From Asterionellopsis glacialis (taxonomy: Eukaryota > Bacillariophyta > Plagiogrammaphyceae > Rhaphoneidales > Asterionellopsidaceae), in assembly GCA_014885115.2 (NCBI GenBank), contig WKLE02002181.1, positions 16,238 through 80,237 of the forward strand: a stretch of 64,000 nucleotides of DNA, read 5' to 3'. Both the position numbers and the translations under genes were made by a program. The notes below the pieces were generated by a model. It worked only from the letters and a program-made list of their open reading frames with translations, had not been told where the DNA came from and did not search any database. How positions within the stretch are numbered: position 1 is the first letter of the stretch; each line of letters begins with the position of its first letter. Positions 1 to 64,000 of this stretch are shown piece by piece.

Positions 1-1004
1 TGAATTTCACCATCAACAAAATCAAGACCCTTCTCGACAGTAGAGCGTGGCACAACGGCACCATTGAACACAACAGGACTTGCCGCAGACACTTCTCCAG
101 AACCCTTCAGTAGCAAAATGGACATGGAGTTTAAAAGTGCCAAGTCGTCATTGTTGGATTGAGCAAAGCAAAAATCAGTTACTTTGCCTTCATCATCATT
201 GCCATAAGCGAGCTCTTCCATTCTGAATGTAAGTGGAATTGTAACTAGACCACTACCAACATCGAGTTGCTTATTGGCGTTGCTTTTTGAGGAGGACTGC
301 GGTCCATGATACAAAGCAAGGGCATATTCATTTGTGAGCATTGCCATGGATGCTGGAGGACACATGGTAGCATATCCATCTCGTCGTTGTGGTGCAGGAC
401 GGATACGAATAATATGAGTAGACATGGAGGAACCTATCAAATGGGATTCAAAGGGTTCATCCACAGAAAGTACCTCACCCTCGATCCGTTGTTCTGTTCC
501 ATTTTCCCGAGGCATCGTGTAAGCCAGATGCAACAAAAAGGCTGATTTCCGTGAATAGAGACATAACAATGGTAAATAGACTTTTCGTTGAAGTGGATCA
601 TGCGATGATTTCTTAGAAGCGGAAGATGATGCATCGCCATCGACACATATAAGCTCAATGGGTGAATCGTGTTCCAAGCCAAATTGAACCACTTCTGGAA
701 GCTTCGTTACAATTACTGCTGGCAAGTCACTTTCGTAGGGAATATTTTCTAACTCATTCCGTAGTGGAAGGCTGTGTGATTCGATGCAAACACTGCCATC
801 ACTAGCATTCTTGGCAAAGGAATGTATGAATTTCCCATCTGGTGACAAACACGATAACGACATTGAAGATCCGTTGCTGCCATCATTCCTGCTGGGTGTT
901 GTTCGACTTTGTTGGTTCGGTGCAAAAGAAGGCGTCATGCCTTCATTTCCACTAAAGCTTGATTGAGTTGGAGAAAGAAAGCTCGATGACCCGAAGCGCG
1001 GCAT
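1..1004 (-). CDS. Partial protein, possibly a Nup88/Nup82-like nucleoporin propeller (5' part only)
   Basis: An uninterrupted reading frame runs from an ATG at 1004 off the left edge of the window, giving 334 codons with no stop. The N-terminus is Ser/Gly/Asn-rich (MPRFGSSSFLSPTQSSF...) and carries FG-like dipeptides. It is followed by alternating hydrophobic strands such as KVYLPLLCLYSRKSAFLLHL and ILLLKGSGEVSAASPVV, which look like blades of a beta-propeller. The strand pattern and the 'LLLKGSGEV...P' segment resemble Nup88/Nup82, a cytoplasmic-side nuclear pore subunit, but this is a weak pattern match made without alignment. The gene is divergent from the RGG/S1 gene, with 565 bp between the start codons. 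The coding call is firm because the frame stays open for a kilobase; the identity is not. Confidence 0.5.
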   Translation of the reverse strand, partial: MPRFGSSSFLSPTQSSFSGNEGMTPSFAPNQQSRTTPSRNDGSNGSSMSLSCLSPDGKFIHSFAKNASDGSVCIESHSLPLRNELENIPYESDLPAVIVTKLPEVVQFGLEHDSPIELICVDGDASSSASKKSSHDPLQRKVYLPLLCLYSRKSAFLLHLAYTMPRENGTEQRIEGEVLSVDEPFESHLIGSSMSTHIIRIRPAPQRRDGYATMCPPASMAMLTNEYALALYHGPQSSSKSNANKQLDVGSGLVTIPLTFRMEELAYGNDDEGKVTDFCFAQSNNDDLALLNSMSILLLKGSGEVSAASPVVFNGAVVPRSTVEKGLDFVDGEI

Positions 1005-1569
1005 TATGATTTCAGACGTTGAATAACAATGCAAAAGGTATCGCAACACCTATTCGGTCTTGTCGAGATCTGTTCGATGCTTCGATGATTATTGTCGGGA
1101 TATTTTGTCGTTACTCGCTTGTTTGTCAGTTGTCACGCCGCAAAACACACCGCGGATGAGCGGAACTCAAATCTCCCAAATTTCAGTCGATTTATTTTTA
1201 AAAGAGGGACAGACAGACGTCTAATTCAAGAAAATCTGCAATCCACATAGAAGGATATACGTCATGATGACATCACCATTATGGTTAGAGATCTTGATTG
1301 GCTGGCGGGTATCAAGACTGCTTCCCACCACTCATATTTTTGCTCCGCCATGGACACGCTCGTGCAAATCTTGTTTTTTCCCCTTGTCCCTCCTAAAGAA
1401 CAAAATCTTGTCACAAAAAACGGCTGTAAAGAATACTGTCTGTAGACACAGCATTCAATTCATCTGCCAAGGTACTCGGACATATAACGTGGGCCCAAAA
1501 AGGACAAATCTTACGAGTCTCCAACTTTAATTTTACTAGAAATAGAAAAAATACTGAATATATTGTAAC
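1005..1569. other. Divergent intergenic region
   Basis: This is the shared 5' region of the nucleoporin-like gene and the RGG/S1 gene. It is AT-rich. Short ORFs in it overlap in several frames and have no recognisable protein character. No RNA gene or strong repeat was seen. Confidence 0.5.
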
Positions 1570-3420
1570 ATGGGTGGAAAAGCTGCCAAGGAACGTCGTC
1601 GTTTGCAACGTCTGGAGTTGCAATCCAACGATACTAAAAATGAGAAAAGTGTAGAAAAGAAAAATGATGGCGCATCGTCAGATCGAAAGTTCAACAATGA
1701 TAAATTTGATGGTTCCTTTCGAAATAGCAACCATGGGGGACGTGGTGGCAACAACCATGGTGGACGCGGTGGAGGCTTTCCTCAAAGACAAGGAGGTGGT
1801 GGCCGTGGTGGATTCGGTGGACGAGGCGGATTCGCAGGAGGAAGGGGAGGAAGAGGTGGCGGTCGATTTGATGGAGGTAATAGAGGAGGAGGACGAAGTT
1901 TCGGGGGTAGTGGTGGTGGTCGATTTGATGGAGGAGGACGAGGTTTCGGTGGTGGTGGTGGTGGTCGATTTGATAGGGGAGGTAGAGGAGGTGGTCGGTT
2001 TGATGGAGGAGGCGGAAGGGGAGGTGGTCGATTTGACGGAGGAGGTAGAGGAGGCGGAAGAGGAGGAGGTGGTAGATTTTCAGGACCGCCTCCATTCCGA
2101 AGAGAAAAGGAAACTGTCCACAAGGTCAAGAAGGAAAAGAAATTTAAGAAACCCAAACATATGAAACGCAAATTGGAACAAGCCGATGAAGAAACTCGGG
2201 ATAAAATTATGAATGTAATGCAACAATGGGAAGCTTTGAAAACAGAAATCAAACAAAAGAAAGAAGATGGTGGCAATGGTGATAATGTCAAGATGTCAGA
2301 TGGGCCTCAACAAAAGCCGGCAAACAATAAAGCTCCACCTTCTACAAGTTCTTTAAAAAAGGATACAACAAACCCATCAACATCTACTCCTACTGTTGAA
2401 GATTTTCCAAGAAATAATGCTTCTACTAGTTCTGTCCAACCATCCACATTCGAAACAAAAAGTGATGCGAAGCCAACTGATGTGCAGAATGACAAGGTTT
2501 CTCAAAATAATAAAAAAGTAGACGAATCTGAAGATAAACCATCTGCACCAAAACCCAAAACTAAAGAAAGCCACAAAGCCAATGATTCCGATTCTGATAG
2601 TGATGTAGACTTGGAAGAAAGCATGAAACGTCAAAGAGGCAAACGAAGAAGAGGAAGGAAAGCTCGCGAACAAGCTAAAGAAGCTGAGCCAAAGGATACT
2701 GCCGAATCTTCTGAAGTTCCTCAAAGCACTGTCAAACAACAACAAGAGGCACCACCACTCAAAGAAGAAGAAGAAAATGACAAACAAGATGCCATCATGA
2801 AGGAAAAAGAAACCGATGAAGAGGAAACTAAGGAAAGTAAAAAAACACCAAAAAAAGATGACAGCCGTCGATGTATTGGAAGAAAGCCAGTGACTGACTT
2901 TGTTATTGGTCAGAGATATGATGGTAAGGTTGTGTACTTGAAACCCTTTGGAGCCTTCATTGATATCGGGAGCCATTCAGATGCATTCTGTCACGTTTCA
3001 AGACTTCAAGATGAATACGTAGAGAACCCCAGTGATATCCTCAAGGATGGTGACAGTGTCAAAGCACGGGTTGTAGAGATTGATAGAGAGCAAAAGCGTC
3101 TTACTGTCAGTCTTCAATCAGATGCAAGAATCGAAGATGAACTCAAGTCAATTCAAGCTAAAGCAGAAAGAGCTCAGAAGCGCAAAACTCCCAAGAAATC
3201 GAGTCATCAGTCGATGCGAGATGACTCTGCCCCTATAGCAACAAAGAAACAAAAACAAGAGGCTCCTCCCGCTCCTCCAACTCCTCCTGTTGAGAAATTT
3301 GACCCCCTAAAACCTATTGACGAGTCCACAATGACTCCAGCTGAAATTAAAAGGGCAAGGAAATTAGCGCGTAGAGCTGAAAGACGTGCACAACAAGAGC
3401 TGACCGGGGTTTCAGCATAA
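1570..3420 (+). CDS. RGG-rich S1-domain RNA-binding protein
   Basis: The protein has 616 residues encoded in one exon. It begins with a basic stretch (MGGKAAKERRRLQ), then a glycine/arginine-rich RGG region of roughly residues 55-175 built from imperfect repeats of the type GGRFDGGGRGG. A long charged, low-complexity linker follows, with acidic SDSDSD and KEEEEN stretches. One S1 OB-fold lies at about residues 442-515 (DFVIGQRYDGKVVYLKPFGA ... VKARVVEIDREQKRLTVSLQ). The C-terminus is basic (EIKRARKLARRAERRAQQ). S1 domains bind RNA, and RGG boxes add nonspecific RNA binding and are methylation targets. A role in ribosome biogenesis or mRNA translation is therefore likely, but the specific one cannot be read from sequence. 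The start is the first ATG after an in-frame stop, preceded by an A-rich leader. Confidence 0.88.
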   Translation: MGGKAAKERRRLQRLELQSNDTKNEKSVEKKNDGASSDRKFNNDKFDGSFRNSNHGGRGGNNHGGRGGGFPQRQGGGGRGGFGGRGGFAGGRGGRGGGRFDGGNRGGGRSFGGSGGGRFDGGGRGFGGGGGGRFDRGGRGGGRFDGGGGRGGGRFDGGGRGGGRGGGGRFSGPPPFRREKETVHKVKKEKKFKKPKHMKRKLEQADEETRDKIMNVMQQWEALKTEIKQKKEDGGNGDNVKMSDGPQQKPANNKAPPSTSSLKKDTTNPSTSTPTVEDFPRNNASTSSVQPSTFETKSDAKPTDVQNDKVSQNNKKVDESEDKPSAPKPKTKESHKANDSDSDSDVDLEESMKRQRGKRRRGRKAREQAKEAEPKDTAESSEVPQSTVKQQQEAPPLKEEEENDKQDAIMKEKETDEEETKESKKTPKKDDSRRCIGRKPVTDFVIGQRYDGKVVYLKPFGAFIDIGSHSDAFCHVSRLQDEYVENPSDILKDGDSVKARVVEIDREQKRLTVSLQSDARIEDELKSIQAKAERAQKRKTPKKSSHQSMRDDSAPIATKKQKQEAPPAPPTPPVEKFDPLKPIDESTMTPAEIKRARKLARRAERRAQQELTGVSA

Positions 3421-4238
3421 TTACCTTTTTAAAAAAGCTAATGATAAGATATCCCTACATTCCTTGTCTAGAAGTTTTCTAATTTCCACCAATCTTTAAA
3501 CTTTATTACTGTGAACGGCAAAACAATATCAGACCTGTAACATACATACCAATATTTGTAAAGAGAGCCAGTCGGAAAATGCACAATGGACACTCGTCAT
3601 CAAGACTATTAAGACACTTTTAGAATCTATTAAAAGGAAATAGCCAGATGTTTAGGCTAGAGATATATTAGACTAGCCATAGAAATATTGCAAAGCTCAC
3701 ACCATCCCTCTCCTCTCTCTATAACTGATTCCTTTGACTATCGATTAGGTTAGGACCTCTTCCGCATGGTAGGATCTAGGACTAGTCCTAAGGCCCACAT
3801 ACAGGTAGAGAGAGAGGGCGATAGACATCCCTAATCTCATCATTACATCTTTGTGTTCCTATGTTGTATGATATCACCATCTACGGTACAGCATCGATCA
3901 CGGCCTATTTGGCGCGCCATCATTCCCAAATTGGCGCGCCATTTTCTTCATAGGTAATTCCGGGTCCTGGAATTATTCTCCAAGGACACGTCGTTTTCGG
4001 GATTTAACAACGATGGATACATCCTTGTTGAAGATTCTACAAACGCGTAGAAAGCATACCAGTTCATACAGGGGTGGCTTGCGTCCAGCACTCGCTCATG
4101 TTGTATCCTTTGGGAGAACATGCTGGGACCTCTCCAGAGAAAATTGCCTCCATGATTCGGGAAAAACACAACGCTCATCGCCCATACACATAAAAAATAC
4201 TTTTGTCAGCAGCAGCAAATTAGTGTCTTGTGAGAAAG
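3421..4238. other. Intergenic region with palindromic motifs
   Basis: The stretch is non-coding apart from short overlapping ORFs. It holds a CTAGGACTAGTCCTA palindrome near 3776-3790, an AG-repeat stretch near 3806-3818 and two TTGGCGCGCCA palindromes listed separately. It is the 3' flank of the S1 gene and the promoter side of the plastid protein at 4239. Confidence 0.6.
3909..3941. promoter_or_regulatory. Tandem E2F-like palindromes TTGGCGCGCCA
   Basis: Two identical 11-bp palindromes, TTGGCGCGCCA, start at 3909 and 3931, exactly 22 bp apart. That is about two helical turns, so both would face the same side of the DNA. The first copy is preceded by T, giving TTTGGCGC, an exact match to the E2F/DP consensus TTTSSCGC. 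They lie about 300 bp upstream of the ATG at 4239. Function is inferred from motif and spacing only. Confidence 0.45.
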
Positions 4239-5219
4239 ATGAGAGCCGTAACGATTTCGCTTTGCGTACTATTCGCCATTGTACAAACAAACAATGCTTT
4301 TACACCAGCACCAGTTAAAAACCCTGCGGTTGGGCTTTTCGGCGTTCCGAGAACATCCACTTTTAATGGTTACAAGGCGTTGACGGTTAGCCATAATGAC
4401 GATATGGATATGGATACACCAAAACTTTCTTTGAAGCAACGAATTAAAAACAGACTTCAATTCCGCAAGAAAATTCGGCATATGGCTGTAGTTGTTGCGA
4501 CTGCGCTTGCTTTCAGAGCTGGTTCACCTCAAATTGCTCACGCCAAAGGAGCTGTCGCTACTCCTGTGAAAGCAAGTGTAGGTAGTATGAAAGGTTTGCC
4601 TGCATTTGCAACAGTAACCATTGCTGCAGGAGCAGGAACTGCAGTGGCAACATCAGTCCGTCGTAATGACGAAAAAGAAAGAGCAGATTCCGATAAGCCA
4701 GCCGAGACTGGGTTAATGAAAGCTCTTTTGGCCACTCAAGCTGACAAGGAAACTTCTGCTTCTGTAACGCGAGAGATGGACGAAAATGAACGTTTGAAAA
4801 CTAAGCAAGTTGTTGAAAAAATGCTTGAAAGAGCAGAACTAGCTTATAAGGTTTCAAATGTTGTCGATGAAACACCCGAGCCTGTGGCATCCACCCCCGT
4901 ACCTGCTCATACTCCTGCTCCTGTCGAAGTACCTGCCCCTCAGCCAGTGCAGATTGAGGCCAGAACAGAAAAGAATATTGCTGCAGTAGCGGCCACCCAC
5001 GATCGTGTTCCACCAATAGTGAAAACTGTTCTTAAACCAAAAGCACTCAAGAAGGAAGCCCCAAAAGTGGGGTTACGCAGTGCTGAAGACTACGCTGCAA
5101 TGCCTTTGGAAGAAAGGGCATTCAATATCCTTGTGGATCTTGGCATGGTAGAAATAACACCTGATCCAACGGACCCAAGCTATGATTCCTCAAAAGATCA
5201 TTTATTTGTGGGGGAATAA
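4239..5219 (+). CDS. Plastid-targeted protein of unknown function
   Basis: The protein has about 326 residues. The frame is also open from a GTG at 4230, but the first ATG (MRAVTISLCVLFAIVQTNNAF) gives a clean signal peptide ending in NNAF-TP, the diatom plastid pre-sequence pattern. A basic stretch (KQRIKNRLQFRKKIRH) and a hydrophobic segment (MAVVVATALAFRAG, about residue 85) follow. This segment ends in AHAKG, which resembles a thylakoid-processing site. A second hydrophobic stretch lies near residue 130 (ATVTIAAGAGTAVAT). The middle is charged and Pro/Ala/Val-rich (TPVPAHTPAPVEVPAPQPV). The C-terminus carries EERAFNILVDLGMVEITPDP. I do not recognise a domain. The twin E2F-like sites lie upstream. 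Confidence 0.75.
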   Translation: MRAVTISLCVLFAIVQTNNAFTPAPVKNPAVGLFGVPRTSTFNGYKALTVSHNDDMDMDTPKLSLKQRIKNRLQFRKKIRHMAVVVATALAFRAGSPQIAHAKGAVATPVKASVGSMKGLPAFATVTIAAGAGTAVATSVRRNDEKERADSDKPAETGLMKALLATQADKETSASVTREMDENERLKTKQVVEKMLERAELAYKVSNVVDETPEPVASTPVPAHTPAPVEVPAPQPVQIEARTEKNIAAVAATHDRVPPIVKTVLKPKALKKEAPKVGLRSAEDYAAMPLEERAFNILVDLGMVEITPDPTDPSYDSSKDHLFVGE

Positions 5220-5758
5220 TTTCATGTTTAATTTATCAAACTAACTAATAGAACTTCATGTTATCTTTATGCTCCTGCGGATCATAAGACATCTTCATTA
5301 AATAGAACCACTCACGACAACATCTTGCTTTTCGTTTGCCCACATGACGCCTCAATCTGCTGTTTTGTGTCAAGGATGTTGTGGCAGCACAGACAGACGG
5401 TTCGATGAAAACAAAAAATGCGAGAAAGATTTTTTTTGTCATACACCAAATACTGTACCAAACTTCCAGATTTCTCCTCTTACCTTTGGCTTCGTACAAG
5501 TACCGGTAATTAGGACTACTGGTACCAGTAAAATGTGGACTCTAGCTCCATCAAAGTCGAGCGATGAAATGTGTACCGTACGGAGATATTGAAACAAATG
5601 CAACTGGCGGACGACGACCATAGAAGTTGTATCCTCGACTCTCCTTCATCTGTTGTTATCCATCGTCTGATCACAGTCAACAATCACAGTGTCAAAGTGA
5701 ATCCTTCGACATACTGGTATCTATCGACGCATCAAAGACTAAAAAGGGGAAATTCAAT
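5220..5758. other. Intergenic region
   Basis: No gene is supported here. The frame of the next gene is open back to about 5627 but has no ATG before 5759. A GTACCGGTA ... TGGTACCAGT pair lies at about 5500-5531 and belongs to the dispersed GGTACC-type repeats. Confidence 0.5.
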
Positions 5759-7330
5759 ATGGTTGATCGACAGCGAAGCAACAAAAAAAGTAAAGGTCAG
5801 AAAAAGACCTTAGAAAGCAAAGACAAGAAACAGATCAAGGATGATACAAATAGTGAAGCACATAAGGTGCAGCAATCAGACGAGACTGCTTGGGATGTCG
5901 TTCTGAGCCATCCGTTGGGTCAGGTGTTATATCGGATGCTTCCATTTTTCCTTGGTCTTGGGTTGTATCATCTCTATTTTTACGTGAGATTGCAACGTCC
6001 TGATCTTCTTTCGGGTCTCGTCCAACTACGCCCGGCAATATCGGGTACCGACGCACGACAATTATTGATTGTTGGAGCCATGAGCAGTGGAACAAAGCAG
6101 GTAGCAGTTGATCTTAACAAACACCTAGGTTTGGAAATTGGTCATGAAGAACAAGATGCATCATGGAAGTAAGTTATATGCATCCTTTGAGGCTGGATTC
6201 GTTTTCCTTTATTTTTGTTTCCCCTCGCTCTAACATACTTTTGCGACTGTGTGCTAATGTCAACAAAGTTTTGTCCGTGATGGGACTGTGTCTTGGTTCC
6301 ATGGATTACGCTTTCTAACTGCTCCAAATGCTGAAGAGAAAGTCCATGCATACAAAAAACTATGCCTTGGGAATTACACAAATAATATGGGCTTCCATCC
6401 ACGAATGTACAGAGCATCCCGACATGGTTGCTCCTCTAGAATCGTGAGAGAAAATTTTGCCTTTTTTAAAGACGATGCACTTTTTGTTCCTCTTTCCTGA
6501 CTCTTGACTCTTCTTTTCTGTCAATTAAACACAGACGTGGGACAAATGTTGGGCGCGCGAATGTATAGAGATTTTAGAAGAAGAATGGGGTTGTGCTTCC
6601 AAGCAGACATGTAGTCCAAGGCAAGTTTCAGATATCTTTTTTATTGTTTTCTCCTACTTGAAAAAGACGCGGTCTTGTGCGTTTTGAACCGATGGCTAAC
6701 AAACGTCGTCTAATTTATTTTGCGGGGACTCTCCAATATGATAGTAATGAAAAAAATCTTCTGCAGGTTCGAAATCCTCTTCATACAATTGAAAGTCTGG
6801 TTGCTAAGTTTTGTCAAGGTGGACTGAGTGGAACCGTCCATCCCTCATTCCTTCAAATGATATCTGGACTGTTTTCACCGCAGGATGATTTAGATACTTA
6901 TTCGTGTATTGAAGCGGCGTCTTTCTTTGTTGTAAACTGGAATAATGCGCTCATAAATGCACATGAACAAGGACTAATTGATAGTTGGTATAAGGTTGAA
7001 GAAACCAGTGTTTGCCAAGTGGCTCGTCTTGCTGGGTTGACAGAGACGGAAACAGCAATTTACGAACCCAACGTGAAGCATATCCAAAGTATTTGTGAAA
7101 GTGATTCGGCTCATCCAGCAAAGGACCCCATGTCCAATGAGGAGCACCGTGTCAATACAGATTTAGTTACGTTGCAGTGGGATGACTTGAAGGGTGGGGT
7201 GCATGGCAGTCAACGTAAGAAGAATGATGAACAAATAATGTCGAGTGTCAGAAGTCTTTTTGAAGTACTTGGCTACGATTCCAATGCTCACAATGAAAAA
7301 GAATTTGAAGATGACTTTCCAGAGTTTTAA
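5759..7330 (+). CDS. Sulfotransferase-like P-loop membrane protein (4 exons)
   Basis: Predicted join 5759-6167/6168, 6269-6443, 6535-6620, 6667-7330 (444 aa); all phases agree with exon 1 ending at 6168. A Lys-rich N-terminus is followed by one hydrophobic segment (VLYRMLPFFLGLGLYHLYFY). Next comes a 5'-phosphosulfate-binding-like loop, LLIVGAMSSGTKQVAVDLNK, with the LGLEIGHE context typical of algal members. Exon 2 reads FVRDGTVSWFHGLRF. Exon 4 has VRNPLHTIESL, matching the 3'-phosphate-binding motif (R-P/S region) of sulfotransferases. The likely role is sulfate transfer from PAPS to a Golgi-lumen carbohydrate or other acceptor; the substrate cannot be told. The third intron (6621-6666) has a GC donor, GCAAGT, instead of GT. 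The frame has a TTG at 5627 but the first ATG is 5759. Confidence 0.72.
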
Positions 7331-7910
7331 AATAATTCTATAACATTTTATACTGCAGGAAAAGCTCGTGGAGTGTACTGTACGACCACTGATTGTACTC
7401 GAATACTTTTCGTGTCCTTGATGGTACAATTTATTCTTTCACAGGCTCGATGAGTGACGATTTCAAAATTATTCGTCATCGGCTTGTGATCATAGGTTTC
7501 ACAAAAGAATAAAGGGGGCGAGATGCTATGCAAGTGTGAAAAATTAGGTGCAATGACGAAGTCTCAAGTCTATGCTGCTCTTGTGCGATCAAGTCTGGGC
7601 GTAGTTTTTAATTGAGATTTGGTCTATTAGAGTTAGTTGTTTTTGCGAACAAACGTGTGTAAACACAGACGTGAACATAATCCTTATCCTTATCCTCACA
7701 ATGATATCTGACGTGTGCTGCCATGCGAGACCCATCACCCATCACAGAACTCACATAATGTAAATAGTAGTGTGTTGTCAGAAGGACTAGGACCTACTCT
7801 CGAACTCGTAGTTGTCACCTGTTGTCACCACTTTAGATTCAAATTACTACACGCCTCATCATAAAAATAAACTTCTGACTTTACACTAGTCGTTGGTGAC
7901 AAACACGACA
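7331..7910. other. Intergenic region
   Basis: No gene is supported. It contains a short CCTTATCCTTATCCT repeat near 7681-7695, a GGACTAGGACC element near 7784-7794 of the dispersed CTAGGAC type, and a duplicated TTGTCACC pair near 7813-7828. Confidence 0.5.
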
Positions 7911-8576
7911 ATGATGCAACACCGTGGACTTTCCCGCTTTTTATTAGCAACCGCCTTATTGGGCCTTTTCAACGTACAAACATGCAGTGCATTTGCACCT
8001 CTGAGCACCAGATTTCAAACCTACGCTTCAGTTAGTCCTTTACCGAAGAAAAAATCAAGCATTGCAACTCATCGGCACTTGTCTAGTCCTACATCTCACA
8101 GTAAGAATTCTGCGCTTTTTGTGCAAAATCAAGAGGACGAACCAAATTCTTCTGGATTGAGCACGCTTTCGACTCCTCTTGATCGTCCAGTCCTTGCAAT
8201 TGTAGATCTATTGTCTTTGTTTTTATTTGCTGGTATTGGCAAAGCAAGTCACTCTGCAGATGGATCATTGGATATTGGTGCCGTGTTGATCACTGCATTT
8301 CCATTCGTGACATCTTGGTTTTTAACGTCACCACTAACGGGGGTGTACAGCGATGATGACCAAAGCGAAAGTGTGGTAAAGGATACATTTATCAAAACTG
8401 CCAAGGGGTGGATTGTAGCTATTCCATTAGGTTGTGTTCTTAGAGGCGTCATCAAAGGCTATGTTCCACCGTTACCTTTTGTGATTGTTACCCTGATTGC
8501 AACGTTGGTTATTCTTGGTGGTGCAAGAGTTATATTTTCTTTTGCTGAAGATTTCTTTGTTGAGTTTGTCAACTGA
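7911..8576 (+). CDS. Plastid DUF3054-family membrane protein
   Basis: The protein has 221 residues. The first ATG (MMQHRGLSRFLLATALLGLF) opens a signal peptide cleaved at CSAFAP, a textbook diatom plastid signal, followed by a Ser/Thr/Lys-rich transit region. The mature part (about residues 85-221) has four hydrophobic segments with hallmark pieces of DUF3054: AIVDLLSLFLFAGIGKASH, AFPFVTSWFL, GWIVAIPLGCVLRGVIKGY and PLPFVIVTLIATLVILGGAR. The family is widespread in bacteria and plastids and of unknown function; an inner-envelope or thylakoid location is inferred. The open frame extends to a GTG at 7896, but that start would spoil the signal peptide. The gene converges on CPSF2, with 74 bp between the stop codons. 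Confidence 0.85.
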   Translation: MMQHRGLSRFLLATALLGLFNVQTCSAFAPLSTRFQTYASVSPLPKKKSSIATHRHLSSPTSHSKNSALFVQNQEDEPNSSGLSTLSTPLDRPVLAIVDLLSLFLFAGIGKASHSADGSLDIGAVLITAFPFVTSWFLTSPLTGVYSDDDQSESVVKDTFIKTAKGWIVAIPLGCVLRGVIKGYVPPLPFVIVTLIATLVILGGARVIFSFAEDFFVEFVN

Positions 8577-8650
8577 GTGTAGATACCTCCATGTAAAGGA
8601 GAGACGACACGAAATACAAAGACACGACTTTTCTAGGAATCTTTTTAACA

Positions 8651-11551
8651 TTATAGAGTTACGTATTGCCCACATACTACCGAACGAACAGTGAAGAAGT
8701 CCTCGCATAACGGTCCTTCAACATCAATTTTGCCAGTCTCTTGATCTTTCTTAACAATAATTTTGCCATTTACGACCAACTGCGAGTATCCCTGGTGAGC
8801 ACTATAGTCAGCTTTCATTCCTTGTGGTAATGCAATCAATTCTGTACGGAGATCCGTAAGAAGAACGTCGCCATTACTCAGCATGACACTTGGACGCTTA
8901 AGACTAGAGCCTGCATCGGGGCGGGGTGCCAGTACGATTGAACCATCTAATGCTACTCTTTGCCCAGTTGCAATGCAGTCCATTAGACTCACAGTACATT
9001 CACCAAGCTGTGCTTCAAAAGGCTCTACTGGCTCTGGAGGGTCTTCGTCTTCTGCTTCTAATTTTTCTTTTTCCTCTCGCGTCAGGTATGGCTTGTTGAT
9101 AAGTCTCACAGAGTATGCCGCATGACCAACACTGAGTTCTACTGTCTCCCCATCAGATGGTGTAAAGACAGTGTTGCTATCATCTACGCCTTTAATGTAA
9201 CCTCGTACAGCATTCGCCAAGAGCATGACTTCATTTTCACCATCGTCCGTGTCGTCTTCCTCATTGTTACCACCCAAAACCACAACTTGTCGTGGTTGCA
9301 AAGCACGAATCGATTGCCGCGCCGAACGAGTATCTACTCGTCCCTCAAGAGGAACGTAAGCAACTTCTGCCAAAACTTCCAACTTCCTTGGAATTGTGGA
9401 TACTTTGATTGGGGGGCGACCATTACGCCCGCGAATAATGCCAAGTCCTTCAGACAGATCAGATGCCTCAAGTGCAGCTTCATCTAATTCCTCTTCTTCT
9501 ACACCATCTTCTATTTCCCCTCCCCGTCCCGTTGTAGGTCCTCCACTTTTGGAAGCAACAAGAGCTTTTCCATCTACCCCAAAACCAAAACCTCGTCGAA
9601 GGACTTCTTCCCCAATACGGCCAGTTTTACCTCCTCCAGAAAATTTCGATGGATCAACCCCTGTCACAATATCAGTAAATCGTTCTGGTATTACTGCAAT
9701 GCCGTACTCATCTTCTAAAATTTCACCTTCTCGGCCAACCGACTCTCCAATACCGTACTTGGCAGTTGAGTCAGATTGCCCAACACCTACAGCTTCCTCA
9801 CGTACTTCAAACGTCACTAAAATAATATTATTTTGTGAACCACATCGGATAAGTCAAACAAAAAACGTATGAGTAAACTACAAAATAAACGGAAGCGCAT
9901 GAAAGACAGTACAACGATCTCATACGTACAGTGCAATGGTTTGGAGAATTTAATAAAGAGACTTGAATCAAATCGACTCTTTTTTTTGGGTCGCGATGAT
10001 GCAGCGTAATTGGACTTAATCGCAGCTGCAGCCTTCGGTGTGGATCGTTTCGATTCTAACGCAGTATGATCCTCTTCACCAAGACGCAATTGACTCTTGG
10101 CCAATTCCACTTCCCGCAACATGGCTTGACGTTCCTCTGCTGCCTTTTTATGTTTCAGAGCAGCCTCTTCCTGTGCCTGAAATGCCTTAAGCTCTGCTCC
10201 CGCCAATGGTGCACGGTGAGGCACTTTGACATCTACTTCTACCATATCATCCATTTCCCTTCCCTCTAAATGGGCTTCGCACCATTTGAACAACAATTGT
10301 GCAGCTGTTGAATAGTGACTGACATCTTGTGGTGCAATGGCCGATCCTACCAACTCAGTCTGTTCATTATCTGCACCAGTATCATCAGCAGCTACACCGG
10401 GTGCCCCAACCGCGTGGTGTTCTTGTTGCGTTGTACTGGTTGGTCCGTACCAGTCTTGCCGCTTGTGCCTCAATACACATCGTGACGAATCTGTCAGAAT
10501 AATGGCATGGTCTGGATTGTCTGCAAATCTCAATAATAAATCTCTTGCAATGCCACAATCCAAACTTGCGCCAGACGCTATAACAACTGTAGGGTTATTC
10601 CCTGATCCTTCTACAATGGCATCCATTTCTTCCAGTGACGAACAAATATGAACATTTTTCAAGGCGTACGGATGTCCCCGTTGGGAATCAAATTGGGATC
10701 CAAGACCAGGATGCATCCATTCCAATTGACTTCGAGCATATTCAATTGTATTTGTCGTCATGGGACCGACCCAACACAGGTTATATGTAGCCGATAATCT
10801 TTGACGATCCCAATGTTGAGATAATAATAAAAGTAATTCTAGGACACGTCCACTAGCATCGACAGGTAACAAAACATTACCATCTCGTCGTAACGTACTA
10901 AGAATCTGTTCCACCAGGGTGTTTTCAGCCTGTGTCACCAAGGGTGTCGACAACAATGGTTTCGATGTCCCGTACACCTTGGACATCATTTGCATAGCAG
11001 GTCCACCAGGACGTGTCACCAAGACATCTGGCGTCGCCCCATATTTAAGGACAGTCGCAGATCCCAAATGCATTTCTTTACTAATATGGTACGTACTAGT
11101 AACAACGACAGTGGTTTCATCTTGCAGTCGCTGCAAGACATAGAATGCTCCTCCTACAACATGTCCTGCACGATGTGCAGTTACCGTTAAAGCCGGTGTA
11201 TTTGTGACTGGATCATTTACTGTAATACTTTGTGCATATTTGATAGTTTGAAGAGATGAAAAGGCTGAATCAATTTGTTCCAGAGAGTACGGTGGTTGCA
11301 CACCATCCAAACACAGTGCAGCGTGATGATCATACAATGTCATTTGTCCCATCTTGACGGTAGGGAAAGTTGCATACATTTNNNNNNNNNNNNNNNNNNN
11401 NNNNNNNNNNNNNNNNNNNNNNNNNNNNNNNNNNNNNNNNNNNNNNNNNNNNNNCACGAACGCCACCATATTCTACTAATGTACACGATGGCTGATGGGC
11501 AGCACCTTTTGGATCATGGCGACTCCCGTAAATCGGAGTCACCCGCAACAT
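8651..11551 (-). CDS. CPSF2: Cleavage and polyadenylation specificity factor subunit 2 (CPSF100)
   Basis: Minus-strand join with exon 1 at 11551-9930 and exon 2 at 9816-8651. The intron is 9929-9817 (GTACGT donor, TTTTAG acceptor), joining HCT/L-TFEVREE in frame. The N-terminus (MLRVTPIYGSRHDPKG) leads into the metallo-beta-lactamase fold. Recognisable CPSF100 pieces are MYATFPTVKMGQM, TVTAHRAGHVVGGAFYVLQ, VVVTSTYHISKEMHLG and TRPGG. Downstream, exon 2 carries the beta-CASP tail features DEYG, VAYVPLEGRVDTRSARQSI, LQPRQVVVLGG and the C-terminal GKIDVEGPLCEDFFTVRSVV. CPSF2 is the catalytically inactive partner of CPSF73 in pre-mRNA 3'-end cleavage. A 73-N gap (11382-11454) removes part of the N-terminal domain, and the frames on its two sides differ. 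Confidence 0.93.
9817..9929 (-). other. CPSF2 intron
   Basis: This 113-nt intron was placed by frame continuity. The donor is GTACGT at 9929 and the acceptor TTTTAG ends at 9817 on the minus strand. Without its removal, the 5' frame runs on for about 37 residues of non-conserved sequence before a stop. Confidence 0.8.
11382..11454. other. Assembly gap (73 N)
   Basis: Seventy-three undetermined bases lie inside CPSF2 exon 1. The N-run is the only ambiguous sequence in the window. Confidence 0.99.
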
Positions 11552-12119
11552 GGTCCTTGTGTTTTGTGTTGTGTGTAACTGAGGACTGATCTGAGATGGC
11601 TCGGTGAGATGTGTCCGGTAGTGTCCGTGCTGGCTGTGTGCGAGGATGGATCTATCCCGCACACAAAAGGATTATCGAGGGTCCGTCCGCCTTCCATTTT
11701 GCACCCTAAACTTTTATTTATGAACTCATTGAGAACTGGGGCGAAGTACCCCCAAATAGTTACACTTGTTGACCGGCGACACGTGCGTGGTGGCTTTTCG
11801 GACGGTGCTCCGGCACCGTCGATTGTTGAGATGGAGCACCAACCAACAGGTGTTGTTGGAACTCGCTCAAGAAGACAGAAATAAGCCAGCTAAGTTGTTC
11901 TGAATCAATCCCAATACAAGAGAAGGAAAACCACGAGCGAAAGGAAATTGCAGATAGCTATACATCACTGTAGGTGAAAAGCTTTAAACACTACTTACCA
12001 AACTATATAGAACAGACGATAAACCCGCTGCTGTAGACCTTCCAAAGTCACAAGACGAAAACAGTTTTAATTATATATATTTTTACAAGGTCAACAAGAA
12101 ATAGAAGAACATATTCACC
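11552..12119. other. Divergent intergenic region CPSF2/TerC
   Basis: This is the promoter region shared by CPSF2 (minus) and the TerC gene (plus). A 91-codon open frame at 11609-11884 has no recognisable character and is not annotated. The region is somewhat more GC-rich between 11640 and 11850. Confidence 0.5.
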
Positions 12120-13394
12120 ATGCCAACATTGTCAACAAGATGGTTTTCCGTCTGCATTTCTCTAGCTCTTTTGGTATTGGATGTTGTTCACGGCTTTTCT
12201 GTAGTTCCAAATGTTAGAACTCATTTACCAACACGGATGGTACCAGTACAATCTATTTCACAGCAACGGTCCTTTTCACCGTCGTCCAGCTTGTTGGGTT
12301 TACGCATGACCAAGGAAAAGACAGAGGTAACATCATCATCCACTTCTTCAAAACAACAAACTTCTTTATTTGAACCAGGTGGTGGACCCACAATTGTAAT
12401 CGAGGACGATGAGAGCCCAAAGGAGATATACCAACAGGCCATTCAACGGACACTGTTCTGGGTTGTGGCTGCAGCTGTGTTTGGAGGTGCAATTTTTGTG
12501 CTTGCAGGACCAGAAACAGCAGAAGAGTTCTACGCAGGATACCTTGTCGAACAGAGTCTATCGGTTGACAATCTCTTTGTGTTTCTCTTATTATTTGATT
12601 TTTTCCGTGTACCACTAAGTTGTCAAGACCGTGTTTTAAATTGGGGAATTTACGGAGCTATTGTGATGCGGGCCATTATGATTGGAATCGGTGCAGCAGC
12701 TTTACATGAATTCCATGCTATTCTCTTAGTCTTTGCGGGTATCTTGGTCTACAGTTCTCTTAACGTTTTACTAGGAGGGGAAGATGAGGAGGAGGAAGAC
12801 ATGAGTGAAAATTCTATTGTTCAGTTTAGTAACCGACTGATTGACTCTACTGACGAATTTGATGGAGACCGTTTCTTTACCATGGTTGAAGGTGTTAAAA
12901 AGGCAACACCACTTTTTATCTGCATGATTGCTGTTGAAATAAGTGATGTCGTCTTTGCCGTTGACAGTATCCCTGCTGTCTTTGGAGTCACTGATGTAAG
13001 TTTGTTTTGTTTTGTTTCGCAATTGCAATTTCGTGTCTTTATTTCCACCAATTGATAACTAATATTAACCGAATTGTATTTTTGTTTGCCAATATTGCGA
13101 CAACAACCTACACAACAACAAAACTAGAACCCTCTGGTGGTGTTTTCTTCAAATATGTTTGCTATTATGGGGCTAAGAAGTTTGTACACCATCCTTTCCA
13201 AGGCAGCGCAAGATTTGAAGTATCTGGAACCTGCAGTTGCTTATGTATTAGGATTCATCGGTGCTAAAATGATCGGTGAGTATTTTGGCTATAACACTCC
13301 AACAGAAATTGCACTTGCAGTTGTAGCTACACTTCTTGGGGGTGGAGTGGGTTTATCTTTACTAGAGAGACAACAGACGGCCGAAGAAACATAG
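12120..13394 (+). CDS. Plastid TerC-family integral membrane protein
   Basis: Two exons, 12120-12995 and 13128-13394, give 380 residues; the intron has a GTAAGT donor and ends ACTAG. The N-terminal signal peptide ends at VHGFSV and is followed by a Ser/Thr-rich transit region, pointing to the plastid. The mature protein has about seven hydrophobic helices. TerC hallmarks are YLVEQSLSVDNLFVFLLLFD, VLNWGIYGAIVMRAIMIG, EISDVVFAVDSIPAVFGVTD and, across the splice, DNPLVVFSSNMFAIMGLRSL. Conserved acidic residues in helices (E/D in 'VEQSLSVDN' and 'EISDVVFAVDS') are those proposed to handle metal ions. In Arabidopsis the plastid TerC homologue is needed for thylakoid membrane biogenesis, and bacterial relatives export Mn2+ or confer tellurite resistance. 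A similar thylakoid role is likely here. Confidence 0.93.
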
Positions 13395-15787
13395 TGACCG
13401 CCAATAAAATAGAAGACTACTTGAAAAGGCAACACTGATACAGAAACAACATTAAAGATTGGTTTGCGTTGTGTCACTGTAAAGCTACACAAATACTGTA
13501 GAATTGTCAAAAATAAAATTTTGATGGACAATATTTATGTTTTTTATGCTTTTCATTTTTGTCATCTTTCATGCCAGGATGGCATTTGGAATAACAAGAC
13601 AGCCTTGTTAATGACACCCTAAAACGTTTATCAGATGTAACATATAACTTCCTTTCTATCCCGCATCATCATTTCGAAAAGACCACAACTATTGCCTAAT
13701 GACACATAATGGCCAGTCAGTCATGCTTCAGTAAGCTCTTTCAAGAACCTTTTCTTTAAAAATTACCATGTGCTACATCATCAGTGGCCACATGCGGTCA
13801 TCATGAAAATGAAAGGCAGAAAGTTCATGCATTTGACCTAAATTTTTGTAATTCCAATTGAAAAAAAATTATCCCATCCGACTGACTGATATGTATTTCA
13901 CTACTTAACTTCCTCTCTTATTGGGCAAATAATGAAGGAATGATGTCGCAATATTCAATTCTACCAAGTTGAATCCAACTAAAAAGCATGGGTATTAATG
14001 AGCAAATGATTCCTGAAACAGTATGTCCTTTTTAAAGTGGTACGCGAAACTTGATTTCGTACTTGCTTGTTGTTGGCAACTTCCTCACCACACCTATGGT
14101 GTAGAGTGGTATCTTACAAGCTTGTTGGTATACTGACCAAAATGGCATGAGGCAACAGGACGTGGCCATTTGACCCAATGGTTGGAGAGCTCGAACATAC
14201 CAATTCAAAGACAGGAAAATAACGACAACAAGCTCCTCATTCTTCATTCAGAATAAGAAGAATTGATATCAAATTTCAGATTTATTCCGGTAAAATTTCT
14301 AGCATTGGAAAAGACTTGCTTCTTACTGGAAATGCAGAAATTTCTTTAGATATCCCAGGAACCATTCCTGATGAAAATATTCAATACTTTTTGTAACTAA
14401 AATAATGAAATACATGGTGCATCTAGTGGACAAATCATTTGTAATATTTTATGAAATCCGTACAAATGCCAATACCTCATGCATATTTCTAGCATTTAAT
14501 GATAAAAATAAATAGAAAAAAAAACACAGCAAAACCCAAAGCGTATGCCCATAAAATATGTTTGGTGCATAGGCATTGGAAATTTTGCTGTGCTCAGGAC
14601 AATGCATAGTCCAAGGTCCTACTATCTACATTGCAGTCAGTCTCTCTAGGTTCGTGATTAAAGCCTCAAACGAAAGCAGATTTATGTGATGCAATCAATA
14701 TTTTTTTTCTACTGAAGATAAAAATGATTTTAAGTACCTGGTACCTGTACTGTCCGTCTTCGTACAGAACCGTCGGTACAGCGACTGTCTACCTGTACAT
14801 TGCTTTGCCTGGTCCAATAGTACCTGTACCTGGTATATTGGTAATTAAATGGGTACAGTACCCACTACGCACGTGGAATTCTTTATTTTTCTCAGCAGTT
14901 GATTAGATGATATTTATGCATATGGTAACTGGCATAAAAAAATAATACCCTGAGAATTGTACCGGTACTGTACAAGATATTGATGACGCAATAAAGTGTT
15001 GTTTTTAGGATGCTTCATGAAATCTGAATAAAGAAAATAGGTAGAAATGCTTGAACCTATCAAACTTCAAGAGATGCAAATAATCAGGCTTGCGCCGTAC
15101 CACACTTGTATCTAGAGTTCTCGCATAGAAAGGCCTAATTTCGTGTAATGTGAAAGTCAGTCGCGGGAGGGGGCGGGGATATCGGTTAATATTATTTTGT
15201 ACCAGCCTAGAAGTAGTGTGGGACTAGGTCCTAGTCCTAAGGGGAAAAACTGAAAGTTAAGACTAGTATTACGAAAGTAGGTCTATGTCACAGTCCAACC
15301 CAGACCAAGAAGTATCACGGAATAAAACAAACCGCTGATCTTTAATCGTGGTTAAACCGGCTACAGGTAAATTCTTTCACGATGTATTTATTATTTTTTT
15401 GTAAATCAGATTTGCGAATAAGCACTCTGTGTTGTCCTGGACCTTCCTCAGTAGGACCTAGGAATATATTAGGAGAAAGGTAAGAACAGAGGAGTCCTGT
15501 TTACATTTGATGGAGGATGTATGGCACGGATATCATTTTCGAATCCCTTGTGAAGGGATACTTATATTTTTCAGAATAGAGTAAGATGTGTTAACAGTTT
15601 CAAAGTTTCTAAGATGAATATTTATCTGTTCTGTAAGTATAAGAGCAATATTTCCTAGGAATAATAATTAGAAAGATTTTAGAGTAGTGTAGTGTAAGAG
15701 TGAAAAGTTTAAAGATATATACTTGGTCTATAATAATTATAACAGCTATACATGCGTCCATGATTTCCCCATGACACCAAGGTATTT
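13395..15787. other. Gene-poor AT-rich region with palindromic repeats
   Basis: Almost 2.4 kb without a supportable gene. Short ORFs (14032-14247, 14724-14906, 15609-15791) are isolated and of biased composition. The region holds a dense GGTACC-type repeat cluster (14733-14863), a single GTACCGGTACTGTAC near 14960-14974 and a CTAGGTCCTAGTCCTA palindrome near 15222-15240. Confidence 0.55.
14733..14863. repeat. Cluster of GTACCTGGTACC-type short palindromes
   Basis: Within 130 bp there are at least six units of the form TACCTGGTAC, GTACCTGTAC or GGTACAGTACC, several overlapping. The same units recur in at least ten other intergenic positions of this window, which marks a dispersed element rather than a local accident. 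Confidence 0.65.
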
Positions 15788-17023
15788 TCATCTTGAATCA
15801 ATTCTTTCTAGACAACGTTGTGCTTCTCGCGATAGTGCCGCGTGTCTCGAAATACCCACTGTCTTTGCATTTTCAAGTTCTGTGTATAAGTCTGAGTAAC
15901 TATGATGTGATTGAGAAATAAGTGGGTACAAGCATTTCGCACTCAAATACGCCATCTGCGGGTTTTTATTCGCATTTTTGAGCTCGTTATAAAGAACCGG
16001 TCGGAGCTGCTCTTGCAACATGGTAGATACTCTCCCATCCGTGACTGACACGGCATTACTCAAACAAGTCATAGCGAGAACTCTTAGACCAAAGGTTTCC
16101 TCGGGGTCCAATTTTGAGTCAATCACAAAAGACACGACCTTATCACCTACTTCATTGTCAATTTCAAGCATAGCTAAAGATGCCTTTAGGGCTGTTGAAT
16201 ATCCAATCTTTTTCGGATCGGTGAGGCTTGACAATGTTTGCAGTGCCAAGTAATATGTATCAGAAACAGGACTGCGCAACATGTTAGCTACAATTTGAAG
16301 AGATACCAATGAACCTTCGGAATCTGTCTCATCCTCTGAGTCGGAAACAACTGGAAGTCCTAGGGACGTTGGGGGAGGTGGAACTGTGCTTTCAATACCT
16401 TCAGCTGCATTTAGAATAGCAGTCGTATCAGATTGAAAGTTGAGCGATGCTCCAAATCGGCGTTGCACTTCCGCAATAATTCCATGACTATACTGATTGC
16501 GTCCACGGTAAAGGCGGATTCGAAAGTCCACCTGATCTACTGTCATGCACTTAGCTTTGGCTTTCACATTATCATAGGTGGCTTGGATTGATCTTTCCTG
16601 TAGCACATTGGAGATTCGCGAAGCGACTTTTGGAACGGACGCATGTGGAACAAAAACAGCCGTTCTCTCTAGAGGGTGAAATTCTGGAAGCGTTGGAACA
16701 TCGTGTATCTTCCAACCGGAAGGCTGTGTCGATTTTTGTTCTGTTGATTGTGTAAATTGAATTTGTGGCTTGTTTTGACGAATATTCAAAGTGGGAGAAG
16801 GACGCATAGACGGAGAAGGAGCCATTTGGATTGGGCTGAAACTGGGACTTGCGAACCGTGGCGCCGCTGATGCGATTCCACCACCCACTCTCCGTGTTAC
16901 TTCCTCGCCAATATCATCTGTGCGTCTAACTTTGATATTCACAGGAGCTGGTCCGACCGCGAATGACGGTGTTGGGGGCTTCTTTTGTTGTTTGCCGTTG
17001 CTGTTGTCGCTGCTCGAGCTCAT
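15788..17023 (-). CDS. Hypothetical protein with ARM/HEAT-like C-terminal half
   Basis: The protein has 411 residues in a single exon, with ATG at 17023. The N-terminal 110 residues are disordered and Pro/Ser-rich (PSFSPIQMAPSPSMRPSPT). A small domain at about 115-215 includes HPLERTAVFVPHASVPKVAS and VDQVDFRIRLYRGRNQYSHG, with many basic and aromatic residues. After an acidic PPP/SDSEDETDSEG linker, residues about 240-411 form amphipathic helices (SLVSLQIVANMLRSPVSDTY, ALQTLSSL, LKASLAMLEIDNEVGDKVV, FGLRVLAMTCLSNAV) consistent with ARM/HEAT repeats. I do not recognise the family; a scaffold role is a guess from fold type. It sits alone between two gene-poor regions. Confidence 0.75.
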   Translation of the reverse strand: MSSSSDNSNGKQQKKPPTPSFAVGPAPVNIKVRRTDDIGEEVTRRVGGGIASAAPRFASPSFSPIQMAPSPSMRPSPTLNIRQNKPQIQFTQSTEQKSTQPSGWKIHDVPTLPEFHPLERTAVFVPHASVPKVASRISNVLQERSIQATYDNVKAKAKCMTVDQVDFRIRLYRGRNQYSHGIIAEVQRRFGASLNFQSDTTAILNAAEGIESTVPPPPTSLGLPVVSDSEDETDSEGSLVSLQIVANMLRSPVSDTYYLALQTLSSLTDPKKIGYSTALKASLAMLEIDNEVGDKVVSFVIDSKLDPEETFGLRVLAMTCLSNAVSVTDGRVSTMLQEQLRPVLYNELKNANKNPQMAYLSAKCLYPLISQSHHSYSDLYTELENAKTVGISRHAALSREAQRCLERIDSR

Positions 17024-18049
17024 CGTGATTGTTGGTCTTAGATTTTTTTTATGCTTTATAATATGGATAAGGCCTCTCTGCGAACACCAACGAAACAGAA
17101 CCTCCCAGTGTGAAACAGACTGAACTGGGTTTCCATACGCGATTCACTCGTGGTCGGCGCTTATGGGATCGTGGTACTCTACTTAACGATTTCTTTTCTG
17201 TAGTAGAATTGTACGATAAGTGATGGTACCAAATGTACAGGTACCTGTATAGACCGGCGGACCCGCGGGTAGGTCTGGGTCGAGCTAAAAAACTCGCACA
17301 ACCAGGACTCGAGCTGATATCAAAACACCTCCTTTTGCAATATAGGGGGAATAGAACTTTGCTCATGCTACAACCAGGACTCGGGTCATGGCAGGATATT
17401 GAAGCAAGAAAGGATATTTCGTAAAAATGAAGTATAAATTTGTATCGTCATGTCTGTAGCTTCAAATCATCAGGTGCGTTACAATATTATATTAGTATGG
17501 GGTGGTTGCTTGGAGTTGGAACGGAATAACAGCTTTCTCCGGATTTTACCATGTATGTAGGATTTTCAGAAATTAAAATAATAATTAGTAAAAAATAGGA
17601 CACAGTAGAATTCTGTTTAGCTGGTAATTAGGAAACTTTTCCAGAATCATGACTTTATGTTTCTTATTTAGGAGTGATTGTTTTCCATCTTAAGTAATTT
17701 AGGGCTATAGAAAAGAGCATTGAACACGTAATCGACAGCTGTACCGTCTCATGTGTCAAATACGATGTTTGGATAGCAGGCGGTCACACTCATTCATTCT
17801 ACATCGGTACAGTAGTTTTAATCGTGTAATTTCAACCCGGTATCAAACAGACAAGAGGTTGGGACAAAAATTCTATCTACCCATATGATAATTATTTAAT
17901 GAGAGCTCTCCATTAGACTCACGTACATGGACATTACGTCTTAAATTGTTGCAGTTGATAATTAAAACTGTAGACTGGAATAATTGTCAACTAACTACTG
18001 TACTGCTTTGAAAAGGCGTCGTGGTGCTGGTATATAATTTAAAAAAAAA

Positions 18050-18143
18050 CTGGTACCTAGTACCTGTACTCGGAAGACTCTCTATAGAGCTTCGTACCCA
18101 GGTATGCTAGAATTACCCGTTATATGATGTACCTGGTAATACG
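18050..18143. repeat. GGTACC-type short palindromic repeat cluster
   Basis: Contains TGGTACCTAGTACCTGTAC, GTACCCAGGTAT and GTACCTGGTAA within 94 bp, the same unit family as at 14733-14863. Confidence 0.6.
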
Positions 18144-18740
18144 TGCGCGTCCTTAAAAAGGGGCGCAACCCAATAACGAGAATATAGAATATAGCATAGG
18201 CTTATTTTTAACCCAATAAGGTTTAGAACAGATTTAGTTAGTACCTAGTATAATAAATAATAATAAGCACAATATCAGTACAAATATCGTCATTAGATTA
18301 ATGTATTGCCAAAACTTACTTTATTTATAAAACACTTCATGCATATTTCTGATACCAATTTGGTGGTGATTCGCATCTTTCATGCACGCCGCATCATATA
18401 TCTCCCAAAACGTGACTTCAAAAATTGAACTAGTCCGGGGCAATTTAAACATTTTTTTTGAAAATATCTTTTCTAGTCCTAAATGAATCTATAATATGTC
18501 CCGCTTTAGATTATGACCTATCCTGATTTGCGTCAAAGTGAGAAAAAGATCTGATGTGTGTATTTATTATGATGTCATGAAAGCGAACAAAGACTGAAAA
18601 GTAGCTACAAGCAATTTTTTGTATATGAGTAATACATGTATTATTGATCCTTCATTACTGTATAAAGGACATTCTTGTATCCTTTCAGAAAGGTGCCTTC
18701 ACTGACTGTATTCACCTTTTTCGTAGCCCAAGAACTTCCT

Positions 18741-18970
18741 GTACTGTACCAGGCACCTGTACTGGTGGTACCTATTTGTAAATAATATTAGAATCCTCTA
18801 AGTCCTGGTTGAAGCAAGACTCGTACTTCCTCGGATATTCCTCAGGACAATCACGAATAAGCGCCCAATTTTAGCTAATTTTCCGCACATTTCACAAAAT
18901 GGATAAATAACTGTACTGTGTGGACGAGAGAAAGACCTGTGTACGAGTATGAGTACCGCGGTACCTCGAG
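18741..18970. repeat. GGTACC-type repeats (two small clusters)
   Basis: GTACTGTACCAGGCACCTGTAC with GGTGGTACC at 18741-18773, and GTACGAG ... GAGTACCGCGGTACCTC at 18941-18970. Both have internal dyad symmetry. Confidence 0.5.
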
Positions 18971-19158
18971 AATCCGGGAGTAGATTGCACTTGGTATGAC
19001 TAGAACTTCGCGGAAGTCACAAAAAATCGCTTTACAAGTCCCAGGTTCAATCGTTCCTAGGCAGTGGGTGAAACCTGTGATAATTAACGTCGACGTTAAA
19101 AAAAAAAAAGAGCCTAGGACTAGAAAAGTTTTTATATCTAGTTATTGGTTCTGGTAGG

Positions 19159-19183
19159 TCTCTAGAGAGATCTCTAGAGAGAG
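19159..19183. repeat. TCTCTAGAGA palindrome
   Basis: Perfect inverted sequence TCTCTAGAGAGATCTCTAGA followed by GAGA. Related TCTCTAGAGA elements occur near 22720, 48162 and 63220. Confidence 0.6.
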
Positions 19184-19694
19184 AGTAAGAAGTTTTATCC
19201 GGTCGACCGCCTCCCAACAAAGCGAATGTAAAAAGAGGGGGTAGAGTTAACGACATGTACCTTCTACAGTAAAAAATCATCATATTCTCTAATCTAAGAC
19301 TTTTTAAAAATTTAGTGAACATGTTTCTGTGAACATGTTTCTTAAAAAAAATAACTAAGACTTTACTAGGACCTGAGGACGAAGCAACATGAACAAGTCT
19401 TCTTTTCTCTGAACCCATGCCCATGAATCGAGCTTTGATAGACATACACATCAAAAAGAGAATTCATACTTACATTAAAATTCGAGCTGTGGTAACTATG
19501 AATAACTGTTGGCTTCCACAATTTATAGCTTGGGTAAGCCTTCTGGCGAGAAGAGACTGCAATTTGTTTTGTTTTCGAAAGGAGATAATTTCATAATATA
19601 TGCAATGATAATACTTTCGAGTCTATGCACGAAAAAATCATTTGCTATGAAGAATCCAACATCACTTTTAGCAGAAGCCAAATATTTCTTCTTT

Positions 19695-20117
19695 CTACTC
19701 ACCAAGTCGACTTTCTGCAGCAGCCGCAGAAACACTTCTACGCCTTATCCTTTCGTCCTCGGTAATATTTTTGACAGGGTTCCTTCCAGCCGCTGAGTGC
19801 ATGCTGGCGCCTGCAGATACAAATCCTTGATTATCATCGGACGCCCCTTGGACTCCTCCACGCATCTGCCTGTCAAATTGCTCTGCAGTAAAACCTCCAA
19901 AAATGCTCTTTCCATCTCGATTAAAGACACTGTAAGCGCTGGCGGTTTCCTCGCTCTCAAATCTCTCTCTCAATCCGAATATCCAAATCGCGAGTAAAAC
20001 AGAAACAACAAAGGCTACCGTACCCAAACCCATTGCTACAAGCCAAAAAGCAACAATAACCCAAAAGATGCATCCGAAGTAGAAACTTTGTGTTCTTTCG
20101 TTTGCCGCTCGCACCAT
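19695..20117 (-). CDS. SAYSvFN-domain (SAYSD1-like) membrane protein
   Basis: 140 residues from the first ATG (MVRAANERTQSFYFGCIFWV) at 20117; the frame is open to a TTG at 20147. Two hydrophobic segments (CIFWVIVAFWLVAMGLGTV and FVVSVLLAIWIFGL) precede the diagnostic ETASAYSVFNRDGKSIFGGF ... TAEQFDRQMRGG, which is the SAYSvFN domain. Human SAYSD1 is an ER protein tied to the translocon and the UFM1-dependent handling of stalled ribosomes. A similar ER role is expected from the family. The C-terminal tail is Ser/Ala/Arg-rich (RIRRRSVSAAAAESRLGE). The stop TAG lies inside GGTGAGTAG, a good splice donor, so translation may continue into a short further exon that I could not place. Confidence 0.8.
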   Translation of the reverse strand: MVRAANERTQSFYFGCIFWVIVAFWLVAMGLGTVAFVVSVLLAIWIFGLRERFESEETASAYSVFNRDGKSIFGGFTAEQFDRQMRGGVQGASDDNQGFVSAGASMHSAAGRNPVKNITEDERIRRRSVSAAAAESRLGE

Positions 20118-20918
20118 TTTAAAGTATGAAATATCTGAACACAACAATCCAACATGAATAAAATGCGACTTGCTCAGATCCTCGGTCAGAAAATATTACT
20201 ATTTATTACCGGGGCAACAAATCTGACAACATTGATTGTAGTCGCTAGTAGAAGAAATATTCACTGGTGAAAGAAATAAAGAGACAGCAATCTCGGATAG
20301 CAACGACAGCAACAACACCGGGAGAGTTGTGTAGTAGAGAGTCTCTTCCTGACAGGACAGTGGGAACCTTGTACAGATACCAGGTATAAGGTACCGAGTA
20401 CTGATACATACGGTACGACTAATAGGTAGGACGAATAGAGGTAGGAATCTGGGACCTCTACTAGAGACTACAATCGAACCCAAGTCTCTAGGGTCACAGT
20501 CCTAGGACCAGAGTCCTCTCTACCGGTAGAGGATGATCTCTTTTGGCGATGCATAGGACACAAAAAAAGTTGGTGCTGCTTGGATCTGCCACGTCCCTTT
20601 GTACCAAATAGCATTCCAACACAGTTTTCATTCAAAGTTTTTGTATGATAATAATTTGTATAGCGATAGAATTTTCAGAAATTATGCATACATATGTGAT
20701 TTGAGTTCCTAGAGAGAGGTATTCAGAAGCAAGCAAATGAACTTCAAACTTAATAGGTTGATAGTAGTACCCACGTTCACACCTCGCAAAGTCACGTGTA
20801 CAACATTTGACAAGATTCTAAACACAACTCGTTTCGGCACGTGCGCTATGCTTTTGAATGAAACAAATAGTATAACTGCAAAAAAATAGTTGCGTTTTCC
20901 ACCACCCTACAATGCTTC
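20118..20918. other. Intergenic region with palindromes
   Basis: No gene is supported. It holds GGTACC-type units at 20371-20417 (ATACCAGGTAT, AAGGTACCGAGTAC) and a CAGTCCTAGGACCAGAGTCCT element near 20496-20516 followed by CTCTACCGGTAGAG near 20518-20531. Confidence 0.5.
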
Positions 20919-22598
20919 TCATGAAATACTAGAAGAAGTTTCAATTTGCTGAGTTCGGCATCCAGTAGCTTCATCAACACAAGGTCTAAAAATGGGATCT
21001 TTTGCGAGGGTTAGCGGATATTCCCAGTCCGTTTCTGCTTTGTGTTGTTTAACTAGCTCCAACATTTTTATGATTGTACCAGTATGCTCGTTTGGGTCAA
21101 GTGGGAACGCTTCAGCAGGATCTTCAATGACATCGAATAGTAGTGGAGGGTCGTGGTATTCCTCTATGTCCGCATTGTAGTGTGCGCTCTTTGTCCACAG
21201 CCAGGCTTTGATGGCCCCCATTTTAACAGCGACAATATCGAAGCGTCCATAAGGTGCTGGTAAAGGCCCTTCCTGAAAGCCGTCCCTCCAGAAGAATAAA
21301 ACCCTATTATCGAGCTTGCTATTGTTTTTTCTTCCATACAGCATATTACTGATATCTATACCATCAAGATCTTCGCTTGGTTGTCTACCTATTATTGTCA
21401 ATATTGTTGGTACAACGTCCAGTGTAGATACCATCTGCATTGTTTCGGTACCGGCACTTATGCGACCAGGCCACTTCGCAAGCGCAGGCATTCGAAGGTT
21501 GCTTTCCCAGGCAGATCCTAGTCCTGTGTCTGAACCACAGTGAACGCCATCCAGATCGTTCGTGTGAGTGTCATTATATTCCAAAATACACCGTCTTGGT
21601 CTATCTGGTTGTGGGTCTGGCGTATAACCATGTGGACATGCCGTGCAAGCTTTGTCGACGTTTTCTTGAAGCCAACGCCCCTCAAAGGGACCTTTAGAAC
21701 CACTACAGGATTGTTCAGCAACCCATGGGCCATTATCACTAGTGAAAATAACAAGTGTATCTTCGGCGACTCCCGAGTCATCTAAGGTCTTTAAAATTTG
21801 ACCAGCAATCCAATCCATTTCTTCCACTGCATCGATAAACGATCCTTTGGGGCTGTTTTCAGATGATTGCTTTGATGCCCACTGACATTGTCCCTGTTCT
21901 GAACCAAATTTAGGTGCGCATAATTGGTGAACATGCGAAAACGGCATATACAAGAAAAAGGGCTTCTGTGCCTTGGCATTGGTACGAATAAAATCTGACG
22001 CCCCCAAGGCGTATCGTTGAGCGAGATCCTCAACATTTACAGGTTGTTGTATAATTTCAGTTCCATTGTAAAGGGGTAACCACATTGTTTCGTCGTCATC
22101 GAAACTACAGATGTGCTGATCCAAAGACCCCCCCGACATATGGTAGGGGATACCAAACCAACTATCGAAGCCTTGTTTCGTCGGTAAAAACGGCTCTCTA
22201 TGGCCAAGATGCCACTTCCCGACAATCGATGTTGCATATCCTTCTTCCTTTAGATACTCCGCTAGGGTAATTTCAGAGGGCAGCATTCCGTACTCCGATT
22301 CTGGTTTAAAAACTCCGGGGTAAATGCCAGTCTTCATGGGATATTTTCCAGTCATTAGCGTTGCTCGACTTGCCGAACATAAATGGGCAGCTGAATTCCA
22401 ATTGTTGAATTTGATTCCCTCGAAGCCGATACTATCAATATTTGGTGTCTTTGCACTAGCAGCACCGAAAATTGAGATATCATTGAACCCAAGATTATCG
22501 GCAAACAAAAGAACAATGTTGGGTTTCTCTCCAGTCGCAAACGCAGAGTTGTTACATGCAAAAGCGCAGAATATGACGACCAAGAAGAAATAAGACAT
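20919..22598 (-). CDS. Secreted arylsulfatase-type sulfatase
   Basis: 559 residues in one exon. The signal peptide (MSYFFLVVIFCAFACNNSAFA) is followed by the sulfatase fold beginning KPNIVLLFADNLGFND. The formylglycine signature is CSASRATLMTGKYP, with the modified Cys at residue 74. It has the CxASR rather than CxPSR form. Other conserved sites are GKWHLGH, FFLYMPFSHVHQ, VIFTSDNGPWVAEQ (metal Asp/Asn) and the C-terminal LFDVIEDPAEAFPL. A Cys-rich insert (CTACPHGYTPDP ... CILEYND) is typical of sterol sulfatase/arylsulfatase A-like animal and algal members. The enzyme hydrolyses sulfate esters, probably extracellularly or in an acidic compartment. The usual second metal Asp in ADD is Asn here (ADN). 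Confidence 0.93.
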   Translation of the reverse strand: MSYFFLVVIFCAFACNNSAFATGEKPNIVLLFADNLGFNDISIFGAASAKTPNIDSIGFEGIKFNNWNSAAHLCSASRATLMTGKYPMKTGIYPGVFKPESEYGMLPSEITLAEYLKEEGYATSIVGKWHLGHREPFLPTKQGFDSWFGIPYHMSGGSLDQHICSFDDDETMWLPLYNGTEIIQQPVNVEDLAQRYALGASDFIRTNAKAQKPFFLYMPFSHVHQLCAPKFGSEQGQCQWASKQSSENSPKGSFIDAVEEMDWIAGQILKTLDDSGVAEDTLVIFTSDNGPWVAEQSCSGSKGPFEGRWLQENVDKACTACPHGYTPDPQPDRPRRCILEYNDTHTNDLDGVHCGSDTGLGSAWESNLRMPALAKWPGRISAGTETMQMVSTLDVVPTILTIIGRQPSEDLDGIDISNMLYGRKNNSKLDNRVLFFWRDGFQEGPLPAPYGRFDIVAVKMGAIKAWLWTKSAHYNADIEEYHDPPLLFDVIEDPAEAFPLDPNEHTGTIIKMLELVKQHKAETDWEYPLTLAKDPIFRPCVDEATGCRTQQIETSSSIS

Positions 22599-23192
22599 GA
22601 TGAAAACCTAATTTCTACCTCCAACTTCTTAGCTGACGCGGAGCTACTGTATTCTTTCCCTATTCCATGCCTTTTATTGTCTCGGTCCAAATGCCGGCTG
22701 GACTAGTAGAGATAGTGTCGTCTCTAGAGATCTCTTTTTTTTCTATGAAGTCTCTTCCTCCACCGTCTGATCTACTGACACCGCGCTTTTACGAATGTAT
22801 CTCCATGTTTGGAATTTCTGCCTCCCTAACAAAGATCTTTGTTCCGTAAATAGCGTACCAGTCAACGGCGTAGAAATATGTTTTTCCTCGCGGCGAATCT
22901 TTGTCTGTTCTTCGTCTTTCATCTTTCAGTAAGCCTAAACCCTAATCTCAAAGATGCTCCAGGATTTTCTTACTGAAAATGCAAAATTTTCAAACCAAGT
23001 TTTTTTCCACATCCATCCAATGAACTGCGAACCTCACCACAAACCCGAACCCGAACTCCAGACTATCTATTATTTAACTCCAACAAAAGGGGTTGTTTCT
23101 TGTGTTAGGAGAGGTCTCACAAAATAAAGTGAGACCGAAATTGCACCTTGCACAACAATCTCTTTACAAAAAATATATCTAGAGACGACAGC
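22599..23192. other. Divergent intergenic region
   Basis: This lies between the sulfatase start and the alanine aminotransferase start. It contains a GTCTCTAGAGATCTC palindrome near 22722-22736 and no supportable ORF. Confidence 0.5.
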
Positions 23193-24987
23193 ATGCGCTT
23201 GTTATTTGCAGTGCCGCTGATGGCCATGACCTCGCCTACTACGGCATTTGTCACTTTGAAACCTTTTGGTGCTGTAAACAATCTGATTACCCGACAAAGG
23301 ATATCAGAGCTGTGTTATCAGCATGGTAATTCCCCAACAAACACATCTGTTGTTCCTTTACAAAGTGAAGACGTAATGGCCAAATATCCAAAAGATTACC
23401 CCAAGAAAAATGGGTTCAAAGTATGCAAGACTCGAAAACGCCTCACAGAGGAAACCATGTGCCAAACACTCCGTAAGATGCAATATGCTGTGCGTGGTGA
23501 GGTCGTGATTGCAGCCGATCGGATAAACAAGGAAATTAAAGTCGATCCGCACTCTCATCCGGCTTACGATCACATCGTGTATACCAACATCGGGAATCCA
23601 CACAGCGTTGGTCAACATTCGCTTACATGGCCAAGACAGGTCATGGCGCTTTGTAATCTTCCAGATGAACTTGGCATTGATCATCCCGATGCAGAGAAAT
23701 TGTTTCCTAAGGATGCAATTGAGCGCGCTAAGGAAATAAAGCACATAGCAATTGGTGATGTTGGTACCGGGGCATATTCACATAGTCAGGGTTATCAAGC
23801 ATTCCGAGAACACATTGCAAATTTTATAGAAGAGCGAGACGGAGGAATTCCAGCAAAGGCTGATGATATTTTTATGACCAACGGAGCTAGCAGAGCAATA
23901 GACATGGTGTTACAAACATTGTTGGCGGACGAAAACTGTGGAACTATGATTCCAATCCCGCAGTACCCTTTGTACAGTGCAACTATCGCCTTGCGGGGTG
24001 CACATCAAGTGAATTACTATCTAGATGAGAAAAACGGATGGAGTCTCGACATTGATCATCTCGAACAAGTTCTTGCGAATGCACAAGCACGTGCAATAAA
24101 TGTAAATAGCTTTGTCTTAATTAATCCCGGTAATCCAACAGGACAAGTTTTGACGCGAGAAGCTGTCCATGTAAGTACGAATGCTGCCGAATTTTCCTAT
24201 ATTATTTGACACAGAAAGCAACCAATCTCATGTCCTTTCTTCATCACAAACCTTTTCTGTACAGAATGTTGTCAAATTTTGTGCCAAGCACAAGCTCGTT
24301 CTCTTATCGGATGAAGTTTATCAAGATAATGTATATGATGAAAATGCAGAGTTTGTGAGTTGCAAACAAGCTGCTTATGAAACGGGACTTTTACAGAAAG
24401 ATGAAATTGAACTCATTTCTTTCCATTCCACAAGCAAGGGTCTGTATGGTGAATGTGGACATCGTGGTGGATATATGGAAATTGTAGGAATGGACAAGAG
24501 CGTGGAAGACCACATCTACAAGTTGGCTTCATCTGTCCTTTGCCCAAACCTTGATGGTCAAATAATGATGGATCTCATGGTCAGAGGTCCAAAACCGAGC
24601 GATGAGTCTTACGAAACACACGAGCAACAAAAGAAAGAAGTTTTTGAATCATTAAAAAGACGTGCTAAACTTGTTGTTGATGGACTAAACTCAATTCCCG
24701 GTTTCTCTTGCCAGCCGGCTCAAGGAGCCATGTACTGCTTTCCATCGGTCGAGCTACCACGTGGTGCTATCTTAGAAGCAAGGAAGAGAGGCTCCGATCC
24801 AGACACAATGTATGCTCTCTCATTACTCGAAGAAACCGGCATCTGTGTAGTTCCAGCATCTGGCTTTGGTCAAGAACAGGGAAGGCACGGCTTTCGAACG
24901 ACATTCTTGCCTCCAGAAAATGAAATGGAACGCGCTGTAGAATTGTTTAAGAAGCACCACGAAATGTTTTGTCGGAAGTATGGATGA
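23193..24987 (+). CDS. Alanine aminotransferase with N-terminal targeting extension
   Basis: Exons 23193-24170 and 24265-24987 encode 566 residues; the intron has GTAAGT and TGTACAG borders. The first ATG (MRLLFAVPLMAMTSPTTAF) gives a signal-like hydrophobic stretch ending TTAF-VT, so plastid or another secretory-route location is likely. Class I PLP-aminotransferase features are NIGNPHSVGQ, TNGASRAIDMVLQTLL, LINPGNPTGQVL, LLSDEVYQDNVY and the Schiff-base lysine in SFHSTSKGLYGECGHRGGY (Lys about 384). QGAMYCFPSVELP and GFRTTFLP close the fold. These are alanine aminotransferase-specific segments. The enzyme interconverts alanine plus 2-oxoglutarate and pyruvate plus glutamate. It converges on MMS19 with 105 bp between stops. 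Confidence 0.93.
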
Positions 24988-25092
24988 AATCTTTAAAACT
25001 CAACATGTGTTTAGAGAGTGTTTTAGAAAATGAGAAAATACATAGCATAACCTGATAGAAAACTAATTGCAAAAAATTCTTCTATCAGCGAG

Positions 25093-28000
25093 TTATTGTT
25101 GCACCATCCACGAGAGTCTTGCATCTACTGCAGCATGGCGCAACAGTGAAGAAGAGTCATCTAGTCCTTCCGCCAGAATCGCCACGACAGCTGGCTTGAA
25201 AGCGGCCAATCTGTTTTTTGTTCCATTGGGGAGTGTCGTCATATTTAGTAAACACTGCAATGCCATCAACTTTGCTGGCACTCCTACATCATCACCAAGG
25301 AATCCACCCGCAGAGTAAATCAACAGCAGGTTTGGGATTAGTATAGTAAGGTATTCTTGCATTTTATCAGGGGCTACAGTCATGAGTTTGATGATAGCAG
25401 CAATAATCAATTCAATGACCGAAACTACCTCGGTCTCTGAGAGGCTACCACTGTTATTACATTCCCAAGAATGCGATGAATATGAGGCTAAGCCCCACGT
25501 TACGATGGATGCCAATTCGTGTAAGGTAGGCTTACTGATTGATGCAACTTTGCACGAGCAAATAATATGACAAGCTATTACGAGTGGACCCAAAGGGGGC
25601 GCAGAAACAGCATCACCTTCATTATCGGCAACCGTTCCCTTGTTGTTCGAGCATGCTTCCATTACATACTTTGATGCCATGTGTGATATACGTTGGCGCC
25701 AAAAGGGGCCACCATGCTCGACAGAAAGAATGGACCCAAAGGCAGAGGACGATGACAGGAAAACTGGGGCGGGCCAATTTGCCCATTCGTTACTTGTCCA
25801 ATTGAGCTCCGACATGTCAACAGCGTACGTATTCTTATTTAGGGATAATTCTGACCTCCCCGAGCAGGTAATCTCGACAAGAAATTTTGAGATTTGATCA
25901 GCTATGATCGTTGAAGACTTTCCCCTGCAGGCAGCAGCTGAAGCTAACAATGAAGCAAGATTCATGGAGTCTTTTAATTCCATTAATTGATTTTCGTCTG
26001 CAGTTTTGTCTGCGGATTTAGCAACGTTGGTCGTAGTAGCAACAATGGAGGGCAGTACTGTACGTGTTAACGCACCCACGGAAAGGCATTCATTGGTGTT
26101 ATCAAGTTGATAGTCTGCAACTATGGAATGAAGGCAAGATGCTGCTGCGGAGCGAGCACGTAGAGCGTTGTCGCGGCTCAAAGAGTACCTTGTCAGATCA
26201 TCGACCATTGTGTGTAAAAGTTCAATCAAAAGTTTTGTATCAGCTTGATCGGATTCCTTGGCTTTCTTCAAAAATGAATTACCGCTTGTCGCGAGAGCAG
26301 CAGACAACAGTGGGAGCGCAACATCTAATTTGACATTGTCCCACTCAGAAAGAGGGGGCAAAACCTTCGCGACATATTTTCCCATATCGAAAAGATGGGG
26401 ATCTGGTACCCATGACTGATATGCTGGAAGAAGTCTAGGTACGATTTCAAAAGCAAGATGAATCTTAGAATTCAGAAAAGCAGCTTCTTCTCCAGTTGTT
26501 GTAATTAGCGGGAGGCGGCTAAGCTGTGCTGATAGCAAGGCGCGTTTGTCTTCGCTCATTTCTTCAGGTGGCGAGCACAAGGCATCTATTATTCCCATTG
26601 CATCAGAATTATCATGAAAGGCAACAGGAGTGTGTGGTCCTCCGTGACACAACAGAAAGGAAAGGGCAGTAGCAATTGTCACCGCTGGGTGTTCAGCCAT
26701 TTCGGGATCCTGGTTGTGGTGAAGTGCACTCTCGAGAGACTCTGTCATACTGCTCATCACCTTGAGCGATGCACCAAGATTCATTTCACAAGCAAATGCC
26801 AAAGTCATCCAATCAAAACGGCTGTGATTGTCCGAATTCTCTGGTGCCTGTTCGGAAATTGCAGATGCTTTGATTTGGTCCAAGATATTACCTTGAACGA
26901 ATTTGAGCATGATCTCATTGTCGTCTATGATACAATTATCACTTGCGGTTTCTTTGTTTTTGTCTTCAACCTCTAACTGTGATGCATAATTCGCTAATGA
27001 CTTTCCAATAGCTCTTCCAATGGTACAGGCACAGCATTTTGGCCATTCAATCTTCATCTCCTCGTCTTCTTCTGTAACGTAGGCAATATTATTTTTTGTC
27101 TGAAGAATTACACTTGTCATCACCTCAAAAACACGCTTGATCAGTTCAATCGTATCGTCGTGCAATACCGAGGATGGTGTGGACAACAATACTGATCCCA
27201 TCGCGCGGACAGCTGCAATGCAAATGCTAATATTAGTGCTTTCCTTGTAATTGATATCATTACTGCCGACCCCGGCACCACTCAAGACAACGTTGTCTAA
27301 TACAATTTGACACAACACATTCGCAACTTTGCCTCCCATATCTTCTAATGGATGAGGATGTAATACAACCATATCATTTCCCTCTTGAGCCACATGCGCC
27401 CTTCGTCGCTCAAGAGCAGCTCGACAAGATGAAAAGAAGGCACCTAACCCATATGCAGCAGCCACAACCTTTTCAGGATCTCCTCCTTCGCCACCTTCGA
27501 TGTTCCCTTGATTACTGGTTGTTAAGGCTTCCAACAAGGATACGAGACACGCATCTAAACATACACGGAGTGTTCGAGTTCCTCCACTTGCTGCAAGACA
27601 TGCTAAATAGGCAACAGCCGTACGACCTCGTAAACTTTGTGGAGATGTAGATAACAGTGGTGATTGTTTTTGTACGGCATCCAATACAAATAATGTCCAA
27701 AGAGGTTCTGCTCTCTTGCTACTGTTTCCCTTGTTGCTTCGTGTTGCCATTTCCAAATGATATGCCACCATGGATACTAATGTTCGACATGTATCAGCCA
27801 GTTTCTTTTGATTGGATCCTTCTACTGTATCTGACGATGACGGAGTTGCCAAACTGGAAGCCTCTGCATGAACAGAATTTACAGCCACAGATAATTCACT
27901 TAATGTTTGTGTATCCAAATATTCACAATTGCTTTTCCTCAAAAGGGCGAATGACGATGAGGATGATATGGGCGATGGGAATAATAATTCCATCAAGTCA

Positions 28001-29358
28001 TCAATTGCTTCTTGTTTATCTACAACTGTACTAGACATGGCAGGACTCCCATCTTCTTCTGGGGCTGGAGGTACCAACCGTTCAAGGAACAATATGGCAC
28101 TCAAGTTGAGCATATCTTCTGGATTATTATTGGTTTCGTCATTATTGTCATTATGACCATTATTGATATCACCATCATAAAAGCACAATACATTCAGTAA
28201 CGCCTTCTGAAGTCCTTGTCGTGTAATACCATGAATGTCATTGGGTGGTGGTGTAAATTGGATAGGATAATAGGGTGCTACTGCATCAAAGATAGATAAG
28301 GTAGGGAATGTTTGTTTGTCATGCAACAATGGTAAGGATGAAGTTTGTTGAACCTTGTGTAGTAATTCTAAAAGTTGCATTAAACATCTTGGATCCGATT
28401 CGCCAATAAGACAATTTGAACAAAAGGTTGCAAACGATATCCATTCTTCTTTTAATGACAATGATGAAGAAGTTTTCGTATCATGCTTGTCAACATGTGC
28501 AAGTTTGGTAGCGTCAGCCATTATACCCTTTAAAGCTGCATGTAGCAAATTAAAGCAAAGTGCTCGTCGACTTCGTACCAATGTTGACAGACCACCCTCA
28601 TTGTTATTGTTACCATAATCTTCGTATCCAGTTTTGTAGGCTATATCATCCATCATATCAGTATCCTCAGGAATTGCACATCGACGTTCTACTCCTTCAC
28701 GAGCCGCATTGAGTCTCCATGAAATGGCCTTGATAATCGTTGTGTTTGCTTCTCCTTCTTCTGTAATATCTGTATTGGTATTCACCAAAGCTGTTAAACA
28801 TTCAATGGCTGCATCTCGAACACTATCTTCATTTTCATCTTCGTCATGATCGTTGTCATTGACCATCATTGCATCACTAGGAGTCAGACTTAAAGGTCCA
28901 CAATGTCCCAATAGAAAATTCCCCAATAATGTTTGAAGTGTCCCTGATATTCCACAACATGTCGTAGTTGTAGAGGATGAACATCCTTGTATGGCACCAC
29001 AGAGGATGGATAAACCTCGTTGTCTGGTTCGGTACACGTAGGGTGATGATGATGATGACGATTGGAATAATACACCTAATGATTTAATTAATTGTGATAA
29101 GGCTTCATTATGAAATGATTTCGATGTTCGAGAAATAGTAGCACCACTTTTATTACCTAACAATTCGGTTTCCAATGAAACTTGTGTAGGTGATTGTGTT
29201 AATTTTTCAAAGAAATCTTTGGAAGTTTGTTTCAAAGAAGATGCAGTCGTCGTTGTTGTATCTTCAGATTGATTTTGTTGTTGTAATGCAGTCTGATTCC
29301 ATTGGTCAAATGTTATCGTCAATAATGACGTTGAATTCGAATTTGTTGCTGTACTCAT
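25093..29358 (-). CDS. MMS19: MMS19-like HEAT-repeat protein (cytosolic Fe-S targeting)
   Basis: 1421 residues in one exon, ATG at 29358. The protein is alpha-helical with HEAT-type repeats from end to end. The diagnostic MMS19 N-terminal segment is IFDAVAPYYPIQFTPPPNDI followed by HGITRQGLQKALLNVL. The C-terminal repeats end in LDDSSSLLRHAAVDARLSWM, as in MMS19 proteins. The family forms the CIA targeting complex with CIAO1 and CIAO2B and delivers Fe-S clusters to DNA polymerases, helicases such as XPD, and primase. It is longer than the animal protein (about 1030 aa) because of low-complexity Asn/Asp/Ser inserts (GHNDNNDETNNNPED, SSTTTTCCG). The gene is divergent from the histone deacetylase gene. 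Confidence 0.85.
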   Translation of the reverse strand: MSTATNSNSTSLLTITFDQWNQTALQQQNQSEDTTTTTASSLKQTSKDFFEKLTQSPTQVSLETELLGNKSGATISRTSKSFHNEALSQLIKSLGVLFQSSSSSSPYVYRTRQRGLSILCGAIQGCSSSTTTTCCGISGTLQTLLGNFLLGHCGPLSLTPSDAMMVNDNDHDEDENEDSVRDAAIECLTALVNTNTDITEEGEANTTIIKAISWRLNAAREGVERRCAIPEDTDMMDDIAYKTGYEDYGNNNNEGGLSTLVRSRRALCFNLLHAALKGIMADATKLAHVDKHDTKTSSSLSLKEEWISFATFCSNCLIGESDPRCLMQLLELLHKVQQTSSLPLLHDKQTFPTLSIFDAVAPYYPIQFTPPPNDIHGITRQGLQKALLNVLCFYDGDINNGHNDNNDETNNNPEDMLNLSAILFLERLVPPAPEEDGSPAMSSTVVDKQEAIDDLMELLFPSPISSSSSFALLRKSNCEYLDTQTLSELSVAVNSVHAEASSLATPSSSDTVEGSNQKKLADTCRTLVSMVAYHLEMATRSNKGNSSKRAEPLWTLFVLDAVQKQSPLLSTSPQSLRGRTAVAYLACLAASGGTRTLRVCLDACLVSLLEALTTSNQGNIEGGEGGDPEKVVAAAYGLGAFFSSCRAALERRRAHVAQEGNDMVVLHPHPLEDMGGKVANVLCQIVLDNVVLSGAGVGSNDINYKESTNISICIAAVRAMGSVLLSTPSSVLHDDTIELIKRVFEVMTSVILQTKNNIAYVTEEDEEMKIEWPKCCACTIGRAIGKSLANYASQLEVEDKNKETASDNCIIDDNEIMLKFVQGNILDQIKASAISEQAPENSDNHSRFDWMTLAFACEMNLGASLKVMSSMTESLESALHHNQDPEMAEHPAVTIATALSFLLCHGGPHTPVAFHDNSDAMGIIDALCSPPEEMSEDKRALLSAQLSRLPLITTTGEEAAFLNSKIHLAFEIVPRLLPAYQSWVPDPHLFDMGKYVAKVLPPLSEWDNVKLDVALPLLSAALATSGNSFLKKAKESDQADTKLLIELLHTMVDDLTRYSLSRDNALRARSAAASCLHSIVADYQLDNTNECLSVGALTRTVLPSIVATTTNVAKSADKTADENQLMELKDSMNLASLLASAAACRGKSSTIIADQISKFLVEITCSGRSELSLNKNTYAVDMSELNWTSNEWANWPAPVFLSSSSAFGSILSVEHGGPFWRQRISHMASKYVMEACSNNKGTVADNEGDAVSAPPLGPLVIACHIICSCKVASISKPTLHELASIVTWGLASYSSHSWECNNSGSLSETEVVSVIELIIAAIIKLMTVAPDKMQEYLTILIPNLLLIYSAGGFLGDDVGVPAKLMALQCLLNMTTLPNGTKNRLAAFKPAVVAILAEGLDDSSSLLRHAAVDARLSWMVQQ

Positions 29359-30149
29359 TCTTAATGTTTTCTTGGAGATTGATGAGTCTATTCGTGCCTT
29401 CTTAAAACGAACAGTCTTTCTGTTGTCTATGTATCACTTTCCACTAATAGAATGTAATCGTCCGTCAAGAGTATGCTCTCTATTGGAATGATCGATAAGG
29501 ATAGAACACGAATCCCTTTGATCTTGATGTGCAAGGCGTCTTTCTTTTGAGTCCCCTATTTCATAATATATTATTTCTCTCCCGCTCTCGATTTTTTTTC
29601 TCTTTTGGCTCCGTGGGGTTCGACGCGGCTGAGATGTTTCCAATGTTCTGTACGGCGTACGTTGGAGGGACACTTCTGAAGGTTTCTCGTTTGATACCAA
29701 CACTACTGTACGACTTCTTGAAAAAAATTGGATCTGCTTGAGCTTGCGCATGTCGCGCAATACAAAATTATGAGAATTATGAACAACAACAACAAAAAGA
29801 GCAATCATTTCAGTACTGATTTCTATGTAGAATGCACTTAGCGAAGTGACATGTAGAGCAAGTACATGGCGCGTTGAAGATAGGTATGCACATAGTGCAC
29901 AATGGCATTTTGCCACACTACCAAAAAGAGTTTGGAAAAGCATACGGTAAGCGCTGTCAGTATTTGCTCAGCTTATGGCAATCAATAGGTCTACTCCTCA
30001 TATTGATGTCAATACAAACGTCCTCTTAGTTCGTAACGCTATCGTCAAAGCATTTCATTGTCAATTGGGAGATAGTTAGCAGTGTAAAGCTATTTGAAAA
30101 GAAAACAAAAAAACAATCTAGGGAAAAATAAAAGTATTGCACAAAAACA
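29359..30149. other. Divergent intergenic region MMS19/HDAC with one unassigned ORF
   Basis: A minus-strand ATG-started frame of 169 codons (29943-29434) fills much of this spacer. Its product (MLFQTLFGSVAKCHCALCAY ... ) shows no domain and an uneven composition. It could be a small gene, a 5' exon or chance, and is left as unassigned. Confidence 0.4.
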
Positions 30150-31469
30150 ATGAGTGGCACTAACGGAGGTGGCGGTGGTAAAAATGGTGATTCCTCCTCA
30201 CGTCGTGTAAGTTACTTTTACGATGCTGAAATTGGAAATTATCACTATGGTCAAGGACATCCTATGAAACCTCATCGAGTCCGCATGACACATAATTTAG
30301 TGGTCAATTACGGATTGTACAGGCGAATGGAAGTGTTCCGTCCTCGTCTTGTGTCACCCACTGCCATGACACGATTCCATTCCGATGATTACATCAATTT
30401 TCTCAAGGTCATTACTCCCGACAACATGACTGATTATACCCGACAACTCCAACGTTTCAATGTTGGTGAAGATTGTCCTGTCTTTGATGGGATATTTGAA
30501 TTTTGTCAATTGTACACATCTGGATCCATTGGAGGTGCTGCTCGACTTAATGAAAATCGTGTCGATATTGTCATCAACTGGGCAGGTGGTCTCCATCATG
30601 CCAAAAAGGCGGAAGCCTCTGGCTTTTGTTACGTCAATGATTGTGTCTTGGCCATTTTAGAATTGCTTAAAAAGCATGAACGTGTCCTTTACATTGATAT
30701 TGATATCCATCATGGTGATGGTGTGGAAGAAGCATTCTATGCCACCAACCGTGTCATGACGGTCAGTTTTCACAAGTTTGGCGAATACTTTCCTGGTACC
30801 GGTGATGTTCACGATATTGGATACGCTGATGGTAAAAACTACGCCATTAACTTTCCTCTCAATGACGGCATGGACGATAAGGCCTACCGATCTATTTTCC
30901 GTCCTGTCATTGGCAAGGTCATGGAAGTATTTGCCCCTGGTGCTGTTGTTCTTCAATGTGGTGCTGATTCACTTTCCGGTGATCGATTAGGATGTTTCAA
31001 TCTTAGTATTGATGGACATGCCGATTGTGTCGAATTTGTCCGTAGTTTCAACATCCCCATGTTGGTCTTGGGTGGTGGTGGATATACTCTCCGTAACGTT
31101 CCCAGGTGTTGGACGTACGAAACCTCCGTCTTGACGGGAGATGATATCAAGGATGAATTACCCTTCAATGATTACTTTGAATACTTTGGTCCCGACTATC
31201 GTCTTCATTTACCAGTTAGTAATATGGAAAATCTCAACTCGACCGAGTATTTGGACAGGACCAAAATTCAACTTTTGGAAATTTTAGGTGATGTCGAACC
31301 TGTACCAGGTGTTCAAATTCAAACTGGACAAGTCGATTCCAATATGACACCTCGACCTCTCAATATGGAAGTGGATGAACCAACACCCACAGAACAAGTG
31401 GATGCGGATAGGAGAGTTACCAGTGAAGATACAGGACGGAAAGAACATCCTTCTGAATTGGCTGCTTAG
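30150..31469 (+). CDS. Class I histone deacetylase (RPD3/HDAC1 type)
   Basis: 439 residues in one exon. A short Gly-rich N-terminus precedes [20 protein letters not shown], the canonical class I opening. Active-site elements are [20 protein letters not shown] (His pair at about 149-150), [16 protein letters not shown] (zinc Asp at about 185 and His at 187), [34 protein letters not shown] (zinc Asp) and [15 protein letters not shown] (with the catalytic Tyr). It removes acetyl groups from histone lysines in nuclear corepressor complexes. The acidic C-terminal tail ([15 protein letters not shown]) is shorter than in animal HDAC1. It is among the most certain calls in the window. Confidence 0.97.
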
Positions 31470-32714
31470 GAGAAAAACATACACACACACACACACAAAA
31501 TATATCAAACCAAACCAGAGACTCTAATGATGTGGACAGGATGTGACTAGTATAGTTATCCTCCTATCTATTGGTATTTTTGTTGGATAGGGTTTCATAC
31601 TGAACCGAATCGAGTAGTAGTAGTTGGGAAAAATACTATCGATATCATAAAAAAATATCTCTTGTGTCAAGAGATATGTAGGGGTGTGTTGTGGGAAATT
31701 TACTAGTACTTTGTATTTGTTCTTCTTTTCTCTTTTTTTTTTTTCAATGGAATGGAGAAGTACTTGATGGTTGAGATTATGAAAGAAAAGGAGGGAAACA
31801 AATATTTTCACGAAGCATTGAATTCAAGCAGCAATTCAGCCGTTGGGGCTGCTGTTGTTGTTTATATCTCGAACACTTTAGTTTCAATGTTTGTACCCTT
31901 TGACGCTTTCCAACTCCAAACAAGATTACTTTAGCATCTGCACTTGATGGAATTCTTAAAAGACGTGTTGATTGTTTTTCTCTCACAATAAGATAGTGAT
32001 AATATCTCTATTGTCGATGTTTTTGGATACGCGGACCTGCAAGCAGTCTTGAATAACATCATGTAATATATGTATTAGTTTCAATTTTGCCGAGAACGCA
32101 TTTTTTTTCTTTTTAAATTAAGGGACTTGTGTAAAATCTAAAATCAGACTCGACAACTCGCCTTTCAGTAATCTAACATTGTTTTTCTTCCATTTTTTAT
32201 TTCCATGTTATTTTCGCATTGAATGCTAAATTTTAAAAATAGACTCCACGGAAGAGAACAGACCATTTTGAGCCATAGTGGGACCCGAATAAGAATTTTT
32301 GGCAATCATTACAGTACTTATAGGGAGTGAGTAAATCACACGAGGCAGTCCTAACAATAATGTCTCAACTACACCCCAAAAAATTCGAGGGGTCAATTTG
32401 TGCGACGTGCGAGAGGGAATCTTGCGAAATCTTGAGCATTTCACAGGACTCACAAAACACTTTCTGTACTTCGTATTGACTTCAACAAAGAACCTGACAT
32501 CGACGAATAGAAACGAATCTCTGTCATCTAGATCCTGCTCTGTTCGCTGCGACAGAAGCCAATAAACTAAACTTGAGATCAACCTTGGGCAGAGAAAAAC
32601 TAAAGCAATTCACAGCTGCTTCTGTCTATTAGAAAGACGCAAAAGTTGCTCTACTGCATAATAATATCGAAAGCGACAAAAAAGGGCCGAGTAAAAGACA
32701 ATCCTAAGAAAATA
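31470..32714. other. Intergenic region
   Basis: 1.2 kb without a supportable gene. A CA microsatellite (31480-31497) lies just after the HDAC stop and a T-tract at about 31731-31744. The frame of the LRR gene is open back to a TTG at 32646. Confidence 0.5.
31480..31497. repeat. CA dinucleotide microsatellite
   Basis: Roughly eight consecutive CA units with one interruption, in the 3' UTR of the HDAC gene. Confidence 0.8.
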
Positions 32715-33716
32715 ATGGAAGATCGATTTGTCAATCTATGCTCAAAACTTGTACTAAACGACCCAAATATAACAACGATCTTCTTTCATGATCATGGGGG
32801 TAAAGATGAAAACATCATTCGTTTATCATCTAGTCTGATGGAAAACACAATGATAAGGAAGCTTCAGTTAGATCGAACGAGAATAGATGTGGATGCCATT
32901 AATGCGATTGGGCAGCTACTCCAAAACAATACAACTATTGAAAAATTAACTTTATGCCCCAGGCAGGGAGATACAGGTGCCATTGCATTGGGATTAGCTA
33001 TTCCAAATTTTCAATCCCTCAAAATACTATCCCTTCGAGAAAGTCGCATAGGACCTGACGGTGGAGAAGCACTTGCTAGGGGACTTGAGCGGAACCAGAC
33101 AATCGAGGAACTGAATCTTCGTGACAATATGTTGGGGAATCGCGGAGCTGAAGCTATTGCCGCTATGCTTAGAATCAACCAAAAGATCAATAGTTTGAAT
33201 GTAAGCTACAACCGAATGACAGATAAGGGAATAGTGAGTATTTGCGGGGCATTCAGTGATCGACCCTCATCACAATCTGCTTCTGTTGCCCGCCTTGAGG
33301 GTAATGACATTCATGATGAAGGTATCCTTGCAGCCTGTAAAATGATACAATGTAGTCCATCAATGAGAGAGATTGCTTTCGATTGTTGTGGGAGTCAAAT
33401 TGGAACAAAGAAAAAAATCACAGGTGTCATGGAGCAACATTATGCAATTGAATATTGTCATTTACGAGGAGCCCCGGATTCATTAAGCAGAGCAGTCCAA
33501 TTTTATATTTCTTTAAATAGGCTTGGTCGAAAATATATCATGGACGAAAAATTTCTCTCTAATTTGTGGCCGAGAGTATTTGCAGTCTTTAATCAAGAGA
33601 AAGGTAAAAAGACAAAACTTCAGGGTCCCACTTTCTCGATAATGGCGAGCAAAGAACTGCGTGTTGAAATGATGCATTACTACGTTCGATGTCAACCTCA
33701 TTTGTTCAAGATGTGA
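32715..33716 (+). CDS. Leucine-rich repeat protein (ribonuclease-inhibitor type)
   Basis: 333 residues from the first ATG (MEDRFVNLCSKLV). Six or so LRR units of the RI type, each about 28 residues, are visible: MIRKLQLDRTRIDVDAINAI, TIEKLTLCPRQGDTGAIALG, SLKILSLRESRIGPDGGEAL, TIEELNLRDNMLGNRGAEAI and KINSLNVSYNRMTDKGIVSI. A later unit (SVARLEGNDIHDEGI) is degenerate. The C-terminal third (YISLNRLGRKYIMDEKFLSN LWPRVF) is a helical cap common in diatom LRR proteins. The fold implies protein-protein binding; the partner is unknown. Many such genes exist in diatoms, so orthology cannot be assigned. Confidence 0.82.
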   Translation: MEDRFVNLCSKLVLNDPNITTIFFHDHGGKDENIIRLSSSLMENTMIRKLQLDRTRIDVDAINAIGQLLQNNTTIEKLTLCPRQGDTGAIALGLAIPNFQSLKILSLRESRIGPDGGEALARGLERNQTIEELNLRDNMLGNRGAEAIAAMLRINQKINSLNVSYNRMTDKGIVSICGAFSDRPSSQSASVARLEGNDIHDEGILAACKMIQCSPSMREIAFDCCGSQIGTKKKITGVMEQHYAIEYCHLRGAPDSLSRAVQFYISLNRLGRKYIMDEKFLSNLWPRVFAVFNQEKGKKTKLQGPTFSIMASKELRVEMMHYYVRCQPHLFKM

Positions 33717-33913
33717 AAATTGAGGGCAGAGCCAATAAAAGAATAATCTTATTTTAATTCAGGAGTGACTGACTACTACTACATTCAACTATTGGATTAA
33801 ACCATTCATTGATTTCGACTATAGCGTTGCATATTTAGGTTAGGTGAGTTTCTCCTTGACCCCTTGCGATATTCTTTTCTCTGTATTTGTAGCATTTGTG
33901 ACTATAGATGAAG

Positions 33914-36783
33914 TCAAGGTTTCCAATCCAACAAACGTTGGACCAATTCGGAACTACTACTGCATGTGACGTCATATCTTGTGGCGTCCAAAAAGTGGTG
34001 CTCCTCGACGACTCCAGATTCGCCCTGCTCAGAAAGACATCGTATTGCTGCTGCACGACAAAGAGCGGCAAGATCCGCACCACTGAATCCAACGCATTTC
34101 GATGCAACTATCTTGCACAAACTTTGGACACTGTCATTGTCAGAGTAACGCAATCGCATCTTGGAGATGTGAACATTCAAAATATCAACACGCTCGGGAT
34201 CCGTTGGTAATCCAACATGGACCACTTGATCGAATCTTCCAGGACGGAGAAAGGCGGCGTCTACCATCCAGGGGGTGTTTGTGGCGCCAAGGACGACAAC
34301 ACGCGTATTTCTGTGCTGTTCCCACTCGTCACTATTGCCACCGCTATTAACATTTTCCTCTGTTGTAGTTGCCGTTTTGTCGGCATCTCTCCAATGTGCA
34401 ACATCATCCAGACATTGCAATAAGGTACTTGTAAGCCGTCCACTTCCGCTCCCAGTGCGTTCTGTAAACAAGGCTTGAAATTCATCAATAAATACTACTG
34501 ATGGAGCATTGGTACGAGCAGTTTCAAAAGCATTCACAAGCAGCTTTTCGCTATTACCTACTTGCGCCTGTACAATATCACTGGCACGAAGAGAAATGAA
34601 AGCGCCGCCAACATCACCTACTCCCTGCGAAACTTTGCCTTGAGCAAGTAACTTAGCGATTGCTTTAGCGAGAAGAGTTTTTCCCGTTCCTGGTGGACCA
34701 TAGAGGAGAACACCTGTGGGTGGCGAGAATCCAAGTTTTGCCATAGTGCGGCGTTTAGATGGGTCAAGGGCGAGGGAATCCTCAAGGGCCTGTTTAGCAC
34801 GCAAGTTACCACCAACAGTGGCAAACAGTTCCTTATTTTGCTGCTTTCTGTTACTATCTGAACTCTGTGAAGATGACATGAAAGAAACGTTTGCAGACGA
34901 TGCCATGGACGAAGACCCCCGTTGAAGTATTGACATGGCAGTCTCCAACTGTTCAACACTGGCAACGACCACGTCATTGGTGGACTGACTCTTGTTGGTA
35001 GAAGCCAAAATCTCCGTAAGCCGCTGAGCCACTCTTTTAAATGTATTCCCCCGTGCTGAAACTGCTGAAGCGGCAAGGATTGGTAGGCGTGCTTTGGCAC
35101 TATTGTCCAAGTCAACTTTTGCTTCGTGAAACGCTCTTTGGAATGATAAGAATCGTGTTTTTGCCGATGGGTCGGGAAGTCTGTAGTGACCCCCTCCTAA
35201 TGCACCAAGAACGGTGGTATCTGAGTTCCTTGTCGTGCTTGTATCATTAGCACCTCTCGTAGACCGCCCACCGTCATCTGGACATGTGACAATTCCAACA
35301 AGACAAACTCGAACCGACATGACATGTCCATTTGTGCCTCCTAAATTATAAAGCGGATTCTTATTCGACGGAAAGGGGAATTCTTTCCTTTTCGTTAATG
35401 TGGTAGAAACTTTATTTAGGTACGAAGCTATAGCGTTCAAAATATAATCAGAAATAAGAATAAGAAAAGCATAAAATAAAAAGTCAGGTACCATATTATT
35501 CCGTCGAGCGCAAGTGCAATGTGTACATGAATAATGTCGTTCGTACCAATTCCATTAAGCACAGGAACAGCAGCATCCCCTGCACTGCTCTTGCCAGAAA
35601 GAGCTGGGGGCAGCATTGCGTCCAACTGGTCAAGAATTATGCACACAGACGCACAACCTTCACGAACCGCGGCGCTCATTACAATGCTATGAAGCATTGA
35701 TTCTAAGGCAGCATCAGCATGAATGCCATATTTGGCAAACAAGGGGGCAGCCTGTATAACATGGATTGCGCCACAGTGCAGTAAACGTCGCGCAATAGTC
35801 TGTACGAGCATGCTTTTTCCTGCTCCGTGAACTGGACTATGTACCACGAGGGAACCACCTTCCTCCCATAAAAGAGACGGTATTTTACCCAATTCACCGT
35901 AGCAATTCGTCGTTGTATGGAGTGCTTGTGAATCTACTTCATGATTTTTGTATTTATCTAGAGCACGATGTAGTTGTTGACGCTGAAGTTTGCGATTATT
36001 ATACGTTGTCAAGGCATTTGCTGTAGTTCCGATTAAAATTGGCTGCGACAGCAGCAAAGCCATCCGGAGTTTTAGCGAATTCACTGTCTCTTGGTCATGA
36101 TTGTGAAGAATTTCTAGTTCAGCAGCATTGTTCCAATCTTGTGCCATGTTTACTTCTCCCGATAGAAGATCCGTCAATGAATAGTGAGCGTCCGATGCAA
36201 GTCTCGCAGTCGGGTAGTCTGCGTTTGAACCCTCCACGCGAGTTGCTTTTTCAGTGGGTAAAATACGTATAAGTGTTCGCTGGTCGACCGCTACGTTCTC
36301 TATGGTAGAATTTTCGACATAGATCGACTTTGAAAAACCTACAAATGCCCTCAACCAACATGGATAGTCCTCTAGTTCTGTCGGGTTTTCACTAGGTAGA
36401 TACACGATTGGAACTTCCTCATGCTGCCGTTCGTAGGAACCGTCAGCTCTCCTTGTTGACGTAAATATAAGTGTTGCATCTCTGTCAGCGTTATATTGTA
36501 TACTCGTTTTCTTTTGTTTGGTTTGGTAAACATTACCCTTACGTACATTTATTCCATCTATTTTGTTGCTTTTATTTGTTATATTAGAGTCATCATCTCT
36601 TGCGCTCAACGTGAGACCAATCGAGTGGTTTAAGGTGAGTTGTTTCAAGTGTATGTGAACCATTGGTGCTGATAGCGACGGTGTACTTTCATGATACCTT
36701 GGAGTTTTCAACGAAAGCGGAATTACTTCCAAAAGTATTATTGGAATGGATGAACTCATACATATGCTATTACTGCCAAACAT
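33914..36783 (-). CDS. Double-AAA+ ATPase, PEX1/PEX6/AFG2-like
   Basis: Exons 36783-35547 and 35427-33914 join in frame as VPVLNGI-ASYLNKV and give 916 residues. The N-terminal third is divergent. The first AAA domain has a degraded P-loop (VHSPVHGAGKSMLVQTIARR) and a Walker B lacking the Glu (CIILDQLDAML, DQ for DE), so it probably does not hydrolyse ATP. The second is intact: ATVGGNLRAKQAL, GVLLYGPPGTGKTLLAKAIA, VVFIDEFQALF, sensor GATNTPWMVD and arginine finger AAFLRPGRFDQ, then FSGADLAALCRAAAIRCL. One dead and one live ring plus 'DEF' at Walker B fit peroxisomal PEX1, but PEX6 or AFG2/SPATA5 types are not excluded. The pore-loop site reads VQAQVGNSEK. Confidence 0.82.
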
Positions 36784-37493
36784 AGTCTTCCTCAGTTTAA
36801 GTTTACTAGATTTTGTTCAGAATCAAAATCGAAAAAAGTGCACTCTATCGTCTCAGTTCTGCATAGGGTACAGAGATGTTCACTTTCATGGTTTGTTAAA
36901 CTTATCTAGCTCGTTCTATTTAGTGTAAGGTCACTGATATATTTCTTCTTTGTCGACCTCTGAGTAGATGAACTTGGTTTGCTTGTGGATGGTGCCTAGC
37001 CATGTTGATGTTGCCATCAAACAGGCATCAAACAAGAGATGTGTTCTTGAGTTCGACTGGTTTTCCACCTGTTGGTTGGCGGCGGATGGAGTCGAATCCT
37101 CTGCTTCCAGTTTTGATCTCTAAAGACCCTATTCATTACAAAATTGTCTAACAAGCGTAGAATTTAATATTGACCATAAGTGATATTTTTCTTTCATACT
37201 GTTTTCCGCTTTGTTCTGATGAAGTGCAGACGGACAGTGTTCAAGCTCTTTCAAAGCTTTCTGGTCCATTCAGAGCTCGTTTGTACTGAACGCTCTACTC
37301 TTTCCCTGTCCATTCAGAGCTCGCGGGAATCAAATTGACAGATTGCAGATTGCGATGCTGTCGATGAACAGAGTAATTTTTAGTCGTGGTTCTTCAAATT
37401 TTAACCTCACTTTTTTCATTTTTGTTTCAAACTCTGGTCATAAAATTTTGAACCACATCAACTAGAACCACTTGTTATTTTTTTAAACACTAC
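36784..37493. other. Divergent intergenic region with a 16-bp direct repeat
   Basis: This is the promoter region between the AAA+ gene and the SPFH gene. It carries two copies of GTCCATTCAGAGCTCG (37264-37279 and 37308-37323). No coding frame is supported. Confidence 0.55.
37264..37323. repeat. 16-bp direct repeat pair
   Basis: GTCCATTCAGAGCTCG occurs twice with start points 44 bp apart, upstream of the SPFH-domain gene. Confidence 0.7.
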
Positions 37494-38321
37494 ATGCCAA
37501 ATCATTCTTGCCAAGTAACAACAGCAATATGCGTACTCACTACCATACTCGTTGGGGCGATCGTTGGTTTTACAGCTCTAGGAAAGTCTTTTACGACTGT
37601 ATCACCAGGTGAAGTTGGAATTGTCGTTACGCATGGAAATCTTCGAGCACTTGGACCTGGACGCCATCAAGTTAGGCCCTTCGTTTCCGAGATTGATCAC
37701 ATGACAACTAAGACTCAATTACTCGAACAGGAACATGTTATCCCCACCAAGGAAGGCCTTGCCGTACAGCTCGAAACAGCCGTACAGTATCGCCTTGATA
37801 CTGGCAAGGCCAAAGATGTTTACAAAGAGGTAGGAAAGGAGTATTCCGAAAAGATCATTGCACCAGCTGCAGCTTCTACAATCCGCAGCCTTACATCCAA
37901 CGTCGAAGCAAAGGCCCTCTACACCAACGGCCGGGATGAAATCCAAGCTGACATGAAGGAGCAGCTTACCGAAGCCTTGGCTCCTCGTGGAATTATTATT
38001 GAGAATGCCTTCTTGAAAGGTATTGTACTTCCCCAACAGCTTCGGGCATCGATTGAGCTTAAGGCCCAGGCAGAGCAGGAGGCAGAACAAATGGAATTCA
38101 AGCTTGAACAGGAACGTCAAGAAGCAGAAAGGAAGGCCATTGAAGCTCAGGGCATTGCCGATTTCCAGAGGATTGTGAGCGAGGGCATTAACAACAACTT
38201 ATTGAAGTGGAAGGGAATCGAAGCCACAGAAAAGTTGGCTGAATCTGATAATACCAAGCTTGTCATTATGGGCAACGGTGAAGATGGTCTTCCAGTCATT
38301 TTGAATGGCGGTGGAGATTAA
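37494..38321 (+). CDS. SPFH/prohibitin-domain membrane protein
   Basis: 275 residues in one exon. An N-terminal hydrophobic anchor (TTILVGAIVGFTALGKSFTT) is followed by the band-7 domain: VSPGEVGIVVTHGNLRALGP, GLAVQLETAVQYRLDTGKAK, EYSEKIIAPAAASTIRSLTS and GIIIENAFLKGIVLPQQLRA. A long charged coiled coil then runs SIELKAQAEQEAEQMEFKLE ... ERKAIEAQGIADFQRI. The layout matches prohibitin-type SPFH proteins, which form rings in mitochondrial or other membranes and scaffold proteases and lipids. Location is not clear; the N-terminus is not a clear plastid signal. ATG at 37494 is the first in frame. Confidence 0.88.
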   Translation: MPNHSCQVTTAICVLTTILVGAIVGFTALGKSFTTVSPGEVGIVVTHGNLRALGPGRHQVRPFVSEIDHMTTKTQLLEQEHVIPTKEGLAVQLETAVQYRLDTGKAKDVYKEVGKEYSEKIIAPAAASTIRSLTSNVEAKALYTNGRDEIQADMKEQLTEALAPRGIIIENAFLKGIVLPQQLRASIELKAQAEQEAEQMEFKLEQERQEAERKAIEAQGIADFQRIVSEGINNNLLKWKGIEATEKLAESDNTKLVIMGNGEDGLPVILNGGGD

Positions 38322-38802
38322 TCTAAAGACTGCAATGCAGTCTCTAGAGTATAACCTTTTTAAAGCTTACATAATATTCATTCACTGAACAAATTCTCTG
38401 CAAAACTTTTTTAAAATTGTGAATGGGCCTTTGGTCCTCTTCAGTAAACACTCTTTCGTAGAAATGGCACCTGTATTAATTTGTGGTGGGAACGGGCTCA
38501 AAGGAAAAAATCGTCTTATTCTAAAATTGGAAGAGAATAATATAATTGTTGTACCTAGAATACCATCACGGGCTGTTTCGACAACTGGATGACAAGTAGA
38601 CAACTACTAATTCCAAAAACCCAGTGAATCTTATATTTCTGTGTGCGTGTTCGTAACAGATTCTCTAGATAAGCTATAGTCATGAATAGAATATGATAGG
38701 CTCTAGTAGCTTGTTTTGACAAACTCTCCCGTTCTATCAAAATTGGTTTCAAACCCACCACAATTCTTTACGCAGCTAGCACGAGTGGCAGAGCACCAAA
38801 TC
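38322..38802. other. Convergent intergenic region
   Basis: This contains the 3' flanks of the SPFH and ferredoxin-like genes. Only shadow or chance ORFs were seen. Confidence 0.5.
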
Positions 38803-39354
38803 TTAAAACGTGTTGATTGTGCACTTTCCCTGAGGAATTTTTGCTTGGCATGCTTTGACAATTCTTCCATCCATTTGAATTTCACAAGTGCCGCAATCAC
38901 CTTTCTTACAACTGTAGGTAACCTTTGTCCTGGCAGCAGCTAAAACTTGACTGACTTTTTGATTGGCCACGGCTTTTACTGGTTTGCCATTGATGGTTAC
39001 TTCGTTTATTTTTGGACCCTGAAGTGATTATGCAAATGAGAATATCATGTGGACCATCACAATTTTGGTGAGAGGAAAAGTGTGATCAAAAGAATCTATC
39101 AGGGCATCAAAACGAAACACAAACAAATATATACTTACACCTTTAATGCCTGCATTTTCTTTTTTCCCCAATGAATCATCATTAGAAAATGCACCTTTTA
39201 AGGCGTTACCAAAAAGATTTAAGCTTGTAGAAGAGCTTACAACGTGGGCTTGTTGTTGCGGAAGTACTGCACTAAAGGCGCTCACTGAAACTGGTGCATA
39301 AACAAACCATGATGCTGCAGCTAGAAGAAAAACGCATGAACGCATGGATAACAT
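38803..39354 (-). CDS. Plastid-targeted [2Fe-2S] ferredoxin-like protein
   Basis: Exon 1 is 39354-39139 and exon 2 is 39018-38803 (stop TAA); the intron (GTAAGT ... TTCAG) falls between codons. The product is 143 residues. The leader MLSMRSCVFLLAAASWFVYA runs to VSAFSA, a diatom plastid signal; a second ATG at 39345 is an alternative start. Exon 2 carries the whole redox domain: KINEVTINGKPVKAVANQKV SQVLAAA and then TYSCKKGDCGTCEIQMDGRI VKACQ. This is a Cys-x4-Cys-x2-Cys-x11-Cys arrangement with the last Cys close, so the domain is shorter than photosynthetic PetF. Such small Fer2 proteins bind one [2Fe-2S] cluster; the electron partner is unknown. Much of exon 2 is masked by a longer ORF in another frame. 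Confidence 0.85.
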
Positions 39355-40023
39355 GATGGATGGGTATGATTCTTTGCTACTTGCACAATATTCCTTGTTC
39401 CCCCAGGGTGGACGACGCTGCAGAAACAATCTACAACCTTCAAATTGCAAAGTTTCGCGAACCGAAGACGGAACAAATGCACTGAAACACTTCGTGCGTC
39501 GGATTGTCGGGGTTGTGATCTTGATAGGTGCCACAACTCCCAAAAAAAAACATAGCGATGACGTGTTCCTCATTTTTCTTCATTTTGTACGTTTACCACA
39601 TGTTTAATAAATACGACGTTTCCTGTATCCAAGACAAAATTGAGATAAATCTGCTTTGGCCGACATCCACATTAAAATTTGAGAAAGCAAATTCTGCTTT
39701 AGTCAAAAGCCTATTCTGCATACGATAAGTTTTTCATAATATTATGTTCAATCTGAAACAACCAAGCGCACCAGAGCGAGGACAATATATTAAATGCAGG
39801 AATTCCTTCAGTATCACGTCACCACAGAGCTTGAAATTGGGTCCAACGATGATCGTAATTTTTTTCTTGGCTAGTCCATGAAAATATATTTTCCGTTGCT
39901 ATTTGTAGAAGAGAAAAAAGTATACGTCAGGTTGTCATGAATATAGATACAAGGTTTTGAGCTACTTTTTTCAAGTCAATTATCAATATTTTTGTCATAT
40001 AATTATATAAATTTACAAATATT
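39355..40023. other. Intergenic region
   Basis: No gene is supported. Upstream of the ATG at 39354 the frame stays open to about 39573, but that leader has no signal-peptide character. The rest is AT-rich. Confidence 0.5.
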
Positions 40024-41535
40024 TTATAACACATCCGCAGATTCATCAGCTTCCAATAAATCCACATCTTCGATTGCTCCAGGTCCAAGTTCTTTCTCTT
40101 CGGTTTCACGCTTCTCTTTGCCATTCATTTTGATAGTTGCAGTAATGACGACGACGATCAAAAACGCAACGAGCCCAAAGATGACATAATTTAAAGTTTT
40201 CCACCCGTTGATCTCCTCGCCCCCTGCACTGTCGTAAATGTACCCTGTACTAAAGATGAAAGCTCCACTAAAAAGGAACACCAAACATTCGTTGGCGGCT
40301 TGGACTTTTGCCTTTAGATGAGGAGATCCCATATAGGATCGTGTCACCCACATGGATGCACCCGAAAATCCAAAATTCCAACCAATTCCGAGTAAAATTA
40401 ACCCTAGATACCAAGGAACGGTAGTATTGTTGTTGTCTTGAGTAGCAAACCCGTTAACACATGTTGCCAATACAAACATGACAATGGCTACATATGTAGC
40501 TTTGATGAAACCATGAGTTTTGATAAAGGCACCACTGAAAAATCCAGGCGCATACATGGATAGAAAGTGACACTCGATCACTGTTAATGATTGCCTTGCT
40601 GTATATCCCATTTCTTTCATTGCCACACGGAAAATTGACATTGGCATTGCCATTATTGACCATGTAAGAGTTGCAACCAAGACGGGGAGTATGAAATCTG
40701 AATGTTTCAATATTGACTCAAATTCCCTCGTGGGTAGAGGAGGAGGTACCGGTGTTCTATTTCCACTCTGCGTATGAGTCGTAATGTCTGACTGTTCAGT
40801 GTCTGACTTTTCTTTGTCTTCACTGCGACCTTCTATTCTCCTAGGAGTATTCTCCTCCTGCTTTTCAATGGAGGATGGTGGAAAACCGACAAAACGGACA
40901 AATATTGCCTGTGCCAAATTGAAACATCCTGCAACCACAAATACACCAAAATACTCCATATTACTCTCATTTCCAAACTTGCCCTTTGTGGCATCGGCAG
41001 CTTCTGGACCTGCAAATGAAGCCAAACATCCACCACACAATACCCACGTCATTGCTCGAGATTGGAATTCCAAAGGAACAACTTCGACTGCCGCAAATCG
41101 AAGGTACATTCCAATACCACTTCCAGCACCCAAAAAAAGATTTGCCACCAATATTAGGACCGTAGACGATAGGTAAACACCGATGCAACTCAAAAGTACC
41201 CCCATTAATGACAAAGTACATCCACACCAAAGACCTTTCCGACGACCCCAACGTTGAAAGACCCAATGTGTTACAGTTAAAGAAACAATGGACATGCCTA
41301 AGAAAAAGGCAGCTAATGCAAAAGGTGCGAGTGTAACATCACCACCTACTGATTGGACAACTATAGCTCCTGTCCCTACGACCAATGTCATGGCAGCTAC
41401 TACACAAGAGAATGCTAAAACTAAAAAGATAATATCCAATATTTGTTTTCTTGTCAAAGAGGAGGAGGTGGTGGATATCGCAACATCGTCATCAGCAACG
41501 CCAGTAGGCCGTTCATCTCGCGATGATTCCGACAT
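40024..41535 (-). CDS. Major facilitator superfamily transporter
   Basis: 503 residues from the first ATG (MSESSRDERPTGVADDD); the frame opens at a TTG at 41577. About twelve hydrophobic helices are grouped six and six. The first half shows THWVFQRWGRRKGLWCGCTL, the MFS motif-A loop after TM2. A charged cytoplasmic loop (IEKQEENTPRRIEGRSEDKE ...) separates the halves. The second half opens ESILKHSDFILPVLVATLTW. The sequence resembles bacterial/fungal drug:H+ or metabolite MFS carriers, but the substrate cannot be inferred. It is divergent from the Mpv17 gene over a 697-bp spacer that holds a TGACGTCA box. Confidence 0.85.
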   Translation of the reverse strand: MSESSRDERPTGVADDDVAISTTSSSLTRKQILDIIFLVLAFSCVVAAMTLVVGTGAIVVQSVGGDVTLAPFALAAFFLGMSIVSLTVTHWVFQRWGRRKGLWCGCTLSLMGVLLSCIGVYLSSTVLILVANLFLGAGSGIGMYLRFAAVEVVPLEFQSRAMTWVLCGGCLASFAGPEAADATKGKFGNESNMEYFGVFVVAGCFNLAQAIFVRFVGFPPSSIEKQEENTPRRIEGRSEDKEKSDTEQSDITTHTQSGNRTPVPPPLPTREFESILKHSDFILPVLVATLTWSIMAMPMSIFRVAMKEMGYTARQSLTVIECHFLSMYAPGFFSGAFIKTHGFIKATYVAIVMFVLATCVNGFATQDNNNTTVPWYLGLILLGIGWNFGFSGASMWVTRSYMGSPHLKAKVQAANECLVFLFSGAFIFSTGYIYDSAGGEEINGWKTLNYVIFGLVAFLIVVVITATIKMNGKEKRETEEKELGPGAIEDVDLLEADESADVL

Positions 41536-42232
41536 TATTTTTGCAGTATTTTTTATGATGCACAAAAAATCTTTCAAATCATATTCAGATTGGATCCTTC
41601 AGCGTTCTTTCTGGAGGGAGTTACATATGCTGGTTAATCAAAGTTCGACGTTGAATGTTTGCATACACGGTAGGGCGGTGATAAACAATAATGTCAAAAA
41701 GATGTTGTAGGTTGTAAACTCGATGGTTGTCTTGGCTGTTGGTTGTTCTTATTATTCGATTTTCTTTCTCTTTTTTTTTTTTTCTGTCGACGCGCGATTC
41801 TGACAATTTTTCAAATACTGTGACGTCATATACTGTAGGTATCGCATCAGTTACATACGTTCTTTATCGTTTTGACACCAGTACACGTAGGAAACTAACA
41901 GAGTACCGCCGGAGTTTGACATTGTTTGTTTCTTTGGAATCTTCTGGATCTTTCAAAAGCAAGGCCGAAAGAAGCAAGCAGCAACTTACTACAGTATTTT
42001 TTTATTGACGACGCACCTTTTTGGCGCAGGTGGCATTGCAGGACACGTCGGCGTGTTTCTTCACCAGCTTCACAGATGCGACATGCAAGACATGAGGAAT
42101 TTAGGGGAATGATAGGTCACAACATCTGGGTTTCTGTTCTTTCACAGTAACAACACAGTCTGTACTTCAATTTTGTTTTGAAAGTTGTCAAGCAATTTTA
42201 TTTTCTATTAGAGAGAAGAACTGTGAATCACA
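41536..42232. other. Divergent intergenic region MFS/Mpv17
   Basis: The spacer between two divergent start codons. It carries a pyrimidine tract (41755-41783) and the palindrome TGACGTCA at 41821-41828. Short ORFs crossing it are of low complexity. Confidence 0.5.
41821..41828. promoter_or_regulatory. TGACGTCA (CRE/bZIP) palindrome
   Basis: A perfect 8-bp CRE lies 286 bp upstream of the MFS start and 405 bp upstream of the Mpv17 start. In the diatom Phaeodactylum, TGACGT/ACGTCA elements mediate CO2- and cAMP-responsive transcription of carbonic anhydrase. A role here is inferred from motif only. Confidence 0.35.
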
Positions 42233-43339
42233 ATGGTATCAACTTCTCTATTTGCATCTTCACTCATCATAGCAACAACGTCCGCTTTTGGTCCAAATAA
42301 TATTCCCAACTCGCGTACATTGCAACTGAAAAGACACCGAGGAAATCATCCATCCTTTCCGTTTACTCCGAATCCCAACGTCAAGCAAGATGGTGGTGCT
42401 GTTCGAACAAAACTTGATTCACGACTTGAAGCAGCTTCTGTAGATGTTGCTTTGACTTTAGAAGCAATCGACACATTTTGGCAAACTTCACCGTACACTG
42501 CAGCAGCAATTGTCTGTGGAGTTAAGGCTTCAGCTGCTGATTTAGTAGTTCAAAATAATCAACTGAATAATGATAATGATGACGCCGAACAACCTAAAGA
42601 TAGTAATGGGGAATCATCAACAACAGCGACCAACTTGGAAGTGACAATTGTAGAGGAATCAGAAACACAACAGCAAACGCAACCACTACAAGACAAGCGA
42701 GTTCTGTTGTACAATCCTAATTTTGACGAAGAAGAGGAGGCAACTGTTGAACTCGACAATCCTGAATTGGACGTAAAACAGCGAAAAGAGACAGTGATGT
42801 TATACGATCCTAACTTGACAAACGAAGATGAACAAGTGGCAGTAGTAGCACAGGATCAACAAAAACTAGATTTGCTACGAACGTTTGCATTCCTAATGTA
42901 TGGGTCTGTCTATCAGGGTGCTTGTCAAGAATTCATTTATAATCATTTGTATCCAGCTTGGTTTGGTGATGGTACTGAAGTTAGTGTTGTATTAACCAAG
43001 GTGATCTTTGATTGTCTTATTCAAACGACTTTGGTAACACTGCCAGTGGCCTATCTTACCAAGGCATTGATTTATAGATATTCCTTTGAAGAAGCCTTTC
43101 GAAGGTACATATCAGATATTCAAGAACATGGACTATTGATTAAATATTATTCTCTTTGGTTCCCAGTGAATTGTTTGACCTTTAGTGTTATACCTGAACA
43201 CTATCGGGTTACTTGGATAGCATTAGTTTCCTTTTTTTGGCTAATGATTTTGTCTTCCATATCATCCAAACAAGATCTAGTTGACAATGAGAATGACTGT
43301 ACTCTTATTGATGCACAAACATGCAAAATTGATGGATAA
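42233..43339 (+). CDS. Plastid-directed Mpv17/PMP22-family membrane protein
   Basis: 368 residues. A signal peptide (MVSTSLFASSLIIATTSAFG) ends at TSAFGP, a diatom plastid signal. The middle (about residues 100-215) is acidic and low-complexity and contains an imperfect internal repeat, VLLYNPNFDEEEEA and VMLYDPNLTNEDEQ. The C-terminal Mpv17/PMP22 domain has KLDLLRTFAFLMYGSVYQGA, TKVIFDCLIQTTLVTLPVAY and the signature LWFPVNCLTFSVIPEHYRV followed by WIALVSFFWLMILSS. The family comprises four-helix organelle-membrane proteins, thought to form channels. A split Mpv17 core with an N-terminal segment (SPYTAAAIVCGVKASAADLV) fits the usual first helix, so the acidic stretch is an insertion within the domain. 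Confidence 0.88.
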   Translation: MVSTSLFASSLIIATTSAFGPNNIPNSRTLQLKRHRGNHPSFPFTPNPNVKQDGGAVRTKLDSRLEAASVDVALTLEAIDTFWQTSPYTAAAIVCGVKASAADLVVQNNQLNNDNDDAEQPKDSNGESSTTATNLEVTIVEESETQQQTQPLQDKRVLLYNPNFDEEEEATVELDNPELDVKQRKETVMLYDPNLTNEDEQVAVVAQDQQKLDLLRTFAFLMYGSVYQGACQEFIYNHLYPAWFGDGTEVSVVLTKVIFDCLIQTTLVTLPVAYLTKALIYRYSFEEAFRRYISDIQEHGLLIKYYSLWFPVNCLTFSVIPEHYRVTWIALVSFFWLMILSSISSKQDLVDNENDCTLIDAQTCKIDG

Positions 43340-43862
43340 AATTGATTAGAAAAACTTTTCAAATATGTTTAGCATTATTAGTTGACATTGGAACCTTTGA
43401 AATAAACAGATTGAACAAATTATCTCTCAATAAATAGACAATAGAATGCTTTCGATTTTAGCATGGAGGAGTGAAGACTGAAAGATTTGTCAACATTACA
43501 AACAACGCACCCTGACACTGCTTTATCCTTTATTACTACTTTAACTCAGCAGAGTAGTATGGTCAAAGGGGAAGTCTCAGCTGTGAATACGTATGCGGCT
43601 GTATAAAAACATTGTAGTTGAACCCATCAAGTCAACTTTGTCACGACACAAAAAAAAAATTACTATAAATTTTCTAAAGTATGACTGCATAATACTTCAA
43701 ACAAGTTTTCAATTAAATGTTGAACATAGACCATGTGCACTGTAGTGTTGTAGCCTCAAGATAGTTTCAGAGTAATTTTTCCATGCCATAAGCAAAAGTT
43801 GTGTTTCAACGGAATCAACCAAATTAGCATGTTCAACATTTTGTGCAAACATAGATTATATA
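43340..43862. other. Intergenic region
   Basis: AT-rich with an A-tract near 43650-43660. No supportable gene. Confidence 0.5.
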
Positions 43863-44083
43863 TCATTCATAGTCAACAGCTTTAAACCTCCGGTGTCGCC
43901 TGCGCAGAAACAAGAAAGAGATAAACAGTGAATCACATAATGAAGCTTATACCTTGGTCGGAAGAAGATCCCAAACGTACGTCCAACGGAAAATAGGTCA
44001 TGAGCTAATGTCAAGGAAGCCTTCCCGAACTGTTCACCACCTTTGGCATCGCCCAATGAACTTACCATCACCATTGCATACAT
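43863..44083 (-). CDS. Possible coding exons of an unassigned small gene
   Basis: A minus-strand frame reads MYAMVMVSSLGDAKGGEQFG ... HDLFSVGRTFGIFFRP up to a GTATAAG donor at 43952. A strong acceptor (TTTCTGCGCAG) at 43900 joins it in frame to RRHRRFKAVDYE and a stop at 43863. The same frame is open upstream of the ATG at 44083 to about 44260 with a charged sequence, so the true 5' end may lie further left on the strand. I do not recognise the protein. It lies downstream of glucokinase on the same strand, but a phase-compatible splice joining the two was not found. Confidence 0.35.
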
Positions 44084-44584
44084 AACAAAAGTTGTTGCAA
44101 CATCTTGAAGTTCAAGACAATCCAGAGGCCTATATCCAGGGCAAACGCATAGCCTGTTTAGATGTGTGGCACTTTTTAACGAGTCATGTAGTTTTGTTAC
44201 TCTTTTTTGTGGGATTCTGTCAAAGACTTTCTCTTGTTCGGTGTATCTTCTTTCTCGTCGCCTTGTTCAATATGGTGGATTCTTTTTATATTTTAAATTT
44301 TATTCCCTTGATACTTCCTGCATGTTCGTGGAAAAAGACACATTACAATTAACTAAAATTATTTCAAGATTATTTTACTCTTTACGTAGTATTAGATCAT
44401 ATGGGTTGATTATTTGAGGTGAGAGTTTTCCTTTTAGTGGAGTGACAAGTGAAAACACAAGGTCGTGAGTGAGAATAGAAGTAATCTAGACAAAAGACAA
44501 CATTATGTAGGAGACTACATTGGTGGAGCGGATACCTATGCAATGAAGGTGGGTCAAAAGGTCCTTTTGTAAAAAAAAACTTAC

Positions 44585-45789
44585 CAAAGCTGCACAGTAG
44601 TGAGCACCACGAACACCTAAATCTTCCGTCATGACTGCAAAGAGTGGAACTGTATCGAGAACCTTACTAAGACGACCCTTATCTTTATATGCCTTCATAA
44701 ACCACGAGTTTTCTCCTCTTATGAAATGGATATTTTTGGGTGTTAGTCCTCCCGTCACGTACAAACCTCCAGTGGGAATCCACTTGAGTGCACCACTTCC
44801 AACTTCAGACCCATATGCACTGTACACAAAATGATTACCAAAGAAGTATTCATAGGGCTTTTGAGTCAGTATAATAAAGAAAGTTTAACAATTCAAAAAA
44901 TACAGCGATACAGATGTATTCTGTACGGTCAGAGTACCCACCTGATCATAATGTCCATTGCCTGATGGCATAAAGTTCCTTCCTTAGCATTGACTGCTAC
45001 AACTTTGCCTTGCATATCACCAGCCGTTTCAAATTCTTCGTGAACTTTCTTATCAACCTGATTGGGGTATTCCTTCGATAAGAACTCGTACACATTTGCT
45101 AAACCCGTTCCTGATACAACACGTTCAACAGAAATACGTGAATTGTAATCAAATTTGCTCATGATGTATTCACGTAACTTAATTTCAACTTCTGTTCGAG
45201 GATTGAATTCAACATGTCCGCCCTCACTGGGGAAGCAAGTGTACTCTCCATCACTATCAGGAGCTAGGAAACATTCGCCCAACCCCGTACCAGCACCAAT
45301 GCAAACCTTTGGACCAGGATCACTTTCCTTATTTTCCTCCATCATTTTCCATGAACCAGGTGTAAGTTCTTCAACTTCCTCCTTTTTAAGTGTCAAACAT
45401 CCATACCCTTGTGCTACAAAGTCATTAATGATTTTGCATACCTTGACAGACTTGAGGTATGTATCGGTACTGTGGTTGGCAATAGCATTTCCATCAATTA
45501 ATTGATCACCAATGTTCGTCATAACGACAGAATTATAACGGACCGCACCAGCACATGCAAGACACCCCACAATGACTGAATCTTCAATGGGTGCAATGTT
45601 ATCTACAGTTTCCCATGCCATTTTCAAAAAGGGTGCAATAATGGCAAGCTCATATACAGCTCCTGGCTTGAGATAATCTTGATTACGATAATACTTGACA
45701 CAAAGCGGTTCATCAGATGAAACATCATACAATCCCATACGACTATTGGTTCCACCAATGTCACCGGTAAGGAGGTAGATAGTTGGCAT
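44585..45789 (-). CDS. Bacterial-type glucokinase (Glk family), last exon unresolved
   Basis: Exon 1 (45789-44938) and exon 2 (44857-44585) encode about 375 residues and contain almost the whole fold. Motifs are LLTGDIGGTNSRMGLYDV (ATP phosphate loop), VGCLACAGAVRYNSVVMTN, KIINDFVAQGYGCLTL (catalytic Asp), KVCIGAGTGLGECFLA and FPSEGGHVEFNPRTEVE (sugar-binding Glu). Exon 2 brings GSGALKWIPTGGLYVTGGLT and TVPLFAVMTEDLGVRGAHYC, which aligns with the C-terminus of E. coli Glk. This family phosphorylates glucose with ATP. Exon 2 ends AAL before GTAAGT; a short terminal exon must follow. Candidate acceptors are near 44480 (GTCTAG) and 44435 (CTAAAAG). The first intron donor is GTACTC, chosen for phase; a GTGGGT three bases earlier would not keep frame. 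Confidence 0.85.
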
Positions 45790-46224
45790 GTTGGAAGTGA
45801 TTGCTTATTACGGTCTACTGTTGCTAACTTTGGGTTCTTGGACGATGTTCTGATGTGCACTTGGCGATCGATTGATCGACTTGGTGCTATGTCCTATGTT
45901 GGCGTTTTTCAGTCTTTACTCGTCGAAGATCTTGAGGGAACTGTTCGTGAACCTAAAAAGATTTTGCCTCTTATTCATGATATACTCTAGGTCCTCTAAA
46001 CCTACAATTATTACGGTATTGTGCTCAGCTGTACCAGGTATGCGTGCTCTCACGTTCTTTTGGGGCGGGTCAGAATTCATAATACGGGGTACGTAGTCAA
46101 ACCCTACTAAACATACATCATTCACAATAAATATTATAGAAGAGGTTAACAAGACAGAATAATCTCTGTTGAAACTTCTCCCACACCATGATGTGATCTA
46201 ACTCAAACTCTACTGTAATTAATT
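45790..46224. other. Intergenic region
   Basis: No gene is supported. A plus-strand frame at 45872-46096 has no domain character. Confidence 0.5.
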
Positions 46225-47763
46225 CTATTTTTTCTTGTCGAGATTAATCCTTATTATTTCGCCATCATTATTTGCAACCATCTCATGATACAAATAATCT
46301 GAAAAATGACTTTGTGTATGAACAAGTATATCGCACTGACGTACAAGTTGAAATGCAGTTAGTATTGCTACAACTTCTTTTCGGGGATCATCTGATGGAA
46401 TTTGATTTTCATATCCACCAGAACTTCCTTTGAATCGATGTCGATTTAAATACATCCAATGATAATTCGTAGTTTTATTGTATTTGAGCAGTGCTTCACC
46501 AATAGCGTTTTGATCATCTGTCAACAAAAGGATGTCAGTAACAACATTAGAGTCTCCTTTAATATGATGTGGTGTTTTCTTGCTACTGCTGTGATTATTC
46601 TGTTGCTGATACTTGTGCAACGCTTCTATATATTCATCAATATCATAATACTTTCGTTTCCAGCCCGTTTCTAGTACAACATCACCCCTACGTACATGCA
46701 TTGCTACACATGGCTTTGGCTTTTTATTATTTTCCTCCATCTTTGCCATTGGTACTGTTTGTGCCATTGCATACACATCTCGTCGTAACCATGTTTGAGG
46801 ACGAGTGACATACTCATATATCCACCACCAGAGTCGTTGTTTTTCTGTTCTCCCAGCAGCATTGGGTGGTTCAGTACCTGGAAAATCATTCGGTGCAAGA
46901 CTTTTTGTTGGGAATTTTTTTGATGATATTGTTGTTGTTGTTGTTGTTGTTGAATTATTGGATGATGATGCAGTTCGTCGTAATCGTTGTCGTTGTCTTT
47001 CACCATTCGGCATGGCATTACAGGAGGAAATATTAAGAAAGTAACAAAATATATCCTTCCGCGGACAAACAGGATGACTTCCATCTTTTTTGGCTGCATA
47101 ATGCCATGGTTGGTTCTTTTTAGCATATAATTGTATTGGTGTATCACTTTTTACTGCAGAGAATATCATATCATTTACCACCGACAAATCGGCTCCCCAT
47201 CCTTTGGAAAGCAGTTCAACGTATTGTACGTTGGAACAGCCATCACCGCTATTCTTGTAATTTAGATTGTACATGCGTCGATAAAGACTCGCCTTTATTT
47301 CGTTTTGAATTTTTGAAAAACAATAATGCGTTTGATTCTCATTTGATATTGACCATTCTGGATGGTGTGTCCACCAAAGATCGGAATCGATCTTCCAGTC
47401 AACACAAAATGTTTCATTATTGTTTCCATGATAATCTATGGGCAGAAAGATACCATCGTTGTTTGCACTTTCTTTGATATCTGTTTTGGAAATTGATTGT
47501 GTTGCTGTCTTCCCTTGTCCTCGTAGACCAAAGGTACCATTATTCCTTGTAATTGTAGTGGCAGCAGGGTCTGTACGATCAAATTGGAAGTCGTCATCGT
47601 CACTTATCACTATAGATACCAACTCATCGGAACTTTCACTTTCAAAGCCGATATAATGGACTCCCGAAATGAAAAATAGTTCTTGGAATTCTTCCCAAAA
47701 TAAAACAATAATCAAAAGCAAAAAGAATGGTGACAAGTGAAGTAATCGATTAAGAAGCGTCAT
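46225..47763 (-). CDS. Type II membrane glycosyltransferase, alpha-1,6-fucosyltransferase-like
   Basis: 512 residues from the first ATG (MTLLNRLLHLSPFFLLLIIV); the frame is open to a TTG at 47778. A single N-terminal membrane anchor precedes a luminal domain with many N-glycosylation sites. The key motif is CVAMHVRRGDVVLETGW at about residue 355, the 'HVRRxD' peptide of alpha-1,6-fucosyltransferases (FUT8/NodZ), with ILLLTDDQNAIGEALLKY and the later FQLVRQCDILVHTQSHFSDY as further fucosyltransferase-type blocks. It probably acts in the Golgi on N-glycans or other acceptors. A Thr tract (STTTTTTT) sits in a low-complexity insert. RRGD rather than RRTD suggests a relative, not a strict FUT8 orthologue. 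Confidence 0.75.
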   Translation of the reverse strand: MTLLNRLLHLSPFFLLLIIVLFWEEFQELFFISGVHYIGFESESSDELVSIVISDDDDFQFDRTDPAATTITRNNGTFGLRGQGKTATQSISKTDIKESANNDGIFLPIDYHGNNNETFCVDWKIDSDLWWTHHPEWSISNENQTHYCFSKIQNEIKASLYRRMYNLNYKNSGDGCSNVQYVELLSKGWGADLSVVNDMIFSAVKSDTPIQLYAKKNQPWHYAAKKDGSHPVCPRKDIFCYFLNISSCNAMPNGERQRQRLRRTASSSNNSTTTTTTTISSKKFPTKSLAPNDFPGTEPPNAAGRTEKQRLWWWIYEYVTRPQTWLRRDVYAMAQTVPMAKMEENNKKPKPCVAMHVRRGDVVLETGWKRKYYDIDEYIEALHKYQQQNNHSSSKKTPHHIKGDSNVVTDILLLTDDQNAIGEALLKYNKTTNYHWMYLNRHRFKGSSGGYENQIPSDDPRKEVVAILTAFQLVRQCDILVHTQSHFSDYLYHEMVANNDGEIIRINLDKKK

Positions 47764-48444
47764 TTGATCATCCACCAATTGAAAAACAAAAATTACAAGC
47801 AGTCCGCACGAACACGAAGGTTAGTTTATTGGATAATATGTCTAGGATGGGGTGGATGCGTTCCTCTTTTGACTTATAAAGAAAAGCCAAGGTACAACAA
47901 CACTTTGTGAACTCCTTGTGGCCTGGATCACAGGGGTAATCACAGTGGGAATGGAAGGCGGAGACGCTTTCGCCCAACTTTTTACTTACGGTACGGTAGA
48001 GTCATATTTTTGAAATGTCTTTTAAAAATATAGAAAAACACTCCCTAAGAGCAGGTACCTGGTACAGGGGAGAATCACGACAGCTTACGTCCGCCTCTAC
48101 TCCGCCCATTACCTGGTATGCCTGAATGGGAAAATGACTCCTCTAGTAGCTGGTCTCCTCTCTCTAGAGAGACGGGTATTTGTGCCAGTTTTCGATGATG
48201 GCCCGTTGCGCTGGCGAGAAAGCTATCTGGTACGTGCCACTGGCACTACTGGTAGCATCAGGGTTGTTCCTCGTAGAAAAATGAAGTGCAACCGATTCTC
48301 GAAATCGCCCATCTTCAGTTCTATCCATTTTTTCAACAGAGCCACGACGTTGTGACACAAAGCTCAACAGAGCGAGTCTTAACGTTTCTCATACCCGCAA
48401 ACCTTCGACGACGTCCGACCAGAACTTGTTGTTTGTTTCTCATC
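47764..48444. other. Divergent intergenic region with GGTACC-type unit
   Basis: Between the fucosyltransferase-like gene and the three-exon unknown. CAGGTACCTGGTACAG occurs at 48053-48067, ACCTGGTATG near 48112 and CTCTCTCTAGAGAGACG near 48158-48174. The downstream gene's frame is open to 48286 but has no plausible earlier ATG. Confidence 0.5.
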
Positions 48445-50774
48445 ATGGCCTCGGACACAATGAATGCCCGCACAGTTGCGGAAGAAGCAGTGAGATGGTA
48501 TTTCGTACATTTGGATCCCTACGCTCCGCATGCATATAATGTTGAAGCAGTGTTACGGAAAACCGTCCTGTCTTTGACGCTCAAATTTTTAAAACACGAT
48601 AAGGCAAATCCTGGAAAAGTTGCTGGTTCTCCCGGATTAGAGTTGGTGGACAGTGATGCAGAGAAAAACGCAAAGTCCAATCGATTTTTGGCAAGCACTT
48701 CCATTGAAGATTCCTCATGGAGCATTTCAAGGTGGGATGAAAAAGATGAAGAAAGTTATGGCACTCTTCCACATCGAACAAGAGCAAGGATGGATGCCTT
48801 TATGGAGGGCTGCATTTTAACCTTACCGTCGGATGATGGGGTTCTTCCTGTTCCACATAAGCATTCTCCGCCCATGTCTCCAAAAGCAGTACCCAAAAAA
48901 CCTGAATTAGCAAAGAAATCTTTCGGATTGAGTGAAGAAGTGGGTTTGGGGGGATATCAACCAGAAACCGGGACAGAATCGCGCAATTCCAGTGGTTCGG
49001 AAAGAAACCTTTCCGCCACATCGAATCTGTTGAGACAAATATCACTCAACTCCACAAATTCAAAGTACCAGCAAATCGTGGAAATTGACCTCAAAACAAG
49101 ATTAGAACTTTACGTCAGAAGTCTCGTGAGGGTAAAAAATCAAAAGAAGGAGTGTGTTGTGGCTCTTGAACCCAAAAAAGCCGTACTAGCTCGGGTCAAC
49201 TCTATTGTTAATGCATTCCTCGCCACAGTTGCGTCAGTTCGAAGTATGAACCCAGTCTTGACACGACTCTTGGTGTCCATGACGAAGGAATTGTTGGCTG
49301 TGGAAACCCTAGGACCAGACCTTCTGGCGGTCATTCAGCGTAAGTTTAATTTGCTTCGACTTTTCTGTAAACCAAATTGGATTTTGTACTGGACTGACTT
49401 TTTTGTTAAACTGCAATATTCTCGATACGTGGTATGCCTACATGTTTGATGTGTTTAGGTCTCGTTTCGAGATACGATCATCAAACATCATTTGCATCTC
49501 TCGCATTCCTCTCGTCACCAGAAAAATCTGCAGACACACATTTAGCTCCCATGCTGGTATCCTATATGCAATACCTTAGATCCCATTGGAAAAATCTCGT
49601 AGATGACTGCGAATTGGAAAGAATGCTTACAACTATTATTGATCCAGATCTCAGAGCTACCTTCAAAACAATTGAATTCAGATCGATCGGGCACCTGTTG
49701 GAGATTTGCCAAGGGTATAGACACATGCTGCAGAACATTCAACTTCCTCCACACATGGGAGGGATGAGGTGTACATTTGTAAATGATTCGGGAAGTGAGG
49801 ATTTGTGTTTGGATTCGAGGGCGGTTCACCAAGCAATACGTGATCTTCAACGTGAAACTATTGCTGTAAATGGACATGTATTACCACCCGCTAACAGTCG
49901 GAAAGAGTTGCTTAGGTTGCTAACAGAAGCCTTAAACTCTCGTACGATCATGCATCAAAACAAAAGAAAGCCAAATAGAAAAAGTAAGAGAATTTCAAAA
50001 TCTGTCAGCTTTCCTGATTTGCCTGTAATCCAGGCACAGTTGCGCTCTTTGGATGAAAATGACAGTATCGACGAAGAAACCGAAGAAGATTTCACATCGG
50101 GTGTGTCATCAGGGAACGAAGGGGATAATGAAAGGCCAGTAACTACAAAACCTTCAGTCGAAAAACGAAAGATCCCTCCGAAAAACCGTGGTAAATTCCG
50201 CATGGATATGGTAGACATGATGACACGTAGACTATTGATCGCTGGGTGTCGCACAGGCATGGGCGGTGACGCCCTTTATGTAGTGTACGTATCCAAGCCT
50301 AGCATATCCAGGGCTACAATGATTTCCTTCTATTGAATTATTTCTAACTTTATATATTTTTATTTTTTATTTTGGTTATTTAGTCGGGATCTATTTGGAG
50401 GCGAAGACGTTGAGGTTGTTCCATCCAAAGAAGTATCATCGTACGGAAGAATGACTAGATTTGGGATTGAGATCATTGTAAGATTGACAAATGTGAGCAT
50501 TAAGTGTCATGGTAGTTTTGATGTATATCCTAAACCTCTCAAGAGTACAAAAGAACCCCTAGTACAGGTTCACACCACCACGACAGAAACGATTTCATTG
50601 CAAGAAGTTCGTGCAAGCGATAGTTCTGGTGAAGACGAAGATGATCGAGAAAACAGTAGTGGTGGCTCTGTACTTGTGCTTCAAGAAAGGAAAACTGAAA
50701 AAACTGGATGGAGGACACTTAGTGTTCGGCCAGCACTATACGAAGCTGTGGAGGTCTGGAACACACCAAGCTGA
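48445..50774 (+). CDS. Hypothetical protein, three exons, function unknown
   Basis: Exons 48445-49339, 49459-50284 and 50384-50774 encode 703 residues with consistent phases and GTAAGT or GTACGT donors. The N-terminal part is mostly helical (AVRWYFVHLDPYAPHAYNVE) followed by a Ser/Pro-rich stretch. The middle carries a helical region (KTRLELYVRSLVRVKNQKKE, KAVLARVNSIVNAFLATVAS, LVSRYDHQTSFASLAFLSSP). The C-terminal third is acidic and then basic before GGDALYVVRDLFGGEDVEVV PS, created exactly across the last splice junction. The tail is Thr/Ser/acidic. I do not recognise a family. The sharply conserved-looking end block and good splice agreement argue it is a real conserved gene. Confidence 0.72.
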
Positions 50775-51247
50775 AGGAAAGATTCAATCACCATAATGGT
50801 GTCTAATTTTACCATATAAATAGTACTTTGAATTGATGATCCATTCATTAATTGGCGATTCAATTAAAATAAAATTCTGTTTTCAGATTTTCAAACTCAT
50901 GTGAAATTGATTTTTCTCAGGAGTAAGACTCGAAAGAGGTACGATAAATGCGGGAATCAATTCAGTAACCGTGACAGAAACCCTGTACAGTGTCTGTTTA
51001 CAAGAAACGCAGTATTCGTTTCTACAGCTCGCGAGCCGGGGAGTTCTGTTCTGACTCATATTGAACGCACGTTTGGCGAAAATACCACAACACCCCATGC
51101 ATGATAAAGATCCTAACGGCAGGCAACGAAGAAGAAAGGTTAACCAGCAACTCTTGACATCGTTACTAAAAAAAGTTGGAAACGAGTATTATTTAGATTA
51201 ATCAGTCTAGTCCTCTAGAGTCTAGAAAGGCTGAAATACATATTACA
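50775..51247. other. Intergenic region
   Basis: No gene is supported. A plus ORF at 50901-51104 is of random character. A CTAGTCCTCTAGAGTCTAGA element lies near 51208-51227. Confidence 0.5.
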
Positions 51248-52210
51248 ATGTTTTTTCCGGTGCGGGTGATTGTTTTCATGGCAATGCTACACAATGGAAA
51301 GTTGACAGATGCCATGAAAATAACGCTCCCGCCACAGCTGCAACAGACACAAGTAAAGGGTCTCTTAGCAAACCCAATTCAAGATGTCTGGGTTTTGGGA
51401 ACGGTGCATATTGGAAGCGAGTCGGCCAAAGAAGCAGAAATACTCATTGATTCAATCCGACCGACGACTGTCGTTCTGGAAGTGGCGCCATCCCGGCTTG
51501 ATCGTGTTCGGCGTGCCAACCGAAATGCTAGGCAATCAGAGACTACGCTTGAAAAAGAAAATAAACAAATAGTAACGGACGAGATGAATCCATCATCTCA
51601 GAGAAAACAAACACCAAACGTTTTTCAACTTTTACCTGCCTTGGCAGAGCGAGGCTGGGCTTCCGGTGGAGTGAGTGGTCTCATCTTTGCGGTCGTTATT
51701 GTTGGGGGTAGTCTATTGAAAAGATCCATGAGCACTAATGAAGAACAGGAAACTTTACCTCGGAGGGATGAATTTGCCGCAGCCATTGAAGCTGCTGATG
51801 CCATCGATGCAAAAATTATTGCAGCTGATTACGACATTGATGAACTTATAGGAATTGCTGCAAGGTCTTTGTCACCAATAAACTGGATTTCTCTTGCATT
51901 AAAAACAATTGCTGAACAAATTGGTTTCAGTCCCGCAGACCCAATCCGCCGGCAAAAAGATGAAAGTGTTGTACAATGGGCTCTTCGTCGACGGAATATT
52001 GAGACCGCACGATTATCTCGAGTTCATGGAGAAGAAGTCAGTCCCGAATTCTCCAAGATTCTAGTGGATAATCGTGATGATCGTTTTGCACACAGTTGTG
52101 CCAAAGCTTTAATATCAGATTCAGGACCAATCGTCTGTATAGTAGGTCTTGTGCACTTGGATGGTGTTGCCCAACGGCTTTCTGAAAAAAGCTACGAGAA
52201 TCAAGAATGA
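51248..52210 (+). CDS. TraB/PrgY-family protein
   Basis: 320 residues in one exon. The conserved opening strand is IQDVWVLGTVHIGSESAKEA followed by LIDSIRPTTVVLEVAPSRLD, typical of TraB domains (GT-H-S-S ... P-D-V-x-x-E-L). A hydrophobic segment (GGVSGLIFAVVIVGGSLL) is an atypical insert. The later AAAIEAADAIDAKIIAADYD and IVCIVGLVHLDGV complete the fold (second histidine region). TraB-domain proteins include bacterial pheromone-shutdown PrgY, plant chloroplast or mitochondrial members and animal TRABD; they are likely metalloproteases related to the Tiki/EreA fold. The N-terminus (MFFPVRVIVFMAMLHNGKLT) could be a signal peptide, but no plastid motif follows. Confidence 0.82.
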   Translation: MFFPVRVIVFMAMLHNGKLTDAMKITLPPQLQQTQVKGLLANPIQDVWVLGTVHIGSESAKEAEILIDSIRPTTVVLEVAPSRLDRVRRANRNARQSETTLEKENKQIVTDEMNPSSQRKQTPNVFQLLPALAERGWASGGVSGLIFAVVIVGGSLLKRSMSTNEEQETLPRRDEFAAAIEAADAIDAKIIAADYDIDELIGIAARSLSPINWISLALKTIAEQIGFSPADPIRRQKDESVVQWALRRRNIETARLSRVHGEEVSPEFSKILVDNRDDRFAHSCAKALISDSGPIVCIVGLVHLDGVAQRLSEKSYENQE

Positions 52211-52853
52211 GACTTATTACTCTATACCTTTTCTATCTTGAAGCTAAAGGTTTCGGTTCTGAGCTGTATAAGTAGTTTTGCCCTAGAGGAACAAATGATT
52301 GAACAACAATAAGTTTACTTCGGATCCTCTTATTCACATTTTGATAGTAAAGTTTGGTTCATATTAGAGCACAAAAACGATAATAGTACAAATTACGACC
52401 ACTTTGCTAGAATGTACTCGCATGTAATGGAGCTTTATTATTCGATCTCTACAAGACTAATAATACAGGGTTCAAACTCCAGTGGTACTGGTATTTTTGA
52501 ACGAGTCCTACATTTTTGGAATATCCAAGTACAACTCGGTTGCCACAGTCGACCATCATTCTGGAAGAAGAAAAACATCAAGGGATGGTCTATTGCATCG
52601 TCTTATTTGCATCATCAGCTTTACCTCCATACGTATCGGGTAGTCGTATTCCTTGTCTCTATATATTGAAACAAGCGGGTAAATAGACTTGATACTGAAA
52701 ATTTTATGGTGTCTCCTTCTGGAAAAACTATCACAATATCCAAAACCTTCTCCCACACATGCTTTAATTTGTATTCCGCAGTACGTTCGGGTGATGTTGC
52801 TGTTGAGGCAATCTAAGATTCGTGATTTCTACTTGTAATGACACATGTAAGAC
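52211..52853. other. Convergent intergenic region
   Basis: This holds the 3' flanks of the TraB gene and the FMO gene. ORFs here are short and overlapping. Confidence 0.5.
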
Positions 52854-54272
52854 TCAAACATCCCTCAAGTAGTCTTCAATGGAATCATCAAGGCATTCTT
52901 TCCATGGAGTATGGTGCGAAGGTGCTTTGGTTCCTGTAATTGCAGAAACGTGCCCATAATCTCGATACGTCATAATATTATTTTCCTTGTGTTGCAACCA
53001 ATCAAACAAAATTTGATTCGACTTTGTAACTTCGAATGTTGGGCAATCTGTTTCATCCATAAGTTCTTTAATATATGCACCTTGATAGGATATGCCCTCA
53101 TGGTCACCTTCAAGTTCCCATGCAATATCTATACGATTTTCGATGTCAGCTTGCATATCGGATTTAGGTGGAATATTGATTCTACCCAAAATCACATCCC
53201 TTACCCACCAGGCTTGAGCTTCAAATAAATTGAATGTGTACCACTGGTCTTGCATTCCAAGATAAAATATTTTTGGATTGTTGATAAATGCAACACCCTT
53301 GTACAGCATAGGCGTCGCAAGAACATTTTGACACTCCAGTCGAAGGTGATCTGGCATGAAGGGGAAATAATGCTTATATCCAGTGCACAAAATAATGGCA
53401 TCGACATCCTTTGTGGTGCCATCCTCAAAGTATGCTGTGTTTCCGTTTTCTTCCACCTTGATCAAGCCCGGCACTTCATGCCAGTTGTCTGGCCAATCGT
53501 AGCCAATTGGTGCCCAGCGGTGTGAAATTGTTACAGATTTACATTCATATTTCCAACATTGAGATCCAATGTCTTCGGCAGAGTACGACGAACCCAGTAT
53601 CAGAATATCCTTGTCCTTAAATTGAGAAGCATCTCGAAAATCATGTGCATGTATCAAAAGACCTGCAAAGCTTTCAAACCCTGAATAATATGGTACGTTA
53701 GGTGTTGAAAAGTGTCCTGTCGCAACAATTACGTAATCGAAAACCTCAGAAAACATGCGTTGCTCTTTTAGGTCTTCAACGGTCACTTTGAAGCTTGCCT
53801 CATTATCATGTTGGTCTACTAATTCTTCTACCATACGACAAACGGTATTGAATCTAATTTTTTCACGAAGTTCTGGAAATTGTTTGGCGCGTCCTTCCAA
53901 GTAATTCAATATAACAGCTCTGGGTGGGAATGATGCAATGGGTTTTCCAAAATGCTTATCGAACGAATAATCTGCATACTCTATGCTCTCCTTGGGACCA
54001 TTACTCCAAAGATATCGGTACATGGAATTGTGAATTGGTTCACCGTAGTCATCCACGCCGGTTCGCCAAGAGAATTGCCACTGACCACCCCAATTATCTT
54101 GTTTTTCAAAACAAACAATGTCCGGTATTTCTTCTTGCACGTCATCGCCTTCATCCCGGCGACTTCCTTTTCTGACGTTTAACGCAATTTGAAAAGCATG
54201 CAACTGGGATAAGCCTGATGGTCCCGCACCAATTATAGCAACTCTTTTTTTCCTGGTAGTGCTCCTCGTCAT
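52854..54272 (-). CDS. Flavin-containing monooxygenase close to bacterial trimethylamine monooxygenase (Tmm)
   Basis: 472 residues in one exon from the first ATG ([20 protein letters not shown]); the frame is open to a TTG at 54302. The FAD loop is GAGPSGLSQ (about residues 15-23). Then come [55 protein letters not shown], the FMO/ATG block [19 protein letters not shown], the FxGxxxHAHDF signature [25 protein letters not shown] loop [59 protein letters not shown] and the C-terminal [18 protein letters not shown]. These blocks match marine-bacterial Tmm along the whole protein. The expected reaction is oxidation of trimethylamine to trimethylamine N-oxide by NADPH and O2. No intron is present. 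The next gene upstream on the same strand is SAM synthetase, about 1 kb away. Confidence 0.9.
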
Positions 54273-54284
54273 ACCAAAACGATT

Positions 54285-54295
54285 GTACCAGGTAA
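54285..54295. repeat. GGTACC-type unit abutting the FMO start
   Basis: GTACCAGGTAA lies 13 bp upstream of the FMO ATG on its strand, a member of the dispersed family. Confidence 0.5.
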
Positions 54296-54302
54296 ACAAC
54301 AA

Positions 54303-55282
54303 TGGGATAAGGCTGCAATAACAGAAAGCGAAGATTTCCTGGAGATATTTGCCTTACGCCGGGGTTGTGAAAATTGAATTTTATGGTCACAGGCGTTGCG
54401 AAGATAGGATATAATCTACTCTAATTTTACTGTACCTGGTACAAGGTACCGGTACTACCTGGTATGGTCGTACCTGTACCTGGTACGGACCTCATTCATA
54501 AAAATTTGATATTACGATACACAACAATCCATCTATCTGATATATCTATTCCATACCAATGTGTGTAGGAAATATAAGGCAGTGGCAGAGTTGAATGATT
54601 TTTGATACCTGGTACCAGTATACATCTGGTACCTGTTACATTTTAAATGTCTGTTGGAATGATACATCATGATATTATTTATCCATATTGGGAGTGAAGA
54701 CAATGAAGAAATAATAGAAAATAAAATCAATACAGAAAATAAAAATCAACGCTATAATATGATGCAAAAAGCTGATAGATATTTGTCTAGAGACATGTTA
54801 TTGAAAAATTTCAATCAAAATCGTTTTGAATGAGTTGGCTACTCTATCAAAAAAGCTTTCACAAGTAAGCTACACAGATTTGAAAACGCGTTTTTGGTTG
54901 GTAACAGGGATCTTCAAAAGTAGACATTTATCTTTAGCCCACCTCCTAAGAACGATAAATGTTGCTGCTCAATGATCTCAAACTGCCAATGCTTCTGTGA
55001 TGATATCCTTGATGACTTGGAATGTCATATATACCTAATTCTGAAATGAAATTCTGGTTACTTGAAAAAAAGGAGAGGAGATCTTCTCATCTTGTTCAAA
55101 GACCAACGTGCAGAGGAGCAATGATTACAAACACAACTGCATTTGAAAATTGAATCTCAATCAGTGAGTTTGTCACCATCCTACTAAAATATCGTTATCT
55201 TTCTTTTTATCCCGTTTTTCTTATTTTTAAAGAATATATACTTTCGCACTGCTTTGGTACATTCATACTATGACTTTTTCCT
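54303..55282. other. Intergenic region with two GGTACC-type clusters
   Basis: GGTACC-type clusters lie at 54431-54487 and 54605-54639. No gene is supported in the remainder. Confidence 0.55.
54431..54639. repeat. GGTACC-type palindromic repeat clusters
   Basis: GTACCTGGTACAAGGTACCG and GTACCTGTACCTGGTACGG at 54431-54487 have several overlapping dyads, followed by ATACCTGGTACCAGTAT and CTGGTACCTGTTAC at 54605-54639. Confidence 0.65.
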
Positions 55283-56661
55283 CTAGAGTTTGAGTTCCTT
55301 CACCTTTTCCCAAGTGAAGTCTGGATCGTCACGTCCAAAGTGTCCATAAGCTGCTGTTTTGCGCATTACCGAACGTTTGAGGTCAAGGTCACGAATGATA
55401 CATCCAGGACGAAGATCAAAGTTCTTCTTGATGATTTCCGTCAAATCAGCATCCGTCATGCCCTCCTTTACTGTACCATAGGAATCAACAAAGACAGATA
55501 GAGGATACGGAACACCAATAGCATACGATAGTTGTACCAAGGCACGCTTGCATAATTTGGCTGCAACCAAAGATTTGGCAACCCACCGAGCCGCGTAGGC
55601 AGCAGAACGATCAACCTTGGTGGTATCCTTGCCAGAGAAGGCTCCACCTCCATGAGCACCCCAACCACCGTAAGTATCGATAATAATCTTACGACCAGTA
55701 AGACCAGCATCACCATGAGGCCCTCCAATAACAAAGCGTCCAGATGGATTTAAATGGTAAATGGTTTTACTATCTAAATACTTTTCCGGTACAACGGGTC
55801 GAATGACATGCTCCATAAGGTCGGAACAAATTTGTTCATTGGTAACATCCTCCGAATGTTGAGTCGAAATAACAATAGTATGGACTCGTTGGGGAACTGG
55901 AACACCATCTTGCATTTTGTACTCACAAGTTACCTGTGTCTTACCATCCGGACGGACCCATTCACAAGTTCCATTCTTACGAACTTCCGTAAGTTTCGAT
56001 CCAAGTGAGGTTGCCAACATATGCGTCAAGGGCATTAAGGATTCAGTTTCATCAGTGGCATACCCAAACATAATTCCCTGATCACCAGCACCCGTATCCT
56101 CAGGTTTGACAGCATCGACAGATTGAGCAATATCAGGTGATTGTTCTTCAATGGCAACAATGACATTACATGTTTTGTAGTCAAATCCCTTGGCAGGATC
56201 ATCGTATCCAATATCCTTAATGGCATCACGGATGACTTGTTCGTAGTTGACAGTGGATGCAGTTGTAATTTCACCAAAAATCATTACCATGCCTGTTTTA
56301 CAGCATGTCTCACAGGCAACACGAGAATTTGGATCACCAGCAATGCAAGCATCCAATACAGCATCGGAAACTTGATCACAAAACTTGTCTGTACAAAAAA
56401 TATCCAAAGCAAGCATATGTAAATACAAAATTTGTTATTAGTTTGATTCTGAAAGAGGTGAAAAGGATAGGACCAGACTATGGTATGCTGAAGACATAGA
56501 GCTGCGTTTGTCTGTCACCTAGTTTAGAGGACAGATCCATCCTATCATGTACTGCCGTATGCAAGCAGGGACGACTGTACCGTACGATTACTGCTCACTG
56601 GTGTTAACGTACCGGGATGACCCTCGTTTACAGATTCGGAAGTAAAAAGAAATGTTGACAT
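55283..56661 (-). CDS. S-adenosylmethionine synthetase (MAT)
   Basis: Two exons: a 49-nt exon 1 (56661-56613, [16 protein letters not shown]) and exon 2 (56388-55283), joined across GTACGT and GTACAG to give [16 protein letters not shown]. The product is 384 residues, the usual family length. Exon 1 holds the ATP/Mg-binding HP-D-K start. Further motifs are [23 protein letters not shown] (methionine-pocket/ATP loop), [37 protein letters not shown] and [20 protein letters not shown]. The enzyme makes S-adenosylmethionine from methionine and ATP in the cytosol. The ORF-like extension [13 protein letters not shown] before exon 2 is intron. Without the mini-exon the protein would lack its first 16 residues. 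Confidence 0.97.
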
Positions 56662-57545
56662 TGTTGACTATGGGAAAAGCGTGAACAAATCACTTTGCTT
56701 CGTTTGTGTTTCAACGAGCTATGTGTCACCAAGAGAAAGGTTTGGGATTTTATTTCATAGAGCAATGATTCCAGAGAGGGAATCTCTTCGCGAAAAATAG
56801 CAGCTACGTGCAGGCGCTACAGAAAACGATGTTCTTCCGCTCTCTCTGCCCTGTCTCTCTCCAGCAACACACGGAGCACCGGGGTAATATTATTTGGTTG
56901 ACGGGCAGATGAACAAGATGGACTTTCCTTTACACATGGAAAGGTTTAACGGCTTTCGCTCCGCCCAAGCAATAAACTCGTTGCTTCCGTCCTTATGTCT
57001 TAATTTATCGAAGAAATTAGCTCGTACAAAGTTTCAAAGTTACTCTCAAGAGTTTTTAACTTCCACCGAAGCTGATTCGGATATACCTTTCAAGAGGTCC
57101 TCACTTTCTGCTTTGCAAACTGCCCTTCCTGACAAAATTATGCTTGTTGCGTTTTCGGTACTCCACCGAGATTCTTCTTCAACTATATTCTTGATTTCGC
57201 TTCTGGCATCAATAAGGACAGTAGGAGGATGAACTCTCCCAACCCAAAGATACTGATTTATGCGAACTATTTGCAGATTATGAAGTTGTCACCATGGTGG
57301 AATTGACTCTGTCAGGTAATCATGATCAGTTGGAATGGGGAAAAAACAAAATAAATTGGGATGGTAGTGATTCTAAAAGAGGCTCCACCGTGACAGACTG
57401 CAGTATCAAAATAAGCGCAATGGATATCAGAACTTTTTATATGGAAGGCAAAAATACGGTAGCACATGGCACGGAATGAGTGTATTTGGACACTGTAGAT
57501 CTGATGCTTCAATTCTAAATACAGCTTATGCACGCTGAAGTCTAC

Positions 57546-57569
57546 TTATTTATTTATTTATTTATTTAT
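57546..57569. repeat. TTTA tetranucleotide microsatellite
   Basis: Six consecutive TTAT units on the plus strand, downstream of the SelU-like gene. Confidence 0.85.
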
Positions 57570-57662
57570 GGAATTTATCTACATTGCTTTAAAAATTGCA
57601 CAGTCATCACGCAACACATCTACAAGGTTTCTGCAGAAAGTTCTCGATTTTAATGTTCTCAC

Positions 57663-57729
57663 TTGAATTTCAGTTCCTGGGAATTAACAATGCTCATCAA
57701 AGGTATTTCCCCGGATCGTCATTAATCAA
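57663..57729 (-). promoter_or_regulatory. Candidate SECIS element in SelU-like 3' UTR
   Basis: On the minus strand, starting about 68 nt after the stop codon, the RNA can fold with helix I TTGA/TCAA (57729-57726 with 57666-57663). An ATGA quartet (57722-57719) would face TGAA (57672-57669). Helix II pairs CGATCCGGGG with CCCAGGAAC (two mismatches). AAA follows ten bases after ATGA, as SECIS elements have. The apical part is longer than usual and the helix imperfect, so this is a hand-found candidate. Confidence 0.4.
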
Positions 57730-57796
57730 AATAAAGACCATTGAAAAAGACAACCGTTATACAAAACCTCGCGATAGGTACGACAGAGACATCTAT

Positions 57797-58645
57797 TTAT
57801 TGGCTGAAAAACTTCGCCCATAAAGGTGTACTGTACTGATTTGCTTCTTCTGCTGCTGCGGTCTTGGCAACTTCCAGTACGGTGTCCAAGTTGGGATGAT
57901 CTCCAGGTACCTTGTCGCTCCATTGGTAAACCACTGTGTCTCCGCTCACGACGAATGTACCCCCGAGCCGTAAGACGCCTTCTGGGATACCATCAAGTTC
58001 TTTACCCTTTTCAATTGGAGAAAGCGACATGACATTGGTCATGTAGTTCCACCAACCCTTCAGTCCAAGATCAGGTGCTTCTAACTTGACATTTTTAACT
58101 TCCTCCTTCTCGGCCTCCGACATGTTGACAATATCGAATATACCAAATCCTGCTTGGCTGTAAGCGTCAAAACTGAAATCATCACCAAACATCTTCTCAC
58201 GTGGAATCTTTGGGTTCAATTCTAGAAATTTTCCTAGCTTTTCTTTGTCACCAATGGAAATGAAAAGCGGTCCTGCAATTCCAGCATCCTCCAATTGTGG
58301 CTGAAGCTCACACCAAGAATTGGCGTAGCTCCAGCAGTATGGTCATCCAAGGTGTCGAAGGAAGACTACGACGGATGTGCCATCTCCCATTTGCTCGTCT
58401 AGACGTACAAAATCACCTTCAGCATTAATTAAGACAGAAGAACGTAACTTATTGGCAGATCCCTTCTCAGACATGAGATTTGGCACTTCCACATCGGTTG
58501 GAATATCGCACACGGTGCCTTCGGTTGTTTCTGGCTGTTGCACACTCACTGAAAGTCTTGATACACCAAACTGGTGAGTTTTTGTAGGTGCAAATGCACT
58601 GCTACCGCTAAGAGCAGCGAGCGCAAGGACAGCACTTAGTCTCAT
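57797..58645 (-). CDS. Plastid-targeted selenoprotein U/PRXL2-like peroxiredoxin (TGA read as Sec)
   Basis: 282 residues if the in-frame TGA at 58345-58343 is read as selenocysteine. The leader MRLSAVLALAALSGSSAFAP is a signal peptide plus the classic plastid motif. Residues about 75-105 form the first thioredoxin-fold strand and redox loop: GDGTSVVVFLRHLG, then TGA, then PYCWSYANSWCELQPQLEDA. In PRXL2/AhpC-TSA-2 proteins a Cys stands where TGA occurs (LRxxG-C-PxC), so the TGA sits at residue 101 in a U-P-Y-C motif. The frame is uninterrupted on both sides: downstream are GPLFISIGDKEKLGKFLELN and GLKGWWNYMTNVM, then GVLRLGGTFVVSGDTVVYQW and a C-terminus ending WAKFFSQ before TAA. The likely role is thiol or selenol peroxidase/reductase in the plastid. 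Annotation tools would split it into two ORFs. Confidence 0.88.
58343..58345 (-). other. Selenocysteine codon (in-frame TGA)
   Basis: The only stop in an otherwise open 283-codon frame is TGA, the one stop used for Sec. It falls exactly at the family's redox cysteine. Confidence 0.85.
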
Positions 58646-59632
58646 TTTCCAGTGGAAATCTATCCACTGTAAACTCTCTCAGTCCTCGAGAGTTTTCAAG
58701 AATTGTGGAAGTATGGAATGACAAGACACTTCTTTGTTGCCGATCGTGGTCTGCGAAATGATGAGTGAAGAGGGGTCTGACTAAACTGTCTGACTCAAAC
58801 AAGAACGGGACTGTGATTTCGAGATTGTGGGTCTGGAAAGCTGACGCACGCTACGCCTGGTACAGGATTACGTGGACACCCACTCCCTAGCAATCGTAGA
58901 ATAGAATTTTCGGAATTCCGGGGAAAAAAAGATACCAGGTAGTTGACGACACAAGTGGGGTGTACCAGGTAAAAAGCAAAATACAAAATGTGCCCTGTTC
59001 ATCTGTCCTTCAATCTTTTCCTACACAGACCTCTTGGGTCCTACCGTCAGAAAAGTCGACCCCTTCGACTAACTCTTTTTTCCGTTTTACGATTTACGAG
59101 TATGTATACCAGCGAAGCCGGATCTTGCGCACAGATACTAATAATGAATAGACTGCTGTTACCTGGTACGATGTACCAGGTACAGGTACTCGTACTGTCA
59201 GTATGTCCAGCGCATTGGCAAAAACTGGATGTGTCCGTGGCGGTATCAAACAGCCAGTGCATCATACATCAAAAACAAAACGGATAGAGACATTACTGGT
59301 AGGACTGGGACCCTCTCTAGATACAGAGGACAAGCTCAGCAGTCACAGGCACATCGGGAACGCCCTAGTCTAATGCACAGGCTTATCAATCTTGGACGAC
59401 TTGATTCGTGATTGTCTCCCGCTGCTCGTACACGTAACTTTACCACATCGAGAACACGGTTACACCTGGTCCTCAATCAAGAATCCATGCGTATCCAGTT
59501 GCTCATACAAGAAGTAGCGTAGTCCAGGAAAAGACTGAACAAAATTGATTCAATCGTAATTTTAGAAATTACAAATAGGGAGAATATATTTTAAAAAACA
59601 ATAAAGACCCAACAGGCAAAGATAGAGAAAGA
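58646..59632. other. Divergent intergenic region with GGTACC-type repeats
   Basis: GGTACC-type units lie at 58932-58970 and a dense cluster at 59159-59199. ORFs across the region are short and overlapping. No gene is supported. Confidence 0.5.
59159..59199. repeat. GGTACC-type palindromic repeat cluster
   Basis: TTACCTGGTACGATGTACC and AGGTACAGGTACTCGTAC are overlapping copies of the dispersed unit. Confidence 0.6.
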
Positions 59633-60022
59633 ATGAGAAAAATGCAATCAGATGACTCGTCGTCCTCAGGACTTACAGGAGGAGACGATTTTACCATGTC
59701 ATTATCGGATGGCATTGGACTATTACGGCAATTAGAAGGAGCATACAATAATGAGACTGATACATATGAGGATGATGATGAAGAGCCAAAAAACAAATAT
59801 TCAGAGGATCAACGACGAATGTTTGGATTTGTTTTATTGGGAGTTGTGCTACTTATTGTCGTATGTTTGTTGTATCGGTTGTATGTTTGTTGTTCGCGAA
59901 TGAGGGAAAGAAGAATGCTAATGCAAGAGTCTATCCGTGCAGAAGATGTGCTTGGAGATATGGATATGATTGGTCAAGAATCAGAAGATGAAGGAGATGA
60001 CGATGGTGAAGACTTGATTTGA
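59633..60022 (+). CDS. Small acidic single-pass membrane protein, unknown
   Basis: 129 residues. An acidic, Ser/Asp-rich N-terminal half (SDDSSSSGLTGGDDFTMSLS, YEDDDEEPKN) precedes one transmembrane helix at about 63-85 (MFGFVLLGVVLLIVVCLLYR). A short basic juxtamembrane patch (SRMRERRM) and a strongly acidic C-terminus (GQESEDEGDDDGEDLI) follow. The positive-inside rule places the C-terminal side in the cytosol. No signal peptide or domain is seen. Composition (acidic tails flanking a helix) argues against a chance frame, but function is unknown. Confidence 0.6.
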   Translation: MRKMQSDDSSSSGLTGGDDFTMSLSDGIGLLRQLEGAYNNETDTYEDDDEEPKNKYSEDQRRMFGFVLLGVVLLIVVCLLYRLYVCCSRMRERRMLMQESIRAEDVLGDMDMIGQESEDEGDDDGEDLI

Positions 60023-60338
60023 ATATATCATTGGGGGGAATAAAAACAAAAATTATGTTCATGTGATTATAAGAAATTTACTTATTTCATTTCACTCGTT
60101 AATTGAAGCACGCAAAGATGCTTCTTTATCAAATTAAAATGATGGAACAGAGAAACGATCTATACCATAACTCTTTTCCTCGTACTAGGATAATTTACAA
60201 ACTAACATTTCAATTATATAGAATTTATCCCGAATGATTTGAAAGTTACTTTGTGAAGTGCCTAATTTCTTGGTGTAAGTGCCGTTTTTCACAATATCAT
60301 AATTCTTCGTCGGCGTGCGAATGATACCTTTATGGAGT
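60023..60338. other. Convergent intergenic region
   Basis: About 300 bp of AT-rich 3' flank between the small membrane protein and the Exo84-like gene. Nothing else seen. Confidence 0.5.
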
Positions 60339-62806
60339 TTACCTTGCACGAAGAGGTCCTAAACTACGACGTTCGTCCATGGGTTGGTCATCAAAATCTA
60401 CTTCAACCTCCCAATCAAATGCAAGATGTTTCCATCGATCACTCAAAAGATGAGCAACTTCCCCTTCACATCCCTTCAATCTCGAACGGACGTACTCGGC
60501 TAAACGTGGTGTGAGAGGCAAACCAATGGAATCCAAGTTTTGCGATGCATATTGGAAGGCTTGATCGACACACTGGGCAGCTAGTTCAATAGCATTTTGT
60601 CGTTCCTTGGTCTGTTCACCAATTTCATCTACATCAAATCTAGATGAACGCTTATCGACATCACGTGGTGGAGGCGACAAAGCCAAGTTACCCAGAATAC
60701 GGGTTCCACCAAATGCAGATGAAAACTTAGATAATTCTGAATCGCACCATAGCACAATGGCCGCCAATGCACCAGGTGGGATGTTCTTACTAGATTGCAT
60801 GGAACTTTGATCAATACTATCGCCATCTCCTACATCCTTGGTCTTGGCATCTTCAGCTGTGAGGAACAGATCAAGGAACCCCTCCACGGCATTGGCAAGA
60901 CATGAAAAGAAACTTTGGCTTAATTGTGCGGAGTAAATTACAAGATCGACAGTACTGGTACCTGAAATGGGACGTTCGTGAAGACTATGACGCAACAGAG
61001 TGAATAGGGGAAAGTGGGGGTCCAGAAGACAAAACGAGATAGTCAATAACAATGTGGGAGCCTCATTGAATATAAATAGAAACATGCATGTGTTTGAAAC
61101 ACTATTTTTTGTGGAACTTACGCTTCCATCAATAAAAGTGATCGTCGGGCTGCATATGAAGTTGCTGCATCTTGAGTTTTACCCAACTTGACAAGCAATT
61201 GTAAAGGAATCACATCATCATTGAGACAACAGGGTGACACCATTGGTGCCATGAGAGACAAAGGGTCAGCACGTTCACGTTTGGCAGCTTGTTTGAGAGC
61301 TTCATTCTTCCGACGGAGACCTTCTACTAAACGACTACTCATTCGTTCTGTAAGACCTTCAATATCTTGTAGTGTTGATTGCATGTCATTGTACTGTTCC
61401 TTGGTGAGTTTGCGTTCTGTTGGCTTGTCGTGCTGACTCACAATATCACCAATTTCGGTTTTAGCCTTGAATAAGAGTTCTGCAGCATCCGTATACCGGC
61501 ATTCTTTGATATAGGCTGAAATTTCTTCTGCAACATCTTTCAACCAAGACGGGACTTCAATCGCCAAGGCATCATTGCTCCCATCATGGAATTCATCCTG
61601 TCGTCCCTTGGCTCGACGTCCAACCTCACGATGGTCACCTTCCGTGGAAGAGATACTACTGGCATCACTAGCATCATCTGACGACTGACGACGAGGTCCT
61701 CTTCGGCGTCGTAGCTTTTGTCCACCCATACGAGGTGGTTCAACGACATCTTCATCATCACTACTCATGAGTTCCCCCTCCTCTGGGACTGGATCAGTAA
61801 AGGCTGCTGCAAAGTCAATTTCTTTCATTTCCTTGATGGTTTCAGCTTGTGCTTCCACCATTTGACGTAAGGATGCCACCTCACGTCCCATGGTTGTCAT
61901 TTCAGAAGATGCCTCCACAAAGTATTCGTACTGTTCTGACACAGCCCCCTTCAAACCTTTTTTAATGCCTGATTGCCACTGTTCCAAACTACGACATCTT
62001 GTGGGTGCATCAAAGTCATTATTCTTTTGAAAAAACTTGGTTACCCATAGACTGGCATCAAACTTATCTACACCAAATTCCTGAATGGCACGTTGCGTTT
62101 CGACTTCTTCATCCATGAGTTCCTTTTTACTTTTTTTCTGTTCCACATCAAGTTTTTTCACTTTCGTGGTACGTTCCCATCTGCTAGAATCATTTAGTTT
62201 ATCTATTCCACGTCCACCACCACCATTACCATCACCCCTTGTCGATGATTCACCCAGGAGATTTGGACGGAGTTTGGTTTCCTTTTGAATTTCAGCACGT
62301 TCACGTATAGCCTTGGCCCAACGTTCACGTTGATGCAAACTTTCCGCAACAAGGAATTGTGCAAATCGTGTCGTGTTGTCCTTATCAGGTGCATGTAAAA
62401 TTACAAGTTCGTAACCATTCCTCGCATCGGTGTGTGCATGTTCACGAAAGACACGACGTCCACCGGGTGGGAATTCAACGGATACATGATCTAATGGGAT
62501 CACACCCAGTGGAGCACCATGGTACGTGACGTCTCCCTTGGATTCATCATCTACATCACCTAGTTCAAAGTAAAAGAAAAATGATCCTCGAAGACAAAAG
62601 TGACGTACAGGAAATTTCATACCCTTCTTGCCACCGCTTTCGCAATGAAGCATGGGTCCATCTGGCGGTGGGTCGGGTGTTCCTGAAAAATCTAAGACAC
62701 GTGACATATCTGTGGCTAAAAAATCACGTTCACCATCCTTTGATTTAATTTTGGGTACATAACCATCGGAAGATGAATTTTGACTATAAGTGATTGTTTC
62801 TTCCAT
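60339..62806 (-). CDS. Exo84-like exocyst subunit with N-terminal PH domain
   Basis: Exon 1 (62806-61122) and exon 2 (60954-60339) join as LLLMEA-TVDLVIYSAQLSQ (GTAAGT donor; acceptor TACCAG) to give 766 residues. A PH domain occupies about residues 55-170 (RHFCLRGSFFFYFEL ... LVAESLHQRERWAKAIRERA). A coiled-coil N-terminal Exo84/Vps51-type segment is SEQYEYFVEASSEMTTMGRE VASLRQMVEAQAETI, followed by an acidic linker (SSDDEDVVEPP) and helical CATCHR repeats (YTDAAELLFKAKTEIGDIVS, LVEGLRRKNEALKQAAKR, LVKLGKTQDAATSYAARRSL). Exo84 is an octameric exocyst subunit that tethers secretory vesicles to the plasma membrane. The PH domain plus the 'YxxFVExSxEM' region favour EXOC8. Confidence 0.8.
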
Positions 62807-64000
62807 GATTGCTGTTCTTCTTCTTGATGTTGATGTAAGTTGCTAGGATTGTCGAAAATATACCAAAATTCAAGTTTCAAAGCATTGATGGCTGTTCTTT
62901 TACTGCTTTGCAACCTCTCTAGTAGACACAATCACAGCATCCAATGAGATTTATTCTCTGATGTCTTTGCTTTCTTTACTTTTCTCTTGCTTATTCTAAA
63001 CCAAAATATCAAACCAAAACAACACAGGTGTTATCCTCTTCCTTCCTGATGATGATGCCAATGAGACTCGAACAGTGTGACCCCACTTCGCGGCAATAAC
63101 AGACAGCAGGTCCTAAAGCAAGGAGCATACGAGTGAACGCAGTATCGCTTGCTCGTAGGTCTACTGAGAAATCCTAACTCAACGCGTCTTTGGTTTTGTT
63201 TTCAGCTTCGAGAGCTTTGAGAGCAAACTCTCTAGAGTAGAGAGGTCCTAAATACATACTGACACATTGTATACATACAGTGCCCGGTGTATTAATAAAG
63301 TTCTCGTACAATATACGTACTGTCCGTAAGTCCTTAAGTCCGATGTCTAGTCTACTAAAATTACTACTATGGAGTATGTGGAGTTCAATGGGAGGCGTTA
63401 TCTCTGAAGACCCCCAGGCCCGGCGGGGGACGCGGCGCAAGCGAGGGGCGGAAAGAGGTCACAGTGCCACGAGTGGAAGGAACATCAAATTCGAAACTAC
63501 ATCGTTATCACCAAAAAAACTATTTTTTATAAAGTGGATGATGAAATTGGAAAATAGACGTTAGTTACAATGTAATAAATAAGTTTTGTATTTCCCTCTA
63601 CCACATAATTGTACGTGTACTGTACAGCATGGCACATTTTGAAATGCTACGGCAATCTGTGAAATACACAAACATGGGGAGATGGAGTTTCATTTTGTTG
63701 GCAAAAAAAAAAGCTATTTGAATTAAATCAAACTCCGTTTCAACTTTTTAGTTACTGGTAAAGGAATTTTTTCCTTTTCCAATAACCTCGCCCCTGGAAG
63801 GAACAGAAACATAAACAATTACTCTGTTGGTGTATCCAACCATATACTAATGTACCAGGTGTAATGTGTTTGTACACCAGAGTAAACTAGGAGATATTTG
63901 CTTGAGTTTTATGATCTTGTGTGAAGCAAACCCTCAAGATGTTTAATGTATTAATTCCTCTCTTTATTACTAGGTATTATGTCTAGAGCATGTTATCAGG
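62807..64000. other. Intergenic region at right edge
   Basis: No supportable gene. It holds an AACTCTCTAGAGTAGAGAGGTCCTA element near 63225-63250, a GC-rich patch (63408-63470) and a single GTACCAGGT unit near 63851. ORFs at 63174-63440 (minus) and 63280-63564 (plus) overlap each other across the GC-rich patch and are probably compositional. Confidence 0.5.

Follow-up and report, generated by a model that had tools for sequence, protein, structure and literature searches.

A predicted plastid-directed, PRXL2-type selenoprotein with UGA at its redox site in the diatom Asterionellopsis glacialis

Does the single TGA that parts two abutting reading frames in Asterionellopsis glacialis end a gene, or does it specify selenocysteine (Sec)? 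The frames lie on the minus strand of a 64,000-nucleotide stretch of genomic DNA, here called the window. As the first-pass annotation had described, they are separated by that one codon: the upstream frame (58343-58645) encodes 100 amino acids, the downstream frame continues to the TAA at 57797-57799, and the joined protein has 282 residues with U at position 101. The earlier end of the feature, 57663, was arbitrary; the reading frame stops at 57797. The codon has the context FLRHLG-U-PYCWSYA, in which Cys104 completes a UxxC site. The gene probably codes for a PRXL2-type (SelU-like) selenoprotein, with UGA translated as Sec through a predicted SECIS element and with a leader predicted to direct the product to the plastid. 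Feature coordinates are collected in Table 1.

Table 1. Positions of the gene, its predicted protein features and the candidate SECIS element in the window
Feature	Position	Strand	Details
Selenoprotein coding frame	57797..58645	minus	282 codons + TAA; no intron required; homologues alignable over the full length
In-frame TGA, codon 101, predicted Sec	58343..58345	minus	Sole interruption of the 282-codon frame
Cys104, second residue of the U-P-Y-C pair	58334..58336	minus	Cys kept in 24/24 aligned rows; aligns with Cys47 of human PRXL2B
PF13911 (AhpC/TSA_2, PRXL2-type) match, residues 114-245	57911..58306	minus	Pfam
Predicted signal peptide, residues 1-17	58595..58645	minus	Ends in SSA, FAP follows; sequence and leader rule
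Predicted transit-peptide region, residues 18-44	58514..58594	minus	Starts with FAP, end approximate; ASAFAP-type motif; low pLDDT
SECIS candidate	57669..57722	minus	ATGA, helix, AAA, large loop, helix, TGAA; 74 bases from the stop codon

The protein family and its leader

The joined protein is a borderline member of Pfam family PF13911 (AhpC/TSA_2), scoring 27.0 bits against a cut-off of 27. The downstream piece alone scores 24.3 bits and the upstream piece has no match. At an E-value of 0.01, 19 of 24 family rows match the same Pfam model. A peroxiredoxin-like fold with the (C/U)xxC site at the start of a helix is seen in a predicted structural model, where helix 102-113 follows strand 90-95; the nearest structures to it are PRXL2B and Bcp4.

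Of the label SelU/PRXL2-like given to the gene at first pass, the PRXL2-type fold stands, but SelU proper does not. With its borderline PF13911 score, the protein belongs to a divergent subfamily and lacks the canonical RRPG-U-xxC of SelU. We take the RRPG motif to be the mark of canonical SelU, which in this genome is a separate gene (L007:1438-2169, minus strand) reading VVRRPG-TGA-ALCREL, with 18% identity to the window protein (E 0.035). The window protein is nearer to a second PRXL2 gene with a plastid-type leader, L008 (23% identity, E 1e-9). This PF13911 gene (L008:1414-2292, minus strand) has an in-frame TGA of its own at 1909-1911, in the context LLRSFG-U-PLCQEV, a leader with VDAFLTP and a SECIS candidate at 1261-1301. 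In the L008 family the site falls in a gap of the gene model in 10 of 11 species-named matches. Another PF13911 gene with a plastid-type leader (NAFLAP) lies at L009:1150-2280 on the plus strand; by eye it has no CxxC or UxxC at the usual place.

The leader of the window protein, MRLSAVLALAALSGSSA|FAPTK, matches the ASAFAP cleavage motif. In the available text of PMC4329603, this motif marks the cleavage site in the plastid proteins of red-lineage algae, diatoms among them. The claim that SSAFAP marks a plastid leader is thus borne out as far as the motif goes (SGSSAFAPTK), with the location itself predicted. A simple in-house rule, which is not a trained predictor, was applied to 31 leaders (the window protein, 23 rows of the joined-protein search described below and 7 of the N-terminal search). 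Twelve further rows with residues before the site fell outside this count (P0009, P0010, P0013, P0025, P0028, P0077, P0082-P0084, P0087, P0089 and P0091). A hydrophobic stretch followed by xF, giving an ASAFAP-like leader, was found in 24/31 family leaders and in 1/93 internal stretches of the same proteins. Both the motif and the rule point to a signal peptide with an ASAFAP-type site, as in red-lineage plastid proteins.

The alternative that survives best accepts the selenoprotein and places it elsewhere than in the stroma, as a secreted protein, an ER resident or a protein between the plastid membranes. A signal peptide would be expected in every one of these cases, and the leader rule fails in seven of the 31 leaders. 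Against this stand the F at the predicted +1 position with AP next to it, the ASAFAP hallmark in the part of PMC4329603 at hand, and the difference in frequency between leaders and internal stretches. A non-stromal location is accordingly unlikely, and import into the plastid remains the preferred prediction.

Selenocysteine decoding and the candidate SECIS element

The genome assembly (40.3 Mb in 1503 contigs) was searched for the machinery of Sec decoding. A tRNA-Sec with anticodon TCA is present, as found by a tRNA model search and by ARAGORN, and so is a gene for SepSecS. The Sec tRNA model also matches in 14/14 control genomes, above the cut-off in five of them; the ARAGORN call is the stronger evidence. 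Three other tRNA candidates were rejected as tRNA-Sec, since ARAGORN called L004 a tRNA-Ser and L005 and L006 tRNA-Leu. The best SelB-like candidate scores 150.9 bits against a cut-off of 242.25 and has stops, perhaps introns, within the match. On contig C1060 the Sec tRNA gene (24659-24744) and this SelB-like candidate (35125-36510) are about 10 kb apart.

Several plain selenoprotein genes carry TGA at the expected Sec codon. Of three GPx matches, two have it (SK-U-GKT and CK-U-GKT), as do SelT (CVS-U-G), SelM (CSG-U-A) and one of ten MsrA matches (ALG-U-FW). The SelT gene (L016, plus strand) has one in-frame TGA within its matched part. Its 3' flank holds tandem SECIS-like hairpins, at 2089-2137 and 2324-2372, 235 bases apart.

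A hairpin beyond the stop codon had been proposed as the SECIS element of the window gene. It has the sequence marks claimed for it: an ATGA, an AAA at a distance of ten bases and a TGAA. On its own it folds weakly and stands only moderately above chance. The interior of the hairpin has a fold z of -1.32 (20 of 200 shuffled sequences fold as stably or more so), compared with -4.07 for SelT and -4.51 for SelM. The 101 bases around it give a z of -0.01.

Scanners for SECIS elements vary in what they pick up in this genome. The one that scores the window candidate highest gives it 19, a value that 5 of 158 800-base slices of the window reach, counting the one in which it lies. That scanner reaches 15 or more in three of seven control genes (GPx1, GPx2, SelT, MsrA, SelM, SelU and PRXL2b). 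An earlier, relaxed scanner gave the candidate a score of 17, which three other places in 128 kb also reached; the first scanner used missed it. A fold-based scanner picked 3/8 genes; it skipped the window hairpin and likewise SelM, GPx1, GPx2 and SelU. None of the scanners used gave a trusted candidate for GPx2. In the 3' region of the canonical SelU gene (L007) they found no strong SECIS, a loose ATGATG...CTGA match being all that was seen. The Rfam model SECIS_1 (RF00031) had no match in the window or among the genome candidates scored, a null that is uninformative because the model also misses the plain selenoproteins of this genome. Rfam matches to 6A, SNORD34 and sR33, all far below threshold, were taken as chance.

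A signature common to other selenoprotein genes of the genome adds weight to the window candidate. The sequence ATGACG...CTGA occurs less than 130 bases from the stop codon in 5/8 selenoprotein genes (the window gene, GPx1, SelT, SelM and L008) and at three other places in 128 kb. SelT, SelM, L008 and the window supplied the pattern, which leaves GPx1 as the sole independent match. If ATGATG is also allowed, 7/8 genes match, against 14 other places in 128 kb. In 182,582 bases of other loci, searched on both strands, the strict signature has 11 matches, six of them on known candidates (one matched twice) and five elsewhere. Read from the sequence, the GPx1 candidate allows a hairpin of 10 pairs, one of which is G-U. 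An alignment of the SECIS candidates of this genome had too many gaps to support a covariance model. The apical loops carry AAATACC in the window and SelM, AAATATC in GPx1 and TAATACC in L008, a likeness noticed post hoc and useful as a lead only.

Contig C1073 carries a degenerate second copy of the 3' end of the gene (L002:1491-2400). It spans the last 63 codons and the 3' flank (57059-58002 of the window), with 86% identity over 947 bases. Both quartet motifs have been lost in this copy, ATGA having become ATGT and CTGA having become CTAA. Its stem is more stable than that of the window (-14.0 compared with -11.2 kcal/mol), so that the quartet and not the stem has been lost. Loss of the quartet is as expected for an element that no longer serves a coding copy.

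The break in homologues and what it means

With the 100-residue upstream piece as query, seven matches of 40-82% identity were found, and 7/7 end at residue 100 (FLRHLG). An end at one residue is telling, since cuts at contig ends would fall anywhere. The joined protein gave 91 matches, 90 of which were counted after P0001, the window's own piece, was dropped; Cylindrotheca, Attheya and Fistulifera are among the relatives named. Search candidates were limited to 0.55-1.75 times the query length. The N-terminal search was therefore blind to full-length Cys forms, and the joined-protein search to pieces shorter than about 155 residues.

In the 90-row alignment, 49 rows start downstream of the site, 18 have C, 13 W, 9 a gap and one (P0079, in which Cys104 is absent) S. 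When rows were sorted by eye, about 55 begin after the site (the 49 and six of the gap rows), and three models jump over it: P0023 (Attheya), P0056 (Fistulifera) and P0077. Fifteen rows have a true Cys, not counting P0028, P0089 and P0091, where the C stands outside the context of the CxxC site. Most truncated rows start at +16, the first start codon past the site. Such starts place the break upstream of them without fixing it, and the exact place comes from the N-terminal matches. When homologues were checked for breaks elsewhere, none was seen to stop at another residue in the stretch. The homologues are known as proteins, where the break is a stop, and the codon is read as TGA in this genome only.

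The statement that TGA replaces the Cys of the family agrees with these counts, the residue there in homologues being Cys (15) or W (13). The redox-active position that carries TGA in the window is thus held by Cys in relatives. The jgi, lgn and ena sources account for all 13 W rows, which suggests TGA translated under code 4, although some could be genuine TGG. In the portion of PMC7539508 available, replacement of Sec by Trp is named as possible.

Coding sequence is conserved on both sides of the TGA. The nearest relatives have 82% identity before it (P0092) and 83% after it (P0002), and the same break, seen as a stop in proteins, recurs at the same codon. In a tree of 86 rows including the window (P0001, P0079, P0085, P0089, P0090 and P0091 left out) the Cys label must change seven times, with four or more of these changes on well-supported branches; the long branches of the tree are unsure (P0087, P0083, P0086, P0029 and others). 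The Cys form of Cylindrotheca fusiformis (P0004) is nested among truncated rows. The tree shows the behaviour of Sec/Cys pairs, unlike that of decaying genes. Nor is the window gene an isolated oddity: its arrangement is found again in many homologues. In public gene calls, members of the group seem to be truncated or spliced around the site.

Three further explanations deny that the codon is read as Sec. In the first, TGA is a real stop, and the locus is a young pseudogene or encodes a truncated protein of 100 residues and nothing more. The frame does end at 58343 if no Sec is inserted, and gene copies do die in this genome, as the duplicate on C1073 attests. This explanation is very unlikely, given that all the N-terminal matches share the stop, that the downstream part is conserved like the upstream part in the nearest relatives, and that the genome holds both Sec-decoding genes and plain selenoprotein genes. 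Still less probable is an error of sequencing or assembly that hides a true TGC or TGT. A single base change would be enough, and Cys is what 15/90 homologues have; against it, the break has the same position in independent relatives, of which the nearest have 82-83% identity, and two more family members (L007 and L008) have TGA at the same site. Least probable of all is an intron that takes out the TGA, as the public models P0023 and P0056 would have it: these seem to be misannotations that leave out the active site, and there is nothing to splice out, because in full-length homologues a single residue, Cys or W, separates the conserved FLRHLG and PYCWSYA. Translation of the codon as Sec is the reading carried forward below.

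A possible plastid selenium branch and known systems

If residue 101 is Sec, its selenolate, at the N-terminus of a helix in the peroxiredoxin-like fold, would attack a peroxide. The substrate might be a lipid hydroperoxide or an endoperoxide, a guess by analogy with PRXL2B (prostaglandin F synthase, PGFS). Cys104 would then resolve U101 as a selenenylsulfide, and plastid thioredoxin or glutathione could perhaps re-reduce it.

Many diatoms require selenium. The chances seem about even that a wider picture holds, in which diatom plastids have a selenium-based PRXL2 redox branch made up of two subfamilies (U-P-Y-C in the window, U-P-L-C in L008). This branch would be old within diatoms, with repeated switching between Sec and Cys, and missing from public catalogues, where models stop at the UGA or splice around it; in that case the defence of plastids against peroxides would be directly limited by how much selenium is available. 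If real, a plastid-directed, selenol peroxidase-like protein would tie selenium supply to the redox defence of photosynthesis in a way that can be tested. The window family recurs in many environmental sequences, and its public models lose the active site. The repeated exchange of Sec and Cys would be a natural experiment on what Sec gains in a plastid.

As far as the available parts of PMC2375036 and PMC7539508 go, SelU-type selenoproteins are already known in diatoms. A search of the open-access literature turned up no description of a Sec PRXL2 protein directed to the plastid; the database of PMC7539508 may already list members of the subfamily under SELENOU. The accessible sections of PMC5139114 and PMC3237563 do not mention a plastid PRXL2 selenoprotein.

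Canonical SelU (PRXL2A-type) shares with the window protein the PF13911 domain and Sec as first residue of UxxC. The window protein differs in its U-P-Y-C-W sequence and its ASAFAP-type leader. In the excerpts available, SELENOU is among the most widespread algal selenoproteins (PMC7539508), and Thalassiosira pseudonana carries two SelU genes (PMC2375036), which could belong to the window subfamily or not.

Human PRXL2B, the prostamide/prostaglandin F synthase (PDB 9us9 and 9usa), is the top Foldseek match to the predicted model. It is also the only match of the family profile in the PDB, with a whole-sequence E of 0.0018 and no single stretch significant. Its Cys44 and Cys47 align with U101 and C104. 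PRXL2B differs in having Cys rather than Sec and no plastid leader, with about 25% identity to the window protein over the aligned part.

The SelL-related redox protein model (NCBIfam NF040769) matches residues 75-142 of the window protein, around the redox site, with an E of 5.1e-14. SelL has a UxxU site. Membership of SelL was dropped at 52.3 bits against a cut-off of 120.

AhpC_b of Thalassiosira oceanica is, by its description in the available part of PMC7539508, an AhpC/TSA-type diatom selenoprotein with UxxC; it is likened to the window protein by that description only, and differs in that its Cys homologues are prokaryotic only. A precedent for selenoproteins in plastids comes from Chlamydomonas, where two of three chloroplast-targeted GPx proteins carry Sec (PMC3095285, available portion). 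These belong to another family than the window protein and to a green alga.
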